A program made the translations under genes and the position numbers. The notes under the pieces were generated by a model. The model was not told the DNA's origin. It saw only the letters and a program-made list of their open reading frames with translations, and searched no databases. Source: Phycisphaerae bacterium (GTDB lineage: Bacteria > Planctomycetota > Phycisphaerae > JAJVII01). Taken from it: a DNA stretch of 64,000 bases. The DNA is taken from contig JAJVII010000006.1 in assembly GCA_022072085.1 (NCBI GenBank), positions 62,001-126,000 of the forward strand. Direction: 5' to 3'. The number at the start of each line of letters is the position of its first letter. Position 1 is the first letter of the stretch. This document shows positions 1-64,000 of the stretch, piece after piece.

Positions 1-840
1 GGTAAGATTTCCGAGGCCCTGGCCAAGCTGGTCGAGGAGGACCAGACCCTCCGCGCGACCCACGATGCCCAGACAGCCGAACTGGTCATCAGCGGCCTGG
101 GCGATCTGCACCTCCGCGTCGTGCTTGCGAAGATGAAGCGGCGTTTCAACCTCGAAGTCGAAACGAAGTCTCCGAAGATTCCCTATCGCGAGACCATCAG
201 CGCCAAGGCCGATGGCCATTACCGCCACAAGAAGCAGACCGGCGGCGCCGGGCAGTTCGGCGAAGTCTATCTCCGCGTCGAGCCGATGGACCGCGGCGGC
301 GGCTTCGAGTTCGTCGACGACATCTTCGGCGGGTCGATCCCCAGCCAGTTTCTCCCGGCCGTCGAGAAGGGCGTCCGCGACTGCATGGATCAGGGCGTCG
401 TCGCCGGTTACCCGCTCCAGGACGTCCGCGTGGTCGTCTACGACGGCAAGTACCACCCGGTGGACAGCAAGGAAGTCGCCTTCCGCACCGCCGGCCGCGG
501 CGCGATGCGCGACGCCATCGCCAAGGCCAAACCCGTCCTGCTCGAGCCGATTGTGAACCTGGAAGTCGTCGTGCCGGCCCAGTTCATGGGTGACATCACC
601 GGCGACATGAACGGCCGGCGCGGCCGCATCCAGGGCATGGACCAACTCCCGGGCAACTTGAGCGTCATCAAGGCCCAGGTCCCGCTGGCCGAGGTGACCA
701 CCTACAACAGCCAGCTCCGCTCGGTCACCGGCGGGCAGGGCAGCTACAGCATGGAGTTCAGCCACTACGAACCCGTGCCGGGCAACGTCCAGCAGCAGAT
801 CGTCGCGATGTCGACCAAGCCGAAGGACGAGGAGGAGTAG
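1..840 (+). CDS. fusA: Elongation factor G-type GTPase, C-terminal part (5' truncated)
   Basis: The reading frame is open from the first base, so the N-terminal GTPase domain lies outside the window. The visible 279 residues cover the end of domain III (ISEALAKLVEED, then GLGDLHL) and domains IV and V of a ribosomal translocase. Domain IV carries HKKQTGGAGQFGEV and the later FMGDITGDMNGRRGRI stretch that contacts the decoding centre in EF-G; domain V ends with TGGQGSYSMEFSHYEPVP. The HKKQTGGAGQF form is more like the second EF-G paralogue (EF-G2) of several phyla than canonical EF-G, whose equivalent is KQSGGRGQYG. The family is certain, but whether this is the main or accessory copy is not. 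A terminator-like hairpin follows. Confidence 0.88.
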   Translation, partial: GKISEALAKLVEEDQTLRATHDAQTAELVISGLGDLHLRVVLAKMKRRFNLEVETKSPKIPYRETISAKADGHYRHKKQTGGAGQFGEVYLRVEPMDRGGGFEFVDDIFGGSIPSQFLPAVEKGVRDCMDQGVVAGYPLQDVRVVVYDGKYHPVDSKEVAFRTAGRGAMRDAIAKAKPVLLEPIVNLEVVVPAQFMGDITGDMNGRRGRIQGMDQLPGNLSVIKAQVPLAEVTTYNSQLRSVTGGQGSYSMEFSHYEPVPGNVQQQIVAMSTKPKDEEE

Positions 841-875
841 ACCTCCCCGGCCTCGCGATGCAGGCAACCCCAGGG

Positions 876-908
876 CGCCCGCGGAATCGGCCGCGGGCGT
901 CTTGCTTG
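876..908 (+). terminator. Rho-independent terminator after the EF-G gene
   Basis: CGCCCGCGG at 876 pairs with CCGCGGGCG at 91-99 (891-899) around a 6-base loop, giving a 9-bp GC stem. It is followed by TCTTGCTTGT, a weak U-tract. A similar CTTG-containing tail follows the bioB hairpin. Confidence 0.6.
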
Positions 909-1024
909 TACCGCGTGCGGTGGGTCTTGGCCGATTGGACGGCCCGAGGTACACTATGAGGGGTTTAATAGGAGTGGTGCGAGTGGCGAACGGCCGCGGA
1001 CAATTATGCGACGGAGGAGCCGCG

Positions 1025-1738
1025 ATGAAACGGACCGCGATCGGCGTGGCGATGGGCCTGGCGTTGGCGGTGCTGCTCGGGGCCGCGGGCGACGAGGCCC
1101 TTGAAAAGCGAGTCAAGTCGCTGGAGACCCAGATCGTGGTTTATCAGAACCAGATCGGCCGGGCCAACTCGCGCGTGGACGCGCTGGAGACGCGGGTCAA
1201 GGCGCTGGAGTCCAAGGTCGGCGTCGGCGGAGCGGTCGCACCGGCCGGGGAGAACAAGCCCGTGACCGACCCGGCTGCCGGCGACGACCCCGCGACCGGC
1301 GACCTGCCGGCGATCGACGACTCCGGCGGCGACGCCAAGGAGCGGGCCTACAAGCTGAAGATACGGGGCCTGACCACGAAGGGCTACCTCGAGGTCGACG
1401 GCCCCGCCGGCATCAAGGACGTATGGGTTGCGCCGATCACGACGCGCCCGGGTCCCAAGAACGACGTCGAGTCGACCGGCCAGATGCGTTACATCGGCGA
1501 GGAAGACCTGAGCGAATACGACCTCACATTCAAGGTGGTCTACCGCGACATCAAGGACAACCCCGTCGGCTATGCGGAGTTCAAGGTGGCCGGCAAGCTG
1601 CTCAAGGACGACCGTGACTATGTCTTCCGCACGCCGGTGACGCTGAGCGGGCGGGCGGCGAACAAGCCTCCGGAAATCCACCTGATGAAGAAGGAGCCGG
1701 CGTCCAAGAGCGGCTCATCCACGATCCATCACTACTAG
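1025..1738 (+). CDS. Exported coiled-coil protein of unknown function
   Basis: The chosen ATG follows a GGAGGAG ribosome site and opens a protein of 237 residues. An upstream in-frame extension to 902 is less likely because it would bury the signal peptide. The N-terminus MKRTAIGVAMGLALAVLLGAAG is a Sec-type signal peptide. Residues of about 25-70 form a coiled coil with heptad leucines (LEKRVKSLETQ, ALETRVKALESKV). A Pro/Ala/Asp-rich linker follows, then a beta-rich C-terminal domain with no family I recognise. It stands alone between terminator-like and promoter-like sequences. A periplasmic or envelope role is inferred from the signal peptide only. Confidence 0.7.
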   Translation: MKRTAIGVAMGLALAVLLGAAGDEALEKRVKSLETQIVVYQNQIGRANSRVDALETRVKALESKVGVGGAVAPAGENKPVTDPAAGDDPATGDLPAIDDSGGDAKERAYKLKIRGLTTKGYLEVDGPAGIKDVWVAPITTRPGPKNDVESTGQMRYIGEEDLSEYDLTFKVVYRDIKDNPVGYAEFKVAGKLLKDDRDYVFRTPVTLSGRAANKPPEIHLMKKEPASKSGSSTIHHY

Positions 1739-1777
1739 AATCTCGTGGAGGGCAACCGGTTTGCGTCGCGAATTCAC

Positions 1778-1807
1778 TTGACCGGGCGACTTGGACGACT
1801 ATATAAA
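1778..1807 (+). promoter_or_regulatory. Sigma-70-type promoter of the leuA leader
   Basis: TTGACC at 1778-1783 and TATATA/TATAAA at 1800-1807 are 16-18 bp apart. Transcription would start near 1815 and produce a leader of about 200 nt before leuA. No other good promoter was seen between the upstream gene and leuA. Confidence 0.6.
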
Positions 1808-1862
1808 GTCGGATCACGCGATTAACGGAACGGCCGCCTGTCGGCCGATGTTGGAGCGAATC

Positions 1863-1925
1863 ATGGATAGCCGGACCCGCTATGAGCGACTGCTGGGGCT
1901 GCGGCTATCCTGCGCGCTACCGTAG
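1863..1925 (+). CDS. leuL: Leucine-rich leader peptide of the leuA attenuator
   Basis: A 20-codon frame begins with ATG six bases after GGAG (1853-1856) and ends at TAG 1923-1925. Five residues are leucine, at codons 10, 11, 13, 15 and 19 (CTG, CTG, CTG, CTA, CTA). Its stop codon lies inside the 5' arm of a predicted antiterminator, and a terminator hairpin stands between it and leuA. This is the arrangement expected of ribosome-mediated transcription attenuation: scarce charged tRNA-Leu stalls the ribosome on the leucine codons. The peptide itself probably has no other function. The reading frame and pairing are seen directly; regulation is inferred. Confidence 0.75.
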   Translation: MDSRTRYERLLGLRLSCALP

Positions 1926-1967
1926 GGTTCTCTCCACGCGTGTTCGAAACGAACGATGGGACCCTGC
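1922..1967 (+). promoter_or_regulatory. Antiterminator pairing of the leuA attenuator
   Basis: GTAGGGTTC (1922-1930) can pair over nine consecutive positions, two of them G-U, with GGACCCTGC (1959-1967). The second segment is the 5' arm of the terminator, so the two folds are mutually exclusive. The first segment contains the leader-peptide stop codon and would be covered by a ribosome terminating normally. A small hairpin, GTTCG/CGAAC, lies between the arms at 1942-1954. Confidence 0.65.
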
Positions 1968-1995
1968 GAAGTGCTTCGTGGGGTCTTTTTCTTTT
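1960..1995 (+). terminator. Attenuator terminator upstream of leuA
   Basis: GACCCTGCGAA (1960-1970) pairs with TTCGTGGGGTC (1975-1985) as an 11-bp stem with two G-U pairs and a GTGC loop, followed by TTTTTCTTTT. It lies about 20 bases before the leuA start codon and after the leucine-rich leader, so it is a regulated rather than gene-end terminator. Confidence 0.8.
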
Positions 1996-2014
1996 CGCTG
2001 CAAGGATCAATGAC

Positions 2015-3622
2015 ATGAACAAGTCCGCTTCCAAATCTGAGACGTCAAGTTCCGCCCCGGCCGCCGATGCGCCGGCCGTCATCCGCGTATTCGACACCAC
2101 GCTGCGCGACGGCGAGCAGAGCCCCGGGGCCTCGCTGAACAGTTACGAAAAGATGGACATCGCCCGGGCCCTGGAGCAACTCGGCGTGGACATCATCGAG
2201 GCCGGCTTCCCGATCGCCTCGCCCGACGACTTCGAGGCCGTCAAGGCCATCGCCGGCGAGATCAAGTCCTCCGCCGTCTGCGGCCTGGCCCGCTGCCTGG
2301 CCAGGGACATCGAACGGGCCGGCACGGCCGTCAAGGACGCCGCTTCGCCGCGGGTCCACGTCTTCTGCGCCACCAGCGAGATCCACCGCAAGTACAAGCT
2401 TCAGCGGGCCGAGAACGAGATCGTCAAGATGAGTGTCGAGGGCGTGCAGCAGGCCCTCCAGTATGTCAAGGACGTCGAGTTCAGCCCCGAGGACGCCAGC
2501 CGGACCGAGCCGGAGTTCCTCGCCCAGGTGGTCCACGAGACCATCAAGGCCGGCGCCCGCACGATCAACATTCCTGACACCGTCGGCTACGCGGCGCCGG
2601 GGCAGTTCGGAGCCCTGATCCGCTACCTCTTTGCACACGTGCCCAACATCGGCGACGCAGTCATCAGCGTGCACTGCCACAACGACCTCGGCCTGGCGGT
2701 GGCCAACAGCCTGGCCGCCATCGAGGCCGGCGCCCGCCAGGTGGAGTGCACGATCAACGGGCTGGGCGAGCGGGCCGGCAACGCCGCGCTGGAGGAGGTC
2801 GTCATGGCCCTGCGGACGCGCCGCGACGCATTTAACGCGACCACGCGCATCCGCACCGAGCGGTTGTTCCCGATCTCGCGGCTGGTCAGCACGCTGACCG
2901 GCATCCACGTGCAGCGCAACAAGGCCATCGTCGGTCAGAACGCGTTCGCCCATGAGAGCGGCATCCACCAGGACGGCATGCTCAAGCACAAGGGAACGTA
3001 CGAAATCATGAGCCCGGCCGACGTGGGCATCTCCAAGAGCGAACTGGTGCTGGGCAAGCACTCCGGCCGGCACGCCCTCCGCGACCGCCTGGTCGAACTG
3101 GGTTTCGTGCTGGAGGAGGCCCAGCTCGTGAAGGCCTTCGACGAGTTCAAGAAGCTGGCCGACAAGAAGAAGCAGGTCTACGACGAGGACTTGGAAGCCA
3201 TCGCCGAGAGCGTCCTGAAAGAGAGCCCTGACGTCTGGGAACTGGTCGCCCTTCAGACCACCGGCGGCACGGGCGTCATGCCGACGGCGACGGTCCGCAT
3301 CAGGGACGCCGCCGGCAACGTCAGCCAGGACGCGGCCACCGGCGACGGACCGATTGACGCGGCCTATACCGCCATCCAGAAGTTGACCGGCCTGGAGAGC
3401 ATCCGCCTGAGCGAATACGAGATCCGCGCTATCACCGGCGGCCGCGACGCCCAGGGCGAGGTGACTGTCCAGATCGAGGAGAGCGGCCAGAAGATGCGCG
3501 GCAGGGCGTTCTCGACGGACATCATCGAGGCGTCGGCCCGGGCGTATATCAACGCCATCAACCGACTGCTGGCCCGGCGTGAGGCGCAGAAGTCGCAGGC
3601 GTCGCTCTTCGCCCAGCCGTAG
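2015..3622 (+). CDS. leuA: 2-isopropylmalate synthase
   Basis: This enzyme condenses acetyl-CoA with 2-oxoisovalerate, the first committed step of leucine synthesis. The 535-residue product has the catalytic barrel with DTTLRDGEQSPGASL near residue 30, the metal-binding HCHNDLGLAVAN, and NGLGERAGNAALEEV. It also has the C-terminal leucine-sensing domain (LQTTGGTGVMPTATVRI), so full-length feedback-inhibited LeuA is predicted. The ATG at 2015 follows AAGGA and fits the family start; an in-frame ATG at 1940 would overlap the attenuator terminator and is rejected. Expression is probably controlled by the leucine attenuator just upstream. No leuBCD is nearby. Confidence 0.95.
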   Translation: MNKSASKSETSSSAPAADAPAVIRVFDTTLRDGEQSPGASLNSYEKMDIARALEQLGVDIIEAGFPIASPDDFEAVKAIAGEIKSSAVCGLARCLARDIERAGTAVKDAASPRVHVFCATSEIHRKYKLQRAENEIVKMSVEGVQQALQYVKDVEFSPEDASRTEPEFLAQVVHETIKAGARTINIPDTVGYAAPGQFGALIRYLFAHVPNIGDAVISVHCHNDLGLAVANSLAAIEAGARQVECTINGLGERAGNAALEEVVMALRTRRDAFNATTRIRTERLFPISRLVSTLTGIHVQRNKAIVGQNAFAHESGIHQDGMLKHKGTYEIMSPADVGISKSELVLGKHSGRHALRDRLVELGFVLEEAQLVKAFDEFKKLADKKKQVYDEDLEAIAESVLKESPDVWELVALQTTGGTGVMPTATVRIRDAAGNVSQDAATGDGPIDAAYTAIQKLTGLESIRLSEYEIRAITGGRDAQGEVTVQIEESGQKMRGRAFSTDIIEASARAYINAINRLLARREAQKSQASLFAQP

Positions 3623-3636
3623 GCGTGCCGCTCTCT

Positions 3637-3663
3637 GCCCCTTTCCCGCGCAGGGAGAGGGGC
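3637..3663. repeat. GC-rich intergenic hairpin between leuA and aroDE
   Basis: GCCCCTTTCCC pairs with GGGAGAGGGGC across a 5-base loop. There is no U-tract, so it is a weak terminator or a transcript-stabilising hairpin. Confidence 0.4.
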
Positions 3664-3689
3664 GGCGGTTAGGTCTCTTCGGAGCGACG

Positions 3690-5228
3690 ATGACGCACCT
3701 GGCAGTTCCCATCACGGCGTCCGACCCGGCCGCAGCCGACGGCGCGATCGGCCTGGCCCGACTGGGCGGCGCCGAGCTGATCGAGCTGCGCCTCGACCTG
3801 CTGCCCGAGGCCAGTGGGCCGACGCTGACGCAGTCAGCCGGGCGGCCAGTCCTGGCCACCTGCCGCGCCGCAGAGGAGGGCGGCGGGCGGGAGACGCCTG
3901 ATGCTGCGCGGGCGGGGGCGCTTGTGGCGGCGGCCGCTGCGGGGGCGGGATACATCGACTTCGAACTGGCGGCATGGAACCGCTCGCCCGACGCCCGGGC
4001 GATCATCGCGAAGGCCCGAGCCGCCGGGGCGAAGCTGATCCTGTCGGCCCACGATTTCGCCGGCATGCCGGCCGATCTGCGCGATCGCATGGAGTCGCTC
4101 TGGCGTTCGCCGGCTGACGTCGCCAAGATCGCCTGCACTGCGGTCCGCATCACCGACGCGCTGCGCGTGCTGGACCTCCTGCACGACGCTCCCAAGCCGA
4201 CGGTCGCCCTGGCGATGGGCGAAGCCGGCGTCATCACGCGTCTGTTGGCACGAAAGCTCGGGGCGTTCTGCACCTTCGCGGCCTTGGACGCGGGGCAGGG
4301 CACCGCCCCCGGCCAACCCACGCTGGCGGAGTTAAGGGGGCTCTATCGCTGGGTTCGCGTGGGCCCGGCGACACGGCTGTTCGGCGTGGCCGGCTATCCG
4401 GTCGGCCATTCGATGAGCCCAGCCATCCACAACGCCGCGTTTGACGCGACAGGGATCGATGGACTCTATGTGCCCCTGCTGGTCGAGCCGTCGGCTGAGG
4501 CGTTCGACGCGTTCATGGACGGCGTTATCGAGCGGAACGGCTGGCTCAACTTCCTCGGCCTGTCGGTCACGATCCCGCACAAGGAAAACGCCCTCCGTTA
4601 CGTCCTGGCCGCCGGCGGCAAAGTGGACGGCTTGAGCGAACGGATCGGCGCGATCAATACAATCCACTTCGAGGCCGACGGCTCGCTGTCCGGCTGCAAC
4701 ACCGACTACGCGGCGGCAATCGATGCGGTCTGCGACGGGCTCGACTGCACGCGCGCGGGCTTGGCCCGCCGCGAGGCGCTGGTGCTTGGCGCCGGCGGCG
4801 TCGCCCGGGCCATCGTCGCGGGGTTCGTGGACGCCGGCAGCCGGGTGACCATCGTCAACCGCACGGCCGATCGGGCCCAGAAACTGGCTGCCGAATTCGG
4901 TTGCCGCGCCGGCCCGTTGGACGAGCGCGGTCGCATCGACGCCGAGGTGGTCATCAACGCCACCAGCATCGGCATGCACCCGCGGACAAGTGATTCGCCG
5001 CTGCCGCCTGAGGCGATTCGGCCGGGCATGCTGGTGTTCGACACGGTCTACAACCCGGTGAGGACGAAGCTGCTGGCCGACGCCGAGGCCGCCGGCGCCC
5101 GAACGGTCAGCGGCGTCGAGATGTTCGTGCGTCAGGCGGCCGCCCAGTTCGAGTTTTGGACGGGGCAGGCCGCCCCAGCCGACGTGATGCGGGCGATAGT
5201 GCTTCGCTGCCTGGTGGCGAAGGAGTGA
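3690..5228 (+). CDS. aroDE: Bifunctional 3-dehydroquinate dehydratase / shikimate dehydrogenase
   Basis: The 512-residue protein joins two consecutive shikimate-pathway enzymes. Residues 1 to about 225 are a type I dehydroquinase: ELIELRLDLL, the SAHDF histidine near 120 and the Schiff-base lysine in VAKIACTAV near 145. Residues from about 228 are AroE: GVAGYPVGHSMSPAIHNAAF, the catalytic lysine in SVTIPHKENAL, GCNTDYAA, and the NADP-binding LGAGGVARAI followed by VNRT. The ATG follows GGAG at 3681; an upstream Arg/Ser-rich extension is not conserved-looking and is rejected. The AroD-AroE fusion is known in plants and some bacteria, including planctomycetes. aroK and aroC lie 2-3 kb downstream and aroB is at 61.6 kb. 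Confidence 0.93.
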   Translation: MTHLAVPITASDPAAADGAIGLARLGGAELIELRLDLLPEASGPTLTQSAGRPVLATCRAAEEGGGRETPDAARAGALVAAAAAGAGYIDFELAAWNRSPDARAIIAKARAAGAKLILSAHDFAGMPADLRDRMESLWRSPADVAKIACTAVRITDALRVLDLLHDAPKPTVALAMGEAGVITRLLARKLGAFCTFAALDAGQGTAPGQPTLAELRGLYRWVRVGPATRLFGVAGYPVGHSMSPAIHNAAFDATGIDGLYVPLLVEPSAEAFDAFMDGVIERNGWLNFLGLSVTIPHKENALRYVLAAGGKVDGLSERIGAINTIHFEADGSLSGCNTDYAAAIDAVCDGLDCTRAGLARREALVLGAGGVARAIVAGFVDAGSRVTIVNRTADRAQKLAAEFGCRAGPLDERGRIDAEVVINATSIGMHPRTSDSPLPPEAIRPGMLVFDTVYNPVRTKLLADAEAAGARTVSGVEMFVRQAAAQFEFWTGQAAPADVMRAIVLRCLVAKE

Positions 5229-5238
5229 CAGTCAGGGG

Positions 5239-5958
5239 TTGCGCGTGTTGCGAATCCTGGCATTGCTGATGACCGCTTTGGTTTGCCAGCCGGCGTGCAG
5301 CAGCCGCAAGGCGACTTCTCCAACGCCGGCGAGCCCGTCGGAGACGCCGACCGGCATCGACATCCCGGCCCTTGAACAGGCCGCAGAAGCGGAGCCCGGG
5401 CCTGGGCCCGCGTCTCAGACCGAGGAGGGGCCGCGACGGCTGAATGTCCTGGTCACCAGCTACTGGACCGCGGACGAGCGATTCTACGCCGGGCCGGTCG
5501 CCGAGGCCCGAGGTGAAGACGGCCAGGTCATCGGTCAGTTTCCAGCCGGCTTTCTTGACGCCGTGAAACTGGAGGGCTGGGGGCGGATCAGCAGCGGGCT
5601 GCTCGCCGGGCGGTTCATTGGCTACGATCCTGACAAGCGGCGGTACCTGTTGGCGAACGCCCCGCTTGACGCGTGCGGGCGGCCGTTGGTTGCGTGGAAG
5701 ACGATCGCGACCGGCCCGGACGTTCCCCGGGCCTGGAAGGTGCGACTGACCGAGATTCCCCGCGACGCTTCGCCCGACGCTGGGGTGCTGGCGAAGCTGG
5801 CGGAGCCGTTCGTCGCCGCTGACACGGGCTCGGCCATCACCCGCGGGAGGATTGACATCTACGTGGGGGTGCAGGACCGGGCCGACATGAACCGTTCGCC
5901 GGCGGCGCTGCGATTCCGGGCCGTCGCGATTGTCCAGCCGCCCGCTTCACACCCGTAA
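5239..5958 (+). CDS. Putative 3D-domain lipoprotein
   Basis: A hydrophobic N-terminus ending in cysteines (LALLMTALVCQPACSS) suggests an exported lipoprotein, although the lipobox is not ideal. The C-terminal 90 residues contain GRPLVAWKTIATG and FVAADTGSAITRGRIDIYVG. This is the double-psi barrel 3D domain of MltA-type lytic transglycosylases and YabE/Rpf-like proteins, with the conserved aspartate in ADTG. A peptidoglycan-modifying role is therefore inferred. The frame opens with TTG at 5239; GTG at 5245 is an alternative and neither has a strong ribosome site. It lies 10 bp after aroDE and may be cotranscribed. Confidence 0.7.
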   Translation: MRVLRILALLMTALVCQPACSSRKATSPTPASPSETPTGIDIPALEQAAEAEPGPGPASQTEEGPRRLNVLVTSYWTADERFYAGPVAEARGEDGQVIGQFPAGFLDAVKLEGWGRISSGLLAGRFIGYDPDKRRYLLANAPLDACGRPLVAWKTIATGPDVPRAWKVRLTEIPRDASPDAGVLAKLAEPFVAADTGSAITRGRIDIYVGVQDRADMNRSPAALRFRAVAIVQPPASHP

Positions 5959-6016
5959 GCCCAGCCGTTACAATGCCCCGTCTGACACAATCCCGCACCT
6001 GCGGATGGAGAGGCAC

Positions 6017-7243
6017 ATGAGCGACCCGAAAAAGATCGTGCTGGCATATTCCGGCGGGTTGGACACGTCGGTGATCCTGCCGTGGCTGAAAGAACGCTAC
6101 CCCGGCGTGAAGGTCGTTGCGTTCGCGGCCGACCTGGGCCAGGGCGACGAACTGACCGGTCTCAAGAAGAAGGCCCGCGACAGCGGGGCCGACGAAGTGG
6201 TCGTCAAGGACCTGCGCAAGGAGTTCGCCGAGAACTTCTGCTTCAAGGTCCTCAAGGCCGGCGCGGTCTACGAGCACGACTACCTGCTGGGTACGTCGAT
6301 CGCGCGGCCGCTGATCGCCCGCGAGCAGGTGGCGGTGGCCCACGCGACGGGCGCCGACGCCGTCGCCCACGGCGCGACCGGCAAGGGCAACGACCAGGTC
6401 CGCTTTGAGCTGACCTACATGGCGCTGGACCCGGCGCTCCAGATCATCGCTCCGTGGAAGGACAAGCGGTTCGAGCTGCGCAGCCGCGAGGCGGCGGTCG
6501 ATTACGCTAAGGCCCACGGCGTCCCGGTCACCAGCACCAAGAAGAAGATCTACAGCCGAGACCGCAACCTCTGGCACATCAGCCACGAGGGGGCGGACCT
6601 GGAGAACCCGGCCAATGAGCCCAAGGACGACCTGTGGGTGATGAGCGTGCCCGTGAGCAAGGCGCCGGCCAAGCCGGCGTTTGTCACCGTCGACTTCGAG
6701 GCCGGCGTGCCGGTGAAGCTGAACAGCCGGGCGATGGCAGGCCACGAGATTGTGCTCAGGCTCAACGACCTGGCCGGCCGACACGCCGTTGGCCAGACCG
6801 ACCTGGTTGAGAACCGCCTGGTCGGCATCAAGAGCCGCGGGGCCTATGAGACACCCGCGGGCACAGTGCTGATGACCGCCCACAAGGCGCTGGAGGCGAT
6901 CACGCTGGATCGCGAGACGCTGCACTACAAGCAGGTCGTCGCGCTGAAGTACGCCGAGATGGTCTACTTCGGCCAGTGGTTCACCCCGCTGCGGGAGGCC
7001 CTGGACGCGTTCATCGACTCGACGCAGCGGCACGTCACCGGGCAGGTGAAGGTGCGGCTGTTCAAGGGCCGGGCGACGCCGGCCGGCACGACCTCGCCGC
7101 GGTCGCTCTACAGTATGGACCTGGCAAGCTTCACCATGGGCGGGATGTACGACGAGACGGACGCGAACGGCTTCATCCGCCTGTTTGGATTGCCGCTGAA
7201 GGTCGAGGCGTTGACCCGCGGCAAGAAGCGGAAGAAGCGCTGA
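6017..7243 (+). CDS. argG: Argininosuccinate synthase
   Basis: It joins citrulline and aspartate with ATP to form argininosuccinate, the penultimate arginine step. The 408-residue protein begins MSDPKKIVLAYSGGLDTSV, which contains the ATP-binding SGGLDTS motif. It carries GATGKGNDQVRFE, the substrate-binding DLLG-type region (LLGTSIARPLIA), and SPMSLHWP-equivalent C-terminal segments. Length and start are typical. GGAGAGG precedes the ATG; the upstream in-frame extension from 5930 overlaps the preceding gene and is rejected. argH, the next enzyme, is 32 kb away, so arginine genes are not clustered. Confidence 0.95.
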   Translation: MSDPKKIVLAYSGGLDTSVILPWLKERYPGVKVVAFAADLGQGDELTGLKKKARDSGADEVVVKDLRKEFAENFCFKVLKAGAVYEHDYLLGTSIARPLIAREQVAVAHATGADAVAHGATGKGNDQVRFELTYMALDPALQIIAPWKDKRFELRSREAAVDYAKAHGVPVTSTKKKIYSRDRNLWHISHEGADLENPANEPKDDLWVMSVPVSKAPAKPAFVTVDFEAGVPVKLNSRAMAGHEIVLRLNDLAGRHAVGQTDLVENRLVGIKSRGAYETPAGTVLMTAHKALEAITLDRETLHYKQVVALKYAEMVYFGQWFTPLREALDAFIDSTQRHVTGQVKVRLFKGRATPAGTTSPRSLYSMDLASFTMGGMYDETDANGFIRLFGLPLKVEALTRGKKRKKR

Positions 7244-7316
7244 CTGTTCGAGCCGGGACATTCGGCGGGGGCGGACGCGCGGCGCCCGTCCCCGTCTTGT
7301 TATCGCGGGCCGGGAT

Positions 7317-7817
7317 ATGAACCTCGTGCTGATCGGATATCGCGGCTGCGGGAAGACAACCGTAGGCGAACTGCTGGCTGAGTCGATGTGGATGAAGTTC
7401 GTCGACGTGGATCGGCGGATCGCCGAACTGTCCAAGCTGCCGCCAGCGGAAGTGTTCCTCAAGCTCGGCGACGGCGAGTTCGGCCAGATCGAAAGCCTCG
7501 TGCTCGAGAGCGTCTGCGCCGGAGACGGGCAGGTCATCAGCGTCGGGGGGCGGGCCTTGATGCGGCCGGGCAACGTGGAGAAGCTCAAGGCCGGCGGCAG
7601 GGGCAAGCTGATCTGGCTGAAGGTCGAGGCCGAGGCCCTGGTGCGCCGGCTGGCCCAGCGCGGGCAGCACTCGCCCAACTACGCCGACACGCTGGAGGAA
7701 GTCACCCGGCTGCTGGCGGAGCGTGAGCCGATGTACAAGGCCGCGGCAGACATCACGCTGGACGCGACATGGCTGACGCCCGAACGGACGGTCGAGCAAC
7801 TGGCCCGGCTGATCTGA
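7317..7817 (+). CDS. aroK: Shikimate kinase
   Basis: It phosphorylates shikimate at the 3-position. The 166-residue product has the P-loop GYRGCGKTTVGELLA at residues 6-16, the shikimate-binding aspartate in DVDRRIAE near 35, and SVGGRALMRPGN in the central region, close to the family GGG motif. It has the small all-NMP-kinase fold length. The start ATG overlaps nothing and follows a weak ribosome site. It directly precedes aroC with a 44-bp gap, so the two probably form an operon. Confidence 0.9.
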   Translation: MNLVLIGYRGCGKTTVGELLAESMWMKFVDVDRRIAELSKLPPAEVFLKLGDGEFGQIESLVLESVCAGDGQVISVGGRALMRPGNVEKLKAGGRGKLIWLKVEAEALVRRLAQRGQHSPNYADTLEEVTRLLAEREPMYKAAADITLDATWLTPERTVEQLARLI

Positions 7818-7861
7818 CGAGGCGGTTCTCGGAACCTACATCCAACCGCGGGAGCGACGAC

Positions 7862-9199
7862 ATGATCGGATGCCACATGGGGCGGTTCTTTCAGGTCACC
7901 GTGGGCGGGGGATCCTACCAGGAGGGCCTCACCTCGGTCATCCAGGGCGTGCCGCCGGGACTGCCGCTGAGCGAGCAGGAAATCTACGCCGACATGCTGC
8001 TCCGCAAGCCGGGCGCCGACGAACTGAGTTCGCCGCGCAAGGAGCCTGACCTGCCGGTGATCTACACCGGGACCAACGCGGCCGACACCGTCGAGGGCGC
8101 GGACAACCGCAACCACACCAATGGCACGCCGCTGACGATCCTGATTCCCAACCTCGATCGGCACTTCATCCACATCAAGCAGTACCAGGACACCAACCGC
8201 ACGCCGCGGCCGGGGCACGCGTCGTACGCGTCGTTCGTGAAATACGGGCCGGACGACGACGCGATCGGCGCGGGCATCTTCAGCGGACGCTACACATCGA
8301 CCATCGTGGCGGCCGGCGCGGTGGCCCGGCGTGTGCTGGCCGACCACGGCATCGAGGTGTTCAGCTTCGTCCGCGAGGCCGCCGGCGTCTGCTGCCCGGA
8401 CGTGGACATGGAGACGGTGCGTCGCCGCGTGCTCAGCTACAAGCAGATGCGCCGCGACCTCGACCCGTTCTACCAGGAGGTCTATGTCAAGGGCCGCGTG
8501 ACGATGAAAATGCGGTTCCTGGAGAAGATGGCTGAGCTGGCCCGCATCGAGACGCAGGTGGACGACATCCGGGCGGCGGCGCCCGGGATGACCCGCAAGC
8601 AGGTCCGCGACACGTACGACGTGGATGCGGTCATCAACTGCCCGGACCTCGCGGCGGCTGAGGATATGGTCGACGCGGTCAACGCCGTCTCCGCGACGGG
8701 CGACAGCAGCGGCGGACTGGTCGAGGTGATCGCCACGGGCGTGCCGGCCGGCCTGGGCGAGCCGGTCTTCGGCAAGCTGGACGCACAGCTCGGGCAGATG
8801 CTCGGCATCGGCGCGGTCAAGGCCGTCGAGGTGGGCGCCGGGATGGCCGTCAAGGACATGACCGGCTATCAGAGCAACGACCGCATGCACGCCGAAAGAG
8901 GCCGTGTCGTCTTCGACAGCAACAACGCCGGCGGCATCACCGGAGGGTTGTCGACCGGCCAGGCGATCGTCTGCCGGCTGGCCGTCAAGCCCACGCCGAC
9001 GATCGACAAGCGGCAGAGCACGATCGACAAGTACACGCTGGAGAACACGGAGCTGGCGGCCATCACCCGCCGCGATCCGACCATCGTCGCCCGCGTCTGG
9101 CCAGTGGCTGAGGCGATGACCGCCCTGATCCTGCTGGACAATCTGATCGCGTACTACGGTTACGAGGCGATGAAGAAGAAATCGTACGGGGGCAAGTGA
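7862..9199 (+). CDS. aroC: Chorismate synthase, divergent
   Basis: It is assigned to the enzyme converting EPSP to chorismate with reduced FMN. Family segments are clear: GVPPGLPLSEQEI, NGTPLTILIPN, RPGHAS, SGGLVEVIATGVPAGLGEPVFGKLDAQLG, NNAGGITGGLSTGQAIVCRL and KPTPTI. The ATG after GGGAG gives 445 residues, longer than the usual 360-400. Two hallmark sites differ. The N-terminal GESHG, which carries a catalytic histidine, reads GGSYQ, and the SSARE-type motif is replaced by RYTSTI. The second catalytic histidine (RPGHA) is kept. Its position after aroK supports the role, but activity cannot be assumed. Confidence 0.85.
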   Translation: MIGCHMGRFFQVTVGGGSYQEGLTSVIQGVPPGLPLSEQEIYADMLLRKPGADELSSPRKEPDLPVIYTGTNAADTVEGADNRNHTNGTPLTILIPNLDRHFIHIKQYQDTNRTPRPGHASYASFVKYGPDDDAIGAGIFSGRYTSTIVAAGAVARRVLADHGIEVFSFVREAAGVCCPDVDMETVRRRVLSYKQMRRDLDPFYQEVYVKGRVTMKMRFLEKMAELARIETQVDDIRAAAPGMTRKQVRDTYDVDAVINCPDLAAAEDMVDAVNAVSATGDSSGGLVEVIATGVPAGLGEPVFGKLDAQLGQMLGIGAVKAVEVGAGMAVKDMTGYQSNDRMHAERGRVVFDSNNAGGITGGLSTGQAIVCRLAVKPTPTIDKRQSTIDKYTLENTELAAITRRDPTIVARVWPVAEAMTALILLDNLIAYYGYEAMKKKSYGGK

Positions 9200-9226
9200 A
9201 CGGGAAGGTTCCGGGGCCGTTGCAGG

Positions 9227-9880
9227 TCACTGGGTCGGGAGCTTGAGTAGTCCCTGCGCGTCCAGCGTCCTGCCGGTAAGAAGGTCGTCGAAGCGGATGC
9301 GGAGCGTCACGCCCTCCTGGGGCGGCGCCGCCGGCAGCGGCAGGTCGAACGCGTAGAATTCCGTCCCCAGCGACGAGCGGTAGTGCCCAGCCAGACGATC
9401 GGGCGGGAAGTCGTACGCCCCCATCGAATGCGGCGAACTCCCCGACAGGTCAAACAGCGACAGGCTCAGTCGGCCGGCTGCCCGGATGGCGAACCCGTCC
9501 TGGTCCAGCACCTGCACGTAGACCCGCGCGAAGACGTCGGGCAGGGCGTCCCCGTCCGGTTGCGTGGTTGGGCTGTCGCTGAGTTGCGGCTGGCCCGGAC
9601 GCAGGCCGCTGTAGCGGTTGATCTGGAGGCGCGACGCGAGCGGCACGAGCTTCAACTCGCCGGTCGGCACGCCGCGGGCGGCGGCCAGTTCGGCCTTAAG
9701 GGCGTCGCGTTCGGACCGCGTGGCGGTAAGCTCCTGCCCGAGCCGCTGGTTCTCGACCTGGAGTTGGACGATGCGGGCCTGCTGCTCCATGAGGCGAATC
9801 TCGCGGTCGTCCCGGCAACCGGCCAGGGCCAGGAGGGCGCACAGCGGGATGGCGGCAACGGCTCGCATCATCGGTAGCAT
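9227..9880 (-). CDS. Coiled-coil lipoprotein of unknown function
   Basis: The N-terminus MRAVAAIPLCALLALAGC is a lipoprotein signal with an LALAGC lipobox. After the cysteine, about 45 residues form a coiled coil (IRLMEQQARIVQLQVENQRL and following). A C-terminal beta-rich domain ends FDDLLTGRTLDAQGLLKLP. It is convergent with aroC and has no recognised family. Several in-frame methionines (9868-9904) are possible starts; none has a clear ribosome site. An envelope location is inferred. Confidence 0.65.
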   Translation of the reverse strand: MLPMMRAVAAIPLCALLALAGCRDDREIRLMEQQARIVQLQVENQRLGQELTATRSERDALKAELAAARGVPTGELKLVPLASRLQINRYSGLRPGQPQLSDSPTTQPDGDALPDVFARVYVQVLDQDGFAIRAAGRLSLSLFDLSGSSPHSMGAYDFPPDRLAGHYRSSLGTEFYAFDLPLPAAPPQEGVTLRIRFDDLLTGRTLDAQGLLKLPTQ

Positions 9881-10003
9881 AGCTCGAACGGGCCGGCGCG
9901 ACAATGGGCGGCGCGGCCGGCGGCGGGGTCGAGGGGCAGGGGGGTTGTCCCGCCATGCAGCCGTCGTCTACAATGCCCGGGCCATTCGGGAGGCGTCTAC
10001 CTC

Positions 10004-10915
10004 ATGGCCGTTCGCACGAAAGAAGGCCGAGCTGCCCTGCTTTTCGCCGGGCCGAACTTCCTGGGTTTCCTGCTCTTCGTGCTGGGGCCGGTGGTTGCCA
10101 GTTTCCTGATGGCGTTCACCTATTTCGACCCGACGCGCCCGCCGCGGTTCGCCGGCCTCCAGAATTTCATCGACCTGCTCGGGTTCCACATGGAAGGCGG
10201 GCGCCTGCGGGCCAACGACCCGCACTTCTGGTTCTACTTCTACAACACGCTGTTCCTGATGCTGGGCATCCCGATCGGCATGGTCGGTTCGTTCCTGCTG
10301 GCGGTGATGCTCTCGGCCCGGACGCGCGGGCTGGTCTTCTACCGCACAGTCTACTTTCTGCCGCACATTGCGTCGGCTGTTGCCGTCTGCGTGGTCTGGA
10401 TCTTCGTACTCAATACCGACCGCGGGCTGATCAACTCCGCGCTGGGCTTCTTCGGACTTCCCGGTCCGCGATGGCTGGGGTCGGCGGCGTGGGCCAAGCC
10501 CGCGCTGATTCTGATGGGGTTGTGGCAGGGCGTCGGCGGGGTGAACATGATCCTGTACCTGGCTGCGCTTCAGAACATCCCCGACGACCTCTACGAGTCG
10601 GCCAGCATCGACGGCGCCGGCGGCTGGCACAAGCTCGTTCACATCACCTGGCCGATGGTCTCCCCGACGACGTTCTTCATCTTCGTCATCAGTTGCATCG
10701 GCGGGTTCCAGGCCGGCTTCCAGCAGGCCTACCTGATGACCGACGGCGGGCCCAAGGGCTCGACCACGACGCTGGCCTACTACATCTTCAACATGGCCTA
10801 CACAGATTTCCGCATGGGCTACGCGGCGGCCATCAGTTGGGTGCTGTTCCTGCTGGTGTTCGCACTGACGATCCTCAACTGGCGGTTCGGCGGCCGGGCG
10901 GTGCACTATGACTAA
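10004..10915 (+). CDS. Sugar-type ABC transporter permease (MalF-like)
   Basis: This 303-residue protein has six predicted membrane segments, beginning with LLFAGPNFLGFLLFVLGPVVASFLM. It carries the cytoplasmic EAA loop DDLYESASIDGAGGWHKLVHITWP, where the ATPase docks. It belongs to the carbohydrate uptake CUT1 permease family. It overlaps the next permease gene by 8 bp, so the two form a heterodimeric channel. No binding protein or ATPase gene lies in the window, which suggests a shared ATPase encoded elsewhere. The substrate cannot be read from sequence. Confidence 0.88.
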   Translation: MAVRTKEGRAALLFAGPNFLGFLLFVLGPVVASFLMAFTYFDPTRPPRFAGLQNFIDLLGFHMEGGRLRANDPHFWFYFYNTLFLMLGIPIGMVGSFLLAVMLSARTRGLVFYRTVYFLPHIASAVAVCVVWIFVLNTDRGLINSALGFFGLPGPRWLGSAAWAKPALILMGLWQGVGGVNMILYLAALQNIPDDLYESASIDGAGGWHKLVHITWPMVSPTTFFIFVISCIGGFQAGFQQAYLMTDGGPKGSTTTLAYYIFNMAYTDFRMGYAAAISWVLFLLVFALTILNWRFGGRAVHYD

Positions 10916-11741
10916 CCGCCTGGGCCCGGTGGCGAAGGTCGTCCTGCACGCGGCGCTGGCCGTGGGCGCGGTCACGATGATCGCGCCGCTGGTCTGGCAG
11001 GTCGGCATCAGCTTCAAGCCGGCCAGCGAATTGCAGAGCACCAACTGGATCCCGCACGACTGGACCGGCGACAACTACGCGGAGGTCTTCCGCAAGGTCC
11101 GGTTCGGCCGCATGATCCTCAATTCGCTGTTCGTCGCGACCTACATTACGCTGCTGAACCTCCTGACCAGCACGATGGCCGGCTACGCGTTTGCTCGGCT
11201 GCGGTTTCGCGGCCGCGACAAGCTCTTCATGGGCTACCTGGCGACCATGATGGTGCCGGGGGCGGTGACCATGATCCCGACGTTCATCCTGGTGAGCTGG
11301 TTCGGCCTGCGAAACAACTACCTCGGCGTGATCTTGCCGGCTGCTTTCAGCGTCTACGGGACGTTCATGATGCGGCAGTTCTTCATGGGCGTTCCGACGG
11401 ACCTGGAGGACGCCGCTCGCATGGACGGTTGCGGCCCGTGGCGGGTCTATCTGCACATCGTCCTGCCGCTGAGCAAGCCGGCCATCGCGACGCTCGCGAC
11501 GCTGACGTTCATCTCAAGTTGGAACAGCTTCCTCTGGCCGCTGCTGATGCTCGACCGAGAGACGATGATGACGCTGCCGGTGGGCCTGAGCCTGTTTCAG
11601 GACCAGTCGCGGATGATGGGCACCGACTGGGGTGCAATGATGGCGGCGGCGACGCTCGTGATGATTCCGATCATCGTGATCTTCCTGTTCAACCAGCAGT
11701 ACTTCGTCCGCGGCATCCGCATGGGGGCGATCAAGGGGTGA
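10908..11741 (+). CDS. Sugar-type ABC transporter permease (MalG-like)
   Basis: The 277-residue product is the second subunit of the CUT1 permease pair. It has about six membrane segments and an EAA motif in DLEDAARMDGCGPWRVYLHIVLPLSKPA. Its ATG lies inside the end of the upstream permease gene, indicating translational coupling. The C-terminus FNQQYFVRGIRMGAIKG is typical of this family. It is followed by a convergent gene, so the operon appears to consist of two permeases only. Confidence 0.88.
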   Translation: MTNRLGPVAKVVLHAALAVGAVTMIAPLVWQVGISFKPASELQSTNWIPHDWTGDNYAEVFRKVRFGRMILNSLFVATYITLLNLLTSTMAGYAFARLRFRGRDKLFMGYLATMMVPGAVTMIPTFILVSWFGLRNNYLGVILPAAFSVYGTFMMRQFFMGVPTDLEDAARMDGCGPWRVYLHIVLPLSKPAIATLATLTFISSWNSFLWPLLMLDRETMMTLPVGLSLFQDQSRMMGTDWGAMMAAATLVMIPIIVIFLFNQQYFVRGIRMGAIKG

Positions 11742-11796
11742 TCGCTGGCGCGGCCGGGGCGGGTCGCGCGGACGGCGGATCGGATCGGTGCGCGAC

Positions 11797-12969
11797 TCAC
11801 TTGATCTTGAACGTCACGCGATTGGAAAGGCGAGGCCAGGGCGGCGTTTCGCGGACGAGCGAGATCGCCTGGAGCAACTCGGCTTGTTGGTCGACGAATT
11901 CCCAACCGAACTCGCTGTAGAGAAACTGCAGCGACACCGAATCGCCGGTCCTGGCTCCGATGGCCGACGGGAGGATACGGACCCGGAGGCGAAGTGATCG
12001 GCCGAGGATCAGCACGCCGTTCGCGTCTCCGAATGCTTCGATCGGCCGCGGCAGGAAGGGGTGGCCGTTCACCTCGATGCGGACCAGGAAATGCCAGTCC
12101 GGCCTGGTTGTGATGAACGGCTCATCCGATGCGATGTCGAACTCCCTGCCGCTGTCGCGCGGCGTAACGTGAAGCCGGATCTCATCGTCAAGCGGCACAA
12201 ATCTCGGCAGCGGGAAGTCGACGGCCGGTATCGACCCGCGGGGTCGTTTGGCTGGCGAAACGTCATGCAGCATTGCGAACGGCCTGTCGCCGAACGTCTC
12301 CCATCGCGGCGCCGCGAAGCCGCTACCCTCGACGGTGACGTGGCTGACCGTCAAGTCTTCCGGTTGACCGGGCTGACGTTGCTGTGGTTCGTTCGCCTGC
12401 CGTGACGGCCGCAGAATCGTCCAGGGACGATCAGGTTTGTCGGCTACTGTGAAGTCCGTCCGGGCCAGCAGTTGGCCGTCGGGCGTCCGGACACGAACCG
12501 GCCACGTGCCCGGCCTGCGCCCGACGATTGGGTAGATGTAGAGGGACAGCGGCCGCGACGGCAAGTCGGAGTGCACCAGGGGAGCGACTCGCGCCTCGAC
12601 GAAGGCGTAGTTCGGCTCACCGTCGAACTCCACCAGGACCGGCCCGACGCGGTGACGGATGGGCCCGTCGGCGGGGTCGTGGCGAATTTCTCTCGATTCG
12701 CCAGCCTGCCGATAGTCGCTGGCGAGCACATAGAGAAGGGCTCCGCCGTGGAGCGCACAGCCTACCGACTCGACGCCGAGTTGCACGGTTGGCCCATCGG
12801 CCTGCGGGTTGTCGGCGCCGGCCAGCCTGCACCTGGGCTGGGCCTGGAGCTGGCCGATAGACCGGACGACAGCAATCCGGCCAACGGCCGGGCCGGACGG
12901 CGCGCAGGCCGAACAGAACCAGCCGACGACGGCCAGCGCCGTGGCAAAGATTGCCCATCTCATTGGCAT
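11797..12969 (-). CDS. Putative lipoprotein of unknown function
   Basis: The 390-residue product starts with a hydrophobic export signal ending VVGWFCSACAPSG, a plausible but non-ideal lipobox. The rest is beta-rich, with no cysteine-metal motifs or enzymatic signature that I recognise. A central Pro/Gln-rich stretch (RQANEPQQRQPGQPEDL) may be a linker between two beta domains. It points leftward toward the ABC permeases, and its start lies about 120 bp from the left dif-like site of the mobile region, so it marks the chromosome edge. Confidence 0.6.
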   Translation of the reverse strand: MPMRWAIFATALAVVGWFCSACAPSGPAVGRIAVVRSIGQLQAQPRCRLAGADNPQADGPTVQLGVESVGCALHGGALLYVLASDYRQAGESREIRHDPADGPIRHRVGPVLVEFDGEPNYAFVEARVAPLVHSDLPSRPLSLYIYPIVGRRPGTWPVRVRTPDGQLLARTDFTVADKPDRPWTILRPSRQANEPQQRQPGQPEDLTVSHVTVEGSGFAAPRWETFGDRPFAMLHDVSPAKRPRGSIPAVDFPLPRFVPLDDEIRLHVTPRDSGREFDIASDEPFITTRPDWHFLVRIEVNGHPFLPRPIEAFGDANGVLILGRSLRLRVRILPSAIGARTGDSVSLQFLYSEFGWEFVDQQAELLQAISLVRETPPWPRLSNRVTFKIK

Positions 12970-13087
12970 GCTCCGTGCGAGCGGTGGCGCTCGTTCAGTA
13001 GGACAAACGCACGCGGGATCGGACTATTCCTGCGCTCGGCGACAGAACAAGAGCCCGACCGGTCGGGGACGCCGCACTCATTCCAAA

Positions 13088-13115
13088 AGGTCCTATAATA
13101 TATGCTAACTCGTTG
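13088..13115. promoter_or_regulatory. dif-like site 1 (left edge, degenerate)
   Basis: The left arm AGGTCCTATAA resembles a XerC-binding arm and differs by one base from the other two sites. The spacer is TATATG. The right arm CTAACTCGTTG does not match the XerD consensus TTATGTTAA. It is interpreted as a hybrid or phage-derived attachment edge. Confidence 0.5.
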
Positions 13116-13165
13116 ACGTATAACGGGTTACGTAAATTGCGGGCGTCTTGATCGAGCATCGTAAC

Positions 13166-13612
13166 ATGGCGGTCTGGCCAGAGACTCGGGCACTGCTGCG
13201 GGCGGTCAAGGCTCAACTTGGCCGTCCTGGTGACATGGTCCCGGTCATGATGACCAGCCTGCTTCATGTCGCCGTCGAGCGATTGATAGCCGATCTGGAA
13301 GCCGGGGGCAAGCTCGAAGTCCTGGCGGCGGTCAAGCGTCTACGGGTCTACTGCCTGCGGCGGTCGCGTGGCGACGGCGGCGGGTATTGGCGTTCCAGGC
13401 CTCCCGCGTCGATGGTCGAGGCGTCGGGTAGGGTCGTCTCGGATAGCCGGACGCATGGACAGGGGGCCGGGGAGGGGGGCGGGACAACCGCCCCCGCCCC
13501 GGCCTCTGCGTGCGTCGGTGGCCGGGGGGCTCCTAGTAACACCCCCCCCTCTACTCGTAATCGGGATTCCCAGAAAGTCTCTTGCAGTCTCAATAAGTCT
13601 CAGATAGGATAA
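13166..13612 (+). CDS. Small phage/satellite protein, possible ribbon-helix-helix
   Basis: The frame encodes about 148 residues. The first 60 (AVWPETRALLRAVKAQLG..., then SLLHVAVERLIADLE) look like a short DNA-binding ribbon-helix-helix or helical domain. They share a VHVAV-type helix with the gene at 20474. The rest is low-complexity Gly/Ala/Pro/Ser and is encoded across a strong GC hairpin, so the C-terminus may not be a selected protein sequence. A TTG at 13148 is an alternative start. It lies just inside dif-like site 1 and may be a regulator; this is an inference. Confidence 0.45.
   Translation: MAVWPETRALLRAVKAQLGRPGDMVPVMMTSLLHVAVERLIADLEAGGKLEVLAAVKRLRVYCLRRSRGDGGGYWRSRPPASMVEASGRVVSDSRTHGQGAGEGGGTTAPAPASACVGGRGAPSNTPPSTRNRDSQKVSCSLNKSQIG
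13465..13504. repeat. Large GC hairpin inside the satellite segment
   Basis: GGCCGGGG followed by GGGGGCGG pairs with CCGCCCCC followed by CCCCGGCC, about 16 bp with a 1-2-base internal loop and a GACAA apical loop. In a single-stranded DNA element such a hairpin could be an origin or packaging signal. Confidence 0.55.
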
Positions 13613-13618
13613 CCGCCC

Positions 13619-14014
13619 ATGGCAAGCAAGGCGTCCAAGCAAGCCCGCAAACAGCAGCGGCGGCGAGAAGCCGAAGCCCGCTGGCGGCAGGACCGCAATG
13701 CCCCTGGGTCAAAGGTCCAGGCCGGGGGGCCAGTGTCTATCAGCCCCCCCTCAAACGTGAAGCCTTCGGCGGTCCCGGTCCAGGCTCGGCCTGTGCCTGC
13801 GGCCGTCCCTCAGTCGGTCCAGCCGGTGGCGGCACAAGCCGACGTGGTCTTGACCGGCCTGGAAGTGGCCAAGCTGCTCAAGGTGTCGCGGGCGACGTTC
13901 TTTCGCCTGGTCAAAGCCGGGCGTGTGCCTGGTCGAATTGATCTGCCGGGCCTGCCGGTTCGGTATCTGCGGTCGGCGGTGGTGGCGTGGTTGGAAGGGC
14001 ACGCGAAAGCATGA
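13619..14014 (+). CDS. Excisionase-family helix-turn-helix protein
   Basis: The 131-residue protein has a very basic N-terminus (KASKQARKQQRRREAEARWR) and a Pro/Val/Ala-rich linker. Its C-terminal HTH_17/MerR-type domain reads LTGLEVAKLLKVSRATFFRLVKAGRVPGRIDLPG, ending in VVAWLEGHAKA. This domain occurs in excisionases and recombination directionality factors. Lying next to Xer-type sites, it could control XerCD recombination or transcription of the element. The ATG follows AGGA at a rather long spacing. The next gene starts within its stop codon (ATGA). Confidence 0.75.
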   Translation: MASKASKQARKQQRRREAEARWRQDRNAPGSKVQAGGPVSISPPSNVKPSAVPVQARPVPAAVPQSVQPVAAQADVVLTGLEVAKLLKVSRATFFRLVKAGRVPGRIDLPGLPVRYLRSAVVAWLEGHAKA

Positions 14015-14265
14015 CGCGACTGGGGAACATCCTGGCCAACGTCGAGCCGCTGGTAACAGGGGGCACCGCATGTAACAGGACGCTCCCGGCCCGCACGCCG
14101 GGGCCGTCCCAAAGGCCCCCGCGTGGCGGGCGGGCCGGGTGCAGCAGCGGCCTGTTAGATGCGGGGGTTCCTGTTAGCAGCGGCGGCTCGACTCGTCGAG
14201 GCGTCCCGCTGGTCGAAGGGCTCTTAGACGCTCTGCTGTCCATCGTGGAGCGACGCAGGCGGTGA
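14011..14265 (+). CDS. Small protein of unknown function
   Basis: An ATG overlapping the stop of the HTH gene opens an 84-residue frame beginning MTRLGNILANVEPLVTGG. The sequence is Gly/Arg/Pro-rich and resembles no family I know. Translational coupling by the ATGA overlap is the main evidence that it is real. It ends about 80 bp before dif-like site 2. Confidence 0.4.
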   Translation: MTRLGNILANVEPLVTGGTACNRTLPARTPGPSQRPPRGGRAGCSSGLLDAGVPVSSGGSTRRGVPLVEGLLDALLSIVERRRR

Positions 14266-14346
14266 GGCCGGGCAAGTGGAGTCTTGCCATTCGGTCGGGG
14301 CTGTGGTAACTGAAACCGTATCGGCCTTTTTGTTCTGCCCCGCAAA

Positions 14347-14374
14347 AGGTCCGATAATGTATGTAAAGTATTAT
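14347..14374. promoter_or_regulatory. dif-like site 2 (left attachment site of the inovirus)
   Basis: The XerC-type arm AGGTCCGATAA and spacer TGTATG are identical to those of the site at 22164 (17 bp shared). The right arm TAAAGTATTAT is a poor XerD match. A good left arm with a degenerate right arm is what XerC-first phage integration at dif leaves at the upstream edge. Confidence 0.72.
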
Positions 14375-14426
14375 GCAACAAGGACTTACAGCAAATCGGG
14401 GTTTCTGAACTGACATTCAAATAGCT

Positions 14427-14456
14427 GCGGCCCGCGTGGTGGTTCACGCGAGCCGC
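14427..14456. repeat. Hairpin, candidate packaging signal or origin
   Basis: GCGGC and CGCGTG pair with CACGCG and GCCGC, with a single C/A mismatch and a GTGGTT loop. It is the strongest hairpin in the first 100 bases after the attachment site. Confidence 0.5.
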
Positions 14457-14596
14457 TTACCACCGACAAGGAAAAGGCTTGCCAGTGGCGGATTCCAGGA
14501 TAGACGCGGTAGGTTCGGCGGTCAATACCTATCTACGGTATGGCTGCGGGCCTGCGGTCTTTCGGCGTCCCGCCCGGCGTAGTCAGTCGGTGGCAC

Positions 14597-14636
14597 AAGC
14601 CCGGTCTGTTTCCCCCACAGGCCGGGCTTTTCTTTT
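14597..14636 (+). terminator. Rho-independent terminator in the phage intergenic region
   Basis: AAGCCCGGTCTG pairs with CAGGCCGGGCTT with one internal mismatch around a short C-rich loop, followed by TTCTTTTG. It would insulate the pV-coat operon from transcription entering through the attachment site. Confidence 0.75.
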
Positions 14637-14704
14637 GTCTACGTCGCGGCCGTGTGGCTGCGATTCCTCAAGTGCCGCGTCTGCGGCGGAAAGTGAAGTG
14701 TCTC

Positions 14705-14983
14705 ATGCTCGGGCTGACCAATCCGTCGGGTGACGTGCAGGTGATGCGCGTCTACGTGAACAAGGGAACCTCGAAGAAGACGGGTGCGGCGTATGAAATG
14801 CCGCGCGTCGTCGTGGGGGGCGTCGGGCAATACTTCGAGTTGAACGTCGATGACGTGGTCTTCGAGCAGGCCAAGCCCTTCGAGGGCAAGGTCGCCCACG
14901 TCGTGGTGGAGATTCGGCGGCGGGGTTACTCGAACGACCTGGTTCTCGTCTCCATCGGCCCGGCGAAGAACGGGAAGGCGTGA
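14705..14983 (+). CDS. pV-like single-stranded DNA-binding protein (putative)
   Basis: The 92-residue product has the size of filamentous phage gene V proteins and occupies their position, between Rep (across the circle) and the small coat genes. Its core RVYVNKGTSKKTGAAYEMPRVVVGGVGQYFELNVDD followed by VAHVVVEIRRRG, then LVLVSIGPAK, resembles the M13 pV pattern of TRSGVSRQGKPY to the terminal RLRLVPAK. The role would be coating the (+) strand before assembly. ATG 14705 is chosen; ATG 14744 is an alternative. The assignment rests on size, position and loose similarity. Confidence 0.6.
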   Translation: MLGLTNPSGDVQVMRVYVNKGTSKKTGAAYEMPRVVVGGVGQYFELNVDDVVFEQAKPFEGKVAHVVVEIRRRGYSNDLVLVSIGPAKNGKA

Positions 14984-14986
14984 GCC

Positions 14987-15139
14987 GTGGATTACGTGAC
15001 GACTGAACATGTCGCGGAGTGGCTAGCGGGCTCCTGGGTCGTCGGGATTCTGTTCGGCTTCGGCACGTGCGCGGGGGCGAGCATCGGTATGCAGTTGCTG
15101 CGGCTGGTGCGGGCGTGGGTTCGGTCTTTTCATCCGTGA
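14987..15139 (+). CDS. Small membrane protein, pVII/pIX-like (50 aa)
   Basis: A GTG start three bases after the pV stop opens a 50-residue frame. It has a single membrane segment, GSWVVGILFGFGTCAGASIGM, an acidic N-terminus (DYVTTEHVAE) and a basic C-terminus (RLVRAWVRSF). In filamentous phages two such short proteins cap the end of the virion that emerges first. Its place between pV and pVIII matches the gVII-gIX position. Confidence 0.6.
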   Translation: MDYVTTEHVAEWLAGSWVVGILFGFGTCAGASIGMQLLRLVRAWVRSFHP

Positions 15140-15208
15140 CAGCGGCGGTGTTCGTCGCGGCGGGTGGTGTCTCTGAGTGGGCCAGTAGGCCCGGAAGGTT
15201 GGTGTCTC

Positions 15209-15526
15209 ATGCGTTTCACGGGTAAGGTCTGCAATGCGGTGGCGGCTTTCACGGTGGCGACCTGGTCGAAGACCCGGCGTCTCGTCCAGTCGGCGGCGTT
15301 CCGCACGTTCGCGGTCGTTGGCGGCGTGGTCAGCTTCCTGAGCTACGGCCTGCGGTCGGCCAAGGCTGACCCGGCTCCCGTCGATATCACGCTTCCCTTC
15401 GACGTGGCGGGGACGGTGACCCTGCTCCTGGTCGTGATCGGCGTCTTGGTCGTCGGGGCTGCGACCATCGGCCTGACGTGGTACTTCGGCGGCAAGGCGT
15501 GGAAGGCGCTGAAGGGTCGCGCCTAG
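15209..15526 (+). CDS. Major coat protein, pVIII-like
   Basis: The 105-residue precursor starts after GGAAGG. It has a long signal peptide whose likely cleavage is after SAKA (residue 53). The 52-residue mature form has the coat-protein pattern: an acidic N-terminus (DPAPVDITLPFD), a hydrophobic span (TVTLLLVVIGVLVVGAATIGL) and a basic C-terminus (GGKAWKALKGRA) facing the DNA. Thousands of copies would form the filament. Size and order match gene VIII. Confidence 0.82.
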   Translation: MRFTGKVCNAVAAFTVATWSKTRRLVQSAAFRTFAVVGGVVSFLSYGLRSAKADPAPVDITLPFDVAGTVTLLLVVIGVLVVGAATIGLTWYFGGKAWKALKGRA

Positions 15527-15601
15527 TCGTCGCGGGCGTAGGTCAGCCGTGGGGCGGTGCTTGTGGCCGCCCTGCGGCTGGCCGTGTTGTGGGAGTGAAT
15601 C

Positions 15602-15730
15602 ATGCCAGAACTCACCTACTTCCAGGCCCTCGGAATCGTGCTGTATCTGTTCACGACCGGGGTGTCGTTTGGAGCCAAGCTATGGGGCGTCATTCAAGAT
15701 TCTGCGTCGCGGTCCTGGTTGTCGCCTTGA
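15602..15730 (+). CDS. Small membrane protein of the inovirus (42 aa)
   Basis: The ATG six bases after GGGAG opens a 42-residue frame. It has one membrane segment (ALGIVLYLFTTGVSFGAKLWGVI) and overlaps the start of the adsorption gene by 49 bp in another frame. It may be a minor coat protein. Its ribosome site and overlap make it likely to be translated. Confidence 0.55.
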   Translation: MPELTYFQALGIVLYLFTTGVSFGAKLWGVIQDSASRSWLSP

Positions 15731-17046
15731 GTGTGTGCGCTGCGTCGGCCGATGAAGTGGCCGAGTTGCAGGTGATTCAGCAGCAGCTTGACGCGTTGCC
15801 GGGCAACGTGAAGGCGCAGTTTCAGACCTGGTGCGATACGGTTGAGCAGCGTCTGTCAGGTGTCGAGGGCAAGCTCGATACGGCGAACACGGCGTTGGCT
15901 GCGATTCAGTCGAACACGGGCAGTATGGCGGGTGGGGTTGCTGAGATTGTCACGTCTACGGGGTCGATGGCGGCTGAATTGGATGGGGCGGCGGTGAAGC
16001 TGACCGCGATCAAGGACGCTCTGTATCAATACGGGGTGTCGATTGCGTCTTATAACTGGACGATGGATTCTCACATCAACACGATGAATACGACATTGTC
16101 GTCAATTAACAATGCGTTGACGTTATTGAACACTAACACGACGACGATTAAGAACAATTCGGGGACGGCTAATACGCATTTGAGCACGATCAAGACGGAA
16201 ACGCAGGGTGTGCATGTGGACACTACGGCGATGAAGTCCACGTTTAATGAGGCCCTTGAGCAAGTGACGGCGATTCGGTCGGCTCAAGACGAAATGAATT
16301 TGAAGTATGACATTGTCCAGCAGAACGGGACGGATACGAATGCCAAGCTGGACACGGCCAATGAGAACCTGGAAGGCATATCGTCGGCAACGCAGGGCGT
16401 GCTTGGAGCGATTCAGGATTTGACGAATGCGGTGGGTGGGGCTCCTGGTGCGTTGTCTGAGAAGCTTCAGGGCGTGATTGACGCGGTAGAAAACGTGAAG
16501 AACGCCGTGGACCTACAGAACGCCTTGAGCGAGCAATATCATGGTGACGATCAGGCGGCGCAGGCGCAGGAACAAGCGACGTTGGAACAGGTGCGGCAAG
16601 AGTTGGGGGAGTTGAAATTGAGCTTCGAGGAATTGAAGACGGAGTTGGGCGAAGATATGCCGGGGGGCGAGATTCCCGGTTATGCCGATGAGCCGGGGGA
16701 AGAATTCGAAGGGCCGGTGTTGGAGGATGGGACGCCTAACCCGACGCCTCCGTCCTCGACGTTGGGGCCGGGTATGGATGAGCCTCCTTTCCCGCAGCCT
16801 CCGCAACAGTCGTGGAGCTTTGACCAGGCGGACCCGGGGCCTCCTGAGTGGGAATGGAAGCTCCCGTTGGCGTGGATAGGGCAGAGTCCTATCGGGTCGA
16901 AGTTGGGCATTACGACACATGACTACATCATCCCCATTACGTGGGGGTGGTATACGCCGCTTCGGGCGTTCGTGCATCCGATTCTTCTGATCTTCACGAC
17001 CCTGTGGGCTGCTCACCGTGTCTTTGACGAATTCCGGGCCATGTAA
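15682..17046 (+). CDS. Adsorption / minor coat protein, pIII-like
   Basis: The 454-residue protein has a signal peptide cleaved after CAASA (residue 23) and a C-terminal membrane anchor (residues about 430-448, FVHPILLIFTTLWAAH). This is the pIII topology for host attachment and filament release. Residues of about 25-320 form a long Thr/Asn/Ser-rich coiled coil with repeated ..LDTANTAL.., ..LTAIKDAL.., ..LSTIKTET.. units. These are unlike the N1/N2 domains of coliphages and closer to fibre stalks. A Pro/Glu-rich linker covers about 325-390. The ATG follows GGAG. Receptor specificity cannot be inferred. Codon use is less GC-rich here than in flanking chromosome genes. Confidence 0.8.
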   Translation: MGRHSRFCVAVLVVALSVCAASADEVAELQVIQQQLDALPGNVKAQFQTWCDTVEQRLSGVEGKLDTANTALAAIQSNTGSMAGGVAEIVTSTGSMAAELDGAAVKLTAIKDALYQYGVSIASYNWTMDSHINTMNTTLSSINNALTLLNTNTTTIKNNSGTANTHLSTIKTETQGVHVDTTAMKSTFNEALEQVTAIRSAQDEMNLKYDIVQQNGTDTNAKLDTANENLEGISSATQGVLGAIQDLTNAVGGAPGALSEKLQGVIDAVENVKNAVDLQNALSEQYHGDDQAAQAQEQATLEQVRQELGELKLSFEELKTELGEDMPGGEIPGYADEPGEEFEGPVLEDGTPNPTPPSSTLGPGMDEPPFPQPPQQSWSFDQADPGPPEWEWKLPLAWIGQSPIGSKLGITTHDYIIPITWGWYTPLRAFVHPILLIFTTLWAAHRVFDEFRAM

Positions 17047-17060
17047 TTCGAGGGCGTGCC

Positions 17061-17495
17061 ATGAAAAAGTGGATAGCTGCGCCGTTCATTTGGTTTTGGG
17101 GCCAGATTTCCGACCTGCTCGGGAAGCTGTGGCACACGTTCACCGAGTGGATGCAGGGGATTGTCAACTGGTGGTGGCAGGCGTTCGTCTGGCTGTATCA
17201 TCAGTTCCTGGATTTCCTCAAGACGATGGGTCAAGCCATCGTGGACGCGGTGACGTGGGACCTTCAATACATCTGGAACAAGGTTGTTGCCCTGGCTGCG
17301 GCCCACGGCATTGATATCAGTCTCGGGGGCCTGCCGGACGCGGTGCAAAGCCTGTGGGGGGTTGTGCAGGATATGGCCTGGATTCTGCCGTTGGGGGCGA
17401 TGTTCTCAATCATCGTGTCGGCCTGGGCTGCGGTCCTCGTTATTCGCATCACGCGTCACGCGATGCGGCTTATCCCCTTCCTGAATGCGGGGTGA
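17061..17495 (+). CDS. Minor coat protein, pVI-like
   Basis: The 144-residue membrane protein starts MKKWIAAPFIWFWGQI, has a Trp-rich amphipathic middle and two C-terminal hydrophobic spans (WILPLGAMFSIIVSAWAAVLVI). pVI works with pIII at the terminating end of the filament. It lies 14 bp after pIII and 3 bp before pI, exactly the gene III-VI-I order of known filamentous phages. Confidence 0.72.
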   Translation: MKKWIAAPFIWFWGQISDLLGKLWHTFTEWMQGIVNWWWQAFVWLYHQFLDFLKTMGQAIVDAVTWDLQYIWNKVVALAAAHGIDISLGGLPDAVQSLWGVVQDMAWILPLGAMFSIIVSAWAAVLVIRITRHAMRLIPFLNAG

Positions 17496-17498
17496 CGC

Positions 17499-18920
17499 AT
17501 GGGGCGCAAGCTGACCAGGCCCCTTCCGTCGGGAATCATCATTGTGCACGGTCAGCCCGGAGCGGGTAAGAGCTACTGGGCTGTGAGTGAAATCATCGAC
17601 ATGATTCTTCTGCACGGTCGGCCCGTGTGGACGAATCTCCCGTTGAAGCTTCGGACGTTTCAAGCCTACTTGAAGCTTAAAGGCCGGTCGGCTGATTGGG
17701 CTCGCTACATTCGCATCTTGACGGTGGACCATTTCACGGCGTTCGTGAAGCGGCTTGAACGCATTGACAAGCTGACGCAGCGGATTCTAAAGAAGCGGCT
17801 CGGTGGCGGCGATGTGACGAAGGTCGAAGAAGAATTGTTGCGCGGGGCTCGGGCAACGGCCGTGCGAATCATTGACCGGAACGACCCTCCTCAAATCACG
17901 GGCTCGAAGGCGAATCATATTCCGGGCGGTGCGGTCCTGGTCATAGATGAGCTTCACAAGTGGTATCCGGGTTACAGGGTGGCGGGGGGGAGGGCAGGGG
18001 ACGAACCTCCCGAAGTGCTGGCGTATACCTCGATGCATCGGCATTTAATGCATCGAATCTATTGCCTGACACAGGACGCGAAGAATGTGTCTCTGAGCTT
18101 CCGGTCGATGGCAATGGAATACATTTTTGGGCGGGACATTTCTCAGCAGCGGTTTTTCTTCGGCTTCAAGTTCCCGTTGAAGTGCTTTAACTATGCGTGC
18201 TTCAATGCTCTCGATGTGCGCGAGTGCGTGCCGCGGCCCGGGGCTCGGCCGACGTATGAGAAGGCGTTGATTCCGTCCTTCGAGGGCTGGGTCTTCTATC
18301 GGCTGTATGAGTCCTACACGCACGGCGGCGGCGTGGACGCGGTGCGGCGGGAGCTTGACGCTACGCTGGACAAGCTCGGTGTTGAGGGGGAGAGAAAGAA
18401 GGTGCATCACGTGAAGACACGCAAGGGGCCAGGTCGTAGGGTCTTCGGTTGGGTCCGTCGTCGGCTGTGGCGGGCTACTGTCCTGGGCGTGGTGTTCTAC
18501 CTGGGCTTCAAGGCTGCGGGGGCGGGGCGTAGGTCCTCGGGTCCGTCGGAGGCTGCGGGGCCAGTGGCGGCGGCTCCGGCGCCGGCGGCTGTGCCGGCGG
18601 TGGGGGCGGCGGTGGTGAAGGTTGGGCCAGAATTTCGGTTGCGTGGGGTGACTCCGGGCGGTGTGTTCATCGAGGGGAAATTTATCTCTGTGGGAGAAAA
18701 GTATCATGGTGCAGAATTGGTTTACTGTGACCCGGCTCAAGGGTCTGCTACGTTTCACGTGGTGGACGTGCTTTACGTTACTTGCTCTATGGATTATGCA
18801 CCTACTCCAAGGGTGCTCAGCGAGTTGGACGGCTCTCGAATTCCAGAGCGACTTAAAGCCTGTCGGGGCGAGCTTGCCAGGCTTGCAGCGTTTGCGAAAC
18901 ATCGAGACAAAGGGCGTTGA
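17499..18920 (+). CDS. Zot-like assembly ATPase, pI family
   Basis: This inner-membrane motor drives filament extrusion. The 473-residue protein carries a Walker A at residues 18-25 (GQPGAGKS) and a Walker B near 143-150 (GGAVLVIDELHKWYP), both diagnostic of the Zot/pI family. A membrane segment lies near 325-340 (TVLGVVFYLGF). The following Ala/Pro-rich periplasmic part would contact the secretin. The last 215 bp are read in two frames because the secretin gene starts inside it. The start directly follows pVI. Confidence 0.9.
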   Translation: MGRKLTRPLPSGIIIVHGQPGAGKSYWAVSEIIDMILLHGRPVWTNLPLKLRTFQAYLKLKGRSADWARYIRILTVDHFTAFVKRLERIDKLTQRILKKRLGGGDVTKVEEELLRGARATAVRIIDRNDPPQITGSKANHIPGGAVLVIDELHKWYPGYRVAGGRAGDEPPEVLAYTSMHRHLMHRIYCLTQDAKNVSLSFRSMAMEYIFGRDISQQRFFFGFKFPLKCFNYACFNALDVRECVPRPGARPTYEKALIPSFEGWVFYRLYESYTHGGGVDAVRRELDATLDKLGVEGERKKVHHVKTRKGPGRRVFGWVRRRLWRATVLGVVFYLGFKAAGAGRRSSGPSEAAGPVAAAPAPAAVPAVGAAVVKVGPEFRLRGVTPGGVFIEGKFISVGEKYHGAELVYCDPAQGSATFHVVDVLYVTCSMDYAPTPRVLSELDGSRIPERLKACRGELARLAAFAKHRDKGR

Positions 18921-20115
18921 CTATGGTCCCGAAATTCTTGTTGTCGGGCGGTTTCACGGGTCCTTCAATGAAATGCAGACCTGGTGTCGGGGGTTCGGCG
19001 TCGTCGTGTTGGTTGCAACGAAGTGGAAGGACATTGATAAAGCGGTGTTCTCTATCGATCTGCCGGGCCCGGTCGCGGCGGGGCAGGCATTGCAGACTAT
19101 CGCGGCGCAGTTCCCGGAGCGGGCGGAAGTCATTAGACGGGCTCCGGCTGTTTATCTTGTGGGGGATCCTGACGCATCGGACCTGGTGAGCCGTGTCTAT
19201 CACGTCTCGGGCGTGAAGGCCGAGGACTACAACGCGGCTCTAATGACGATCATTTCGCGTTACGGCCGTGTCGGGCATGTGGGGGATGTCCTGGTCGTGA
19301 CTGACACGCGCGAAGCGATAGAACGCATTGACGCTTTGTTTGCGGGCATTGTGGGGGGGCGGGGGCAGTTCATCATTGAATGCCGGGTCGTCGAAGTCTC
19401 GGAAGAAGCTGCCAGGTCGTTCGGCCTGGACGTGTCGGACGCGTCACTGGTCAAGCTCGGGTTCACGGTCGGCCTGGACAATCCAGGGGGTCGGACGCAT
19501 CAGCTTTCAGGGCTGGCCGATGTGCAATTGGCGGCGTTGTGGGATTCCTCGGAAACGGGTTCGTCGGTTCGTCTGGTCAACATGGTTCAGTTGCTGGTGA
19601 CGGAAGGGGCGGAAGGGGAATTGCAAGTCGGTGACACGATTCCTTACCGGCGGAAGGCGTTGACTGAATCGGGTGCGGTGGCCGACACGTCTATTGAGTG
19701 GCTGGATGTGGGTGTCCTGCTGTGGGCGTCTGTGCGAAGCGAGCCGGAGGGGCGGCTACGTGTGCGCATGCGGCCTGAGTTGTCGGTCATATCCGGGTAT
19801 CTCGATGGGTTGCCTGTTCGAGCTCGGCGGCGGCTCTCCTCGGAAGTGGTGGTAGAGCCGGGGTCGATCTGGCTGGCCGGGGGGTTCACGTTGGAGTCTG
19901 ACGATAGCGGCAACAAGGGGCTGGCGTTCGTCTCCGGTGTTCCTGGGGCCTCGGTGCGGTCGGGGGGGCGAAAGCGGCGTCACGTGTTCATGTTCTGCCG
20001 GATAGTTGACCCGATGGGCGAGGACTTGGGTGTAGGTCCTCCGGGCGCAGGACCTCCGCGCTTGTCGGTGGTGGGTGTCAGTCCGACCAGTCAACCAGAT
20101 GTAAGCGGTAACTAA
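18706..20115 (+). CDS. Phage secretin, pIV-like lipoprotein
   Basis: The 469-residue product would form the outer-membrane channel through which filaments leave. It has a long lipoprotein signal ending LLQGC (Cys37) and an N-domain with YLVGDPDASDLVSRVYHVSGV and VTDTREAIERIDALF. The secretin core carries FIIECRVVEVSEEAARSFGLD, QVGDTIPYRRKA, IEWLDVGVLLWASV, and a terminal EPGSIWLAGGF of the VPXLXXIPXXGXLF type. Many inoviruses borrow a host secretin; this one brings its own. The ATG is 9 bases after GGGAG and lies 215 bp inside the Zot gene. Confidence 0.88.
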   Translation: MVQNWFTVTRLKGLLRFTWWTCFTLLALWIMHLLQGCSASWTALEFQSDLKPVGASLPGLQRLRNIETKGVDYGPEILVVGRFHGSFNEMQTWCRGFGVVVLVATKWKDIDKAVFSIDLPGPVAAGQALQTIAAQFPERAEVIRRAPAVYLVGDPDASDLVSRVYHVSGVKAEDYNAALMTIISRYGRVGHVGDVLVVTDTREAIERIDALFAGIVGGRGQFIIECRVVEVSEEAARSFGLDVSDASLVKLGFTVGLDNPGGRTHQLSGLADVQLAALWDSSETGSSVRLVNMVQLLVTEGAEGELQVGDTIPYRRKALTESGAVADTSIEWLDVGVLLWASVRSEPEGRLRVRMRPELSVISGYLDGLPVRARRRLSSEVVVEPGSIWLAGGFTLESDDSGNKGLAFVSGVPGASVRSGGRKRRHVFMFCRIVDPMGEDLGVGPPGAGPPRLSVVGVSPTSQPDVSGN

Positions 20116-20157
20116 CATGGTGGGTGAGGGTTTGGGGGAATTGTAGGGAGCGACAGA

Positions 20158-20210
20158 ATTACGGTAAATTTGTGTTGACATTACGGTAAATGATGGTAGG
20201 ATTACGGTAA
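20158..20210 (+). promoter_or_regulatory. Promoter with three operator repeats upstream of the rep operon
   Basis: ATTACGGTAA occurs at 20158, 20180 and 20201, spaced 22 and 21 bp, so all three lie on the same DNA face. Each contains the 9-bp palindrome TTACGGTAA. TTGACA (20175-20180) and TAGGAT (20197-20202), 16 bp apart, form a sigma-70 promoter overlapped by repeats two and three. Repression of rep by a small phage regulator is inferred. Confidence 0.75.
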
Positions 20211-20250
20211 TGGCCGTATGGTGCGGCCGGTTCTTACTGTGAGGTGCGTT

Positions 20251-20484
20251 ATGGTGGTAACTTCGTGGGTTCCGGGGTATCGGAGTCGGGGGAAGCAATT
20301 ATTTGCGGGTGCTCAGACTGGTGGGGGGATGTCGTGGTCGGACGGGGTGGTGTCTGAGGTGCGAATGTCGTTTGTTGGGCAGGACGGGCGGGAGTATTGC
20401 TTAGCGTTTAGCGGGGAAGAAGCGTTTCGGGTGGGGGCTGAGTTGCAGCGTATGTCGCGGGGGGGGGTGGCAGATGCCTCCTAA
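20251..20484 (+). CDS. Small phage protein of unknown function
   Basis: The ATG six bases after GAGG opens a 77-residue frame. It ends in a beta-hairpin-like stretch (SEVRMSFVGQDGREYCLAF, then GEEAFRVGAELQRM). It is first in the rep operon, directly after the operator-promoter, and overlaps the next gene by 11 bp. A regulatory role is possible from position; no family is recognised. Confidence 0.6.
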   Translation: MVVTSWVPGYRSRGKQLFAGAQTGGGMSWSDGVVSEVRMSFVGQDGREYCLAFSGEEAFRVGAELQRMSRGGVADAS

Positions 20485-20767
20485 GGGTTTTGTTTCGGTG
20501 ACATTGCCAGTGGTGACTATGGAAGCAATTGAGGAGTTTCGGGGGTTGTTAGTGCGCCGGGAGCGGGTGCGGGGTTGTTTGGGTGGGGCGCGTAGTGTTG
20601 GGCCTGAGTATTACGTGCAAGCGTCCGTGGCGGTGCTTGTGCATGTGGCGGTGGTCCTCGGGGGGGAGTGGCTGACAGAAATTATTGAGCGGGTGACGGA
20701 TTCGGGGGCTGCCGGGGTGTTGCGTGGTGGCAGTGAGTCGGATGAGGCAAGTCAAGGTAAGGAGTGA
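20474..20767 (+). CDS. Small phage protein, possible regulator
   Basis: The 97-residue product begins MPPKGFVSVTLPVVTMEAIEEF, reminiscent of a beta strand plus helices in ribbon-helix-helix repressors. It continues VQASVAVLVHVAVVLGGEWLTEIIERV. A similar VHVAV helix occurs in the satellite gene at 13166. It is coupled to the upstream gene by overlap and ends just before the rep start. It is a candidate binder of the TTACGGTAA operators; this is a hypothesis. Confidence 0.55.
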   Translation: MPPKGFVSVTLPVVTMEAIEEFRGLLVRRERVRGCLGGARSVGPEYYVQASVAVLVHVAVVLGGEWLTEIIERVTDSGAAGVLRGGSESDEASQGKE

Positions 20768-20772
20768 CTAAC

Positions 20773-22011
20773 ATGGGTTGGGATTCTATAGAAGCGGTTG
20801 TGCGTGCTGACCTGGAAGCGCGGGGGGAGGGGCTCCCCTCCCGGCGCAGCCGGGGGGGGACCCCTCCCAGGTCCTCTATAGGGAGAGACTCTATATGGGG
20901 AGTAGGGGCCTTGGCTACATCGCATATCCGGCCGGGGCAAGCGACAGCGGCCCGGGCGGGTTTGCACTCGGGGACGGTGACTTGGTATCGGGGGGGGTCT
21001 TACCTGTCTCTGCAAGGTTCGGTTCATGTGGCTGCTGACGATTCTCCTCGGGGCGTGCATGTGTCGCCTCATGGGTCTGTGCCGGTTCGTCGGGGCGGTG
21101 GGCTTCGGGGTGACGTGACGACATTTTCGGCCGAGAGTCGGAACCGTATGATTCGGCGGCTGGTGTCTGTCGATCGGGGTGGAGTCGCGCCGGGGTCGGT
21201 ACTTTTCGTGACCCTGACGTATCCTGCGGCGTTCGAGGGTGACCCGGCGGCGTGGAAAGCTGACCTGGCTGCGTGGCGGCGGCGTCTAGAGCGTCGTCAC
21301 GGGAAGCGGGCGGTGTTCTGGAAGCTTGAGCCGCAAGAGCGTCAGGCCCCGCACTTTCATCTTCTGGTGTTCGGGCTCGACTTCTCCGACACGGTCGGGG
21401 GCTGTTGGGAGTTCGGTCAGTGGGTAGCGTCTTCCTGGCACGACTTGGTGGGCCGGGGCGACGACGATCATTTGCGGCATGGCTCGGACGTTCAGCCGGT
21501 GGAGTCGTGGGAAGGTGTGATGAGCTACGCCGCGAAGTATCTCGGGAAAGAAGTGCCGGGTTTCGTGGACGTGGACACGGGGGAATTGAAGGCCTCGGGC
21601 CGGTGGTGGGGTGTGTGGCGTGGTGAGCTATTGCCACGTGTCCAGGTAGTCGCTAGAGTCGAGCCGGTCGCGTTGGTGCGTGTTCGGCGTGCTGCTCGCA
21701 AGCTCGTTGAACGTCAGCGGGGCAAGCGGGCCTCCTGGCTGCGTGGGCGTGTCGTCGGGCGGTCATTCGTGATTGTCCCGGAAGCGGTCGTGGCGGCTCT
21801 GGTGGACTACTACGCGCCGGGGGCCGTCGCACGTTCGGCCGACCTCATTGGAGCGTCCAGGCGGAGCGCAGCGAAGCCTATGGGACGTGTGAAGCGGGCC
21901 GGGTCTTCGTCCATGGGTGATTGCTCCGGCTGTGACAGCAAGCGGCGGGGTAGCCCGTCGGAGACAAGTCTGTGGAGTTCTGACGTAAGGGGTGCATGCC
22001 GTGTATGGTGA
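20773..22011 (+). CDS. Rolling-circle replication initiator (HUH endonuclease)
   Basis: The 412-residue protein has the three motifs of HUH Rep proteins in order. Motif 1 is LFVTLTYP near residue 145, motif 2 is the metal-binding PHFHLLVFG with His194 and His196, and motif 3 is SYAAKYLGKE with candidate nucleophile tyrosines 252 and 256 (YxxxY with Lys255). It would nick the (+) origin and start rolling-circle replication. AAGGAG precedes the ATG. The first 50 codons run through a cluster of strong GC hairpins and are Arg/Gly/Ser-rich, as if the DNA structure, not the protein, were selected there. Confidence 0.88.
   Translation: MGWDSIEAVVRADLEARGEGLPSRRSRGGTPPRSSIGRDSIWGVGALATSHIRPGQATAARAGLHSGTVTWYRGGSYLSLQGSVHVAADDSPRGVHVSPHGSVPVRRGGGLRGDVTTFSAESRNRMIRRLVSVDRGGVAPGSVLFVTLTYPAAFEGDPAAWKADLAAWRRRLERRHGKRAVFWKLEPQERQAPHFHLLVFGLDFSDTVGGCWEFGQWVASSWHDLVGRGDDDHLRHGSDVQPVESWEGVMSYAAKYLGKEVPGFVDVDTGELKASGRWWGVWRGELLPRVQVVARVEPVALVRVRRAARKLVERQRGKRASWLRGRVVGRSFVIVPEAVVAALVDYYAPGAVARSADLIGASRRSAAKPMGRVKRAGSSSMGDCSGCDSKRRGSPSETSLWSSDVRGACRVW
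20822..20868. repeat. Overlapping GC hairpins in the 5' part of rep
   Basis: GGGAGGGG (20825) pairs with CCCCTCCC (20835-20842). The alternative CCCTCCCGGC (20836-20845) pairs with GCCGGGGGGG (20849-20858). A distal CCCCTCCC at about 20861 can also pair with the first G-run. Shortly downstream CTCTATAGGGAGAG and CTCTATATGGGGAG form a direct repeat. This is a candidate Rep nick region. Confidence 0.55.
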
Positions 22012-22117
22012 TTGGTTCATCGGGTTTCTGGTCGGGTTGGGGACCGGGGCGCTTGCCGTTGGCCTCTTTGGGTGGCTGGTCGTTATCGGACGCGAAATTA
22101 AAGGCCCCTATAGGTAG
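22001..22117 (+). CDS. Small membrane protein of the inovirus (38 aa)
   Basis: A GTG start preceded by AAGGGG overlaps the end of rep by 11 bp and opens a 38-residue frame. It is nearly all one membrane segment (DWFIGFLVGLGTGALAVGLFGWLVVIG) with a basic tail (REIKG). It matches pVII/pIX-type cap proteins in size and hydropathy and is the last gene before the right attachment site. Confidence 0.55.
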   Translation: MYGDWFIGFLVGLGTGALAVGLFGWLVVIGREIKGPYR

Positions 22118-22163
22118 AATTTTCCTTGCGTTCTGGCGCAACATCTTGTATGATTGGGGCTGT

Positions 22164-22191
22164 AGGTCCGATAATGTATGTTATGTTGCAT
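22164..22191. promoter_or_regulatory. dif site (right edge of the prophage, both arms intact)
   Basis: The site consists of XerC arm AGGTCCGATAA, 6-bp spacer TGTATG and XerD arm TTATGTTGCAT. E. coli dif has GGTGCGCATAA, TGTATA and TTATGTTAAAT, so both arms and the spacer fit the bacterial consensus closely. Integration at dif regenerates a functional dif on one side of the phage, and this would be it. It shares 17 bp with the site at 14347. Confidence 0.82.
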
Positions 22192-22265
22192 TCTGGAAGG
22201 GGTGCGGGATTTGGTTGGCGGGCCGAAATGTGCAGATTGCTGGGGCTTCTCGCGGATTTTGTGAT

Positions 22266-22320
22266 TGTGGATAAGTCTGGGCCTGTTGTGTGGATAACCC
22301 CGGCGGTGGCGGGTGGATAA
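22266..22320 (-). promoter_or_regulatory. Three DnaA-box-like repeats at 23-bp spacing
   Basis: TGTGGATAA at 22266-22274 and 22289-22297 are perfect DnaA boxes read on the - strand (TTATCCACA). GGTGGATAA at 22312-22320 differs at one position. Start-to-start spacing is exactly 23 bp in both steps. They lie 75 bp right of dif and before the beta-ketoacyl synthase stop, with no dnaA or dnaN nearby. Confidence 0.65.
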
Positions 22321-22376
22321 CTTGTGAGTTTCGTTGCTGGCGGCGGCCCATCGGCTCGGGCCTGCCGCGATTCCTC

Positions 22377-23555
22377 TCACGCCATCCGCTGCAACGCCAG
22401 CAGGCCGATCTGGCCGCCGAACCCCATGCTCGTGCAGAGCGCCGATCGCAGGTCGGCCGGCATCGGACGGTCGGTCAGCCGAACGCGGCAGTCGTCGTCG
22501 GCCTGTTCGGTCGTGCTCGCGGTCGGCGGATGGATGCCGTGACGCAGCGACTGGATCGCGACGATGGCTTCGGTCAGCCCGGCGGCGCCCAACAGATGGC
22601 CGACGACCGACTTGGCGGCCGTCACCCGCGGGTCGGCGCCGGCGAACGCGGCGGCGACGGCGGCTGACTCCTGGCGGTCGTTGCTCGGGGTTCCGGTTCC
22701 GTGGGCGCAGTAGAGATCGACATGCTCCGGCCGCCAGGCGGCCCGCGACAGCAGCGCCGACAGCAGCCTGGCCAACGTGCGGCCTTGGGGGTCCTGGGCG
22801 GTGAGTCCCGTGGGATCGGCGCCGATCAGCCAGGCCGAGAGTTCCACGAGCGGCCGTCCGACGGCGACGTCGGCTCGCTCGATCGTCACGGCGACGGCGC
22901 CCTCGGCCAGCACGAAGCCGTCGCGGCGTCGGTCGAACGGCCGGCAGCGGTCGGCGGTGAGCACGCCCATGCTGGCGAACGCGCCCAGCAGCAGCGGCAT
23001 GACCGAAGCGTCCGCAACCGTGACCAGCGCCCGGCTGACCTGGCCGTCGCGGATCATCTGGGCCGCCCGGATGAGCGCGTGTGTGCCGGTGGCGCAGGCG
23101 GCGACGGAATTGACCGCCGGTCCGCCGATGCCCAGCCGCCGGCGCAGCAGCGTTCCCGGCGCGCTGGGCCAGGCCAGCGACAAGCCTCCGGGCTCGCCGT
23201 CAAACAACCGATGCAGGTCGCCCTTGCTGGTGGCGGCGGCGGTGCCGGTGGCGGCGTCGGACAGAATTTCACGGGTCCAGCCGGCCTGCCCGATCGCTTC
23301 GGCGCAGGCGACGGCCATCATGGCGGCGCAGCGCGACCGGGCCAGCGACGGATCGTCGTTGGCGACGCGGGCGATGGCGGCTTCGACGGCCGGCGGCACG
23401 ACTCCGGCCTGGGGCGAAGGCAGCCCGGCGTACCGGGGGTCGGTCAGCGGCTTGGCGAACGGCTGGGCCTTCAGGATGCCCCGCCACAGGGCCTCGACGC
23501 CCAGGCCGGCCGGCGTAACGGACCCGCAACCCGTGATGACGATTCGCGATTCCAT
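22377..23555 (-). CDS. Beta-ketoacyl-ACP synthase (KAS II-like)
   Basis: The 392-residue thiolase-fold protein condenses acyl chains with malonyl-ACP. The catalytic triad is visible: Cys in VNSVAACATGTHAL, His in CAHGTGTPSND and His in KSVVGHLLGAAG. The ATG at 23555 gives the usual MESRIVITGCGSVTPAG start; a longer frame to 23693 is rejected because it lacks family similarity. It stands alone without other fab genes. A role in a special lipid or polyketide rather than bulk fatty-acid synthesis is possible. Its 3' end borders the mobile region. Confidence 0.85.
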   Translation of the reverse strand: MESRIVITGCGSVTPAGLGVEALWRGILKAQPFAKPLTDPRYAGLPSPQAGVVPPAVEAAIARVANDDPSLARSRCAAMMAVACAEAIGQAGWTREILSDAATGTAAATSKGDLHRLFDGEPGGLSLAWPSAPGTLLRRRLGIGGPAVNSVAACATGTHALIRAAQMIRDGQVSRALVTVADASVMPLLLGAFASMGVLTADRCRPFDRRRDGFVLAEGAVAVTIERADVAVGRPLVELSAWLIGADPTGLTAQDPQGRTLARLLSALLSRAAWRPEHVDLYCAHGTGTPSNDRQESAAVAAAFAGADPRVTAAKSVVGHLLGAAGLTEAIVAIQSLRHGIHPPTASTTEQADDDCRVRLTDRPMPADLRSALCTSMGFGGQIGLLALQRMA

Positions 23556-23650
23556 GCGGAGGTAGCTTAGCAATTGGCGCGGCGGTGAGAAGAGGCATCC
23601 GGCCGCGGGTGCGACATGCAATTGCGAGCGTGCCGCCCTATAATGCCCGC

Positions 23651-24121
23651 ATGAGCGAACTGCACCCGACCAACCAGGCGTTGCTCGTGGCACTGGACAA
23701 CCAGGCGGCCCGGACCCGACATGCGCTGGCGGACCTGCCGCAGGCGATCTACGAGGCCGCCCCCGGCGGCGACTGCAATTCGATCCGCAAGATCGGCGAG
23801 CACCTGCTCAAGCTGCGGCAGTTCCAGCTCAAGCTGCTGGAGTCGCCGCTGGCAGCCGACGTGCCGCCGCTTGACGAGGCGGCCACCCCTGCCCGACTGA
23901 CGGCGGCGCTGGACAAGGGCGAGGCCCTCGTGCGCGAGGCGATCGCCGGGCACGACCCAGCCGACTGGCATCGCACGCCGCCGGCGCCCCGCGAGGGGCC
24001 GTGGGGCGGTGAGCCGACGATCCGGCGGCTGATCCGCCCGCTGAACGATTTCACCAATCACATCGGCGGGATCCGGGCGATCCGCCGAATCCTCGGCTCG
24101 CCGGCCGAGAAGACGCAATGA
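23651..24121 (+). CDS. DinB-like four-helix protein (putative)
   Basis: The 156-residue, largely helical protein has [20 protein letters not shown], like the first metal-histidine helix of the DinB/YfiT superfamily, and ends [16 protein letters not shown] with a second histidine region. Many family members are metal-dependent transferases acting on thiols. It is divergent from the synthase gene, and its stop overlaps a possible upstream ATG of bioB, so it may be cotranscribed with bioB. The function is not determined. Confidence 0.5.
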
Positions 24122-24168
24122 CCGCGCCGCCGGCGGATGCCCTGGCCTGTTGCTTTGAAGGAACCCGA

Positions 24169-25161
24169 ATGAGCATTCAATTGCGTCACGACTGGACGCT
24201 GGACGAGATACGCGCGATACACGAGCTGCCCCTGATGGAACTGGTCCACCGGGCCCAGGGCGTGCACCGCCAGGCCTGGGGCGAGCCGGAGGTGCAGCTC
24301 TGCGCCCTGCTGTCGATCAAGACCGGCGGCTGCCCGGAGGACTGCGGCTACTGCGCCCAGTCGGTCCACCACAAGACCGAGCTGAAGGCCGAGAAGTTGA
24401 TGGGGCCCGAGGAGATTCTGGCCGAGGCGCGGATCGCCCGCGACCAGGGGGCGACGCGGTTCTGCATGGGGGCCGCGTGGCGCGACGCGCCCGAGGGCTC
24501 GCGGTTTGAGCAGGTGCTGGCGGCCATCCGCGGCGTGCGCGAACTGGGCATGGAGGCGTGCGTCACGCTCGGCATGCTGACGCAGGAGCAGGCGGACCGG
24601 CTGGCCGAAGCCGGCCTGACCAGCTACAACCACAACCTGGACACCGGCGAGAGCTACTACGGGCGGATCGTTTCGACGCACACCTACGCCGATCGACAGG
24701 CAACGCTGGAGCGCGTCCGCAAGGCCGGCATCCAGATCTGCTGCGGCGGGATCATCGGCATGGGCGAGAAGCCCGAGCACCGCTGGGAACTGCTGCGGAC
24801 GCTGGCGGCCCATCGCCCGCACCCCGAGAGCGTGCCGATCAACGCCCTGGTGCCGATCGCGGGCACACCGCTGGCCGATCAGCCGCCGACCTCGACGGTC
24901 GAGATGGTGCGGATGATCGCTACGGCCCGTATCCTGATGCCGCGGTCGCGGGTCCGGTTGGCGGCCGGGCGGCTGATGATGAGCGACGAGGCCCAACTAC
25001 TCTGTTTTCTGGCCGGGGCCAACTCGATCTTCTTCGGCGACCGGTTGCTGACGACGGGCAATCCGAACTTCGACGCGGACAAGTCGCTGCTGGCCGAGGC
25101 CGGCCTGCGCCCGTCGGCCCCCCATGCCTGGCAGCCCGGAGCCGCGGTTGCAGACGACTGA
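24169..25161 (+). CDS. bioB: Biotin synthase
   Basis: This radical-SAM enzyme inserts sulfur into dethiobiotin. The 330-residue protein has the [4Fe-4S] motif CPEDCGYC near residue 54, preceded by LLSIKTGG. It also has [25 protein letters not shown] and the C-terminal [16 protein letters not shown], all typical BioB blocks. The ATG follows GAAGGA and gives an E. coli-like start ([20 protein letters not shown]). An upstream ATG at 24118 overlapping the previous stop would add 17 residues. No other bio gene is present. Confidence 0.95.
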
Positions 25162-25183
25162 CCCCCCCCTGCCCCAGCGCACG

Positions 25184-25230
25184 AAAAAAGCCGCGGCGTC
25201 CCGCAGTCGGGCGGCCGCGGCTCTTGTTTT
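25184..25230. terminator. Bidirectional terminator between bioB and a convergent gene
   Basis: AGCCGCGG (25189) pairs with CCGCGGCT (25215-25222). A run of A precedes the stem and CTTGTTTT follows, so it can serve both bioB and the minus-strand gene ending at 25254. Confidence 0.75.
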
Positions 25231-25253
25231 CAGTCGCTGTCGCGCGGACGCGA

Positions 25254-25544
25254 TTACGGCAGCTTCTCCAGGTCGAAGACGGCCTCGACGTCGATCCGCT
25301 TGCGGGCGGGGTCGGCTTTGTAGGCGACCATCTTCTGGGCGGCCACGTCGATGACGATCACGTTGTCGTTGCCGCCGCGGATGGACCTGGCCACCAGCAC
25401 GGCGTAGTCGCCCTGGCGGTCGAGGGGGCCGGTGGCCTGTGCCGATCGGACCGGCAGGTAGTTGAGCACCAGCAGAGCCGAGAGCATCAGGACAGCCGTC
25501 AGCGTCAGAACGATGATGGCCGTCGTCAGTGACTTGCTATTCAT
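25254..25544 (-). CDS. Small membrane-anchored protein, paralogue 1
   Basis: The 96-residue protein has one N-terminal membrane segment (TAIIVLTLTAVLMLSALLVL) and a small exported domain. That domain contains YAVLVARSIRGGNDNVIVIDVAAQKMVAYKAD. It resembles the next gene in layout and in the [YF]AVV.A....DNV.VI pattern, suggesting a tandem duplication. Neither has a known function. The repeated 'value plus unit' beta pattern is reminiscent of propeller blades, but this is only an impression. Confidence 0.6.
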   Translation of the reverse strand: MNSKSLTTAIIVLTLTAVLMLSALLVLNYLPVRSAQATGPLDRQGDYAVLVARSIRGGNDNVIVIDVAAQKMVAYKADPARKRIDVEAVFDLEKLP

Positions 25545-25609
25545 CTTGCGATCTCCTGTTCACGGTTGCGTGAATCGACGAACCCGAGGATATCCGTGCG
25601 GCGCCCAGG

Positions 25610-25900
25610 CTAGCGGTTGCCGCGGATGTCCTTCAGCAGGTTGCGGGTATCCATGAGGGTCAGCGTCTTGCCGGCGCCCTGGGGCATCCGCAACACGGAA
25701 AGCTGCCGGGTCTTCAGGTTGATGACCCAGACCACGTCCTCGTTGTTGTCGATGGCAGCGGTGACCACGGCGAAATTGTTTCCGCCGCCGACGACCTGTG
25801 CATCGGCCTGGCGAGGCGGCTCGATCTTCAGGACCACGGCGGTCAGCAGCACCAGATTGGCCAGCACCAGCGCGATCAGCAGAACATGCTTGACGCTCAT
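25610..25900 (-). CDS. Small membrane-anchored protein, paralogue 2
   Basis: The 96-residue protein has the same plan as its neighbour: an N-terminal membrane helix (VLLIALVLANLVLLTAVVL), a short linker, then FAVVTAAIDNNEDVVWVINLKTRQLSVLRM. The gap between the two genes is 65 bp, so they may be one transcript, reading from 25953 leftward. No family is recognised. Confidence 0.6.
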   Translation of the reverse strand: MSVKHVLLIALVLANLVLLTAVVLKIEPPRQADAQVVGGGNNFAVVTAAIDNNEDVVWVINLKTRQLSVLRMPQGAGKTLTLMDTRNLLKDIRGNR

Positions 25901-25952
25901 ACCGGTTCCTCCGTCCAGATGGGGTTGGTTCCGAGCAATGTATAAGATCGTA

Positions 25953-26138
25953 TCAGTCCAGATGCGATCGCTTCGACTTCTTGAAACTCACCAGCACGAT
26001 CAGGACCAGCATGGCCACCGCGAGAATCCAGGTCACCGCGAGGTTGCCGGACACCTCGACGTTCTGGTTGGCCTTCACTGCGTCTTCAAGCAGCCGAACC
26101 TGCTCCGTCTGCGCCAACAGACTGTAAAGCGTTATCAT
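25953..26138 (-). CDS. Small membrane protein (61 aa)
   Basis: The frame begins MITLYSLLAQTEQVRLLEDAVKANQNVEVSG and has one C-terminal membrane helix (LAVTWILAVAMLVLIVLVSF) with a lysine-rich tail. It precedes the two paralogous membrane proteins on the same strand. The function is unknown. Confidence 0.5.
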   Translation of the reverse strand: MITLYSLLAQTEQVRLLEDAVKANQNVEVSGNLAVTWILAVAMLVLIVLVSFKKSKRSHLD

Positions 26139-26226
26139 TCCAGTAGATCGCCTTATGCTGCAACCTGTCCTCGGCCTGTTGTTGTATTATAAGACACCGC
26201 CGGGGGCTGTAAAGTGGGGGCGCGAA

Positions 26227-26739
26227 TCAGAAAAAACGATCTACCGATTTCAGTTCCCCCCTGAAGACCTTTGACGGCACCGAGACCGTCCCCCACCGCC
26301 GGCTGCGGTCGCGCAGTTGGCTGGCGTACCACGCGACGGTCGTTGCCCCCATCACATAGGTCCGCCCGCGGAACTCGTGCCGCAGGCCGGCAAACGGCAG
26401 GCCCAGTTCCGGCTCGGTCAGCCAGTAGACGAACACCAGCAGCCCCGCGAAACTGTCGCCGAAGACCCGGGCCCACTGCGACAGGCCGACGATGTCCTCG
26501 CGCGTGGTCCAGTTCTCCAGGTGCCCGCGGCTGGACGCCGACGGCAGGGAAAGCTTGCGGCCCTTCACGTCCACCAGCCAGTTCGTCGGGCCGTCGCCGT
26601 AGACCAGGAAGTCGAAGCTCTTGATCTGGGCCCCGCCGAAGACGGCTTTCTTGGCATCGTCCACGGCGATGTATGGTCGGCCGACGCTTCGGAGGTAGTC
26701 CTCGAACGCGGCCTCGTAGTGAATGTGTCGCTGACTCAT
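26227..26739 (-). CDS. HYExAFE family protein
   Basis: The 170-residue soluble protein begins MSQRHIHYEAAFEDYLRS, the HYExAFE signature, followed by FDFLVYG and WLVDVKGRK. The D...DVKGRK order resembles a PD-(D/E)xK nuclease-type core, which is an inference. This family is, to my knowledge, concentrated in planctomycetes. The start codon overlaps the stop of hisS (ATGA), so it is translationally coupled to a tRNA synthetase gene. The function is not established. Confidence 0.75.
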   Translation of the reverse strand: MSQRHIHYEAAFEDYLRSVGRPYIAVDDAKKAVFGGAQIKSFDFLVYGDGPTNWLVDVKGRKLSLPSASSRGHLENWTTREDIVGLSQWARVFGDSFAGLLVFVYWLTEPELGLPFAGLRHEFRGRTYVMGATTVAWYASQLRDRSRRWGTVSVPSKVFRGELKSVDRFF

Positions 26740-28040
26740 TGGGTCACGGGTTGCGACGGATTGTCCAGCAGCGACGAGAGCGGGATCGTCGCCTGCACCC
26801 CGGCGGCCAGATCCTTGACCGCAACCCGCCCCTGGGCCAACTCATCGCCCAGCACGATCACACGGCGAGCGTTGGCGGCGGCGGCCTGCTTGAACTGCTT
26901 GCTCACGCTGCTGCGGCGGTAGCTGTAGGTGGCCGACACGCCGCGAGCCCGAAGTTCCCTGGCCAGCTTGAGCAGACGCCCGAACAGCTTCTCGTCGGCG
27001 TCGATCAGGAAGTAATCCACGCCGACGGTCGCATCAGCCAACAGGCCCTTCTCCTGGAGCAGGTCGGCCAACACGACGTCGCCCATGCCGAACCCGACAG
27101 CCGGTATCTTCGGGCCGCCCAGCACTTCGAGCAGGTTGTCGTAGCGCCCGCCGCCGGCGACGGCCCGCATCGTGGCCGCCCGGTCGAAGACCTCGAAGAC
27201 CGGGCCGGTATAGTAGGCCAGCCCGCGGACCACGCCCAGGTCGAACCCGCACCAGTCGCTCAGGCCCATCTCGCCGAGTAGACGGAACAGACCGAGCAGG
27301 TCTGCTTTCTCGGCTTCGCTGCGTTCGCCCTGGCTGGGCAACGCGTCCAGGTCGGTGCAGCCGGTCATCTCGAAGATGCTTGCGACCAGGGCGTCGTTGC
27401 CGGGAAGCTTCTCGGCCAACATGGCCCGGAATTTCTCCAGATCGACCTTCCGCCGCTTGTCGATGACGCCGTAGAGCGTCTCCAGGTCGCCGTCGGGAAT
27501 GCCCAGGTCGGCCAGCAGTGACGCCAGCAGCGGCCGGCTGGATATCTTCACCACGACGTCGGCGGGGCCCAGGCCCAGTTCGCGCAGCACGTCGACGGCC
27601 ACGCCGATGACCTCGGCGTCGGCGACGCGTTCCTCGGCGCCGACTACGTCGATGTTCCACTGGAAGAACTCGCGGAGGCGGCCCTTCTGCGGGCGCTCGC
27701 CGCGCCACATACGCGGGATGCTGAACCATTTGACGGGCATACGCAGCGAGCGGGCCCGCTGGTTGATCATGCGGGCCAGGGACGGCGTCAGTTCCGGGCG
27801 CAGGGCGTAGCGCGCGTCGCCCTCGCCGCTTTCGCCGCGTCCGCTGACGGTGAACAGTTCGTTGACGATCTCCTGGCCGCTCTTGGCGGTGTAGAGTTCC
27901 AGCGTCTCGAAGGCGGGCCCCTCGATTTCCTCGAAGCCGGCGCGCAGCGAGACCCGCCGCCAGGCATCGAAGATGCGGTTGAGCCGGGCCATCTCAGCCG
28001 GGTAGAAATCGCGGGTGCCGCGGGGCGCCTGGATTGCCAT
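26736..28040 (-). CDS. hisS: Histidyl-tRNA synthetase
   Basis: The 434-residue class II synthetase charges tRNA-His. It starts with APRGTRDFYP (the usual PRGTRD motif) and carries motif 2 RMWRGERPQKGRLREFFQWNIDVVG. The histidine-specific block is LVRGLAYYTG-like (VVRGLAYYTGPVFEVF), followed by motif 3 AVGFGMGDVVLADLL. The C-terminal anticodon-binding domain follows. It lies upstream of, and overlaps, the HYExAFE gene. Confidence 0.94.
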   Translation of the reverse strand: MAIQAPRGTRDFYPAEMARLNRIFDAWRRVSLRAGFEEIEGPAFETLELYTAKSGQEIVNELFTVSGRGESGEGDARYALRPELTPSLARMINQRARSLRMPVKWFSIPRMWRGERPQKGRLREFFQWNIDVVGAEERVADAEVIGVAVDVLRELGLGPADVVVKISSRPLLASLLADLGIPDGDLETLYGVIDKRRKVDLEKFRAMLAEKLPGNDALVASIFEMTGCTDLDALPSQGERSEAEKADLLGLFRLLGEMGLSDWCGFDLGVVRGLAYYTGPVFEVFDRAATMRAVAGGGRYDNLLEVLGGPKIPAVGFGMGDVVLADLLQEKGLLADATVGVDYFLIDADEKLFGRLLKLARELRARGVSATYSYRRSSVSKQFKQAAAANARRVIVLGDELAQGRVAVKDLAAGVQATIPLSSLLDNPSQPVTQ

Positions 28041-28097
28041 CGGAGTCTGCCTTCAAGAAGAACGGATTGCGGCTGCCCGTGCTGCGCGTGCTGCCCG

Positions 28098-28901
28098 TCA
28101 CGGGGTGCGGAATCGAGCGCCGCTGATGTGGACCTTGCCGGTCTTCGCGTCCACCAGGTGCATCTCGGCTGCCGTCGTCCCGCCGCGATTGATCTGCGAA
28201 TACAGCGGCAGAGTCGATACGGTGTACTCGCCCTTGTCATCGGGTCCTTCGACAGTGTAGCCGGGCTGGTCGGCCGCCTGGCCGGGCAGGCCTGACTTGA
28301 CGATCTTGCTGACGCGCTTTCCGTCGTCGGCGAGGATCCACAATTCACTCTTGGCCCAGTCCGGTTCGATGCCGGCGCCGCCGACGTGTGGAATCTGGAC
28401 GCGGCTCTGGTAGACGATCAGCGTGATCGACGCCGACGCCAGCCGGTCGTCCGGCGCATCGCTGCTGAACTCCTTGTGCTCGATCGTGCCGTTGATCATC
28501 TGGACGTCCATCTCGCCGCGGGTGCGATAGCCGGTGGCTGTGACCACGCAGCCGTCCTGCGAACCGGGCTGGGCGAACTCCACTTTCTGGATGTAGTTGG
28601 CATACTCGCGGCTGGCCTCCACGACGACCTTGCCGGTCGGGAGGTCGAGGATCATGTAGTTGTCCATGCCATAGACCAGGCCCTGCATGGATTTCTGGGC
28701 CACGAGGAACTGAAGGCGAACGGGCTCGCCGACATGGACATACTGCGGGCCGGGCCTGAACTGGCCGGGATCGTCGCTGCTGCTGTCGGCGTCGAGCCAT
28801 GCCTTGTAGGTGCAGCCGTCCAGGCTCAGGACCGCCAGCAGAGCGGCGGCCCAAAACGACAGCATGCGGATGCCGGCCGAAAACGAGATTCGCGGCTTCA
28901 T
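28098..28901 (-). CDS. Putative lipoprotein of unknown function
   Basis: The 267-residue protein carries a signal peptide ending LAVLSLDGCTY, a usable lipobox. The mature part is beta-rich and lacks known motifs. It has YMILDLPTGKVVVEAS and ELWILADDGKRVSKIV segments that could be strands of a sandwich or propeller. It precedes hisS on the same strand with a 57-bp gap, but a functional link is not evident. Confidence 0.65.
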   Translation of the reverse strand: MKPRISFSAGIRMLSFWAAALLAVLSLDGCTYKAWLDADSSSDDPGQFRPGPQYVHVGEPVRLQFLVAQKSMQGLVYGMDNYMILDLPTGKVVVEASREYANYIQKVEFAQPGSQDGCVVTATGYRTRGEMDVQMINGTIEHKEFSSDAPDDRLASASITLIVYQSRVQIPHVGGAGIEPDWAKSELWILADDGKRVSKIVKSGLPGQAADQPGYTVEGPDDKGEYTVSTLPLYSQINRGGTTAAEMHLVDAKTGKVHISGARFRTP

Positions 28902-29540
28902 GGGATGCCCTCGCGTCGGGTGAAAGACGCATTATAAGTCCAGACCCCGCCAAAGCAAGCGGCCGTGACGCGGTCTCGCGGCTCCCGGACGCGGCCGTCG
29001 CAACCGGGTTTTGCCGCCGCCGCATGTTGCGTCCGGTCAACATGGGCGTGCCCAGATGTTGATTCTCGTAAACACTCTTCCCAGCTTAACGCAAGTCTGC
29101 TCACCCGGTCATCCATTCGTAACTCTCTGGAAACACAGTGCATGTGAGGCTCTCGCGGGAGAAACGCGCGGGCCGGCGGCCGCTGGCACGCAGTTTGCTC
29201 ACATCTATTGGCGTTGGAGATGCCAGTCTCCGACGCCAGTTGTTCTGGTGAGGCAAGAGCAGGAGGTGGACAGTGGGATTCTTTCGCCGAAAGTACCGGA
29301 TTGTGCTGTTGACTCTGGCGACCTTCATCGCTCTCTGCTAGGGAGCGGTACGCCCTCATCAGCCAACCACGAGCCGCTGCAGGCTCCCGTCCTGACCCGC
29401 TGATATCAGCCGCGCGACGGCGCGCCGATACCGACGGATCGGTGTGACGGGGGCCATTTCTTTGCGCAAGCCGGACCCTTGCCTGCGTAGACGACTTCAC
29501 TGCCCCCCTGCCCGACCCCTGCTCCATCAGGCCTTGCTTG
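28902..29540. other. Long intergenic region, mostly without recognisable genes
   Basis: A 639-bp gap holds no convincing conserved gene. The only supported item is a 22-codon frame with a perfect ribosome site at 29273. A 209-residue minus-strand frame across the gap has no signal peptide, domain or codon pattern supporting it. A regulatory RNA could be present, but I see no clear structure. Confidence 0.5.
29273..29341 (+). CDS. Possible hydrophobic micropeptide (22 aa)
   Basis: GTG at 29273 follows AGGAGGTGG, the strongest Shine-Dalgarno sequence seen in the window, and opens a 22-residue frame. It has a basic start (GFFRRKYR) and a hydrophobic tail (IVLLTLATFIALC). It could be a small membrane peptide. 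Nothing similar is known to me. Confidence 0.35.
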   Translation: MGFFRRKYRIVLLTLATFIALC

Positions 29541-30287
29541 CTATGGCTGATCGTATTGCTTTATCGGGCGGACCCAGATGTTGCGGAACCGGACCGGGTC
29601 GCCGTGGTCCTGTAACTCGAGCGGGCCGACGGCCTCGTGCGGCTCATACTGAGCCAGCAGCTTGTGCTTGGTCGGGCCCTGCAACTCCTGGTGGTGGTGC
29701 AGCACCACGCCGTTGTGCATCACGGTCACGTAGGCCGGGCTGACCAGTTTGCCGCCGTCGAACCGCGGTGCCTTCCACAGGATGTCATAGATCTGCCAGC
29801 CGCCGGGCGGGCTGCACACGTTGACCAGCGGCGGGTACTGGCCGTAGATCGCGCCGGTCGTGCCGTCGGGATAGGTCGGGTTGTTGAAGCAGTCCAGCAC
29901 CTGGATTTCGTAGAGCCCCATCAGGAACACGCCGCTGTTGCCGCGGCCCTGGCTGTCGCCGACGACCTCGGCCGGGGCGGCCCACTCGATGTGGAACTGA
30001 GCATCGCCGAACTTCTTCTTCGTGCGGATATTCCCGGTCTTGCGGACGACCTCCATGCAGCCGCCGTCCACCAGTTTCCAGGTCGCAGGCCCGGGCGTCT
30101 TGCAACTCTCCCACTCGTCCAGGTTCCTGCCTTCGAACAGCACAGTCGCGTCCGAAGGCGGCGCGACCGGGGCGATCCTGGGCAAGCTCGTCGGCGAGAT
30201 GATCCGCGGCTGCGGCCGCTCGCCGTCATGCACGTGCCACTTGCTGCCGGGAATGATCGGCGTGTCCTGGTAACCGAAACCTGCCAT
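29541..30287 (-). CDS. DUF1080 (3-keto-disaccharide hydrolase-type) protein
   Basis: The 248-residue protein has the jelly-roll of the DUF1080 family. It carries TVLFEGRNLDEWES, WKLVDGGCMEVV, FGDAQFHIEWAAP, GNSGVFLMGLYEIQVLD and the C-terminal PLELQDHGDPVRFRNIWVRPI. Family members cleave 3-keto-glycosides or bind glycans and are very abundant in planctomycetes. No signal peptide is seen, which is unusual because most are secreted. The ATG at 30287 lies six bases from AAGGAG; longer in-frame starts are rejected. Confidence 0.88.
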   Translation of the reverse strand: MAGFGYQDTPIIPGSKWHVHDGERPQPRIISPTSLPRIAPVAPPSDATVLFEGRNLDEWESCKTPGPATWKLVDGGCMEVVRKTGNIRTKKKFGDAQFHIEWAAPAEVVGDSQGRGNSGVFLMGLYEIQVLDCFNNPTYPDGTTGAIYGQYPPLVNVCSPPGGWQIYDILWKAPRFDGGKLVSPAYVTVMHNGVVLHHHQELQGPTKHKLLAQYEPHEAVGPLELQDHGDPVRFRNIWVRPIKQYDQP

Positions 30288-30420
30288 CGACATCTCCTTT
30301 GGTGTATGCACGGGCCCAACCGGGCCGAGAATAGTTTCCTGCTCGCCGCGTTCGTCGGCGGTCGCGACAGCTTCCAACTCCAACGGCCTCTCGTCAAGCC
30401 CCAATCGTCGGCCGCCGGCG

Positions 30421-31065
30421 CTATCCAACGTCCGCCGTTGCGCTGATCTTCATGGCCTGCTCGACGGTCATGTCCACGTCCTGGACCTGCGACGGGTCCA
30501 CGTAGATCGTGAACCCGCCGAGCTGGTAGCTCATCGGCAGATAGACGGCCACACGCCCGGCGTCGGGGTTCGACTCCAGGATGGCCGGGCTGCCGCGATG
30601 TTCGCCGATCAGCCCGCGCGGACGCTCGTTGGTCAGGATGCCCAGCATGCGGATCTGCCCGCCGGCAAGCGTGACCTTCACGACGCGGCCCATCTGCTCC
30701 TTGTCGCCGCCGCCGAAGAACTTGAGCAGGTCGCGGATGCCTTCGTAGAGGCTGTAGATCAGCGGCACCTTCGCCAGTGCCCACTCGCCCAGCCTGACCA
30801 GGCTCTTGAACAGGAACAGCCGCGTCAGCAGTCCGACCGCGTAGATCGCCGCCAGCACCAGCAGCAGCCCCAGAATCAGCGGCAGGTCCCGGCCTTCCGG
30901 CAGCACCTTGTTGACGAGGCCGCCGATCCACGCACCCGTCAGGACCAGCGTCGCGATCGTGATCGCGAACGGGACGACCACGGTTGCGCCAGCCAGGAAT
31001 ATCTTGACCTGTCGCCGGGCGAAGGACTCATCCTCTCGGCCGGTTCGCTTCTTCGGCTCTGCCAT
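30421..31065 (-). CDS. DUF502 family membrane protein
   Basis: The 214-residue protein has two membrane helices near residues 25-50 and 60-85. It carries the DUF502 core: VPLIYSLYEGIRDLLKFF, VVKVTLAGGQIRMLGILTN and VAVYLPMSYQLGGFTIYV. DUF502 proteins are widespread membrane proteins of uncertain function. It lies 24 bp downstream of priA on the same strand and may be cotranscribed with it. Confidence 0.8.
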   Translation of the reverse strand: MAEPKKRTGREDESFARRQVKIFLAGATVVVPFAITIATLVLTGAWIGGLVNKVLPEGRDLPLILGLLLVLAAIYAVGLLTRLFLFKSLVRLGEWALAKVPLIYSLYEGIRDLLKFFGGGDKEQMGRVVKVTLAGGQIRMLGILTNERPRGLIGEHRGSPAILESNPDAGRVAVYLPMSYQLGGFTIYVDPSQVQDVDMTVEQAMKISATADVG

Positions 31066-31089
31066 GGGCTGCTCCTTCGTCCGGGCCCG

Positions 31090-33402
31090 TCACATCAGGG
31101 CCAGCGGGTCCACGTCTACGATCCATTCCACCTTGATCCGGTCCAGCAGGCCGCGACGCCGGGCCTCGGCCAGCCATCGCTGCAACCCCTCAGCCGACTC
31201 GGCCTGGAGCAGCAGGTGTATCCGGCACTGGTCGCGGATGCGGGCGATGGGGGCGACCATCGGCCCGCGCACCCGTCCGCCGACGCCGGTCTCAATCCGC
31301 AACGCCTCGATGCCGTCGGCGAGGGCCCGGCCGGCTTCGTGAGCTCTTGGCTCCTCGCGATGCCGCAGCACGAACAGGGCCAGTCGGCCGAACGGCGGGA
31401 AGCCCAGGTCCTTGCGGTTGGGCAGCTCGCTGTCGGCAAAGCCGCGATAGTCGTGCCGCACCGCGTAGTCGATCGCCGGCAGCTCGGGGTGCAGCGTCTG
31501 GATGACCACGCGCCCCTGGCCGTGGGCCCGCCCTGCCCGCCCGGCCACCTGCGAGATGAGCTGAAACGTCCGCTCGCTGGCTCGGAAGTCGGGGATCGCC
31601 AGCGTTGTGTCGGCCGACACGACCCCCACCAGCGTGACGTCGGGAAAGTCCAGTCCCTTGGCGATCATCTGTGTGCCGAGCATCACGTCGATCTCGCCGC
31701 GCTCGAAGGCCCCCAGCACGCGCTCGTAGTCGCCGGCCCGCTTCATCGTGTCGCTGTCGACGCGAGCCAGGCGGACGCCAGGGAACTTGCGTTCGATCTC
31801 CTCCTCGATCCGTTGCGTGCCCAGGCCGAACCTGACGATCTTGGACCCGCAGACCGGGCACTTCTCGGGCACGGCCTTGCGCTGCCCGCACTGGTGGCAG
31901 AGGCCGGTGTCGGTGGCTTTGTGGTAGGTCAGGTTCACGTTGCAGCGGTCGCAGCTCAGGGCGAACTTGCACGACGCGCAGAAGACGTAGCTCGCGTAGC
32001 CGCGTCGGTTCAGCAGCAGCACGACCTGCTTCTTCTGGCCCAGCGCCCAGGTGATCTGCTGCTCCAGCAGCCGGCTGAGCAGGTGGATGCCGCGCCGGTC
32101 GCGCTGCTCGGCCCGCATGTCCACGACGCGGATCTTGGGCATGGGGACCTCGGCCACCCGCTGCGGCAGCTCGATGTAGTCGAAGTGTTTCGCGTGCTGC
32201 GCGGCGAACCAGGTCTCCAGCGACGGCGTCGCCGAGCCCAGCACCGCGGGGATGCCGCACAGCCGGGCCCGCTGGATGGCCGTGTCGCGGGCGTGGTAGC
32301 GCGGCGACTTGAGGTGCTTGAAGCTCGACTCCTGCTCCTCGTCCACGATGACCAGCCCCAGCTTCCGCAGCGGCGCGAAGACCGCCGAGATCGTCCCCAG
32401 CACGACCTGGTAGTCGCCCCGGGCGATGCGGGCCCACGCCAGCGATCGCTGCGTGTCGGTCAGACCGGAGTGAATCACCGCAACGCTGCCCAACCGCCGG
32501 CGATAGCGGTCCACCGCCTGCGTCGTCAGAGCGATCTCGGGGATCAGCACCAGCGCGCTCCGTCCGGCCGCCAGTGCCCGGCGAATCAGCCGCAGGTAGA
32601 TTTCCGTCTTGCCCGAGCTGGTCACCCCGTGCAGCAGCGTGACTGAGAAGCCGCCTTCGCTGACCCGCGGGCCCAGCCGCTCCAGCGCCGCCTGCTGCCA
32701 GCGGTTCAACTCGAAGGCCGGCTCGGTCAGCCTCGCCGGCGGCGGCGTCTGGCCGGGGATGTATTCCTCCTGCACCGCCGCCGCGACGCCCTTGTCCAGC
32801 AGCGCCTGGATCGGCCCACGCGTGCAGCCGACGCGACCGGCCAGTTCGTCGATCTCGACCGCCGAATCGGGGTCGAACGCCCCGGCGTCGGCCAGCGTCT
32901 GGGCGACCTTGGCCTGCTTCAGACGCAGCGAAGCCACCACGCCCGCGGCCTCGGCTGCCGCGACCGCCAGGTGGACCCGCGTCCGAGTGGCCATGCCGAC
33001 CTGCCGCTTCACGGCTGCTGGGACCATGACCGCCAGCGTCCGGCCGAGCGGGCTGGCGTAGTAGTCGCTGATCCAGCGGGCCAACTCCATCAGTCGGCCG
33101 TCCAGCAGCGGCTCCTCGTCCACCGGTGCCAGCACGGTCTTCAGCCGCGGCAGCGTCGCCTCGTCGGGAACCGCCACCACGAAGCCGACAGCCGGGCGGT
33201 TCGATCGGCCGAAGGGGACCTCGACCCGCTGACCGGCGGCGACTTTGCCGATCCATTCGTCCGGCAGGCGGTAGTCGAAGAAGCGTTCCATCGGCGTATC
33301 GAACGCAACGCGCACGACCGAGCCGGGGGGATGGCCGGGCCGCGGCGTCTGGTCGTCCAGCAACGGCATGTCGGAGTTCGTCTTGTCGATTGCGTTGCCC
33401 AT
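31090..33402 (-). CDS. priA: Primosomal replication restart helicase PriA
   Basis: The 770-residue protein reloads the replisome at stalled forks. It has the 3'-binding domain (VRVAFDTPMERFFDYRLPD), the Walker A LLHGVTSSGKTEIYL near residues 255-265 and the Walker B IVDEEQESSFK. The zinc-binding block is CASCKFALSCDRCNVNL followed by CHQCG and CPVCGSK. The helicase C motifs are MLGTQMIAKGLDFPDVTLVGV and QVAGRAGRA. The ATG at 33402 is chosen; extension to 33597 adds non-conserved residues. Confidence 0.93.
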   Translation of the reverse strand: MGNAIDKTNSDMPLLDDQTPRPGHPPGSVVRVAFDTPMERFFDYRLPDEWIGKVAAGQRVEVPFGRSNRPAVGFVVAVPDEATLPRLKTVLAPVDEEPLLDGRLMELARWISDYYASPLGRTLAVMVPAAVKRQVGMATRTRVHLAVAAAEAAGVVASLRLKQAKVAQTLADAGAFDPDSAVEIDELAGRVGCTRGPIQALLDKGVAAAVQEEYIPGQTPPPARLTEPAFELNRWQQAALERLGPRVSEGGFSVTLLHGVTSSGKTEIYLRLIRRALAAGRSALVLIPEIALTTQAVDRYRRRLGSVAVIHSGLTDTQRSLAWARIARGDYQVVLGTISAVFAPLRKLGLVIVDEEQESSFKHLKSPRYHARDTAIQRARLCGIPAVLGSATPSLETWFAAQHAKHFDYIELPQRVAEVPMPKIRVVDMRAEQRDRRGIHLLSRLLEQQITWALGQKKQVVLLLNRRGYASYVFCASCKFALSCDRCNVNLTYHKATDTGLCHQCGQRKAVPEKCPVCGSKIVRFGLGTQRIEEEIERKFPGVRLARVDSDTMKRAGDYERVLGAFERGEIDVMLGTQMIAKGLDFPDVTLVGVVSADTTLAIPDFRASERTFQLISQVAGRAGRAHGQGRVVIQTLHPELPAIDYAVRHDYRGFADSELPNRKDLGFPPFGRLALFVLRHREEPRAHEAGRALADGIEALRIETGVGGRVRGPMVAPIARIRDQCRIHLLLQAESAEGLQRWLAEARRRGLLDRIKVEWIVDVDPLALM

Positions 33403-33516
33403 GCGTCTGTCCAGAGCGTACCGGTTCGCAGGCCAGAGGCAAGAGACGGCCCACGATTTCACGCCGCATCCGCGTTGGCGATTGAAATGGGCCGGGCCTG
33501 TCACTACACTTGCTCC

Positions 33517-34509
33517 ATGCGCTGGAACTGGCCGGTCAAGATCAAGCTGCTCTTTGTCGTCGGCGGGACGCTGATCCTCTTTGCCGCGGTGGGTCACTAC
33601 CTGATCGTGCGGACGGATCCGGCGTGGCCGCAGATCCTGCTCATCACGCCGCAGCCGTTCATGGCCGTCGTGCTGACGATGGGCATGGCTGCGGTGATGG
33701 GCGCGGTGGGCGGGCTGCTGCTCTCACGCGACCTGCCGCACGTCGGCTGGCTGATCCCGGCGTCCGGCTGGCTGGGGCTGGCGTTCGTCTCCCGCCGGCT
33801 CGGCAACCTGCTGGCGTTCTTCCCGAGCAAGGCCGAGAAGGGCGTCCCGGTCCAGCCGCCGCTGCCGGCCGGTCTGACGGTCGGGGATCTCTACTTCAAG
33901 CTGATTCTGGAACTGGGGGCGCTGTTCCTGATTTCGATGATCGCCTGCCTGCTGGCCCGTTGGGTGGGGATGATGCTGCCGCAGGAGACGGCCGATCCGC
34001 TCTCCAGTTCGTCGCCCGAGGCCCACCGCGCCCAGTTCAAGCCCGGCGCACCCGACGAGGAGCAGCCTCGCCCGCAGCGGATTTCGCTGAGCCACCTCAG
34101 CGACGCCGGCAGCGACCTGCTGTGCACGTTCGTGGGCACAGCCGTCGTGGGCATCGTGCTCTATCAGTTGCTGGTGAGCAGTTCGACCGACCGGGGCCAG
34201 GTGATCTTCGCGCTGGGCATGGGCTTCTTCATCGCCGCACTTGCGTCGCATCAGGTCTTCCCCACCCGCAGCCCCACCGGCATGGTCGCGGCCGTGCCGG
34301 TCACCGGCTTGCTCTGCTACCTCCTTTCGATCTACCGCGCGTCCAGCCGCGTGTTCCCAGCTGACGCGCCGACTAGTTTCGGCCTGCCATTGCCGGTCGA
34401 CTTCATGGGCCCGGGACTGGCCGCGGTGATCGCGGCCTACCTGCTGTCGGTCCGATTGCTGGGCATGCGGCAGGAGAACCTGAAACGCCGGACCGCCGTC
34501 GAGAGCTGA
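33517..34509 (+). CDS. Polytopic membrane protein of unknown function
   Basis: The 330-residue protein has about seven to eight membrane helices arranged in two halves with a hydrophilic loop (residues about 165-195, PETADPLSSSSPEAHRAQFK). The second half repeats spacing but not obvious sequence of the first. It is divergent from priA and upstream of a TPR protein. No transporter or enzyme signature is recognised. Confidence 0.65.
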   Translation: MRWNWPVKIKLLFVVGGTLILFAAVGHYLIVRTDPAWPQILLITPQPFMAVVLTMGMAAVMGAVGGLLLSRDLPHVGWLIPASGWLGLAFVSRRLGNLLAFFPSKAEKGVPVQPPLPAGLTVGDLYFKLILELGALFLISMIACLLARWVGMMLPQETADPLSSSSPEAHRAQFKPGAPDEEQPRPQRISLSHLSDAGSDLLCTFVGTAVVGIVLYQLLVSSSTDRGQVIFALGMGFFIAALASHQVFPTRSPTGMVAAVPVTGLLCYLLSIYRASSRVFPADAPTSFGLPLPVDFMGPGLAAVIAAYLLSVRLLGMRQENLKRRTAVES

Positions 34510-34540
34510 GCGGCTGTCTTCCAACGCGGGCGGGCCCGAG

Positions 34541-34852
34541 ATGAGCGATCGCCGCAGGCAACTCCAGGAGATGATCGGCGACGAGCCGGACGACGCCTTC
34601 CTGCACTTCGCTCTGGCGATGGAGCACCGCAAGGCCGGCGACCTGCCCGACGCGCTGGCTGAGTTCGACCGCGCCATTGCCGCCGACGACGCCTACGTGG
34701 CCGCGTGGTTCCAGAAGGCCCGCACGCTGGCCGAGAGCGGCGACCGCGAGTCGGCCAAGGAAGTCTACGCGGGCGGCATCGCCGTGGCCGACCGCATCGG
34801 CGATCGCCACGCCGCCGGCGAAATGCGCGAGGCCCTCCTGCTGCTGGGTTGA
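34541..34852 (+). CDS. Small TPR protein
   Basis: The 103-residue protein is made of about two and a half tetratricopeptide repeats, for example DAFLHFALAMEHRKAGDLPDALAEFDRAIAADDAYVAAW. Such proteins scaffold interactions and do not identify a pathway. It lies 31 bp after the polytopic membrane protein and probably shares its transcript. Confidence 0.75.
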   Translation: MSDRRRQLQEMIGDEPDDAFLHFALAMEHRKAGDLPDALAEFDRAIAADDAYVAAWFQKARTLAESGDRESAKEVYAGGIAVADRIGDRHAAGEMREALLLLG

Positions 34853-34859
34853 CAGGCGA

Positions 34860-36380
34860 TCACAGGCCGTAGAGCGGACCGAACTTCCCTTCCAGGTGAC
34901 GCATCAGCGGCTCGGCGTCCAGCGGTTTGCCGGTGACAACCCGGCAGAGGTCCGCGGACCGGTAGCGCTGGCCGTGAGCGTGGATGTTCGCGTTCAGCCA
35001 CTTCTTCAGCGCCGCGAAGTCCCCCGCCGCGATACGGGCCGGCAGGTCGCCGATGGCGGCTGCGGCGGCTTCGAAGAACTGGGCCGCGTAGAGGTTGCCC
35101 AGCGTGTAGGTCGGGAAGTACCCCATCGCCCCCATCGACCAGTGGATGTCCTGCATGCAGCCGACGGCGTCGTCGGGGACCTCGACGCCGAGGTAGTCGC
35201 GATACCTCGCGTTCCATTCGCCGGGCAGGTCGGCGGCCGCAAGGTCGCCGCGGACGATCGCCCGCTCCAGTTCGAAGCGGATCATGATGTGCAGGTTGTA
35301 GGTTGCCTCGTCGGCCTCCACGCGGATCAGGCTGGGCTCGACCATGTTGGCTGACTCATAGACCTCCTGCTCGCCGAACCCCGCGACCGCATCGCCGAAG
35401 AAGTTGGCCAGATGCGGGTGGCACCAGCGCCAGAACTCGCGCGATCGGCCGACCTGGTTTTCCCAGGTGCGGCTCTGGCTCTCGTGGATCGCGAGGCTGA
35501 CCGATCGGCCACGCGGCGTGCCATTGTGCTCGACCGGCAGACCCTGATTGTAGATGCCGTGTCCGCTCTCGTGCATCGTCGAGCCCAGCGCGTCGTTCAC
35601 GTTGTCTTCGTGAAATCGCGTGGTCATGCGGATGTCACCGGGATGGCTGCCGCTGCAGAACGGGTGGGCCGACTCGTCCAGCCGCCCGCGCCGGTAGTCG
35701 AAGCCGATCGACTCGGAGACGAACTGCACGAAGGCCCGCTGCTGCGCCGCCGGCAGGTGGAGCCTGCGGAACCGGTCGCTCGGCCGCCGGCGGGCCTCGG
35801 CGATCCGCCCGATTAGCGCGACCAGCCGCTCGCGCAGCGGGCCAAAGACCGCCAGCACGCTGGCCGCGGTCATACCCGGCTCGTAGCCGTCGGCCAGTGC
35901 ATCCCAGGGCTCGCCGCCGTCGGCCCAGCCCCAGCACTCGGCCCGGCGGCGGTTAAGCGCGATGGTCTGCTCCAGGGACGGCCGGAACGTTCCGAAGTCC
36001 TTGGCCTTGCGGGCGGCCTTCCACGCCTCCTTGGCCTTAGACGTGACGCGAGCGAATTCTTCGACCAGCGCCGGCGGCAGTTTGGTCGCCCGGTCGTAGG
36101 CATACCGCCACTCCCGCAGGTTGACCGCCGGCGGAGACAGCGGGTCAGCGGTCAGTTTGGCTTCGGACTCGCACCGGGCGAGCAGTTCGCCGATCCGCGG
36201 GGAGGTGAACTGCTCGTGGGTCAGCCTGGCCAGCAGTGCGAGTTGGCCGCTGCGCTGCTCGGCGCCGCCCGGAGGCATCATCGTCTCCTGGTCCCACGCC
36301 AGCAGGCCGGCAGTCGACCCGAGCAGGTGAATCTCGCGGCATCGCCGCTCCAGTTCCGAGTAGGCGGCCTCGGTGGTCAT
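34860..36380 (-). CDS. M32 family metallocarboxypeptidase (Taq-type)
   Basis: The 506-residue all-helical zinc peptidase removes C-terminal residues. It has the M32 motifs HPFCSGSHPGDIRMTTRF, the zinc site HESGH in TMHESGHGIYNQGLP, and HESQSRTWENQVGRS. The N-terminal DQETMMPPGGAEQRSGQLALL is typical. Its ATG overlaps the stop of the upstream epimerase-type gene, so both are cotranscribed although functionally unrelated. Confidence 0.92.
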   Translation of the reverse strand: MTTEAAYSELERRCREIHLLGSTAGLLAWDQETMMPPGGAEQRSGQLALLARLTHEQFTSPRIGELLARCESEAKLTADPLSPPAVNLREWRYAYDRATKLPPALVEEFARVTSKAKEAWKAARKAKDFGTFRPSLEQTIALNRRRAECWGWADGGEPWDALADGYEPGMTAASVLAVFGPLRERLVALIGRIAEARRRPSDRFRRLHLPAAQQRAFVQFVSESIGFDYRRGRLDESAHPFCSGSHPGDIRMTTRFHEDNVNDALGSTMHESGHGIYNQGLPVEHNGTPRGRSVSLAIHESQSRTWENQVGRSREFWRWCHPHLANFFGDAVAGFGEQEVYESANMVEPSLIRVEADEATYNLHIMIRFELERAIVRGDLAAADLPGEWNARYRDYLGVEVPDDAVGCMQDIHWSMGAMGYFPTYTLGNLYAAQFFEAAAAAIGDLPARIAAGDFAALKKWLNANIHAHGQRYRSADLCRVVTGKPLDAEPLMRHLEGKFGPLYGL

Positions 36381-37336
36381 GAGCGGCTTCCTTGTCGCAG
36401 GTTGAGGTTGCGGAAGTATTGGACGGTACGCGTCAGCCCTTCCCGGCGTGAGACGGTCGGCTGCCAGCCGAGGCGCTCGCGGGCCCTGGAGATGTCCGGG
36501 CAGCGGCGCTGCGGGTCGTCAACCGGCGCGGGGACATGGACGAGTTTCGACGTCGATTCGGTCAACTCGATGATCTCCCGGGCGACGGTCAGCATGTCCA
36601 CCTCGTCCGGGTTGCCGATGTTGATCGGTCCGGGCTGGTCGCTCATCAGCAACCGGTGGATGCCCTCGACGGTGTCGGACACATAGCAGAAGCTGCGCGT
36701 GCGGCTGCCGTCGCCGTGGATGACCAGAGGCTCGCCGGCCAGGGCGGCGCAGACAAAACTGGGGATCACGCGTCCGTCGTCCGGCCGCATCCTCGGGCCG
36801 TAGGTGTTGAAGATGCGGACGATCCGCGTCTGCACGCCGCAGTGCGTTCGGTAAGCAGTTATCAGCGCCTCGGCGTATCGCTTGGACTCGTCATAGACGG
36901 CCCTCGGGCCGACCGGGTTGACGTGGCCGACGTAGTCTTCCGGCTGCGGGTGGACGCGGGCGTCGCCGTAGACCTCGCTGGTCGAGGAGAAGAAGAAGCG
37001 GGCGCTGTGGCGGTCGGCCATCTCCAGCAGCAGCCGCGTGGCCTCGGCGTTGACCCGCATGATCGGAACGGCCAGGCGGCCAAAATCGACGGGCGACGCC
37101 GGTGACGCGAGGTGGCAGATGGCCTGCGGAGGCGGCGTCCCGGTGGGCAACTCCAGCGGATGGGTCACGTCGGCCTGATGCAGGATGAACCGCGGCTCGT
37201 CGGCCAGGTGGGCAAGGTTGCCCGACTGGCCGGTGCTCAGGTTGTCCACGCCGATCACGCTGTGGCCCTCGGCCAGGAGCCTGTCGACAAGGTGCGATCC
37301 GATAAATCCGGCGGCGCCGGTAACCAGCACGTTCAT
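36377..37336 (-). CDS. UDP-glucuronate decarboxylase / UDP-xylose synthase-like
   Basis: The 319-residue extended SDR protein starts VLVTGAAGFIGSHLVDRLL (NAD motif GxxGxxG). It carries HLASPASP, the catalytic FFFSSTSEVYGD and YDESKRYAEAL (YxxxK), and the UXS-like RIFNTYGPRM and GDGSRTRSFCYVSD segments. Family members turn UDP-glucuronate into UDP-xylose. The divergently placed ugd gene 0.6 kb away makes UDP-glucuronate, supporting the call. A general dTDP/UDP-sugar epimerase remains possible. Confidence 0.82.
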   Translation of the reverse strand: MNVLVTGAAGFIGSHLVDRLLAEGHSVIGVDNLSTGQSGNLAHLADEPRFILHQADVTHPLELPTGTPPPQAICHLASPASPVDFGRLAVPIMRVNAEATRLLLEMADRHSARFFFSSTSEVYGDARVHPQPEDYVGHVNPVGPRAVYDESKRYAEALITAYRTHCGVQTRIVRIFNTYGPRMRPDDGRVIPSFVCAALAGEPLVIHGDGSRTRSFCYVSDTVEGIHRLLMSDQPGPINIGNPDEVDMLTVAREIIELTESTSKLVHVPAPVDDPQRRCPDISRARERLGWQPTVSRREGLTRTVQYFRNLNLRQGSRS

Positions 37337-37499
37337 AGGCGTTCCTCTTGAGGCATGCTCTTATACAGCCCACGCGGGCACAAGTCGAGTCGCAGGACCG
37401 CCCTCAACAAGCCTCCAGGATATGACTCGAATGATCGAGCCGGGTATCATCGACTCGGACACCGCGATTCCGCGGACGCACCGATAGAGGCAACAGACC

Positions 37500-37844
37500 A
37501 TGGCCGCGATAGAGGTCGAGGTCAGCGAGATCGACAATGGGATCGTTGCCCGCATCAGCGGCGACGCGGGCTTGGCCGGCGTGGACGCACTGGCCCGGCA
37601 CCTGCTGCGCCTCTCGGCGAGGCGCGACAAGCTGGTCGTCCTGGACATGGCTGGGCTGAAGTTCATGTCCAGCCTGGCCATGGGCCGTCTGGTCGAGTTC
37701 CACCGCGGCGTCGTCCGCAACGGCGGTGCTGCCCGCTATGCCTGCGTCCAGCCGCTGGTCCGCCAGGCCCTCGAACGCGCCCGCCTGACCGATCTGATTG
37801 AACTGTACGACACGGTCGAATCGGCCTCTGCCGTCGCCGGCTGA
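37500..37844 (+). CDS. STAS-domain anti-sigma factor antagonist
   Basis: The 114-residue single-domain protein matches SpoIIAA/RsbV: NGIVARISGDAGLAGVDAL, then LVVLDMAGLKFMSSLAMGRLV, where a serine sits at the phosphorylation position. It would release a sigma factor or enzyme by binding an RsbW-type kinase when unphosphorylated. It lies 6 kb from the partner-switching cluster and 88 bp upstream of ugd. A link to cell-surface polysaccharide control is possible. Confidence 0.82.
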   Translation: MAAIEVEVSEIDNGIVARISGDAGLAGVDALARHLLRLSARRDKLVVLDMAGLKFMSSLAMGRLVEFHRGVVRNGGAARYACVQPLVRQALERARLTDLIELYDTVESASAVAG

Positions 37845-37932
37845 ATCGCCGCCCGCGGGTTGCAGTCCTGCCGCCCGCGGTGCTATAACCTCATCCCGGC
37901 AGACGCGCCGCCCCTGGCATGAGGGCCTCCCC

Positions 37933-39279
37933 ATGACTCTGTCATTGTCCGAGAACCTGGGCGTTGTGGGGATGGGCTACGTCGGATTGACCACGGCGTG
38001 CGGCCTGGCCGATGCCGGCCATCGCGTCATCGGCTGCGACATCGACGCGGCGCGGATCGACGCTCTCTCGCGCGGCGAGGCCCCGTTCCACGAGACCGGG
38101 CTGGGCGACCTGCTCAGTCAGAACGTGGCGGCCGGGCGGCTGCGGTTCACCGCCGACCTGGCCGACGCCGTCGAGTCGGCCGACGTCCTGATGGTCGCGG
38201 TTCCCACCCCCACGCTGCCCGGCGGCGGCGCCGATCTGGGCATCGTGAACGGCGTCGTCGAGCGCATCGCGGGCCTGGTCCCGCCCGGCAGTCAGCGGCT
38301 GATCGTCATCCGCTCCACCGTGCCGCCGGGCACTGCCGACGCGATGGCAAAGCGGTTCGACCCGGCCGGCGAGCGGCTGCGCTTCGCGTCCAATCCCGAG
38401 TTTCTCAAGGAGGGCACGGCCGTCGCCGACTTCATGCGGCCGGACCGCGTGGTGATTGGCGTCGCCGACGAGCCGACCGGCCAGCGGCTGGCCCGCGTCT
38501 ACGCCCCCTTCGTCCGCAACGAGCAGCCGATCCTGACGCTCTCCCGCCGCGGCGCCGAGATGACCAAGTATGCCGCCAACGTCCTGTTGGCCGGCCGCAT
38601 CAGCCTCATCAATGAACTGGCCAACATCTGCCAGCGGATGGGCGTGGACGTGAACGAGGTCCGCCGCGGCGTCGGTTACGATCGGCGGATAGGCTTCGCG
38701 TTCCTCTATCCCGGCATGGGCTTCGGCGGCAGTTGCCTGCCCAAGGATGTCGCGGCGTTGCGGACGCTGGCCCGCGAAGCCGGCTACGAGCCCGTCCTGC
38801 TGGACGCCATCGCCCAGGTCAATCGCCGCCAGCGGCTGGCGCCCGTCGAACTGCTGGCCGGTCGGCTGGGCGGCGATCTGGCTTCCCGCACGGTCGCGGT
38901 CTGGGGCCTCGCGTTCAAGCCCGGCACAGACGACATCCGCCAGTCGCCTGCGCTGGAGGCGATCGATGCGCTACTTTCGGCCGGCGCCGCCGTCCGGGCC
39001 CACGACCCGGCAGCCATGCCCAACGCCCGGGCCCTCTACGGCCCGCGCGTCGCGTTCTTCGACGACGCCTACGACGCCCTCGCCGGCGCCGACGCCCTGC
39101 TGATCTGCACCGAGTGGCCGCCCTTCCGTCGGGCCGATTTCCAGCGCATCCTGTCGGCCATGGCCCGCCCGCTGATCGTGGACGGCCGCAACCTCTACGA
39201 GCCCGACACGATGCGAGGCCTGGGGATCGAGTACCACTCCGTCGGCCGACCGCCCGTCCTGCCGCCGACGCCGGGCTAG
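37933..39279 (+). CDS. ugd: UDP-glucose 6-dehydrogenase
   Basis: It oxidises UDP-glucose twice to UDP-glucuronate. The 448-residue protein has the NAD motif VVGMGYVGLTTACGLADAGH, VAVPTPT, SNPEFLKEGTAVADFM, the lysine in EMTKYAANVLLA and the catalytic cysteine in GMGFGGSCLPKD near residue 267. It also has the C-terminal WGLAFKPGTDDIRQSPALE. The ATG at 37933 is chosen over an upstream frame overlapping the STAS gene. UDP-glucuronate would feed the nearby UDP-xylose synthase. Confidence 0.94.
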   Translation: MTLSLSENLGVVGMGYVGLTTACGLADAGHRVIGCDIDAARIDALSRGEAPFHETGLGDLLSQNVAAGRLRFTADLADAVESADVLMVAVPTPTLPGGGADLGIVNGVVERIAGLVPPGSQRLIVIRSTVPPGTADAMAKRFDPAGERLRFASNPEFLKEGTAVADFMRPDRVVIGVADEPTGQRLARVYAPFVRNEQPILTLSRRGAEMTKYAANVLLAGRISLINELANICQRMGVDVNEVRRGVGYDRRIGFAFLYPGMGFGGSCLPKDVAALRTLAREAGYEPVLLDAIAQVNRRQRLAPVELLAGRLGGDLASRTVAVWGLAFKPGTDDIRQSPALEAIDALLSAGAAVRAHDPAAMPNARALYGPRVAFFDDAYDALAGADALLICTEWPPFRRADFQRILSAMARPLIVDGRNLYEPDTMRGLGIEYHSVGRPPVLPPTPG

Positions 39280-39348
39280 CGAATTTCTGAGGGCCCTGCT
39301 CTTTCACGCCGGCCCCCTCGTGCCTCGGAGGCATCCCCGTCGCGAAGA

Positions 39349-39364
39349 TGTTCCACGTGGAACA
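39349..39364. promoter_or_regulatory. parS centromere-like palindrome
   Basis: TGTTCCACGTGGAACA is a perfect 16-bp palindrome matching the ParB site consensus TGTTNCACGTGNAACA. It is intergenic, after ugd. ParB-parS sites normally lie near the chromosome origin. Confidence 0.75.
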
Positions 39365-39409
39365 TCCGGCGAATCATTCCGGCTGACATCGTGACCAACC
39401 GGGTGTCAA

Positions 39410-39569
39410 AGTCCTATCTTTTCGGCCGTAAGTCCAGTGTTTGCGTCCGCGGTGCCCGAAAAACGTCCTGGAGATTGACCCGTGGCTGCTGGACTTCGGA
39501 CCCATTTGAAAGAGATCGCCGCGACTTCGCGCGAAATCGCTCCCGGCCTACCCCTAAAGAGATAGGACT
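39410..39569. repeat. Nested inverted repeat in the ugd-argH gap
   Basis: AGTCCTATCTTTT (39410) and AAAGAGATAGGACT (39556-39569) are inverted. Inside, AAGTCCAG (39430) and CTGGACTT (39489) are also inverted, and GCGACTTCGCGCGAAATCGC (39521-39540) is self-complementary. The 500-bp gap contains no gene. The structure could be an RNA or a long transcription-end hairpin. Confidence 0.6.
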
Positions 39570-39785
39570 CTGTGTATGGCGCGTAATCCGGGCAAACCGG
39601 GCCGACTGGGCAAACCTGCGGACGTTCCCGCCGGCCGGCCGCCGGCTTCACCGGCCGCCCGCGCCCTGTCGCGTTTAGTTCATCGCTTGACAGCCGCGGC
39701 ACGCCAACTATGATGCGGCGGTCGCACGAGGGCCCGGCGTCGGTCCCCGGCATGGGCCTCCAACTCCACTTTTCAGGGGCAACGC

Positions 39786-41384
39786 ATGGCCAAGAAGCAG
39801 GCCCGGAAGACGGCGAAATCCTCCCGCAGGCCGCGACCCAGCCGCCCCGCCGGGGGCTCCGACCGCCGCAATCCGTCCAAGGCCAAACCGAAGCCCAGGC
39901 CGCCCGCCAAGGCGGCCAAGCCGGTCCCCCGGCCCGCTGCCAAGCCCAAGTCGCCGCCCGCCCAGCCCGTGCCGGCCAAGTCCAAGGCCCCACGCAAGAG
40001 CCGCAAGCAGGCCTCGCGAAGCTGGCAGGCCCGGCTGGCCGCTGAGCCCGCCGACCTCACCGTTGCCTACGGCGAATCGCTCTCGATCGACCACCGGCTC
40101 TACGAGCAGGACATCGCCGGCTCGGTCGCGCACGCCACGATGCTCCAGGAAGCCGGGCTCATCAGCGGCGCGGACCTCCTGCGAATCCGCCGCGGCCTCG
40201 AACACATCCGCCAGCAGATTTCAGCCGGCACGTTTGCGTTCGATGCGACGCAGGAAGACATTCACATGGCCATCGAGGCCGCGCTCATCAAGGACGTTGG
40301 CGACGCCGGCCGAAAGCTGCACACCGCGCGCAGCCGCAACGACCAGGTCGCTTTGGACCTGCGCCTGTGGTTGCGAGACCAGGTCGCCGGGTTGCAGGCG
40401 CTCATCCGCGAACTCCAGGCGGCCCTGCTCCGCCAGGCCGAGGACCACGCCGACGTGGTGTTGCCTGCCTACACGCACCTTCAGCGGGCCCAGCCGATCG
40501 AGCTGGGCGCCTACCTGCTGGCGTGGATCGAGATGCTCCAGCGCGACGCGGACCGGCTGGCCGACTGCCGCAAGCGGATCAACGTCAGCCCGCTGGGCGC
40601 CGGCGCCGTCGCGGGCACGACCCTGCCGATCAACCGCCAGCGCGTCGCCGAACTGCTGGGTATGGACGGCGTGCTGGCCAGCGCCGTGGACGCGACCAGC
40701 GAGCGCGACGTGGCCGCCGAGTTCCTCTTCTGCGTGACGATGGTCGGCCTGCACCTGTCGCGATGGGCCGAGGACGGCTGCATCTACGCGTCGCAGGAAT
40801 TCGGCTTCCTGCGGATCGACGACGCTTACTGCACCTCCAGCTCGATGATGCCGCAGAAGCGGAACCCCGACCTGCTGGAGCTGATGCGCGGCCGCGCCGC
40901 CGTCGTGCTCGGCCAGCTCGTCGGACTGCTCGGTCTGCTCAAGGGCCTGCCGCTTGCGTACAACCGCGACCTCCAGGAGGACAAGCGGCTGATCTTCACG
41001 GCCGTGGACACCGTGCGGCTGTCGCTGCGGGTGGCCGCCGAGATCGTCCGCCACAGCCGCTACAACGCCGAGACCGCCGAGAAGGCGGCCGCAGGCGGCC
41101 TGACCGACGCGACTGCGCTGGCCGAGTATCTTGTCGGCAAGGGCGTTCCCTTCCGCACGGCCCACCAGTATGTCGGCGAGGTGGTGCAACTGGCTGAGGG
41201 CCAGGGCGTCAGCCTCGTCGAAATGCCCCTGGACCAGCTCCAGGCAGTCGCCGACGAGGTGGCCGACGACGTGTTCCAGTGGCTGGGCGCCCGGCGCGTG
41301 GTGAAACGCTACACCAGCTACGGCGCCGGCGGCGGTGAACCGCTGGCCCAGCAACTGGCCGCCTGGAAGCAGCGGCTGAAGTGA
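39786..41384 (+). CDS. argH: Argininosuccinate lyase with basic N-terminal tail
   Basis: The enzyme splits argininosuccinate to arginine and fumarate. Residues from about 79 on are a complete lyase: DIHMAIEAAL, KLHTARSRNDQVALDLRL, AYTHLQRAQPI and the fumarase-family signature SSSMMPQKRNPD. Residues 1-78 are an unusual tail of Lys/Pro/Ala/Arg repeats (for example KAKPKPRPPAKAAKPVPRPA), like histone H1-type bacterial proteins. It makes the protein 532 rather than about 460 residues. A short gap of module-like repeats follows before thiL. Confidence 0.92.
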   Translation: MAKKQARKTAKSSRRPRPSRPAGGSDRRNPSKAKPKPRPPAKAAKPVPRPAAKPKSPPAQPVPAKSKAPRKSRKQASRSWQARLAAEPADLTVAYGESLSIDHRLYEQDIAGSVAHATMLQEAGLISGADLLRIRRGLEHIRQQISAGTFAFDATQEDIHMAIEAALIKDVGDAGRKLHTARSRNDQVALDLRLWLRDQVAGLQALIRELQAALLRQAEDHADVVLPAYTHLQRAQPIELGAYLLAWIEMLQRDADRLADCRKRINVSPLGAGAVAGTTLPINRQRVAELLGMDGVLASAVDATSERDVAAEFLFCVTMVGLHLSRWAEDGCIYASQEFGFLRIDDAYCTSSSMMPQKRNPDLLELMRGRAAVVLGQLVGLLGLLKGLPLAYNRDLQEDKRLIFTAVDTVRLSLRVAAEIVRHSRYNAETAEKAAAGGLTDATALAEYLVGKGVPFRTAHQYVGEVVQLAEGQGVSLVEMPLDQLQAVADEVADDVFQWLGARRVVKRYTSYGAGGGEPLAQQLAAWKQRLK

Positions 41385-41397
41385 GAAAAGAGATTCC

Positions 41398-41426
41398 GCC
41401 GCTGAGGCGCCGAGGCGCTGAGGCGA
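41398..41426. repeat. Iterated module between argH and thiL
   Basis: CCGCTGAGGCG is followed by CCGAGGCG and CTGAGGCG, three near copies of one 8-9-bp unit. It resembles single arms of the larger intergenic inverted repeats further right. Confidence 0.4.
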
Positions 41427-41430
41427 CCCC

Positions 41431-42357
41431 ATGGCACACGAGGAAAAGGGCGAGTTCGCGCTCATCCGGTGGATTCGCCGGCGCTTGGGCCGTGCGCCCA
41501 AGTTTGTCGCTATCCCCAGCGGCGACGACATGGCCGGGCTCGACCTCGCGGGCGAAGGCCTCGTCCAGATCACCACCGATATGCTCCTGGACGGAGTTCA
41601 CTTCGACACCGCGACGGCGACGCTGCGGCAGATCGGCTACAAGTCGATGGCGTGCTCGCTTTCGGACGCGGCGGCGATGGCCGCCCTGCCCCGCGCCGCC
41701 GTCGCGTCGGCGGCCCTGCCCCGATCGTTCACGCCCGAGCAGGCCCGCGAGCTGACGCTGGGAATGCTCGACGCCGCCGACCCATTCGGCTGCGCGCTCG
41801 TCGGCGGCGATGTGACCGCGTGGGACCAGCCTCTTGCCGTCAACGTCGCCCTGATCGCCACCGAGTCCGGCACGCTGGCGGTGCGTCGCGGCGGCGCCCA
41901 GCCCGGCGACGACATCTTCGTCACTGGCACGCTGGGCGGCTCGCTCGTCAGCGGGCGGCACCTGAGCTTCACGCCGCGGGTGGCCGAGGCCCGGGCCCTG
42001 GCGGCGGCGGTTTCGCTGCACTCCATGATCGACCTGAGCGACGGGCTGAGCAGCGACCTGAACCACATCTGCGACGAGTCGGGCGTCGGCTGCGACCTGC
42101 TCGCGGATGCCGTGCCGATCTCCGACGCCGCCCGGTCAGCCGCCGATCCGCTGGCTGCGGCCCTCAACGACGGCGAGGACTTCGAACTCTGCTTCACCTG
42201 CTCGCCGGCCGATGGCCAGCGGCTGCTGGCGTCCCCGCCGGTGCAGGTGACGCTGACCCGCGTCGGGCGGATCACGCTGACGCGCGACCGTATGCTGGTC
42301 GACGCCGAGGGCCGGTCCCAGCCGCTTGTCCCCCGCGGCTACGAGCATTTCCGATGA
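41431..42357 (+). CDS. thiL: Thiamine-monophosphate kinase
   Basis: The 308-residue protein phosphorylates thiamine phosphate to the active cofactor. It belongs to the PurM/ThiL fold: GDDMAGLD, ITTDMLLDGVHF, GYKSMACSLSDAAAMAA, LVGGDVTAWD, FVTGTLGGS and MIDLSDGLSSDLNHICDESGVG. Its stop overlaps the tsaE start (ATGA), so the two genes are coupled. No other thiamine gene is near. Confidence 0.9.
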   Translation: MAHEEKGEFALIRWIRRRLGRAPKFVAIPSGDDMAGLDLAGEGLVQITTDMLLDGVHFDTATATLRQIGYKSMACSLSDAAAMAALPRAAVASAALPRSFTPEQARELTLGMLDAADPFGCALVGGDVTAWDQPLAVNVALIATESGTLAVRRGGAQPGDDIFVTGTLGGSLVSGRHLSFTPRVAEARALAAAVSLHSMIDLSDGLSSDLNHICDESGVGCDLLADAVPISDAARSAADPLAAALNDGEDFELCFTCSPADGQRLLASPPVQVTLTRVGRITLTRDRMLVDAEGRSQPLVPRGYEHFR

Positions 42358-42851
42358 GCGAATCGGCTACGCCGCTGGTGCTGATCTCGCGCAGCCCCGC
42401 CGACACGCAGGCGATGGGCCGGGCGCTGGCGGCGGCCCTGCTGCCCGGCGATGTGGTGGCCTTGGTCGGAGACCTGGGCACGGGCAAGACGCAGTGGGTG
42501 AAGGGGCTTGCGGGCGGCCTGGGCGTCGATCCCGACGCGGTCCACAGCCCGACTTTCACGCTGGTCAACGAATACGAGGCGTCGGCCCGCGCGGACATCC
42601 GCGTGCTCTGCCACGCCGACGTCTATCGCATGGGGGCCGCCGTCGAGTTGGAAGCCATCGGCTTTGACGAGATCGTCCGCGCCGGCGACAGCGTGGTCGC
42701 CGTCGAGTGGGCCGACCGGGTGGCCGACCTGATCCCGCCCGGCGCGATCTGGATTCGCGGCCAGCTTCCCCCCGACGGCGGCCCGGAGGATCGCCGCTAC
42801 GAACTGACCGGCGGCGCGGCGGTCCTTGCGGCGATGAGAAGTTTCAACTGA
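42354..42851 (+). CDS. tsaE: tRNA threonylcarbamoyladenosine ATPase subunit TsaE
   Basis: TsaE energises the TsaD-TsaB-TsaE complex that makes t6A in tRNAs reading ANN codons. The 165-residue protein has the P-loop LVGDLGTGKTQWVKGLAGGLG, SPTFTLVNEYE, HADVYRMG and VAVEWADRV, all family blocks. It starts inside the thiL stop codon. It uses a different frame from a long spurious reading frame covering both genes. Confidence 0.92.
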   Translation: MSESATPLVLISRSPADTQAMGRALAAALLPGDVVALVGDLGTGKTQWVKGLAGGLGVDPDAVHSPTFTLVNEYEASARADIRVLCHADVYRMGAAVELEAIGFDEIVRAGDSVVAVEWADRVADLIPPGAIWIRGQLPPDGGPEDRRYELTGGAAVLAAMRSFN

Positions 42852-42879
42852 TCTGGCGGCAGGGCTGTTTGCCGCGCGG

Positions 42880-43230
42880 TCAGGAGACGGCAGCCTTCAC
42901 GTCGGCGTAGACGGGGAATATCTTGTCCAGCCGCGTGGTGAACAGGACATCGCGGATGGCCGGCTGAGGGGCGGCCAGCACCAGTTCGCATCGGCGGCGC
43001 TGGCTGACGATGTGGGCGACGATGAGGGCGCCCAGGCCCATCGAGCAAATGAACTCCAAGTCAGTCAGGTCGACGACGAGTCGGCCGCAGGCTTCGCCGG
43101 CGATGCGTCGCAACTCGGCAGTGAGGCGTTCGGCTTCGTCGATGGTGGCCATGCCGCCCAGGCGGATGATTGAGACCGCGGGGGCCTGCGTGACGCGGAT
43201 GGTCAGGGGACCGGAGTGTGGCGTGTCCAT
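42880..43230 (-). CDS. STAS-domain anti-sigma factor antagonist
   Basis: The 116-residue protein is SpoIIAA-like. It has VSIIRLGGMATIDEAERL, then LVVDLTDLEFICSMGLGALIVA with a serine at the regulatory site. It is the last gene of a three-gene partner-switching unit read from 44092 leftward, downstream of the RsbW-like kinase that should phosphorylate it. Confidence 0.82.
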   Translation of the reverse strand: MDTPHSGPLTIRVTQAPAVSIIRLGGMATIDEAERLTAELRRIAGEACGRLVVDLTDLEFICSMGLGALIVAHIVSQRRRCELVLAAPQPAIRDVLFTTRLDKIFPVYADVKAAVS

Positions 43231-43276
43231 CGTGCGCCTCCTCGCGGCGGCGGTCGCGGGCCGCCGGTCCGGGGGG

Positions 43277-43678
43277 TCACTCGTTCTTCTTAATCAGCTC
43301 GACGCAGTTGCCGTCGCGGTTCCAGCGGACCTCGTTCATGTAGGCTTCCATGAGCATGATGCCGCGTCCGCAGGGCTTCTCGATGTTCTCGGGGGCCGTG
43401 GGGTCGGGCACACTGCCGCGGCTGAAACCGGGGCCCTCGTCCGAAACGCGGATGACCGCCCGGCGGGGATCGATATGGTAGTCCACGCGGACGGCCTTGC
43501 TGGCGTCGCGGGCGTTGCCGTGGTTGATGGCGTTGGCCAGCGCCTCCTCCAGCGCCAGGCGCACCGCGAAGACGGCCTCCTCGCTGTAGCCGTGCCGCTC
43601 CAGCTCGGCCATCACGAGGGGCTCCACCTTGCGGGCGGCAGCCAGGTCGCTCTTGGTCACCAGCGTGCTGAACTTCAT
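43277..43678 (-). CDS. RsbW/SpoIIAB-like anti-sigma serine kinase
   Basis: The 133-residue protein is a stand-alone HATPase_c domain. It has an N-box AVRLALEEALANAINHGN, a G1 box VSDEGPGF and a G2 box CGRGIMLMEAYMNEV. RsbW-type kinases bind a sigma factor or phosphorylate their STAS antagonist. Flanking STAS genes on both sides make the partners clear, but no sigma factor or PP2C phosphatase gene is in the window. The start at 43678 (MKFSTLV) is preferred over 43702. Confidence 0.88.
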   Translation of the reverse strand: MKFSTLVTKSDLAAARKVEPLVMAELERHGYSEEAVFAVRLALEEALANAINHGNARDASKAVRVDYHIDPRRAVIRVSDEGPGFSRGSVPDPTAPENIEKPCGRGIMLMEAYMNEVRWNRDGNCVELIKKNE

Positions 43679-43729
43679 CGGGTCACTTCGTCCACTGATC
43701 ACAGCCGGTCCGTTCCGCGTTGCCGGCGG

Positions 43730-44092
43730 TCAGGCCGTCACCGCTGCGATGGCTTCTTCGCGCGTCGTGTAGATGTCGAACGAGCGGTCCAGCCGCGTGA
43801 TGCGGAACACGTCGAAGATCCGCGCGGCGATGTTCGACAGGGCCAGGCGGCCCTTCTTCATGTTCACCCGCTTCATCAGGCTGATCAGCGTGCCCAGGGC
43901 CCGCGAGGAGAGGTGCTCGACGTTGGCGAAGTCCAGCACCAGCCGGACGGAGGTCTCCTTCTCCACCAGCGTGAACAGATCCTCTTCGATCCGCGTGATG
44001 TTCAACTCGTCCAGGATCTTGCGGTCCAGGAACGAGACCACGATCACGCCCTCGGTGTGCTGCACGTCCAGATGCGCTCGGGCCGATTCCAT
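43730..44092 (-). CDS. STAS-domain anti-sigma factor antagonist
   Basis: The 120-residue protein has VIVVSFLDRKILDELNI and LVLDFANVEHLSSRALGTLISLMKRV, the SpoIIAA-like core with serine pair at the phosphosite. It is first in the three-gene cluster STAS-kinase-STAS. Two antagonists with one kinase suggest two inputs or a decoy. Confidence 0.84.
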   Translation of the reverse strand: MESARAHLDVQHTEGVIVVSFLDRKILDELNITRIEEDLFTLVEKETSVRLVLDFANVEHLSSRALGTLISLMKRVNMKKGRLALSNIAARIFDVFRITRLDRSFDIYTTREEAIAAVTA

Positions 44093-44138
44093 TCAATGTA
44101 CTCCTCTCTTGCGGACCTCGGTAGAAGCGGCCAGCAGT

Positions 44139-45809
44139 CTAGGCCCCGCCCCGGCGGACTGTCAAGCCCACGCCGGCTCGCCCGGTCAACCACCCGGCCG
44201 CCAACAGCGCCGCCCCGGCCAGCGCCAGCCAGGACCAAACGGCCCGGCGGCTGATGCCCGGCGACTCGGCCGGGGGCTCGATCGCTGTCGTGTTCACCCG
44301 GGCAGCCGCCGCGGCGCTCGCGGCGACGCAGGCCAACTCCGGCGGATTATAGGCGATCCCGTCACGCAGGCCCCCGGGCAATCCTGCCCGCCAGGTCCAT
44401 CGCCCCCCAGCCGACCCTGCATGCAGCGACGGCAGGGCGTGCCAGAAAAGCGGCCAGGCCGGCGTGTCGGCCCAGTTCGTGTTCGCGGACGCGACCGAGA
44501 AGAAGACGACCACCAGCCCGCGATCCGGCCGCCAGGCGATCAGCGGATGGCCGGCGGCGTCGGAGGCCAGCGATTCCCAGCCCTCGCCCAGTTCCACCGC
44601 CGTGGCCCGGGCCGCGGTCACGCCGTCCAGCGGCAGGGCCGACAGTGGCGAACTGGCCGCGATGGTTGCGACGGTCGCGGGCCTCAACTCGCCCGCGAAC
44701 CGCACGCCTTCGGGCGCGACCAGCGGGTCGATTACCACCTGCCACTGGCCCGGCGCGGGGGCGACCGGGTCGGCCGGCTCGTTGACGATCAGCCAGTCCG
44801 CGGGTTGCCCGGCGGCCGGGTCGGCCAGGTCCATGTTGTCAATCGTCGCGACGGCGCGGGCGATGCCGGCATTGGGCCGGCCGGTCAGCCGAAACGTTGC
44901 GCGTGCCGACGCCTGCGCGGGCGCCAGATAGAATGCGTCGTTGGCGGGTTGGTCGTCGGGGTCGGCCAGCCGAAGCGTGATCGGCCCAGCCAGTTCGCCC
45001 GGCAGCAAAAGCACGAGGCCAGCCCGGCCGGCGCTGTCGAAGTCAACCGACCCGCGGGCCAGCTCTCGCCCGGCGGCGTCCAGGGCGGCGACGGTTGCTC
45101 GCGGCGACACCCCGGCCAGCCGGCGGAGGGAGGCGAAGAGTTGAACGTGGGCGTCAACGGCCTGGGCGCCGGCGGCGACGATGCCCACGTCAGTCGCGGG
45201 TGGCAATGGGCGGAACAGCCAGTGGACGTCCGCCCGGGCTGACGGGACGTTGCGGAACTCGCCCAGCAGGTAGACGGCCTGCGTGTCGGGTCGCCGCCAG
45301 GCGGCGATCAGCGCGGCGGCATCGGGCGGCTCGACAGTCTGGAGTGACGCGGCCGGGTCGGCCGGGGTGTCGGCCAGCGCGAACGTGGCCGGCTCGCCCC
45401 CCTGCCCCGCGACGCCGACCAGCAGGCCCGGCGTCGTGCCCAGCACCCCCCGCAGTTCAGCCAGGCGGCGGTGCAGCGCGTCGGCCTGCCCCGTGCCGTC
45501 GGCCGCGCGGGCGTCGAGCTGCGGCGTCCGGGCGATCAGCACGAGCACCGGGCCGGCCGCCGGCTGACGCACGTTCAGCACGGCCCCGCCGGCGGCGGCA
45601 GCCACGAGCAGCCCACCCGTGGCGATCAGCAGCAGGTGGATTCGCAGCAACGGCGTCGCCCGCCGGCCAGCCGACTGCCTGGCCGCCTCGCGCCACAGTT
45701 CGACATGGGCGACCTCGACCCGCCGACGCGGCGGGCGCAGCAGCAGCCGGATCGCGACGGCGGCGACGGCCAGTGCGGCGGCCAGGATGAACGGGTGAGG
45801 CAGCGACAA
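44139..45809 (-). CDS. BatA-like membrane protein
   Basis: The 556-residue protein begins with the BatA/aerotolerance N-terminal domain: a first helix HPFILAAALAVAAVAIRLLL, then PRRRVEVAHVELWREAA and a second helix LLIATGGLLVAAAAGGAV. A degenerate von Willebrand-like domain follows (VLVLIARTPQLDAR), and a third helix closes the C-terminus. Such proteins accompany MoxR ATPases, none of which is seen here. A TTG start at 45809 follows GGAGG closely; ATG 45914 would overlap the divergent SDR gene and is rejected. Confidence 0.7.
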   Translation of the reverse strand: MSLPHPFILAAALAVAAVAIRLLLRPPRRRVEVAHVELWREAARQSAGRRATPLLRIHLLLIATGGLLVAAAAGGAVLNVRQPAAGPVLVLIARTPQLDARAADGTGQADALHRRLAELRGVLGTTPGLLVGVAGQGGEPATFALADTPADPAASLQTVEPPDAAALIAAWRRPDTQAVYLLGEFRNVPSARADVHWLFRPLPPATDVGIVAAGAQAVDAHVQLFASLRRLAGVSPRATVAALDAAGRELARGSVDFDSAGRAGLVLLLPGELAGPITLRLADPDDQPANDAFYLAPAQASARATFRLTGRPNAGIARAVATIDNMDLADPAAGQPADWLIVNEPADPVAPAPGQWQVVIDPLVAPEGVRFAGELRPATVATIAASSPLSALPLDGVTAARATAVELGEGWESLASDAAGHPLIAWRPDRGLVVVFFSVASANTNWADTPAWPLFWHALPSLHAGSAGGRWTWRAGLPGGLRDGIAYNPPELACVAASAAAAARVNTTAIEPPAESPGISRRAVWSWLALAGAALLAAGWLTGRAGVGLTVRRGGA

Positions 45810-45903
45810 GCGGGCCTCCGTCGGCTGAGGCGTTGGCGTTGCAATCGAGGCGTCCGTCGTTACGATGATACCGTCCCGGGGCGGGCGTGCGAGAGGAGAT
45901 TTC

Positions 45904-46611
45904 ATGAGCGACAAGGTTGCGATAGTGACCGGCGCCGGGCGAGGGATCGGCCAGGCGGTCGCGGTCGCCCTGGCTGAGCAGGGCTACTGCCTCGCGCTGG
46001 CGTCGCGGACGGAGGGCGAACTGAACGCGACGCTCAAGCAGTGCCAGGAACTCGGCGCCGAGTCCATCGCCGCGCCGACCGACGTCACCGTGGCGGCCGA
46101 GGTGCAGGCCCTGGTGGACGCGACGATGGAGGCGTTCGGCCGCGTGGACCTGCTGGCCAACGTCGCGGGTGTCGCGATCTACAAGGAACGCATCGTCGAG
46201 TTCACCGACGAGGAGTTCGACGCGACCTTCGCCGTCAACGTCAGGAGCGTCTTCCTGGCGACGCGGGCGGTCTGGCCGATCATGGCCCAGCAGGTGGACG
46301 GCGGGGCGATCGTGAACGTCTCATCGCTGGCGTCGCGCGATCCGTTCCCCGGCTTCGCGGTCTACGGCGCGTCCAAGGCGGCGGTGAACCTGATGACCCA
46401 GTCGCTGGCGCGGGCCGGCCGTGAGCACAACATCCGCCTGTTCGCGCTGTGCCCCGGGGCGGTCGAGACGGACATGCTGCGTGACGGCTTCCCCGACTTC
46501 CCGCGCGACAAGACGCTGGCGCCGCGGCAGGTAGCAGACCTCGTGCTCTGGTGCGCCGGCGACGCCGCGCGGCACTGCACCGGCGAAGCCATCGCGGTGA
46601 GCAAGCAGTAG
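45904..46611 (+). CDS. Short-chain dehydrogenase/reductase
   Basis: The 235-residue classical SDR has the NAD(P) motif TGAGRGIG near residues 9-16, NVAG, the catalytic serine in NVSSLASRDP, and YGASK (YxxxK). The C-terminus CPGAVETDML is typical. It resembles 3-oxoacyl-ACP reductases but the substrate cannot be assigned. The ATG follows GGAGA. The gene is divergent from the BatA-like gene. Confidence 0.85.
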   Translation: MSDKVAIVTGAGRGIGQAVAVALAEQGYCLALASRTEGELNATLKQCQELGAESIAAPTDVTVAAEVQALVDATMEAFGRVDLLANVAGVAIYKERIVEFTDEEFDATFAVNVRSVFLATRAVWPIMAQQVDGGAIVNVSSLASRDPFPGFAVYGASKAAVNLMTQSLARAGREHNIRLFALCPGAVETDMLRDGFPDFPRDKTLAPRQVADLVLWCAGDAARHCTGEAIAVSKQ

Positions 46612-46654
46612 CTTTCGGGGGCAACGCCCGATGCGGGGAAGAACTGCGCATCGG

Positions 46655-46753
46655 TCACTTCACATTTCACATTGCTCAAAGAAGCGACGGCGCGGCCTGC
46701 TGTTGCCGTCTTCGATCCCCAATGTGAAATGAGCAATGCTCAATGAGAAATGA
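46655..46753. repeat. Intergenic inverted repeat (module CATTTCACATTG)
   Basis: CACATTTCACATTG (46661) and CAATGTGAAATGAG (46720) are inverted; the right arm continues with CAATGCTCAATGAGAAATG, further near copies. The loop is about 45 bases. Confidence 0.65.
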
Positions 46754-46947
46754 ATGCGGCCCCGGCATGTGGCCTGATCCGCGTCTCCCACCGCCTCATA
46801 CGCGTCCATCTGTGGCCCCAAGATTCATTCCGCACTCCCCGCTTGGTGTCCTCGGCGTATTCCTCTTGGCGCCTTGGCGGTTGTCTTCCCCCGGCCAGCG
46901 GGGATTTCCTCCAACTCCCGCTGGCGGCTCGGAAGAGGAGAGAGAGA
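46754..46947. other. Intergenic stretch with a single repeat arm
   Basis: No gene is seen between the inverted repeat and the proB stop. At 46842-46893 the sequence CTTGGTGTCCTCGGCG, then CTTGGCGCCTTGGCGG, repeats one short unit. It looks like a single arm of the same repeat class. Confidence 0.45.
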
Positions 46948-48078
46948 CTACTGGCCCAGCACGACCAGGTTGTCGCGGTGGATGACCTCGTCGCCGTGGT
47001 GGGCCGTCGGGCCGAGGCGGGCGGCGATCTCGCTGGTGCGGCAGCCGCGGATGCGGGCGACCTCGGCGGCGTCGTAGCGCGACAGGCCCCGGGCCAACTC
47101 GCGGCCGTCGGGCCCCAGCACGGAGATCACCTCGCCGGCTTCGAACTCCCCCTCGACCTCGACGATGCCGCTGGGCAGGAGGCTCTTGCGCCCCTCGACG
47201 ACCGCGCGGGCGGCGCCGGCGTCGACGTGGACCGCGCCGACGGGGCGGACCGTCATGCCGATCCAGCGGTGGCGGCTGGTCATCTTGCGGGCCGCGGGCA
47301 GGAAGACCGTGCCCACCGGCTCGCCAGCGAGGATGCGGGCGATGACGTTGGGCATCCGGCCGTTGGCGATCATCGCGATCTCGCCGGACTCGGTGACACG
47401 GCTGATGGCCTCCAGCTTGGACTTCATCCCCCCGCTGCCGAGGCTGGAGCGATTTCGGTTGGCTAACTTAGTCACCGCGGCGGTGACCCGCTCGATCAGG
47501 TCGATGCGCCGGCCGTCGCCGTCGAGCAGGCCGTCCACCACCGTCAGGACGATCAGCAGGTTGGCCCGCAGCAGGTTGGTCGTCAGCGCTGCGATGGTGT
47601 CGTTGTCGCCGAAGCGGATCTCGTCCACGGCCACCACGTCGTTCTCGTTGATGACCGGGATCGACCCGAAGCGGTGCAGCGCGTCGATGCTGTTGCGGAT
47701 GTTCAGGTAGCGGCTGCGGTTCTCGAAGTCCGCGCGGGTCAGCAATAGCTGCGCGGCGTGCACCCCGTGCCGCTGGAACGCGACCGAGAAGAGGTTCATC
47801 AGGTGCTTCTGGCCGACCGCGGCGGCGGCCTGAAGCTCGGGCAGGCGCCTGGGGCGGGTCGGCAGGTGCAGCTCGCCCATGCCCGCGCCGATGGCGCCGG
47901 AACTGACGACGACGAACCGTCGGCCGGCGCTGTGGTGGCGGGCGATCTGGCCGGCCAGTCGGCCGATCAGCCTGCGGTCCAGTCGGCCGTCGGCCCCGGT
48001 CAGCACGTTGGTGCCGATCTTGACGACGACCAGCCGGGCGGCGGCGACGACGTTCCTGCGGACTTCGGTCGAAGGCAT
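46948..48078 (-). CDS. proB: Glutamate 5-kinase
   Basis: The first enzyme of proline synthesis. The 376-residue protein has the amino-acid kinase domain (VVKIGTNVLT, VVSSGAIGAGM, INENDVVAVDEIRFGDNDTIAA, GSGGMKSKLEA) and a C-terminal PUA domain (KSLLPSGIVEVEGEFEAGEVISV). Full length and start are typical of ProB. It lies 3 bp after waaA in transcription order, so the two genes form an operon by spacing. Confidence 0.93.
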   Translation of the reverse strand: MPSTEVRRNVVAAARLVVVKIGTNVLTGADGRLDRRLIGRLAGQIARHHSAGRRFVVVSSGAIGAGMGELHLPTRPRRLPELQAAAAVGQKHLMNLFSVAFQRHGVHAAQLLLTRADFENRSRYLNIRNSIDALHRFGSIPVINENDVVAVDEIRFGDNDTIAALTTNLLRANLLIVLTVVDGLLDGDGRRIDLIERVTAAVTKLANRNRSSLGSGGMKSKLEAISRVTESGEIAMIANGRMPNVIARILAGEPVGTVFLPAARKMTSRHRWIGMTVRPVGAVHVDAGAARAVVEGRKSLLPSGIVEVEGEFEAGEVISVLGPDGRELARGLSRYDAAEVARIRGCRTSEIAARLGPTAHHGDEVIHRDNLVVLGQ

Positions 48079-48081
48079 GAC

Positions 48082-49371
48082 TCAGGACTCCATCAGTCGG
48101 CGGATCACGGCGACGGTGCGGTCGGTCGCTCCCTTGGCCTGCACGACGGCTTCGCGGGCGGCGGTGGCCATCCGTTTGCGGCGAGGTTCGTCGGCCAGAA
48201 GTTCGGCGACGGCCTGGCCCAGCGCGTCGCCGTCGGGCACGACGATCAGGCCGCCGCCCGACGACAGCCGCCGGACCGGCTCGACGAAGTTGTCGGCGTG
48301 CGGGCCGGTCAGCACGGGCAGGCCCAGGGCCGCGGCCTCCATCACGTCGCTGCCGCCCATCGGCACGAGCGATCGGCCGACGAACGCGATCGCCGAGAGG
48401 GCGTAGAACTTTCGCAGTTCCCCCATCGTGTCGCCCAGCACGACGGTGTCGCCGGCGAGCGGGCTTGGGCCCGGCGAGCCGTCGGCGTGTTCGCTCCGCC
48501 GCAGGCAGCCGAAGCCGGCCTTGGCGATCAGGGCGGCCACCTCGTCGAACCGCTCGGGCTTGCGCGGGATGATGGCCAGGCGGAGATTCCCGTGGCTCCC
48601 GCCCAGGCGGCGGTAAACGTCCAGCAGGATCGTCTCCTCGCCCGGGCCGGTCGAGCCGGCGACCAGCAGGCGGTGCGACGCGTCCAGGCCCAGCACGCCC
48701 GACAGCGCGTCGGCGCCGGCGACGCGGTCGGCCACCTCGGCCGTGTCATACTTCACGCTGGCGGTGACGGTGACGCGGTCAGTGGGCGTGCCCATCGCGA
48801 CAAAGCGGTCTGCGTAGGCCTGATCCTGCACGCAGGCGGCCGACAGGCGGCGGAACATCGGACGCAGGACCGGGCGGAAGCGACGATACCAGCGAAAGCT
48901 GTGGTCGCTCAGCCGACCGTTGGCGACGACGACGGGGATGCCGGCCCGCCGGGCCAGTCCGAGCAGGTTCGGCCAGACCTCGAGTTCCATCAGCACGATC
49001 ATGGCTGGTCGAATGCGGCGGAACGCCCGGCTGACAGCCAGCGAAAAGTCGAGCGGGTAGTGGAACCGCAGATCGTCGGGATAGAGCTTGGCCAGCCGGG
49101 CGAAGCCGGTGTCGGTGGTGGCCGAGAACGCGAGTGTGCAGCCGGGCAAGGCCTCGCGCAGCCGGGCGGCCAGCGTGACGGTGGCGTTGGCTTCGCCAAC
49201 GCTGACGGCGTGAATCCAGATGCAGGGCCCGGCGCCCTGGCGGCGCGGCACTGCACCGAAGCGGTGTGCCCAGCCGCCGCGCCACTTGCCCTGCACGGCC
49301 ATCCGCCAAAGCAGCATGGGCGTGTAGAGGAGCATGAAGATCAGGTACAGGAAGTCGACGACGTATCGCAT
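48082..49371 (-). CDS. waaA: 3-deoxy-D-manno-octulosonic acid (Kdo) transferase
   Basis: The enzyme adds Kdo to the lipid A precursor at the inner membrane. The 429-residue protein has an N-terminal membrane anchor (FLYLIFMLLYTPMLLW), the GT30 motif IWIHAVSVGEANAT, MELEVWPNLL, AGSTGPGEE, and the C-terminal FVGRSLVPMGGSDVMEAAALGLPVLTGPH. Its presence indicates a Kdo-containing lipopolysaccharide or relic of one. The ATG at 49371 is preferred to the longer frame. Confidence 0.92.
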   Translation of the reverse strand: MRYVVDFLYLIFMLLYTPMLLWRMAVQGKWRGGWAHRFGAVPRRQGAGPCIWIHAVSVGEANATVTLAARLREALPGCTLAFSATTDTGFARLAKLYPDDLRFHYPLDFSLAVSRAFRRIRPAMIVLMELEVWPNLLGLARRAGIPVVVANGRLSDHSFRWYRRFRPVLRPMFRRLSAACVQDQAYADRFVAMGTPTDRVTVTASVKYDTAEVADRVAGADALSGVLGLDASHRLLVAGSTGPGEETILLDVYRRLGGSHGNLRLAIIPRKPERFDEVAALIAKAGFGCLRRSEHADGSPGPSPLAGDTVVLGDTMGELRKFYALSAIAFVGRSLVPMGGSDVMEAAALGLPVLTGPHADNFVEPVRRLSSGGGLIVVPDGDALGQAVAELLADEPRRKRMATAAREAVVQAKGATDRTVAVIRRLMES

Positions 49372-49444
49372 CGGGTTTCGTCCACCAAAGTGGGAGATGA
49401 TACCGCATCGCGTGGGCAGGTGGAAGGGCGCCGCGGAGGAGCCG

Positions 49445-49590
49445 AGGAACACGGATTAAACCGGAAGGCACGGATTGCACGGAGGGGGAAGATGTGGAAG
49501 AGAAGCGGATCGGTTGCCCTCCCTCTTCTCAAGAACTCCAACGCCTTCGGTGGAATCCGTGTTCTTTCCGTGAAATCCGTGTTCCTCTTC
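49445..49590. repeat. Intergenic inverted repeat (module CACGGATT)
   Basis: The left arm from 49445 contains AGGAACACGGATTAAACC and CACGGATTGCACGG. The right arm 49552-49590 contains GGAATCCGTGTTC and GAAATCCGTGTTCCTC, their inverted copies. It separates divergent transcription ends around waaA and the RNase HI gene. Confidence 0.75.
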
Positions 49591-49604
49591 GGGACGGCGG
49601 TCGG

Positions 49605-50384
49605 TCAGTCGGCCGGCAGGAGGGCGACCTCGAAGCGGGCGCCGCAGCCGGGGCGCTGGCAGGTGACGACCAGCGGCTTGTCAGCCGGGCGGTCCATCAC
49701 GTCGGCTTCGTTGAACAGTCCGACCGCGGCGTTCAGCACGCCCTGAGCGGCGTAGACGCAGAGGCCGCCGGGGGTGGTCTGGCCGAACTCGAAGGTCTCA
49801 CCCGGCATCATCGTCGCGTCGCAGACCCGCGGGTCGCAGCCGAGGGTGACGCGGACCAGGACGCGGGGGGACGAGGGAGAGGTGGAGGAACCGCGATCTT
49901 CCGCTTGCGGCTCGCAAGACGAAGAGGAGTCGGCGTCGACGACGTCGGCCTTGGCGTTCATCGCGAGGTTGGCCATCTTGTCGGCGCGGGCGTTGCGTTC
50001 GCGGCGGACGTGTGTGATCTGCCAACTGTCGAACCGCAGCAGGGCCAACTGGGCCTGCTCGTGCAGGGGGATCAGGTCCTCGCTCTTGACGCGGTATTCG
50101 CCGGTGATCTGGCGGACCATGAGCTGGCTGTCGGCGAAGATCTCCAGCCGCTGCGGCGCGAACTGGGTCGCCAGTTCCAGACCGCCCAGCAGGGCGCGGT
50201 ACTCGGCGACGTTGTTGGTGGCGTGTCCGAAGAACAGGCCTCGCTCGATGAGGGGTGCGTCGCGCTCGTCGGCCAGCACGACGCCGCCGCCGGCGGGTCC
50301 GGGATTGCCGCGACTGCCGCCGTCGACGTAGAGCCGAAGCAGCGGGGCCGGCGTCCTGGACTTGAACTTGGCGGGGGCGCTCAC
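49605..50384 (-). CDS. RNase HI-domain protein with extra C-terminal domain
   Basis: Residues of about 15-140 are a complete RNase HI domain: YVDGGSRGNPGPAG, NVAEYRALLGGLELA (Glu), FADSQLMVRQITGEY (Asp) and RNARADKMANLA (last Asp). It would cleave RNA in RNA-DNA hybrids. After an Asp/Ser-rich linker a C-terminal domain of about 95 residues ends CQRPGCGARFEVALL and has no family I recognise. The start is taken as GTG 50384, because the longer frame overlaps the next gene region. It is 20 bp after a zinc-ribbon coiled-coil gene, a pairing common in several phyla. Confidence 0.82.
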   Translation of the reverse strand: MSAPAKFKSRTPAPLLRLYVDGGSRGNPGPAGGGVVLADERDAPLIERGLFFGHATNNVAEYRALLGGLELATQFAPQRLEIFADSQLMVRQITGEYRVKSEDLIPLHEQAQLALLRFDSWQITHVRRERNARADKMANLAMNAKADVVDADSSSSCEPQAEDRGSSTSPSSPRVLVRVTLGCDPRVCDATMMPGETFEFGQTTPGGLCVYAAQGVLNAAVGLFNEADVMDRPADKPLVVTCQRPGCGARFEVALLPAD

Positions 50385-50404
50385 GCGTGGTCTTTCCGGA
50401 GAGG

Positions 50405-51142
50405 TCAGCGGGCCGAATCGCCCAGGTAGAGCAGGCGGCCGCACACGCCGCAGGTCTGGACGTCCTCGCGCCCGGATCGCAGGGCGTTGATAGTCTCAAG
50501 GGTCAGGCCCATGTTGCAGCCGGAGCAGATGTACTCGTCGCGCTTGGGATTGACCTTGGCGACCGAGGCGGTGGCGTCGCCGTCGTTGGCCTCGGCCAGC
50601 CGCTCGAACTGGGCGACGATGTCGCCGGGCAGACCCGCGGCCGCCTGACGGCGCTTCTCCTGGATCTGTGCGAGCTGGTTTTCCAGTTCGTGGGACTTGG
50701 CCTGGGCCTCGGACTGCACCTTGGCCAACTGGGTCTTCTCCTGCTCGCCGACTTTCTGGAGGTCCGCAAGCTGGCCCTTCAGTTCGTCGACCTCGGCCAT
50801 CTTGCGGAGGGCGGTCTCTTCGATGCCGCCGGAGTCGGCCTTAAAGGTGTTGATCTCGCGGAGCAGCGCGGAGTATTCCTTGTTGGTCTTGGTCGTGTTC
50901 AATTGGGCCCGCAGGCGCTGGATGCTTTCCTCGCGGCTCTTGAGTTCCAGTTCGGCGGCGCCGGCTTCGGACTGGGCCGCCTGGAGCTTCTGGCGGAGTT
51001 GGAGCAGGTCCTGGTCGTGCTCGGCGACCTTGCGTTCCTGGATCCTGGAACGCCGCTGCTGGGTTCTGATGCGGTCCCTGAGTTGATAGAGCTGGCGGGT
51101 GAGCTGGTCGTACTGTTGCAGGTTCTCGGTCAACGTTCCCAT
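50405..51142 (-). CDS. Coiled-coil zinc-ribbon protein (C4-type, CT398-like)
   Basis: The 245-residue protein is an antiparallel coiled coil over about 170 residues, followed by a four-cysteine ribbon (YICSGCNMGLTLE, then CGVCGRLLY). This layout matches the CT398/YbgI-neighbour family often called 'zinc ribbon domain protein' and linked to secretion or RNA/DNA transactions. It is directly upstream of the RNase HI gene, which supports a nucleic-acid role. ATG 51142 is chosen; the longer frame runs into a repeat. Confidence 0.8.
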   Translation of the reverse strand: MGTLTENLQQYDQLTRQLYQLRDRIRTQQRRSRIQERKVAEHDQDLLQLRQKLQAAQSEAGAAELELKSREESIQRLRAQLNTTKTNKEYSALLREINTFKADSGGIEETALRKMAEVDELKGQLADLQKVGEQEKTQLAKVQSEAQAKSHELENQLAQIQEKRRQAAAGLPGDIVAQFERLAEANDGDATASVAKVNPKRDEYICSGCNMGLTLETINALRSGREDVQTCGVCGRLLYLGDSAR

Positions 51143-51234
51143 CAAGGCGATTCCTCTTCGTGAATCAAGAGCAATCCCGGCATTATGGTGTTGCGGGTAT
51201 CGTTTGGCAACGGCAATTTTTTTCGGAGGCGTAA

Positions 51235-51388
51235 GAGGGACACGGATTACGCGGGAAGACACGGATCGCACGGAGGGGGGGAGGAGAGTGGATACAGGAG
51301 AGAGGTGTTGAGGCGTAGCCGGATTCTTCTTGCATCGCCGATCGATCCGCGTAATCCGTGTCTTCCCGTGTAATCCGTGTTCCTCCCC
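51235..51388. repeat. Intergenic inverted repeat (module CACGGATTAC)
   Basis: GGACACGGATTACGCGGG and AAGACACGGATCGCACGG on the left (51238 on) are matched by GATCCGCGTAATCCGTG and CCCGTGTAATCCGTGTTCC on the right (51345-51388). It has the same module as at 49445 and 57569. Confidence 0.78.
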
Positions 51389-51478
51389 TCCCCACGGCCG
51401 CCGCGGAAGCTTGACAGGGTCGCCGGCTGCGAATAGGGTGAAGAATCGGCTTCACAGCCCTGGAGAGCGATTGAACGA

Positions 51479-52300
51479 ATGAATCCGCGGGTCCTGACAA
51501 TGCGACTGCTGGGCGTGATCGCCCTGGCTGCGACGGCGGCGCTGGCCGGTTGCCAGGCCGTTGCGATGAGCACGCAGCCGATGTATTCGTCCGAGTCCAT
51601 CTACGCCGATCACGACCGCGACCCGGACCCGGCCATCTCGACGCCCTACCTCGAACCCGGCGCCCCCGGCGGCGAGGAGATGCCGGCAACCGCGGTCGGC
51701 GGGCCGGCGGCGACCTCCGGCAGCGAAATCAAGCCGCCGCCCGGGCCGGTCTACACGACGATGGACCCGGTGACCGACGCGCCAGGCTTCCGCGTCTGGA
51801 TCGACGGCAACGAGCCGGCCGTAACGCTGGGCTCGCGGTCGGGCCAGGTGGCGTGGGACATCTCGCCCGAGCCGTCGCTGAAGTTTGCGCTGCGGCCGCA
51901 GATGGGGACCTTCCGGGCGGCGACGATCCAGATTTACCGTATCGTGGGCGACCGCCTGGACGTGAGCAGCGGGGTGACGATCACCGAGCCGGGCGAACCG
52001 GCGGTGCTCACGCCGGAAAAGGAGATATTCCTGCCCCGGCCTGGCGGGCGGGTGGTCATCCGCCATGCCGCCAGCGGGCAGGTGCTGCCGTGGTATACGC
52101 TGGCCAACGACGCCCAGTATGAAATCCAGATCGTCATCGGGGGAACCAAGGAGCCCGACGCTTTGAGCGTGCGGGTCCACACCGTGCCCAAGGGCCGCAA
52201 ACCGGGCCCGCCGCCGACCACGCAACCGGAGGGCCCTTCGGGGGAGGAAACGCCCAGGCTTCCGCCGGGGGTTATCATTCCGGACCTGCCGAAGGACTGA
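51479..52300 (+). CDS. Lipoprotein of unknown function
   Basis: The 273-residue protein has the signal MRLLGVIALAATAALAGC with a good lipobox (ALAGC). The mature part has a Pro/Ala/Gly-rich region, then a beta domain (residues about 95-230, FRVWIDGNEPAVTLG and YTLANDAQYEIQIVIGG), and a Pro-rich tail (PPPTTQPEGP). This tail style recurs in several exported proteins here. Function is unknown. Confidence 0.7.
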   Translation: MNPRVLTMRLLGVIALAATAALAGCQAVAMSTQPMYSSESIYADHDRDPDPAISTPYLEPGAPGGEEMPATAVGGPAATSGSEIKPPPGPVYTTMDPVTDAPGFRVWIDGNEPAVTLGSRSGQVAWDISPEPSLKFALRPQMGTFRAATIQIYRIVGDRLDVSSGVTITEPGEPAVLTPEKEIFLPRPGGRVVIRHAASGQVLPWYTLANDAQYEIQIVIGGTKEPDALSVRVHTVPKGRKPGPPPTTQPEGPSGEETPRLPPGVIIPDLPKD

Positions 52301-52357
52301 TCTAACTCATTTCTATATAGATTCTTATGTGATCAAGCCCTGGCGTGGGCTATAGAT

Positions 52358-52386
52358 TTGCATTGTCCCGGCGATTGGTGTATTAT
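52358..52386 (+). promoter_or_regulatory. Sigma-70-type promoter
   Basis: TTGCAT (52358-52363) and TATTAT (52381-52386) are exactly 17 bp apart. A transcript would begin near 52393 and include the structured region before the zinc-ribbon gene. Confidence 0.6.
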
Positions 52387-52392
52387 GAGCCC

Positions 52393-52500
52393 TTCGTCGC
52401 GCTGGGTGAACATTCTGGTTCAGCTTCAGGCAGGGAGGAACGGCCTGCTCGGGTTGTTCCCCTGTCTGACTCCGCCTGAGGCCCCGGCAAGTTGGGGTCG
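52393..52500 (+). ncRNA. Structured leader or small RNA (unassigned)
   Basis: A strong hairpin is formed by TCAGGCAGGGAGGAAC (52426-52441) with GTTCCCCTGTCTGA (52456-52469). It has 14 pairs and a 2-base bulge, with a GC-rich apical loop. A smaller TGAAC/GTTCA hairpin precedes it and CCCC/GGGG follows at the 3' end. It resembles no class I can name; SRP RNA was considered and not supported. It may regulate the downstream small zinc-ribbon gene. Confidence 0.4.
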
Positions 52501-52515
52501 ATGGGAGAAATGACG

Positions 52516-52680
52516 ATGCGACGCTTCGAGGTACCCAGCAAGCCTGAGCGACCGGGAAGTTACCAGTGCCGCAGTTGCGGGCACATCCTGCAGGGCGTGA
52601 CGATGTCCACCCTGCCGCCCTGCCCGCTGTGCGGTGCGACGGACTTCACCAGGCTGCAGGAAACGCCTGCGAGCAAGTAG
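52516..52680 (+). CDS. Small zinc-ribbon protein (54 aa)
   Basis: The 54-residue protein carries CRSCGH and CPLCG, two CxxC knuckles 17 residues apart, so it should bind one zinc. The start ATG at 52516 lies eight bases from GGGAGA; earlier in-frame ATGs (52501, 52510) are possible. It follows the structured leader and precedes rimO by about 200 bp. The role is unknown. Confidence 0.7.
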   Translation: MRRFEVPSKPERPGSYQCRSCGHILQGVTMSTLPPCPLCGATDFTRLQETPASK

Positions 52681-52877
52681 TTAGTGACGCAGCTACGGCG
52701 CCCACCGACGACGGCCATCGTCCGGCGACGGCGCATTTGCACCCGGCTTGACCCGCACGTCCGACGCGCCGCCGCGTTGGCACTCCCCTGCCGCAGTTGC
52801 TCCGGGCCGATTCCCTCGATGACGGCTATACTCTTGATTGGGCTCTGACCCGGGCCGCCGACGTTACGGAGCGGTAA

Positions 52878-54362
52878 ATGGCCTCGAAATCCCACAGTCG
52901 CAGCAAGCCCCTGGCCGACCAGCCGATGACCGTCTCGTTCGTCTCGCTTGGCTGCCCCAAGAACCTCGTGGATAGCGAGAAGATGCTCGGCCAACTAGCC
53001 GAGCACGGCGCCATCCCCACCGCCGACGAGGACGACGCCGACGTGATCGTCATCAACACCTGCGGCTTCCTCGAAGCCAGCAAGCAGGAGTCGCTGGAGC
53101 ATATCCGCCAGGCCGTCGCCCGCAAGGAAGCGGGCCTCGCCCGCCGGGTCGTGGTCGCCGGCTGCCTCGCCACGCGGATGGGCCGCGAACTGCTTGACGC
53201 CGTCCCCGGCATCGACGCGATCGTGGGCGTCAACCAGCGCGACGAAATCCTCCAGGCCGTCGGCGTCGGCCCGCAGCGCCCCGCCGCCGCGGACGTCCAG
53301 GTCCACCTCGGCAAGTATCACCCCTTCGTGCAGATCGACACCGGGCGGCTGCGGCTGACCCCGCGGCACTACGCCTACCTGCGGGTCAGCGAGGGGTGCT
53401 CGCAGGGCTGCTCGTTCTGCACGATCCCCTCGATCCGCGGGCCGCTGCGCTCCAAGCCGGTCGAGGCTATCGAGGCCGAGGCTCGCGAGCTGATCGCCGA
53501 CGGGGCTCTGGAACTCAACCTCATCGGCCAGGACACGACGAGTTACGGCGCGGACATCGGCTTTGCCGGCGGGCTGGCCGAGTTGGTCCGCCGCCTCGAC
53601 CGCCTCGACGGGGCCTGCTGGATTCGCCTGCTCTACGCCTACCCCTCCTGCTTCACCGACGAGATGATCGACGCCCTGGCGGCGGCGGAGCATTTCGTGC
53701 CCTACGTGGACATGCCGCTCCAGCACATCAACGACCGGCTGCTCAAGCGGATGAAACGCAAGGTGACGCGGGCCCAGACCGAGCAGCTGCTCGGTCGGCT
53801 GCGCGAGCGGATCCCCGGCCTGTCGCTGCGCACGACGTTCATCACCGGCTTTCCCGGCGAAACCGAAGCCGAGCACCGCGAACTGCTGGAGTTCGTGCGC
53901 GACTTCGCCTTTGACATGCTGGGCGTCTTCTGTTACTCGCAGGAGAAGTCGACACCGGCCGGCCGCATGGCCGACCAGGTCGCCGCCGACGTCAAGCAGC
54001 GACGGCAAGCCGAGTTGATGGCCGCCCAGCAGGAAGTCGTCCTGCGGCGGAACCGCTCGCTGGTCGGAACCGAGACGCAGGTGCTCGTGGACCGCATTGC
54101 CGGTCCGGACCTGCTGGTCGGCCGAACGCCGGGCCAGGCGCCGGAGGTGGACTCGCTGACCTGGCTGGCCAAGGCCCGCGGGTTGAAGCCCGGCCAGTTG
54201 AGGCCGGCCCGCATCGTCGGCTTCGAGGACTACGACCTGATCGCCGCCCCGGCCGGGCGACCGCTGGCCGAAACGACTGAATCGGCCGACCTGCTTCTGC
54301 CGATCTATCAGCCGATTGGCGTGGCGTCGGCCGCCGGCCCGGACCCGGACGATCAGACCTGA
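52878..54362 (+). CDS. rimO: Ribosomal protein S12 methylthiotransferase
   Basis: This radical-SAM enzyme adds a methylthio group to Asp of ribosomal protein S12. The 494-residue protein has the N-terminal UPF0004 domain (SLGCPKNLVDSEKMLGQLAEHG, INTCGFLEASKQES, AGCLATRMG) with three cluster cysteines. It has the radical motif SEGCSQGCSFCTIPSIRGPLRS, and the TRAM domain at the C-terminus. The NTCGFLE and RGPLRSK segments favour RimO over MiaB. The next gene, pgsA, follows by 12 bp. Confidence 0.93.
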   Translation: MASKSHSRSKPLADQPMTVSFVSLGCPKNLVDSEKMLGQLAEHGAIPTADEDDADVIVINTCGFLEASKQESLEHIRQAVARKEAGLARRVVVAGCLATRMGRELLDAVPGIDAIVGVNQRDEILQAVGVGPQRPAAADVQVHLGKYHPFVQIDTGRLRLTPRHYAYLRVSEGCSQGCSFCTIPSIRGPLRSKPVEAIEAEARELIADGALELNLIGQDTTSYGADIGFAGGLAELVRRLDRLDGACWIRLLYAYPSCFTDEMIDALAAAEHFVPYVDMPLQHINDRLLKRMKRKVTRAQTEQLLGRLRERIPGLSLRTTFITGFPGETEAEHRELLEFVRDFAFDMLGVFCYSQEKSTPAGRMADQVAADVKQRRQAELMAAQQEVVLRRNRSLVGTETQVLVDRIAGPDLLVGRTPGQAPEVDSLTWLAKARGLKPGQLRPARIVGFEDYDLIAAPAGRPLAETTESADLLLPIYQPIGVASAAGPDPDDQT

Positions 54363-54374
54363 GGACATGCAATC

Positions 54375-55016
54375 ATGAAGGCGCGTCTTCCGAACCTGAT
54401 CACGTCGGTGCGATTCGTGCTGGCCCTCTTCTTTTTCGGATTCATGGAGGCCTACCACCACGGCGACAGCGGCTCGGCCCGGATTCTGGACATCGCATTC
54501 GCGCTGTTCTTCATCACCGCCGTCACCGACGTGCTGGACGGCTACCTCGCCCGCAAGTGGAACCAGGAGTCCACGTTCGGCCGCATCGTTGATCCGCTGG
54601 TCGACAAGGTGCTGGTGATCGGGGCGTTCATTTACCTGGCCAGCTCGCACTTCGCGGTTGTGTCGGCCGACGGGCTGCGCAACGCCTCGGGCGTCGCGGT
54701 CTGGATGGTCGCCCTGGTGCTGGTGCGCGAGCTGGTGGTGACCGGCCTGCGCGGGTTCAGCGAGTCGCAGGGCCTGGACTTCAAGGCCACCATCCCCGGC
54801 AAGCTCAAGATGTTCTTCCAGTGCATGGCCGCCGGGGCCGCGATGCTGGTCACCAACCACATGAGCGACATGACCTGGGCCCTGTGGCTGCGCAGCGGGC
54901 TGCTCTGGGCGATGGTCATCATCACCTTCTTCTCGATGCTGGTCTACCTGGAACGGGCCCGGACGCTGTTCACGATGGCCCTCAAAGGCAAGGCCGGCGA
55001 GAAGGGGAACCCATAA
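54375..55016 (+). CDS. pgsA: CDP-diacylglycerol-glycerol-3-phosphate 3-phosphatidyltransferase
   Basis: The membrane enzyme makes phosphatidylglycerol phosphate, the precursor of phosphatidylglycerol. The 213-residue protein has about five helices and the CDP-alcohol transferase motif DVLDGYLARKWNQESTFGRIVDPLVDK. In this, D..DG..AR........G...D...D is complete. It starts LPNLITSVRFVLAL as usual. It is cotranscribed with rimO by spacing. Confidence 0.9.
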   Translation: MKARLPNLITSVRFVLALFFFGFMEAYHHGDSGSARILDIAFALFFITAVTDVLDGYLARKWNQESTFGRIVDPLVDKVLVIGAFIYLASSHFAVVSADGLRNASGVAVWMVALVLVRELVVTGLRGFSESQGLDFKATIPGKLKMFFQCMAAGAAMLVTNHMSDMTWALWLRSGLLWAMVIITFFSMLVYLERARTLFTMALKGKAGEKGNP

Positions 55017-55265
55017 GTCCACCACAGAGGCACGGAGGCACAGAGAAAGAACTCATCCGCAGATTACGCCGATTACGCAGATTTGGCGGAAGAAGAGAAG
55101 GAGGAACCGCGAATTCACGCGAATGGACTCGAATGAAGAGAGCGAGGATTCAGATGTCCGATTCCTCGTTCGCGTCAATTCGCGTCCATTCGCGGTTCGT
55201 CTCCGTCCTGTTCTCCCGTCTTTCTGAATCTGCGCAATCGGCGTAATCTGCGGATGCCCTCTCTT
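55017..55265. repeat. Two nested intergenic inverted repeats
   Basis: The outer pair is CCGCAGATTACGCCGATTACG (from 55060) with GCGCAATCGGCGTAATCTGCGG (to 55253). The inner pair is GGAACCGCGAATTCACGCG and CGAATGGACTCGAAT with AATTCGCGTCCATTCGCGG. The left flank has GGCACGGAGGCACAGAG. No coding frame is supported across this 280-bp gap. Confidence 0.78.
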
Positions 55266-55300
55266 CTTGGTCCCTCCGTTGCGAGCGAGGATTCTTCCAC

Positions 55301-56251
55301 ATGCGAACCGCTGTCGTCCTGGTGCTCCTGCTGGTCCTGATCGCCGGGGCCGCGCCCGCGCCGACCTCCGCGCCGACGTCGCAACCGGACACCGCCGCCG
55401 CTCAGGTCCCTGCCCGCCCGATCACGCCGCTACAGGCCGTCGTGATGGGCATCGTCGAGGGCGTCACCGAGTATCTCCCGGTCAGTTCGACCGGCCACCT
55501 GATACTGGCCGGGCACTTCCTCGGCCTGCCGGACAGCGACGCGGTCAAGGCCTTCGAGATCGTCATCCAGGTTGGCGCGATCCTGGCAGTACTTGGGCTC
55601 TACCGTCGCCGGGTCGGCCAGATGCTGTGCGGCCTCGTCGGCCGCGACCGGGGGGGCCTGAAACTGTTCGTCAACTTGCTGATCGCCTTCCTGCCCGCGG
55701 CGGTCATCGGACTGGCGACGCACAATTGGATCAAGGCCCACCTCTTCGCCCCCTGGCCGGTGATCGCGGCGCTGGCTGCCGGCGGCGTGCTGATGATAGC
55801 CGTGGACCGCCTCCGCCGCTGGCCCGGCGTGCGGATGCGGGCGGTCACCGTGGACACCATGACCTGGCGGATCGCCCTGGTCGTCGGCCTGGCCCAGGTG
55901 CTGGCGATGTGGCCGGGCACGTCGCGGTCGATGATCACCATCGTCGCGGCTATCCTGGCTGGCATGGAGATCAAGTCGGCGGCCGAGTTCAGTTTCCTGC
56001 TCGGCCTGCCCACACTGGCTGGGGCGAGCCTGTTCGACTCCCTCAAGCACGGTGGCGAGATTGTGCATGCGGCGGGCCCGCTGGGCCTGCTGCTGGGGCT
56101 GGTCGTCTCGTGGGTCGTCGCGGTCATCGCGGTCAAGGCCTTCGTCGCGTGGCTTAACCGGCACGGCCTGTCGCCCTTCGGCTACTACCGCATTGCCCTT
56201 GCGGGGTTGTTCGTCGTGATGACGCTGCTGGTGGGGATCAAAGGGTTCTGA
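55301..56251 (+). CDS. uppP: Undecaprenyl-diphosphatase with exported N-terminal extension
   Basis: The enzyme recycles the lipid carrier for cell-wall and surface polymers. The 316-residue membrane protein has both BacA motifs, EGVTEYLPVSSTGHLIL and WPGTSRSMITI, and about eight helices. The first 43 residues are unusual: a signal-like helix (AVVLVLLLVLIAGAAPA) followed by a Pro/Thr/Ser/Gln-rich linker (TSAPTSQPDTAAAQ). This adds an extra span and may change topology. Bacitracin resistance is a known result of overexpression in this family. Confidence 0.9.
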   Translation: MRTAVVLVLLLVLIAGAAPAPTSAPTSQPDTAAAQVPARPITPLQAVVMGIVEGVTEYLPVSSTGHLILAGHFLGLPDSDAVKAFEIVIQVGAILAVLGLYRRRVGQMLCGLVGRDRGGLKLFVNLLIAFLPAAVIGLATHNWIKAHLFAPWPVIAALAAGGVLMIAVDRLRRWPGVRMRAVTVDTMTWRIALVVGLAQVLAMWPGTSRSMITIVAAILAGMEIKSAAEFSFLLGLPTLAGASLFDSLKHGGEIVHAAGPLGLLLGLVVSWVVAVIAVKAFVAWLNRHGLSPFGYYRIALAGLFVVMTLLVGIKGF

Positions 56252-56257
56252 GCGGCA

Positions 56258-56400
56258 ATGTCGAATGTCGAATTCCGAATGTCGAATAGACGACGAATCA
56301 CGAATGACCAGACAGATCGAAGGCGAGTCGCGGCCTCATTCGTCATTGGGCATCCGTCATTCTCTCGTCACTCGGACTTCGTGATTCGTCATTCCGCCGG
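56258..56400. repeat. Intergenic inverted repeat (modules CGAATGTCGAAT and GAATCACGAATG)
   Basis: The left arm repeats AATGTCGAAT three times then ACGAATCACGAATGAC. The right arm has CATTCGTCATTGGGCATCCG, then TTCGTGATTCGTCATTC. The repeat reaches the stop codon of the minus-strand glycosyltransferase. Confidence 0.72.
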
Positions 56401-57522
56401 CGCCGTTGGCGGCTCCGCCTCGTTCATCCTGATCGTCACCTGGGCGACGACGGCGAAGCGGATCGTCCGCGTAATCTGTGCGACGGTCACGCCGGCCAGG
56501 TGATGGGACTGGACGTAGTCGCGGGCGTTTCGGCCGATATTTCGGCCGAGTTCCGGTTCGTCCAGCAGCCGCTGGAGTACCATCGTCATCTCGGCCTCGT
56601 CGCCCTGGGTCAGTTCCACGCCGTTGACGCCGTCGGCCATCAGGTTCATCGCCCCGCCGTTGCGGGCGACGACGGCGACGCCGGCGGCCATCGCCTCCAG
56701 CAGCCGCAGGTCCAGATGCCGGTTGACCTCCGGCTGCACCAGCACGTCGATGCCCGGCCAGAGGCGGTCCATTCGCTTGAGGTCGGGAACCAGAGTGAAG
56801 CGGTCGCCGAGACGCCGGGCCTGGGCCGACCGGCGGATGCGCCGCTCAGCCGACCCCGAGCCCATGACGAAGTAGACCGCGTCGTAGCCGCGATCGCTCA
56901 GGTGTGAGAACGCCGCCAGGAGTTGATCGAGGCTGCCCGGGTCGGCCGACCCCAGGCCGATGATGCCGCGCGTCCGCTCGCCGGCGAACGCGGCGATCCC
57001 CTCGTGCATGTGGACCCCCAGCGACACCTGCTGCACGGCCTTTTCGTCGGCGGCGCTCAGCCGCTTGCGGACACGGTCGGCCAGGCTCTCGCTGCCGGCA
57101 AAGACGGTCTGCAACGCCGGCCCCGCCGACGCAGCCGGGGCGACCTCGTCCTCACCCATCACGATGACCGCCAGCGGCACGTGCAGTGCGGCGGCGAACC
57201 GCGCCCCCAGGTCGGCCAGCCGCCCGCTGGCTGCCAGCACCATACGCACTGGCTCGTCCGCCAGCCGGGCAATGACCGGCTGGACGATGAATCGGCGGAG
57301 CAGAGGCAGGCGGCTGCGCGTCAGGATCATGCGGGCCAGCAGGTGCTCGGGAATCCCCCCGGCCAACTCGACCCCCGGCGGGCCGACGAGCATGGGGCTG
57401 ATGCCCTCATCGACCAGACCCAGCAGAAGCGAGTCCAGCCACGGGCCGTAGCGGTCCGCGGCGTCGCGGTCGATCAGCACAGCCACCGCGTGCGTGAATC
57501 TCGCCTTGCGATCCTTGGCCAT
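56389..57522 (-). CDS. Glycosyltransferase, GT4-like
   Basis: The 377-residue protein has the GT-B C-terminal half: RGIIGLGSADPGSLDQLLAAF, YFVMGSGSAERRI, RFTLVPDLKRMDRLWPGIDVLVQPE, and LRLLEAMAAGVAVVARNGGAMNLM with the usual EAMA and GG pattern. It probably transfers a sugar from a nucleotide donor to a glycan or lipid. The N-terminal half is divergent. It is convergent to uppP, not operonic with it. Confidence 0.8.
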   Translation of the reverse strand: MAKDRKARFTHAVAVLIDRDAADRYGPWLDSLLLGLVDEGISPMLVGPPGVELAGGIPEHLLARMILTRSRLPLLRRFIVQPVIARLADEPVRMVLAASGRLADLGARFAAALHVPLAVIVMGEDEVAPAASAGPALQTVFAGSESLADRVRKRLSAADEKAVQQVSLGVHMHEGIAAFAGERTRGIIGLGSADPGSLDQLLAAFSHLSDRGYDAVYFVMGSGSAERRIRRSAQARRLGDRFTLVPDLKRMDRLWPGIDVLVQPEVNRHLDLRLLEAMAAGVAVVARNGGAMNLMADGVNGVELTQGDEAEMTMVLQRLLDEPELGRNIGRNARDYVQSHHLAGVTVAQITRTIRFAVVAQVTIRMNEAEPPTAPAE

Positions 57523-57568
57523 GCGTGCATTGCACTGGCTGGCGCGCGGTTTGTCAATCGAGAGGGCA

Positions 57569-57745
57569 AGAGGTCCACGGATTTCACGGGCGGAACACGG
57601 ATTCCGCGGGAAGACGAGAGGAGACAGGAGAGAGGAGGGAGAGAAGACAAGAGAGAAGAGACGCTGGCGCGATTCCTCCTTATCGTACCTCTGTTACATC
57701 TGTGCAATCCGTGTCCGCCCGTGTAATCCGTGTTCCTCCGAAGGC
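57569..57745. repeat. Intergenic inverted repeat (module CACGGATT, third copy)
   Basis: The left arm GTCCACGGATTTCACGGG followed by CGGAACACGGATTCCGCGGG is matched by CAATCCGTGTCCGCCCGTG and TAATCCGTGTTCCTCCG on the right. It has the same module as 49445 and 51235, with a longer purine-rich centre (GAGACAGGAGAGAGGAGG). Confidence 0.78.
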
Positions 57746-57811
57746 TCGCAGTCTGCCCGTTGACCGCGGCGACACCGCCCGGTACAACGTCACTTTGCGC
57801 AAGGAGCCTTT

Positions 57812-58483
57812 GTGAGCAACGGACCGCAAGCGGAGATGGAGTTGAAGGGCGAAGACGTCCCGACGGTCTTCGTGCCGCGCTGGCACCTGCACCGCCGGCT
57901 CTATGACTGGGTGATCGGGCTGGCCAACCGGCGGCACGCCTCGGTCTGGCTGGCGACGCTGAGTTTCGCCGAGTCCAGCTTCTTCCCGATCCCCCCCGAC
58001 GTGCTGCTGATCCCCCTGGTGATGGGCAACCGCAAGCGCTGGCTGCGCTTCGCGACCGTGTGCAGCGTTGCCAGCGTGCTGGGGGCGGTGCTGGGCTACA
58101 TCATCGGCTGGTTGCTGTGGGACGCCCTGCACGTCTACTTCTACAAGATCCCCGGCATCACGCCCGGCGGCGTCGAGCACGTCAAGGAACTCTACGCCGC
58201 GTGGAGTTTCTGGATCGTCTTCACCGCCGGCTTCACGCCGATACCGTTCAAGCTTATCACCATCACGGCAGGCCTGTTCTTCGGGGCCAACCCGGGGCTG
58301 TTCCTCGTTTTTCTGCTGGCGTCGGCGGTCAGCCGATCGGCCCGGTTCTTCCTGGTCGCGGCCCTGCTCTATCGCTACGGCCAGCCGATCAAGCGGTGGA
58401 TCGACAAGTATTTCAACTGGGTCTGCCTGCTGTTTACCGTGCTGCTGGTGGGCGGATTCGTCGTCGTCAAGTACGCCTTCTGA
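57812..58483 (+). CDS. DedA/VTT-family (YqaA-like) membrane protein
   Basis: The 223-residue protein has five to six helices and the VTT-family fingerprints ESSFFPIPPDVLLIPLVMGN and FTAGFTPIPFKLITITAG, with VSRSARFFLVAALLYRYG near the end. Relatives are lipid scramblases or C55-isoprenyl phosphate flippases, and the family conserved ETSFFPIPP-like motif is intact. GTG follows AAGGAG. uppP nearby handles the same lipid carrier, a possible functional link. Confidence 0.85.
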   Translation: MSNGPQAEMELKGEDVPTVFVPRWHLHRRLYDWVIGLANRRHASVWLATLSFAESSFFPIPPDVLLIPLVMGNRKRWLRFATVCSVASVLGAVLGYIIGWLLWDALHVYFYKIPGITPGGVEHVKELYAAWSFWIVFTAGFTPIPFKLITITAGLFFGANPGLFLVFLLASAVSRSARFFLVAALLYRYGQPIKRWIDKYFNWVCLLFTVLLVGGFVVVKYAF

Positions 58484-58491
58484 GTCCCGCG

Positions 58492-59073
58492 ATGGCCCCT
58501 CACGATCCCGACGCCGCGCTGCTCACGCCCGAACAGGGGCGGGCCCTCCTCCGGCTGGCCAGGCTGACCGTCGAGGCCGACGTGCGCAGCCGACCCCTCC
58601 CCCCGCCGCTGGAGGGCCCCCCGTTCGATCGGGCCCTGGGCCTGTTCGTGACGCTGCGGGTCGATGGCGACTTGCGCGGCTGCATGGGCACGTTCGCCGC
58701 CCGCGAGCCGCTTGGCCGACTCGTGCAGGAAATCGCCCTGACCAGCCTGGCCGACCCGCGGTTCGAGTTCCGGCGAATCGACCCGGCGGAACTGACCCGG
58801 CTGAGGATCGAAATCTCCCTGCTCTCGCCGATGTGGCCGACGCGCGACCCGCTGCGGGAAATGGTTCCCGGCCGACACGGCGTCTACGTACGCAAGGGCG
58901 GCCGATCCGGCTGCTTCCTGCCGCAGGTCGCGACCGAGCAGGGCTGGACCGCGGCCCAGACGCTGGCCCACTGCTGTTCCGGCAAAGCCGGCCTGCCCCC
59001 CGATGCCTGGCGCGACCCCGGCGCGGAGGTCTTCCTGTTTACTGCTGAGATTCACGAGGAAGCAGAGGGGTGA
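58492..59073 (+). CDS. AMMECR1-domain protein (AmmeMemoRadiSam A)
   Basis: The 193-residue protein has the AMMECR1 fold: LFVTLRVDGDLRGCMGTFAARE with the RGCMGTF-type signature, SLADPRFEFRRIDPAELTRLRIEISLLSP, and GCFLPQVATEQGWTAAQTL. In many genomes it is linked with a Memo domain and a radical-SAM protein; neither is near here. The ATG directly follows the DedA stop. The function is still unknown. Confidence 0.88.
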   Translation: MAPHDPDAALLTPEQGRALLRLARLTVEADVRSRPLPPPLEGPPFDRALGLFVTLRVDGDLRGCMGTFAAREPLGRLVQEIALTSLADPRFEFRRIDPAELTRLRIEISLLSPMWPTRDPLREMVPGRHGVYVRKGGRSGCFLPQVATEQGWTAAQTLAHCCSGKAGLPPDAWRDPGAEVFLFTAEIHEEAEG

Positions 59074-59170
59074 GTTTCGAGTTTCAAGTTTCGAGTTTCA
59101 AGTGAAGAGAAGGAAGCCGTCGTTCCCGCTTTCTCTTTCACTCGAAACTTGAAACTCGAAACTTGTCACT
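59071..59170. repeat. Intergenic inverted repeat (module GAGTTTCAAGTTTC)
   Basis: The left arm has GAGTTTCGAGTTTCAAG repeated, ending AGTGAAGAGA. The right arm has CTCTTTCACTCGAAAC, then TTGAAACTCGAAACTTG. It is the most regular of the repeats and overlaps the stop codon of folC. Confidence 0.8.
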
Positions 59171-60560
59171 CGCCGGCGAACCACTTCGCTTCCGCGTTCA
59201 GTTTCATCACCAGTCCGACCAGGTAGAGCGAGCCGGTGACCAGCACCATGTCGTTCGGGCCGGCCAGGTTCAGGGCCATATCCATCGCCATCGGGGCGCT
59301 GAGCGACAGGTAGCGCCGCACGCTCGGGCCCAGGATCGCCAGCAACTCCAGCAGGCTGGCCGGGTCCGCGCGGTGCGGGTGGTCCGATTGCGTCGCGACC
59401 ACGATGTCCGCGGCGTTGGCCAGGGCGCCCATCAGCCCGCGGCGGTCCTTGTCGGCCAGGCAGCCGGCCACCACGATCAGCCGGCGGTAGTCGAACGTCT
59501 CGGGCAGCGCCCGCAGCACGGCCCGCAACGCCTCGACGGTGTGGGCCCCGTCCAGCACGATCCAGGGCCGCCGTCCGCGGAGGTCCAGCCGCCCGGGCCA
59601 GCGGGCCTGCTCCAGGCCGGCCATCGCCCCGGGCAGGTCCATGCTCCAGCCGCCTTCGAGCAACTGATCGACCAGCCCCAGCGCGACCGCCGCGCTGACC
59701 GCCTGGTGTCGGCCCAGCAGCGGCACGATGAACTCGTCGAACGTCCGCGAGGGAGTCGCGACCTTCGCCCGCCAGCGCCGCGGGCCGGCGCCGCCCGTCG
59801 GCTGTGTCGACAGACTGATCTCGCGGCCGACCGTCAGCAGCGGGGCCATCTGCTCGCGAGCGAACCGGGCAATGACCTGGCCGGCCGCCGGACGCTGGGG
59901 GGCGCTAACGGCCGGCACGCCCGGCTTGATGATCGCGGCCTTCTCGCCGGCGATGCTCTCGATGGTGTTGCCGAGCTGACGCATGTGATCCATGCCGATG
60001 GGGGTGATCGCGGCCGCCCGGGGGGTGACGACGTTGGTCGCATCCAGCCGCCCACCCAGCCCGACCTCCAGCACAGCAAGGTCCACCCCCATTGCGTCGA
60101 GCGCGACGAACGCGACGGCCGTCATCAGCTCGAAAAAGGTCGGCGGGTCATCGGCAAGGCGGTCCAGAGCCGGCGCGACGCGGTTCATGGCCGCGACGAA
60201 CGCCGCCTCGCTGATAGGCTCCTCGACGACGCGCCCGCCGCGGCGTTCGAGCAGGACGATCCGCTCGCGGATGTCCACCAGGTGCGGGCTGATGTAGAGC
60301 CCGACGCGCTTGCCTCCACCGGCGGCCAGGTAGGCGGTCATGGCCGCGACCGACCCCTTGGCGATCGTGCCGGCGACGTGGACGCTGGCAAAGTTGTCCT
60401 GGGGGCGGCCGAGCGCGTCGCACAGCCGCTGCATTCGCCCGAGGTCGTACGAGCCGGCATGGTGGCGGACGCGGGCCATCCGCTCGTAGTCGGTGCGGGT
60501 GAACAGGTAGTCCAGCGCCTGGGCGTAGGTTTCAAAGGCGGTCGGTGCAGCCTGGGTCAT
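59166..60560 (-). CDS. folC: Folylpolyglutamate / dihydrofolate synthase
   Basis: The 464-residue Mur-ligase-fold enzyme adds glutamate to folates. It has SVHVAGTIAKGSVAAMTAYL, YISPHLVDIRERI, PTFFELMTAVAFVAL, AVLEVGLGGRLDATNVV and VLDGAHTVEALRAVL. The P-loop is unusual: the family GTNGKGS reads GTIAKGS, losing the glycine before the lysine. The rest is complete, so it is probably active. The stop lies within an inverted repeat. The DHFS/FPGS split cannot be read from sequence. Confidence 0.88.
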   Translation of the reverse strand: MTQAAPTAFETYAQALDYLFTRTDYERMARVRHHAGSYDLGRMQRLCDALGRPQDNFASVHVAGTIAKGSVAAMTAYLAAGGGKRVGLYISPHLVDIRERIVLLERRGGRVVEEPISEAAFVAAMNRVAPALDRLADDPPTFFELMTAVAFVALDAMGVDLAVLEVGLGGRLDATNVVTPRAAAITPIGMDHMRQLGNTIESIAGEKAAIIKPGVPAVSAPQRPAAGQVIARFAREQMAPLLTVGREISLSTQPTGGAGPRRWRAKVATPSRTFDEFIVPLLGRHQAVSAAVALGLVDQLLEGGWSMDLPGAMAGLEQARWPGRLDLRGRRPWIVLDGAHTVEALRAVLRALPETFDYRRLIVVAGCLADKDRRGLMGALANAADIVVATQSDHPHRADPASLLELLAILGPSVRRYLSLSAPMAMDMALNLAGPNDMVLVTGSLYLVGLVMKLNAEAKWFAGE

Positions 60561-60677
60561 GGTCGTCCTTCGTGAGCAGGTCGATGCGATCCGCCGGACA
60601 TTCTACCCGGCCGCCCGCGGCGGCGACAGGCGGATAACGTTTTGACACCCCGGCGCAAGTCCCGGTAGAATCGAGGC

Positions 60678-61610
60678 ATGAGCAACACAGCGCGACATCG
60701 CGGCCGGGCGGCTTTTATCGCGGCTTTGGCGGCGTGCGCCCTGCTGGGTCTGGCAGCCGGGCTGCGCGGCGACGCGGAGGCCCCGGCCTCGGCGCCGGCG
60801 TCGCAACCGTCGCCCGTGCCGCGCGAACTCGACGGATCGACCGACTATCACGGCCAGGACCTCACGATCCATCCCGACTACTGGGACGACGAGGAATACG
60901 CCCGCCCGGCGGAATTCGACCAGCCCGAGTGGCTGGTCCTGATGGACAAGGTCTACGACGGCGTGACGGGCCTGAACTCCGACGGCCTGAGCATCCTGCT
61001 CAGGAAGGTGGCCGCGCTGAAGGACGACGACCCCGCGATCATCGACGTCAACCGCGCCAACCTGATGGAGAAGCCGAAGAAGTATCGCGGCCGCAAGGTC
61101 CGGCTGGAGATTCAGTTTCTCAAGGAGAACCGGCTGCCCAGCCCGGTTCCCTCGCAGGCGCAGGCGCTCTACGTCTACACGGTGACGGCCCGCACCGGCA
61201 AGGACCGCGAGGCCGTGCTGCTCTACAGCGATCGCCAGATTCCCAACGTCCACAAGGGCGACCTGCTGTCGGCGGTCGGATACTTCTACTGCGTCCAGCG
61301 TTCGCGGACAGAGGACCACGCCAGCACGATCGACACGCCCCTGCTCATCATCGGCTCGCTGGAGCGCACGTCGCTGGGCAGCAACGGCTGGTCGCCCTCG
61401 ATCATGATGGGCGGGATCGTCGTCGCGCTGCTGGTGGTTTACATCCTGGTTCGCTACAAGATGTCCAACCGCCGCCCGGTCGCCCGTTACCGGCCTCGGC
61501 GCGACGACATGACCGACAGCGACATCGAGGCGTCACGGCGCATGGTCCCGCCAGAGCTGCTGGCCAAGCCCGAGTCGCCCCCTTCGGACACGGAGACGCC
61601 CCCGAAATGA
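60678..61610 (+). CDS. Exported membrane protein of unknown function
   Basis: The 310-residue protein has a signal peptide (AAFIAALAACALLGLAAGL), a Pro/Ser/Gln linker (APASAPASQPSPVP) and a folded exported part of about 200 residues. It has one C-terminal transmembrane helix (IMMGGIVVALLVVYILV) and a basic cytoplasmic tail. A segment MEKPKKYRGRKVRLEIQFLKE resembles an OB-like or nucleic-acid/ligand-binding strand but no family is recognised. Its stop overlaps aroB (ATGA). Confidence 0.65.
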   Translation: MSNTARHRGRAAFIAALAACALLGLAAGLRGDAEAPASAPASQPSPVPRELDGSTDYHGQDLTIHPDYWDDEEYARPAEFDQPEWLVLMDKVYDGVTGLNSDGLSILLRKVAALKDDDPAIIDVNRANLMEKPKKYRGRKVRLEIQFLKENRLPSPVPSQAQALYVYTVTARTGKDREAVLLYSDRQIPNVHKGDLLSAVGYFYCVQRSRTEDHASTIDTPLLIIGSLERTSLGSNGWSPSIMMGGIVVALLVVYILVRYKMSNRRPVARYRPRRDDMTDSDIEASRRMVPPELLAKPESPPSDTETPPK

Positions 61611-62740
61611 GCGTGGTGAAAGTGCGGCTGGCCGACGCCCGGGCAGCCGACTATGACATCCTCATCGAGCCCGGCTGCTTCGCCCGGCTGGGAACGACCG
61701 TCGCCGGATGGGCCCCTGCCCCGACGGCCGCCATCGTCAGCGACAGCAACGTGGCTGCGCTGCACGGGCGGGCTGCGCTGGACTCCCTGAGGGCGGCCGG
61801 CTACACCGCCGAGTTGCTCACATTCCCCGCCGGCGAAGAGCACAAGCACCTGGGGACCTGCCAGTTGCTCTGGGACGGACTGGCGGGGATGCGGACCGAG
61901 CGGGCCTCGCCCGTCGTCGCACTGGGCGGCGGGGTCACCGGCGACGTGGCCGGTTTCGTCGCAGCGGCCTACCTCCGCGGCCTGCCGGTTGTGCAGGTTC
62001 CCACGACGCTGCTGGCGGCGGTCGATTCCTCCGTCGGCGGCAAGACGGGCGTAAACCATCCGGTCGCGGGCAAGAACATCATCGGCGCGTTCCACCAGCC
62101 GGTCGGCGTGGTCATCGACCCGCTCCTGCTGGCGACGCTGGGCCGCCGCGAGTGGGCCTGCGGGCTGGCCGAGTCCGTCAAGCACGGCGTCATCCGCGAC
62201 GCCGCGTTCTTCGCGTGGATCGAGCAGCGGGCGGGCGAGTTGAGCGACCTGGCCGCCCACGCGGACCGCCGCCTGCCCGACGCCGCCGACACGGTCGTCG
62301 AGTTGATCGAAGCCAACTGCCGCATCAAGGCGGCCGTCGTGTCGGCTGACGAACGCGAAGCGGGCCTGCGGGCGATCCTGAACTTCGGCCACACGGTCGG
62401 CCACGCCTTAGAGGCGGTCGGCCGATACGACCTGCTGCGGCACGGCGAGGCGGTGAGCATCGGCATGGTGGTGGAATCGCGGCTGGCCCTGTCGCGCGGG
62501 CTGATCGACGCCAGCCTGCTGGATCGGCTGATCGCGTTGCTGGCGGCGCTGGGCCTGCCCGTTCACGTGCCCGACGCCATTGCGACGACCGACGCGGTCG
62601 GCTTGTTGCACAAGGACAAGAAGGTCAAGGCCGGCCGCGTGCGGTATGTGTTGCCGACGGGACTGGGGGCTACGACGATCGTCGCCGACGTAACCTCCGA
62701 GCAAGTCAGCGCGGCCATCGACGCTTCGCGGGCGGATTGA
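61607..62740 (+). CDS. aroB: 3-dehydroquinate synthase
   Basis: The enzyme closes DAHP to dehydroquinate, the second shikimate step. The 377-residue protein has ALGGGVTGDVAGFVAAAYLRGL, QVPTTLLAAVDSSVGGKTGVNHP, the GKNIIGAFHQP block and zinc ligands in LNFGHTVGHALEAV and LRHGEAVSIGM. The ATG overlaps the upstream stop. The other shikimate genes are at 3.7-9.2 kb in the window. Confidence 0.94.
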   Translation: MSVVKVRLADARAADYDILIEPGCFARLGTTVAGWAPAPTAAIVSDSNVAALHGRAALDSLRAAGYTAELLTFPAGEEHKHLGTCQLLWDGLAGMRTERASPVVALGGGVTGDVAGFVAAAYLRGLPVVQVPTTLLAAVDSSVGGKTGVNHPVAGKNIIGAFHQPVGVVIDPLLLATLGRREWACGLAESVKHGVIRDAAFFAWIEQRAGELSDLAAHADRRLPDAADTVVELIEANCRIKAAVVSADEREAGLRAILNFGHTVGHALEAVGRYDLLRHGEAVSIGMVVESRLALSRGLIDASLLDRLIALLAALGLPVHVPDAIATTDAVGLLHKDKKVKAGRVRYVLPTGLGATTIVADVTSEQVSAAIDASRAD

Positions 62741-62760
62741 CGGCCCGGAGCCGAACACCC

Positions 62761-63891
62761 ATGAACCCAACGCCGGATCGCGAACGACTCGAGCCGCTGC
62801 TTCGCCTGCACATGACCGAGGGCGTCGGGTCGGTGACGTTCGCCAATCTCATGGACCGCTTCGGCTCGCCGGAGGCGGCGCTGGGGGCGTCGGTCCTGCA
62901 ACTCCAGGGCGTGCCCGGGATCGGCGAGGCGACGGCTGAGCGGATCGCCGCGTCGCGCGACCGCGTCGACGTGGCCGGCGAACTGGAGTTGATCGAGCGG
63001 CACGGGGTCACGGTCCTGACACAGCACGACGCGGCCTACCCCTACCCCCTGCGGCACATCCCCGACCCGCCGGCTGTGCTCTACGTCCAGGGTACGCTGG
63101 CCGAGGCCGACAACGTCTCGGTGGCCATCGTCGGCTCGCGGCGGTGCAGCCGCTACGGTTTCGAGCAGGCCGAGCGGTTTGCCCACCTGCTGGCTCGGGC
63201 GGGCATCACCGTCGTCAGCGGCATGGCCCGCGGCATCGACGGGGCGGCCCACCAGGGGGCGCTCGCCGGCGGCGGGCGAACGGTGGCGGTGCTGGGTTGC
63301 GGGCTGTCGATCACCTATCCCCCCGAGCACGACAAGCTGCGCGGGCAGATCGCGGCCGCAGGTGCGGTCGTCAGCGAATTCCCCATGCGCGTCGAGCCGT
63401 CGGGCAGCAACTTTCCGCGGCGGAACCGCATCATCGCGGGCCTGTCGCTGGGCACGCTGGTCATCGAGGCGGCCAGCCGCAGCGGGGCCCTGATCACCGC
63501 CCGGCTGGCGGGCGAATACAACCGCGAGATATTCGCCGTCCCCGGGCGAATCGACTCGCCCTTCAGCCAGGGCCCGCACGACCTGATCCGCGACGGGGCC
63601 AAGCTGGTGCAATGCCTGGACGATATCCTGGACGAACTGGGCGAGGTCGGCCGGGCCATCCGCCCGCCCGGCGACGACCCGCTGGGCGACGAGGTCCCGC
63701 TGGTGAAGCTGACCGCCGACGAGGAGCGGCTGCTGGCGGCGATGGACGCCGAGCCGCGCGGCATCGAGGAACTGGCGGCTCTGTCCCGGGCGCCGCTGCC
63801 GGAAGTGATGAGCCTGCTGACGCAGTTGCAGCTCAAGAGCCAGGTGTCGCAGTTGCCGGGACAGATGTTCATCCGCCGCGGGCGGCGGTGA
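62761..63891 (+). CDS. dprA: DNA-processing protein DprA
   Basis: DprA loads RecA on incoming single-stranded DNA in transformation. The 376-residue protein has an N-terminal SAM/HhH-like domain (GVPGIGEATAERI) and the Rossmann core (VAIVGSRRCSRYG, VSGMARGIDGAAHQGAL, LGCGLSITYPPEH). It also has SEFPMRVEPSGSNFPRRNRIIAGLS, ITARLAGEYNREIFAVPG, and a C-terminal winged helix. It hints at natural competence. The ATG at 62761 is preferred over TTG 62737. Confidence 0.93.
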   Translation: MNPTPDRERLEPLLRLHMTEGVGSVTFANLMDRFGSPEAALGASVLQLQGVPGIGEATAERIAASRDRVDVAGELELIERHGVTVLTQHDAAYPYPLRHIPDPPAVLYVQGTLAEADNVSVAIVGSRRCSRYGFEQAERFAHLLARAGITVVSGMARGIDGAAHQGALAGGGRTVAVLGCGLSITYPPEHDKLRGQIAAAGAVVSEFPMRVEPSGSNFPRRNRIIAGLSLGTLVIEAASRSGALITARLAGEYNREIFAVPGRIDSPFSQGPHDLIRDGAKLVQCLDDILDELGEVGRAIRPPGDDPLGDEVPLVKLTADEERLLAAMDAEPRGIEELAALSRAPLPEVMSLLTQLQLKSQVSQLPGQMFIRRGRR

Positions 63892-63919
63892 ACCCGACCT
63901 TACTCTCACAGGACGCCGC

Positions 63920-64000
63920 ATGAGCATCGAAAAGGAAATCGCCTGCGTCATCCTCTGTGCCGGCAAGGGCACGCGGATGCAGTCGGACACAACGCACAAG
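63920..64000 (+). CDS. glmU: Nucleotidyltransferase, GlmU-like (3' truncated)
   Basis: The last 27 codons visible begin MSIEKEIACVILCAGKGTRMQSD. The signature is VILCAGKGTRM, the nucleotide-binding loop of N-acetylglucosamine-1-phosphate uridylyltransferases and related sugar nucleotidyltransferases. The window ends here, so GlmU cannot be separated from glucose-1-phosphate types. The ATG follows AGGACG. Confidence 0.55.
   Translation, partial: MSIEKEIACVILCAGKGTRMQSDTTHK

What the first reader, a model, noticed from the sequence alone, without database searches (positions are those of the whole stretch)
14347..22191. Complete filamentous (inovirus-type) prophage in a planctomycete-like chromosome
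One strand encodes a pV-like protein, three tiny single-helix proteins, pVIII-like coat, pIII-like, pVI-like, Zot/pI with Walker A and B, a pIV-like lipoprotein secretin and an HUH Rep. This is the classical gene order, and all frames appear open. The seen facts are motifs, order and absence of an integrase. Classical inoviruses are best known from proteobacteria; a planctomycete host, with its unusual envelope, would be notable. That the host is a planctomycete is inferred from flanking genes.
Basis: partly seen in the sequence, partly recalled or inferred. Interest (0 to 1): 0.85.

Follow-up and report, generated by a model that had tools for sequence, protein, structure and literature searches.

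The report
Filamentous-phage prophage at planctomycete dif site
A complete-looking filamentous phage genome sits in a planctomycete chromosome at what looks like the site where the cell separates its replicated chromosomes, apparently put there by the host's own recombination enzymes; the phage is a new member of a known group, and its position shows what this site probably looks like in these bacteria.

Summary
In detail: 14347-22191 is an intact-looking 7.8-kb inovirus-type prophage (Zot/pI, pIV-like secretin, HUH Rep, pVIII-, pIII- and pVI-like genes, strong strand skew), in the circular gene order of Ff phages. Its ends are dif-like sites. The right end is the host's only match to a dif pattern found in 75 of 120 genomes of the class (reversed control: 3); a same-family genome has the site beside the same gene without the phage, as far as its contig reaches. 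No integrase was found; the host has XerC and XerD. So it most likely entered through host XerCD, with an attP like TLCphi's. The host shares its class with named Phycisphaerae (Planctomycetota). Relatives keep the order coat, pIII, pVI, Zot, secretin; 7 loci (window included) have dif-like ends and no integrase found, 3 others carry integrases. Secretins have a lipobox-like motif in 11 of 11 examined (M13, fs2: 0 of 2). An older dif-flanked 1.26-kb segment lies upstream. Inoviruses are already reported from nearly all phyla: a new lineage of a known kind. Wider interest: a Phycisphaerae dif, which a 2011 survey could not predict in Planctomycetes, and two mirror-image att designs. Activity is untested.

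The parts
13088..13115 (+). older dif-like left junction (AGGTCCTATAA TATATG CTAACTCGTTG): XerC arm good, XerD arm degenerate
   Evidence: repeat family D3
13116..14346 (+). 1.26-kb older dif-flanked segment (remnant or satellite) with a 148-aa ORF (13166-13612) and an excisionase-type HTH_17 ORF (13619-14014)
   Evidence: HTH_17 2.4e-8; no convincing family for the other ORF
14347..14374 (+). attL: XerC arm and centre identical to attR, XerD arm degenerate (6 of 11 bases as in attR)
14597..14629 (+). terminator-like hairpin, 13-pair stem, between att and pV-like gene
   Evidence: 11 terminator-like sites found against 8.2 in shuffles, so weak by count
14744..14983 (+). pV/RstB-like small protein (79 aa), putative ssDNA-binding; identification weak
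   Evidence: PHROG RstB 0.0026; proteins at the same place in 5 relatives, 21-28% identity; model pLDDT 48
14987..15139 (+). 50-aa protein with one hydrophobic stretch
15209..15526 (+). pVIII-like major coat precursor: signal-like part ending AKA, acidic start, hydrophobic stretch, basic end
   Evidence: sequence; no profile match
15602..15730 (+). 42-aa hydrophobic protein
15682..17046 (+). pIII-like minor coat (signal-like start, C-terminal hydrophobic anchor ending EFRAM)
   Evidence: 12 C-termini compared
17061..17495 (+). pVI-like protein; conserved hydrophobic C-terminus
   Evidence: alignment of 7
17499..18920 (+). Zot/pI assembly ATPase (Walker A GQPGAGKS, Walker B VLVIDE)
18706..20115 (+). 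pIV-like secretin with lipobox-like LLQGC, overlapping the Zot 3' end
20159..20210 (+). three perfect TTACGGTAA palindromes over the best promoter-like site of the region (TTGACA-16-TAGGAT, 20175-20202): probable operator
20218..20484 (+). 88-aa protein x, no family
20474..20767 (+). 97-aa protein y, no family; model poor
20764..22011 (+). HUH rolling-circle replication initiator
   Evidence: PF23343 1.1e-12
21992..22117 (+). 41-aa hydrophobic protein
22164..22191 (+). attR = complete host dif (AGGTCCGATAA TGTATG TTATGTTGCAT)
22377..23693 (-). host beta-ketoacyl-ACP synthase gene that also borders dif in G009 (flank, not phage)

Best explanation
A temperate filamentous phage (inovirus type, order Tubulavirales) of Phycisphaerae. 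Its ssDNA circle is turned into a double-stranded 7.8-kb form replicated by the HUH Rep; on that circle the att site lies between Rep and the pV-like gene. Host XerC and XerD recombine the phage site (good XerC arm and centre, degenerate XerD arm) with the chromosomal dif, so that a complete dif is rebuilt at the downstream end and a half site stays upstream. Later arrivals can use the rebuilt dif, giving tandem arrays; the 1.26-kb segment upstream is the trace of an earlier event. Virions would be assembled by Zot/pI and leave through the phage's own, probably lipid-anchored, secretin. Expression of x, y and Rep is probably switched at a promoter covered by three TTACGGTAA palindromes. Shown: gene content, att sites, class-wide dif pattern, empty-site neighbour, host XerC/D genes. 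Inferred: activity, route and order of strand exchange (TLCphi-like), lipidation, repression.
For: Profiles. Skew. The right site is the window's best match to E. coli dif, 20 of 28; the left site is next with 17, and unrelated sites reach 16. Class pattern in 75 of 120 genomes, once in 73 of them, reversed pattern in 3 of 120; in G000 only at attR. G009, same family: 28 bp at 92.9% identity to the site, beside the same beta-ketoacyl synthase gene (54% over 398 aa), no phage match on the contig. XerC TIGR02224 357.3 bits over 335.15, XerD TIGR02225 330.7 over 329.6 in G000. Six relatives' loci with the same kind of ends and no integrase found; three others with an integrase beside the phage, two of them in one-contig genomes and far from dif. 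TLCphi attP described in PMC4246890 (passages). Operator and promoter.
Against: No virions, circular form or reads were available; IMG/VR scans with the window's Zot, Rep and secretin found no relative. attL still has 6 of 11 bases of the attR XerD arm, and a VGJphi-type XerC-only route is not excluded. G009's contig shows only about 560 bp left of its dif, and a BioB-family match beyond the synthase gene is inverted and only 35% identical. The synthase gene was beside dif in 4 of 19 loci looked at, G009 included. Skew tests of dif as terminus were uninformative in three genomes. The shuffle test with the class pattern (25 of 25 against at most 19 in 40 shuffles) is biased, since the pattern was drawn partly from this site. 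The pV model failed. The window's lipobox has Q at -2 and was missed by my pattern.
Confidence: 0.88

Rival explanations
1. A defective or domesticated inovirus: genes open, but it no longer excises or makes virions, because attL lacks a good XerD arm.
For: attL XerD arm degenerate; no free relative in IMG/VR with single-protein queries; an older partial segment lies beside it.
Against: The major genes are open, and skew and GC (0.604 against about 0.67) are still phage-like; TLCphi integration is called reversible with the same kind of site (PMC4246890 passages).
Confidence: 0.25
2. CTXphi-type integration of ssDNA through a folded attP(+) rather than of double-stranded DNA.
For: Host-Xer use and absence of integrase are shared with CTXphi.
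Against: CTXphi attP(+) needs two inverted att sequences about 90 bp apart (PMC4246890 passages). The 25 longest of 31 inverted repeats and the ten best dif-like matches on both strands show none beside the att sites.
Confidence: 0.1
3. A cell-encoded secretion island or plasmid segment that happens to carry Zot and secretin genes.
For: The secretin also resembles GspD (8.4e-13) and PilQ (5.5e-7), far below their cut-offs.
Against: Best secretin match is phage pIV (9.7e-18); no Zot match in 72,556 plasmid records at E<=0.01; coat-like gene, Rep and att ends; patchy presence (7 of 397 class genomes by the single protein, own included).
Confidence: 0.03

Closest known systems
TLCphi of Vibrio cholerae
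   Same: Host XerC/D and dif; attP with good XerC arm and centre, degenerate XerD arm (PMC4246890 passages).
   Different: Host phylum; this element has its own Zot, secretin and Rep; strand-exchange order untested here.
CTXphi and VGJphi of Vibrio
   Same: Use of host Xer at dif; Zot in CTXphi (recalled).
   Different: CTXphi uses a folded ssDNA attP(+); VGJphi's centre differs from dif on the XerD side. By recall CTXphi borrows the host secretin; this phage encodes one.
Ff phages (M13) and Vibrio phage fs2
   Same: Circular gene order (Ff, recalled); pIV-like secretin (fs2 secretin 23.3% over 60% of the query, E 3e-7).
   Different: M13 and fs2 secretins show no lipobox by my pattern; Ff does not integrate (recalled).
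Filamentous phage WC36-1 of Lentisphaerae
   Same: Same superphylum; filaments seen by TEM (PMC11361711 passages).
   Different: Zot similarity only over 42 residues at E 0.5; a passage seems to place it outside the host chromosome.
Inovirus-like sequences of Roux et al. 2019
   Same: Same supergroup; nearly all bacterial phyla (abstract).
   Different: Main text has no Planctomyc-, dif site or XerC; supplements not readable here, so overlap with this lineage is unknown.

Membership tests
Tubulavirales / inovirus-type phage | Zot/pI assembly ATPase | tested here: met
   PF05707 1.8e-15, phrog_197 1.8e-23
Tubulavirales / inovirus-type phage | rolling-circle replication initiator | tested here: met
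   PF23343 1.1e-12
Tubulavirales / inovirus-type phage | short helical major coat protein with signal peptide | tested here: inconclusive
   Topology and place fit; no profile match
Tubulavirales / inovirus-type phage | ssDNA genome in a filament, released without lysis | not testable with these tools
   Length 7.8 kb and strand skew agree; no particles
Inoviridae (family level) | phylogenetic placement within the family | not tested
   The tree holds planctomycete Zot proteins only, without outgroup
Integrative elements exploiting Xer (IMEX) | insertion at chromosomal dif | tested here: met
   terminus position not shown
Integrative elements exploiting Xer (IMEX) | no own integrase; host encodes XerC and XerD | tested here: met
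Integrative elements exploiting Xer (IMEX) | integration catalysed by XerC/XerD | not testable with these tools
   needs a recombination assay
TLCphi-type attP | XerC arm and centre as in dif, XerD arm degenerate | tested here: met
   attL against attR: XerC arm 11 of 11, centre 6 of 6, XerD arm 6 of 11
TLCphi-type attP | XerD-first, reversible recombination | not testable with these tools
   needs a recombination assay

The most novel reading that the evidence does not exclude
Phycisphaerae have a standard XerC/XerD-dif system whose dif (about KCCGATAA-TNNNNG-TTATGTTRNAT) had escaped prediction, and an inovirus lineage so far seen only in planctomycetes has evolved two mirror-image ways to use it: attP with a good XerC arm (window, L018, L021, L049) and attP with a good XerD arm but no XerC arm (L047, L048, G272), always rebuilding the better dif at the downstream end of the phage; the same lineage leaves through secretins that carry their own lipid anchor.
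Probability: 0.55. Interest if true: 0.68.

Novelty: new member of a known kind. Interest (0 to 1): 0.55.

Why it matters
It ties a complete filamentous prophage to a planctomycete chromosome with host flanks, not just to a loose contig. The phage marks what is probably the chromosomal dif of Phycisphaerae: a 2011 survey reports that dif prediction failed in Planctomycetes (0 of 1 genome; PMC3025954, passages), so chromosome dimer resolution in a group known for FtsZ-less division (recalled) becomes directly testable. A conserved lipobox on the exit channel suggests how the secretin might reach the outer membrane without a separate pilot. The 28-bp sites could also serve for site-specific vectors in bacteria with few genetic tools.

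Tried and rejected
Single-protein scans of IMG/VR with Zot, Rep and secretin and a first genome-contig scan gave no relatives; the profile of 7 Zot proteins did. GC-skew sampling to show that dif lies at the terminus: G192 (20 samples), G142 (20) and G031 (40) gave no clear two-arm pattern; for G031 90 of 200 permutations were as good. It is not used as support. AlphaFold models of the pV-like protein (mean pLDDT 48.0) and of protein y (49.1) were too poor for a fold search. The HTH ORF of the 1.26-kb segment has only generic helix-turn-helix relatives (17 of 120 genomes, own included; best other 5.8e-7), so I cannot name that segment; its weak MADS1 matches (the NCBIfam one far below cut-off) were rejected. 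Of the 21 of 397 genomes with a profile match, 7 had E below 1e-50 (8 matches), the same 7 as; the other 14 were partial or weak and were not counted as phages. In the tree the IMG/VR row L052 dropped out because my reading frame was wrong; L044 and L022 were not put in (cut off or truncated). Their secretins were not examined for a lipobox either.
Full report
Observation. The + strand from 14347 to 22191 holds, in order, an att site, a pV/RstB-like gene, a 50-aa protein, a pVIII-like coat precursor, a 42-aa protein, a pIII-like gene, a pVI-like gene, Zot/pI, a secretin overlapping the Zot end, two small genes x and y, an HUH Rep, a 41-aa protein and a second att site. Zot, secretin and Rep match Pfam and PHROG profiles of filamentous phages well. 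The segment has GC 0.604 and GC skew +0.224; the flanks have GC about 0.67 and skew near zero. On the circle Rep is followed by pV, small protein, VIII, III, VI, I and IV, which is the Ff order (recalled). Names other than Zot, secretin and Rep rest on place, size, topology and synteny.

Ends. Written as XerC arm, centre, XerD arm: 13088 AGGTCCTATAA TATATG CTAACTCGTTG; 14347 AGGTCCGATAA TGTATG TAAAGTATTAT; 22164 AGGTCCGATAA TGTATG TTATGTTGCAT. In the held genome of 5.49 Mb a pattern for XerC arm and centre matches without mismatch only at these three places; one further site has 2 mismatches, and the backward control has one match. The 22164 site is the window's best match to E. coli dif (20 of 28), 14347 the next (17); unrelated sites reach 16.

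It is probably the host's dif. The pattern KCCGATAATNNNNGTTATGTTRNAT, up to 2 mismatches, occurs in 75 of 120 genomes of the class, once in 73 of them (G005 has two, G061 three), against 3 of 120 for the backward pattern; in the window's genome it occurs only at 22167. The pattern was drawn from the window and relatives first, so the 45 genomes without a match say that it is too narrow or that dif lies in a gap. In G009, the only genome of the same family seen in that search, the site lies beside the same beta-ketoacyl synthase gene that borders the window's right end (54% over 398 aa); further on a BioB-family match (35%) is inverted relative to the window, and the start of window gene 26227 (59% over 93 aa) keeps its direction; about 560 bp of contig are seen on the other side and hold no phage match. 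Of 19 dif loci with flanks of up to 1.5 kb, 4 show this gene, G009 and three of one other family (L027, L028, L029). A 2011 survey reports failure of dif prediction in Planctomycetes, 0 of 1 genome (PMC3025954, passages). Two searches for a later planctomycete dif (5 papers, 4 listed; 39 papers, 10 listed) showed nothing plainly about it by title and abstract start; subscription journals are mostly not held. Skew sampling could not place dif at the terminus.

Integration. The element has no tyrosine recombinase by tblastn with host XerC and XerD and two phage integrases; the same queries find those of two control loci, one of them partly by itself (L016 is also a query). The Pfam integrase family gives 9 matches in the host genome, none on this contig; two of them are XerC and XerD over their curated cut-offs. 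The left site keeps XerC arm and centre and 6 of 11 bases of the XerD arm. A review describes TLCphi's attP in these terms, with XerD-first, reversible exchange; VGJphi and CTXphi differ (PMC4246890, passages). A TLCphi-like route is therefore my most likely reading, by inference.

Relatives. With the window's Zot 7 of 397 class genomes match, the window's own included. With a profile of 7 Zot proteins 21 of 397 match, but only the same 7 genomes (8 matches) with E below 1e-50. Across the phylum 8 of 392 match; the strong ones are the window, G130, G142 and one outside the class, G588. All 9 loci found in named genomes come from records titled Planctomycetota, Planctomycetes or Phycisphaer-; candidates there were limited to two peptide patterns, so kin elsewhere may be missed. 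Contig lengths identify L043 with G299, L045 with G130, L046 with G272 and L050 (CP087563.1) with G142, all 'same class' as the window's genome; this names the host's class as that of the Phycisphaerae.

Two att designs. Sites were read in seven loci. Window, L018, L021 and L049 keep the XerC arm and centre at both ends; L047, L048 and G272 keep the XerD arm at both ends and lose the XerC arm upstream. In all seven the downstream site is the better dif: mismatches to the class pattern downstream are 0 (window), 4 (L018), 4 (L021), 3 (L049), 3 (L048), 3 (L047) and 0 (G272); upstream they are 4 and 7 (window), 8, 7, 5, 5, 6, and 5 to 7 (G272). So only window and G272 fit the class pattern closely; G272's site is identical over 25 bases to the dif of G003, of the same genus by the tool's labels. 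For the other five the reading as dif rests on paired repeats at both ends of the phage. G272 carries two phages in tandem with a 1.5-kb dif-flanked cargo between them. None of the seven loci shows an integrase by tblastn; a genome-wide Pfam search has no match on the phage contigs of G130, G067 and G272, while for L047-L049 contig numbers were not matched. G299, G192 and G142 have an integrase gene beside the phage; in the one-contig genomes G192 and G142 the phage lies far from the dif match (305,958 against 1,501,610; 5,153,218 against 238,679). L044 and L051 could not be assigned. On a Zot tree of 11 rows the XerD-arm loci fall together (98/96, with L051 inside) and the XerC-arm loci need two changes; the window has a long branch, highest identity 33% (L049). 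The passages of the review that I saw name three classes of attP, none without a XerC arm.

Modules. Rep is exchanged among relatives: PF23343 in window and L018, PF02486 in L016, L021 and both G272 phages, PF01446 in L017. The C-termini of 12 pIII-like proteins share a hydrophobic stretch with a short charged end, and 7 pVI-like proteins share a C-terminal pattern. Secretins: 11 examined. Nine show a hydrophobic stretch ending in a lipobox-like xxGC by pattern, L049 by eye (LLGC), and the window by eye (LLQGC, missed by the pattern because of Q at -2). In several the motif lies inside the longest ORF, so a later start is assumed. M13 and fs2 have none by the pattern (0 of 2). Two controls are few, and the second look by eye was not given to them beyond their first 60 residues.

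Regulation. Three perfect TTACGGTAA palindromes at 20159, 20181 and 20202 are the only ones in 64 kb (0 of 100 shuffles had three); the best promoter-like site of the region, 10 of 12 with TG before the second hexamer, runs from 20175 to 20202 among them (6 promoter-like sites against 1.9 in shuffles). This looks like an operator for x, y and Rep. The binding protein is not known.

Older segment. From 13088 to 14346 lies a further dif-flanked stretch with an excisionase-type HTH gene and an orphan ORF. If each arrival uses the better dif downstream, elements further upstream are older; this one would be a remnant or a satellite. Its centre TATATG equals that of G009's dif while the phage's sites have TGTATG, which fits a centre changed by the later phage, but one base is little to build on.

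Literature on planctomycete inoviruses. Searches: 2 papers; 7; 1; 56, 20 listed; 5, 4 listed; 18. By titles and abstract starts none describes a planctomycete filamentous phage. Papers opened for passages: PMC11361711 (Lentisphaerae), PMC10945688 (Phage-ZRK32 of a planctomycete, 21.9 kb, hexagonal particles, so not this kind), PMC6813254, PMC3025954, PMC4246890. Several listed papers that hold both words were not opened.

Verdict. The finding is right: a complete-looking inovirus-type prophage in a planctomycete. As a phage it is a new, divergent member of a known kind, since inoviruses are reported from nearly all phyla (PMC6813254, abstract). What raises it is the probable Phycisphaerae dif and the two att designs. 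Activity is unproven.

Noticed in passing
L019+L020 (G272), oriented with Zot on +, 14839-16365: A 1.5-kb segment between two tandem inoviruses is bounded by dif half sites and carries one 428-aa ORF that by eye looks like a signalling protein: a dif-flanked module without phage genes.
   Followed up: partly
L047:9815-10831 and L048:7787-8785: A gene with a SIR2-like FGAGTS start lies after the secretin inside two of the phages; possible defence cargo. Read by eye, no profile run.
   Followed up: no
L022 / L050 (CP087563.1, about 5.15 Mb): Second pieces of integrase and secretin lie beside a phage whose Zot is cut to 153 aa: a decaying pair.
   Followed up: no
window 13116-14346: Small dif-flanked segment with an HTH_17 gene; origin unknown.
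   Followed up: partly
L137 (G588:C230:3136-4350): A strong Zot relative (4e-74) in a planctomycete of another class.
   Followed up: no
L027, L028, L029: In one other family of the class dif also lies beside the beta-ketoacyl synthase gene.
   Followed up: partly

Follow-up and report, generated by a model that had tools for sequence, protein, structure and literature searches.

The intervening sequences (IVS) of 23S rRNA that encode an S23 protein (S23p) are the closest described relatives of the elements reported here. The IVS of Coxiella burnetii is ~430 bp long and has terminal inverted repeats that form a stem. Tandem heptamers (GACAGAT) precede its S23 ORF, the ORF is decaying, and excision by RNase III has been shown (PMC4990558). 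More than 25 years after such IVS were discovered, neither their function nor their origin is clear (PMC4990558). Intergenic heptad arrays have been reported from Xanthomonas (GGGAATC) and Nostoc (GGGGA(T/C)T), mostly as four units, with 70-75 inverted pairs per Xanthomonas genome. In that paper heptameric repeats were found to be over-represented in bacteria, the arrays were read as quadruplex-forming, and the text mentions neither "four helix" nor "S23" (PMC4692102). For Geobacter metallireducens, one paper describes paired "global regulator binding sites" (classes 1-3) lying as opposite-strand pairs of four tandem octamers, three tandem TCTCCGTS or five tandem heptamers. They are proposed there to be IHF/HU-type sites unique to that genome, and the passages on them describe no gene-bearing form (PMC2700814). 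A regulatory role has been proposed for the TAACTGA repeats of Beggiatoaceae (PMC4679880). REP/BIME sequences with their RAYT (TnpA-REP) protein, and MITEs, are palindromes scattered between genes; they come in autonomous and non-autonomous forms and have a dedicated protein.

The elements described below share with the Coxiella IVS the protein family, the approximate length and the stem-forming inverted repeats; a gene for the S23/four-helix-bundle protein is found in the long-loop heptad elements. They differ from it in that all copies in the analysed window lie between protein genes and none in a 23S rRNA gene, most are gene-less, and a second family has an unrelated nuclease-like protein and another repeat unit. 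We take as the best reading that they are intergenic relatives of the S23-coding IVS. As in Xanthomonas and Nostoc, they include intergenic heptad arrays, and the Geobacter TCTCCGTS unit is the reverse complement of the CACGGAG-type units found here (PMC2700814). Unlike REP sequences and MITEs, their arms are tandem arrays, their proteins are not known transposases and they do not follow the GTAG rule; a GTAG-type tag is found at the end of only four of 31 solo hairpins. A search of the open-access literature found no paper that joins the repeats to the two protein families. Within that literature the pieces have been published separately and the link between repeat and protein is the new part.

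Modular hairpins in the window

The window is a stretch of 64,000 nt, positions 62001-126000 of one contig in a genome of 5.49 Mb (72 contigs). An initial annotation had described imperfect inverted repeats built of short, near-tandem units in the gaps at 46655, 49445, 51235, 55017, 56258, 57569 and 59071. An inverted-repeat search and shuffles confirmed modular inverted repeats at all seven, with weaker folding at 46655 and 56258. The features are listed below.

46649..46753, unstranded: heptad-class inverted repeat without a gene; units CACATTT / AATGTGA-AATGAGC-AATGCTC-AATGAGA; arms 46649-46674/46720-46745 and 46655-46678/46730-46753 (24-26 nt, 77-79%); neighbours a convergent short-chain dehydrogenase gene and an amino-acid kinase + PUA gene (proB-like)
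49444..49587, unstranded: CRCRRAK-class hairpin without a gene; units CACGGAT and CACGGAG; between RNase H-like and KDO-transferase genes, co-directional on the - strand
51235..51385, unstranded: CRCRRAK-class hairpin; arms of 40 nt, 88% complementary; loop 71 nt; flanking genes divergent
55017..55256, unstranded: composite CRCRRAK-class element between co-directional CDP-alcohol phosphatidyltransferase and BacA/UppP genes; outer arms 55054-55083/55227-55256 (CGCAGATTA units); inner arms 55101-55139/55163-55201 (CGCGAATGGA units) nested in the loop of the outer hairpin; an extra left triplet, CACAGAG-G-CACGGAG-G-CACAGAG, at 55023-55045
56255..56395, unstranded: heptad-class element without a gene; left arm of AATGTCG units, right arm CGTCATT-type
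57570..57739, unstranded: CRCRRAK-class hairpin without a gene; CACGGAT units; flanking genes divergent
59069..59172, unstranded: heptad-class hairpin; GAGTTTC/AAGTTTC units; perfect 24-nt arm core; begins at the stop codon of the upstream gene

By length, the repeats at 51235, 55054/55101, 57570/57589, 59073, 49444 and 46649/46655 rank among the window's top 25 inverted repeats. Against Markov shuffles of its own intergenic region, the combined inverted and tandem signal reached z = 8.8 at 59071, 8.7 at 55017, 6.2 at 56258, 5.1 at 51235, 4.0 at 49445 and 3.0 at 57569. The 46655 locus is masked by a spurious ORF in this test and was seen in the inverted-repeat search instead. The element at 56255 has a tandem signal of z = 5.5 at period 7, and it has its module in common with the S23-gene element L015/L293. 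The nested layout of 55017 recurs, with seemingly unrelated loop sequences, at L029:9708 and L030:7594. No Rfam match was found within the window.

The view that the loci follow one design with different units is supported, and the units are not arbitrary; they sort into two classes. The loci at 46655, 56258 and 59071 are made of 7-nt heptads (CACATTT, AATGTCG and GAGTTTC). Those at 49445, 51235, 55017 and 57569 are made of CRCRRAK plus 1-3 nt, such as CACGGAT, CGCAGAT, CGCGAAT and CACAGAG. The description of the stretch from 1 to 39 kb as free of such loci is borne out; its single match above z = 4 is a coding-edge signal at 24058. The claim that the repeats abut stop codons applies in part: 55017, 56258 and 59071 do so directly and 46655 and 49445 at a short distance, whereas 51235 and 57569 lie between divergent genes.

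Of the functions offered in the initial annotation, long RNA hairpins are supported by strong predicted stems. Five loci fold far beyond shuffles (z = -11.0 at 55017, -9.2 at 59071, -8.4 at 51235, -6.5 at 57569 and -6.1 at 49445); folding is weak at 46655 (-1.4) and 56258 (-1.6). Intrinsic terminators did not hold up. A run of five T just past the stem is present in 0 of 31 solo hairpins and a terminator scan was blank at these sites.

Genome distribution and the gene-bearing form

Genome statistics were taken from ~844 kb of the 5.49 Mb. Separate testing of each of the 232 intergenic regions in 464 kb gave about 45 with z ≥ 3.9, the main periods being 7 (20 regions), 9 (9), 10 (6) and 8 (5). 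Sorted by the orientation of the flanking genes, 42 of these lie between tandem or convergent genes and three between divergent genes, compared with 84 and 40 among the other regions of at least 80 bp (p = 5e-4). The window hairpin at 51235 is one of the three divergent cases; 57569, divergent too, falls under the cut. The elements sit mostly downstream of genes and in operons, aligned with transcription. The loci are neither unique in the genome nor randomly positioned relative to genes.

Over 844 kb, a strict, gene-blind detector picked up 40 elements; shuffled DNA gave none. Their loop lengths are bimodal: 31 have loops of 150 nt or less, none falls at 150-300 nt, and nine exceed 300 nt. 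The gene in a long loop follows the arm class: each of the six heptad elements in this group codes for a four-helix-bundle/S23 protein (PF05635), and two of its three CRCRRAK elements code for a GxxExxY protein (PF13366); the third (L283:14430-14799) is without a recognisable gene. Starting from the genes gave the same picture: this genome has 14 PF05635/PF13366 genes, and inverted modular arms enclose 12 of them. The remaining two (L013 and L014) have an 8-nt modular hairpin directly upstream. The full-length form is ~450-500 bp and consists of a modular arm, a single gene and an inverted modular arm. Heptad arms, mostly of four to five units, flank the S23 gene; CRCRRAK arms, mostly of three units, flank the GxxExxY gene. 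All copies in the window are without a gene.

Heptad arrays at S23 loci across phyla

We surveyed 80 S23 loci; by record title they come from many phyla (Acidobacteriota, Planctomycetota, Chloroflexi, Firmicutes, Bacteroidota, Proteobacteria, candidate phyla and Spirochaetes), and the layout agrees with that in the window genome. At z ≥ 4.5, tandem arrays are present in 132 of 160 S23 flanks, with period 7 in 121 of these and period 8 in nine. Among control flanks 2 kb away, 35 of 276 are tandem, 13 of them with period 7. In 43 of the 80 loci the left and right arms pair with each other above the 99% level of a mismatched-pair null, and many others are visibly similar. Heptads are more variable than CRCRRAK units. 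Their inward-reading consensus is NNYAGKK (4.22 bits, compared with at most 3.31 after letter shuffling), and AG[GT] is present in 82 of 124 heptad units and in seven of 124 on the complementary strand. Four or five units are found in 79 of 124 heptad arms. Plasmid-borne S23 genes of Nostoc, Trichormus and Anabaena are likewise flanked by inverted tandem arms, and two Xanthomonas S23 loci (L116 and L132) carry CGGGAAT arrays. At L096, L077 and L090 the arrays are very long and unequal between arms, which indicates that slippage does occur.

CRCRRAK arrays at GxxExxY loci

The GxxExxY survey covered the window's own phylum. Of 31 tandem flanks, 29 have a period of 8-10. Two CRCRRAK units are found in 20 of 30 upstream and 22 of 30 downstream GxxExxY flanks; elsewhere they are found in 1 of 80 upstream and 0 of 80 downstream flanks of S23 loci and in 0 of 138 controls. 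Arms with three CRCRRAK units make up 34 of 60, and the units are spaced by 8, 9 or 10 nt. The units include CACAGAG, CGCAGAG, CACGGAG, CACGGAT, CACGAAG, CACAGAT, CACGAAT and others.

Where both neighbours are on the same strand, the element gene shares their direction in 50 S23 loci and opposes it in five; for GxxExxY the counts are 20 and three. The strand calls behind these counts are approximate, with some loci mis-called. This orientation is in keeping with an element that needs the host operon to be transcribed, or that is tolerated by way of that transcription.

Gain, loss and apparent copying

Related species were compared at orthologous sites, with groEL and dnaJ named by reading of their sequences. 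A GxxExxY element of ~500 bp is found between groEL and dnaJ in G013 and G031, two of seven species of one genus. The same site has only short spacers in G004, G156 and G155 and other apparent small ORFs in G154 and G153. An S23-type element lies between groES and groEL in G031, where G013 has ~67 bp. G013 also has a solo CRCRRAK hairpin of ~100 bp that five of six congeners lack (18-45 bp in G031, G004, G154, G155 and G153), and G156 has a different insert at that site. The filled and empty sites were aligned, at a divergence too great to read exact ends, a target-site duplication or the direction of change. Elements with a gene and elements without one alike come or go as whole units. Together with the dispersal of copies over many contigs, this supports the earlier suggestion of a mobile element.

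Two S23 copies in the window genome share 646 bp at 81% between unrelated flanks. One follows an intact tRNA-Pro and the other retains only the last bases of the tRNA. This pair looks like a copied element. Of 30 solos, 15 resemble an arm belonging to a gene-bearing element of their own genome much more closely than they resemble foreign arms of their class (5% level); the other half match no gene-bearing element of their own genome. For the window hairpins with GAGTTTC (59071) and CGCAGATTA (55017) units, no gene-bearing partner was found in this genome. A dependence of the elements on the two genes is suggested by a single gene-free genome, G064, which has neither gene among its listed matches and 0 elements in 200 kb. 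Element density is uneven among gene-carrying genomes; G013 and G031 each have two in 400 kb.

Encoded proteins

In the GxxExxY family D69 and K81 are invariant and E79 is conserved in at least 90%, so that residues of the PD-(D/E)XK type, D...(E/D)xK, are present on the predicted fold. The model has a pLDDT of 94 and its best structure matches are Cas4-type and lambda-type exonucleases (prob 0.8-1.0), the best of them modest (E 0.003, TM about 0.5). A search by sequence for a solved GxxExxY structure found none. The conserved D69/E79/K81 and the resemblance of the model to Cas4 and lambda exonuclease make nuclease activity likely. The S23 protein belongs to TIGR02436 and is distant kin of Avd of diversity-generating retroelements (NF033474 match). 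Its closest solved structure is 2gsc. The protein shows no evident catalytic site; in Xanthomonas campestris it forms a toroidal homopentamer (PMC4990558). The match between ring size and the number of heptad units is suggestive only.

Proposed explanation and alternatives

With moderate confidence, we explain the window hairpins as copies, lacking a gene, from two families of small intergenic elements that are alike in design and selfish or mobile, each family with its own protein. Both movement of the elements and binding by their proteins are what we infer from these patterns. The tandem units may form a binding array that the protein of the same element occupies with several subunits, each subunit of the S23 ring taking one heptad, for example. 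By acting on the hairpin in its DNA or RNA form, that protein would copy or maintain the element, and the GxxExxY protein could cut nucleic acid itself. By analogy with the 23S rRNA IVS, RNase III or a similar enzyme may trim the hairpin out of host mRNA, so that insertion would be tolerated. The gene-less hairpins would then be non-autonomous derivatives.

A wider proposal is put forward tentatively, as possible though rather doubtful in its full extent. These families may represent a bacteria-wide kind of mobile element, in which inverted tandem arrays enclose a gene and the gene's protein sets the unit length and core of the arrays, with four to five heptads for the S23 ring and three CRCRRAK units for the GxxExxY nuclease. 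Such an element would spread through transcribed DNA without a recognised transposase, recombinase or reverse transcriptase and leave solo hairpins. The 23S rRNA IVS would be particular instances of it, as would the heptads of Xanthomonas, Nostoc and Geobacter. Two common small protein families of undefined function would gain a concrete partner, an array of fixed unit length, and the scattered reports of heptameric repeats a single explanation. If the rule joining protein and repeat is true, the role of S23 proteins and of the 23S rRNA IVS becomes open to simple tests.

We regard as unlikely, though the strongest of the alternatives, that the hairpins serve the host as elements for processing and stability at mRNA 3' ends and between cistrons, with S23 and GxxExxY as RNA-binding regulators and the spread due to ordinary duplication under selection. 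Strong RNA stems and placement downstream of or between co-directional genes speak for this reading. Similar paired sites were taken for global-regulator sites in Geobacter metallireducens (PMC2700814), and a regulatory role was proposed for the Beggiatoaceae repeats (PMC4679880). However, the sites are not kept among congeners and the modules vary by locus, unlike those of a shared regulon. The protein gene also lies within the element, as it does in the Coxiella 23S rRNA IVS, where the ORF is decaying (PMC4990558).

Passive expansion of simple sequence is very improbable. Here slippage would make the units, hairpin-templated repair would mirror them, and the S23 and GxxExxY genes would be cargo that tolerates such spots. 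The long, unequal arms of L096, L077 and L090 and the over-representation of heptameric repeats in bacteria (PMC4692102) are consistent with it, yet it fails to predict one period and one consensus per protein family across phyla, the bimodal loops, or the absence of elements from the gene-free genome.

Least probable of all are REP-like elements that a Y1 (HuH) transposase or a reverse transcriptase moves in trans: the genome has three Y1_Tnp genes and one RVT_1 gene, and a modular hairpin lies within ~1.4 kb of two of the three Y1 loci, but no Y1 gene is inside a modular hairpin, the gene-bearing elements hold S23 or GxxExxY instead, GTAG ends are as rare as noted above, and RVT_1 matches are missing from G031, G013, G051 and G107, all of which have both S23 and GxxExxY genes. 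TnpA-REP, named as a partner in the initial annotation, is therefore not favoured, as the genes inside the repeats are PF05635 and PF13366. Dependence on a reverse transcriptase had been considered because of the relation between S23 and Avd; it was rejected on the four genomes that carry the element genes without an RVT_1 match.

Apparent copies and probable array growth

S23 elements carry a four-helix-bundle/S23 gene (PF05635), typically between inverted arms of heptad units; two of them look like related copies within the window's own genome (G000).

S23 elements L013 and L014: G000 contigs C17 and C48

They share 81% identity over 646 bp and their flanks differ. One lies 3' of an intact tRNA-Pro(GGG) gene. 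The other is accompanied by only the 3' end of tRNA-Pro(GGG) and the hairpin after it, as if this segment had been copied or moved along with the element. The S23 genes at loci L096, L077 and L090 are flanked by heptad arrays of great length, with units repeated tens of times and, on one side, almost without mismatch; such arrays point to rapid expansion by slippage.

Variants of the CRCRRAK class

CRCRRAK units form the inverted arms around the GxxExxY gene (PF13366). One element of this arm class has a long loop.

L283:14430-14799, G000 contig C7: CRCRRAK-class element, loop of 312 nt

No recognisable gene was found in the 312-nt loop; the element is possibly a decayed GxxExxY copy or a carrier of different cargo. 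Within the window, a solitary tandem array, GCGCTGAGGCGCCGAGGCGCTGAGGCG, occupies 41385-41430 between two flanking genes, apparently as one CRCRRAK-like arm with no clear partner.

Genomic settings

Both element families occur in a single chaperonin operon of G031, a genome from a seven-species genus.

L245:15890-18488, the operon stretch with both: S23 element in the groES-groEL gap, GxxExxY element in the groEL-dnaJ gap

At L134, L093 and L153, which come from different proteobacterial genera, inspection by eye placed S23 elements immediately 5' of a putative guaA, in the guaB-guaA gap, a position that suggests a common hot spot or an old insertion. On Anabaena sp. 90 plasmid pANA02 (L358), an S23 element with a long unit array lies within a type I-D CRISPR operon, between cas6 and cas4.
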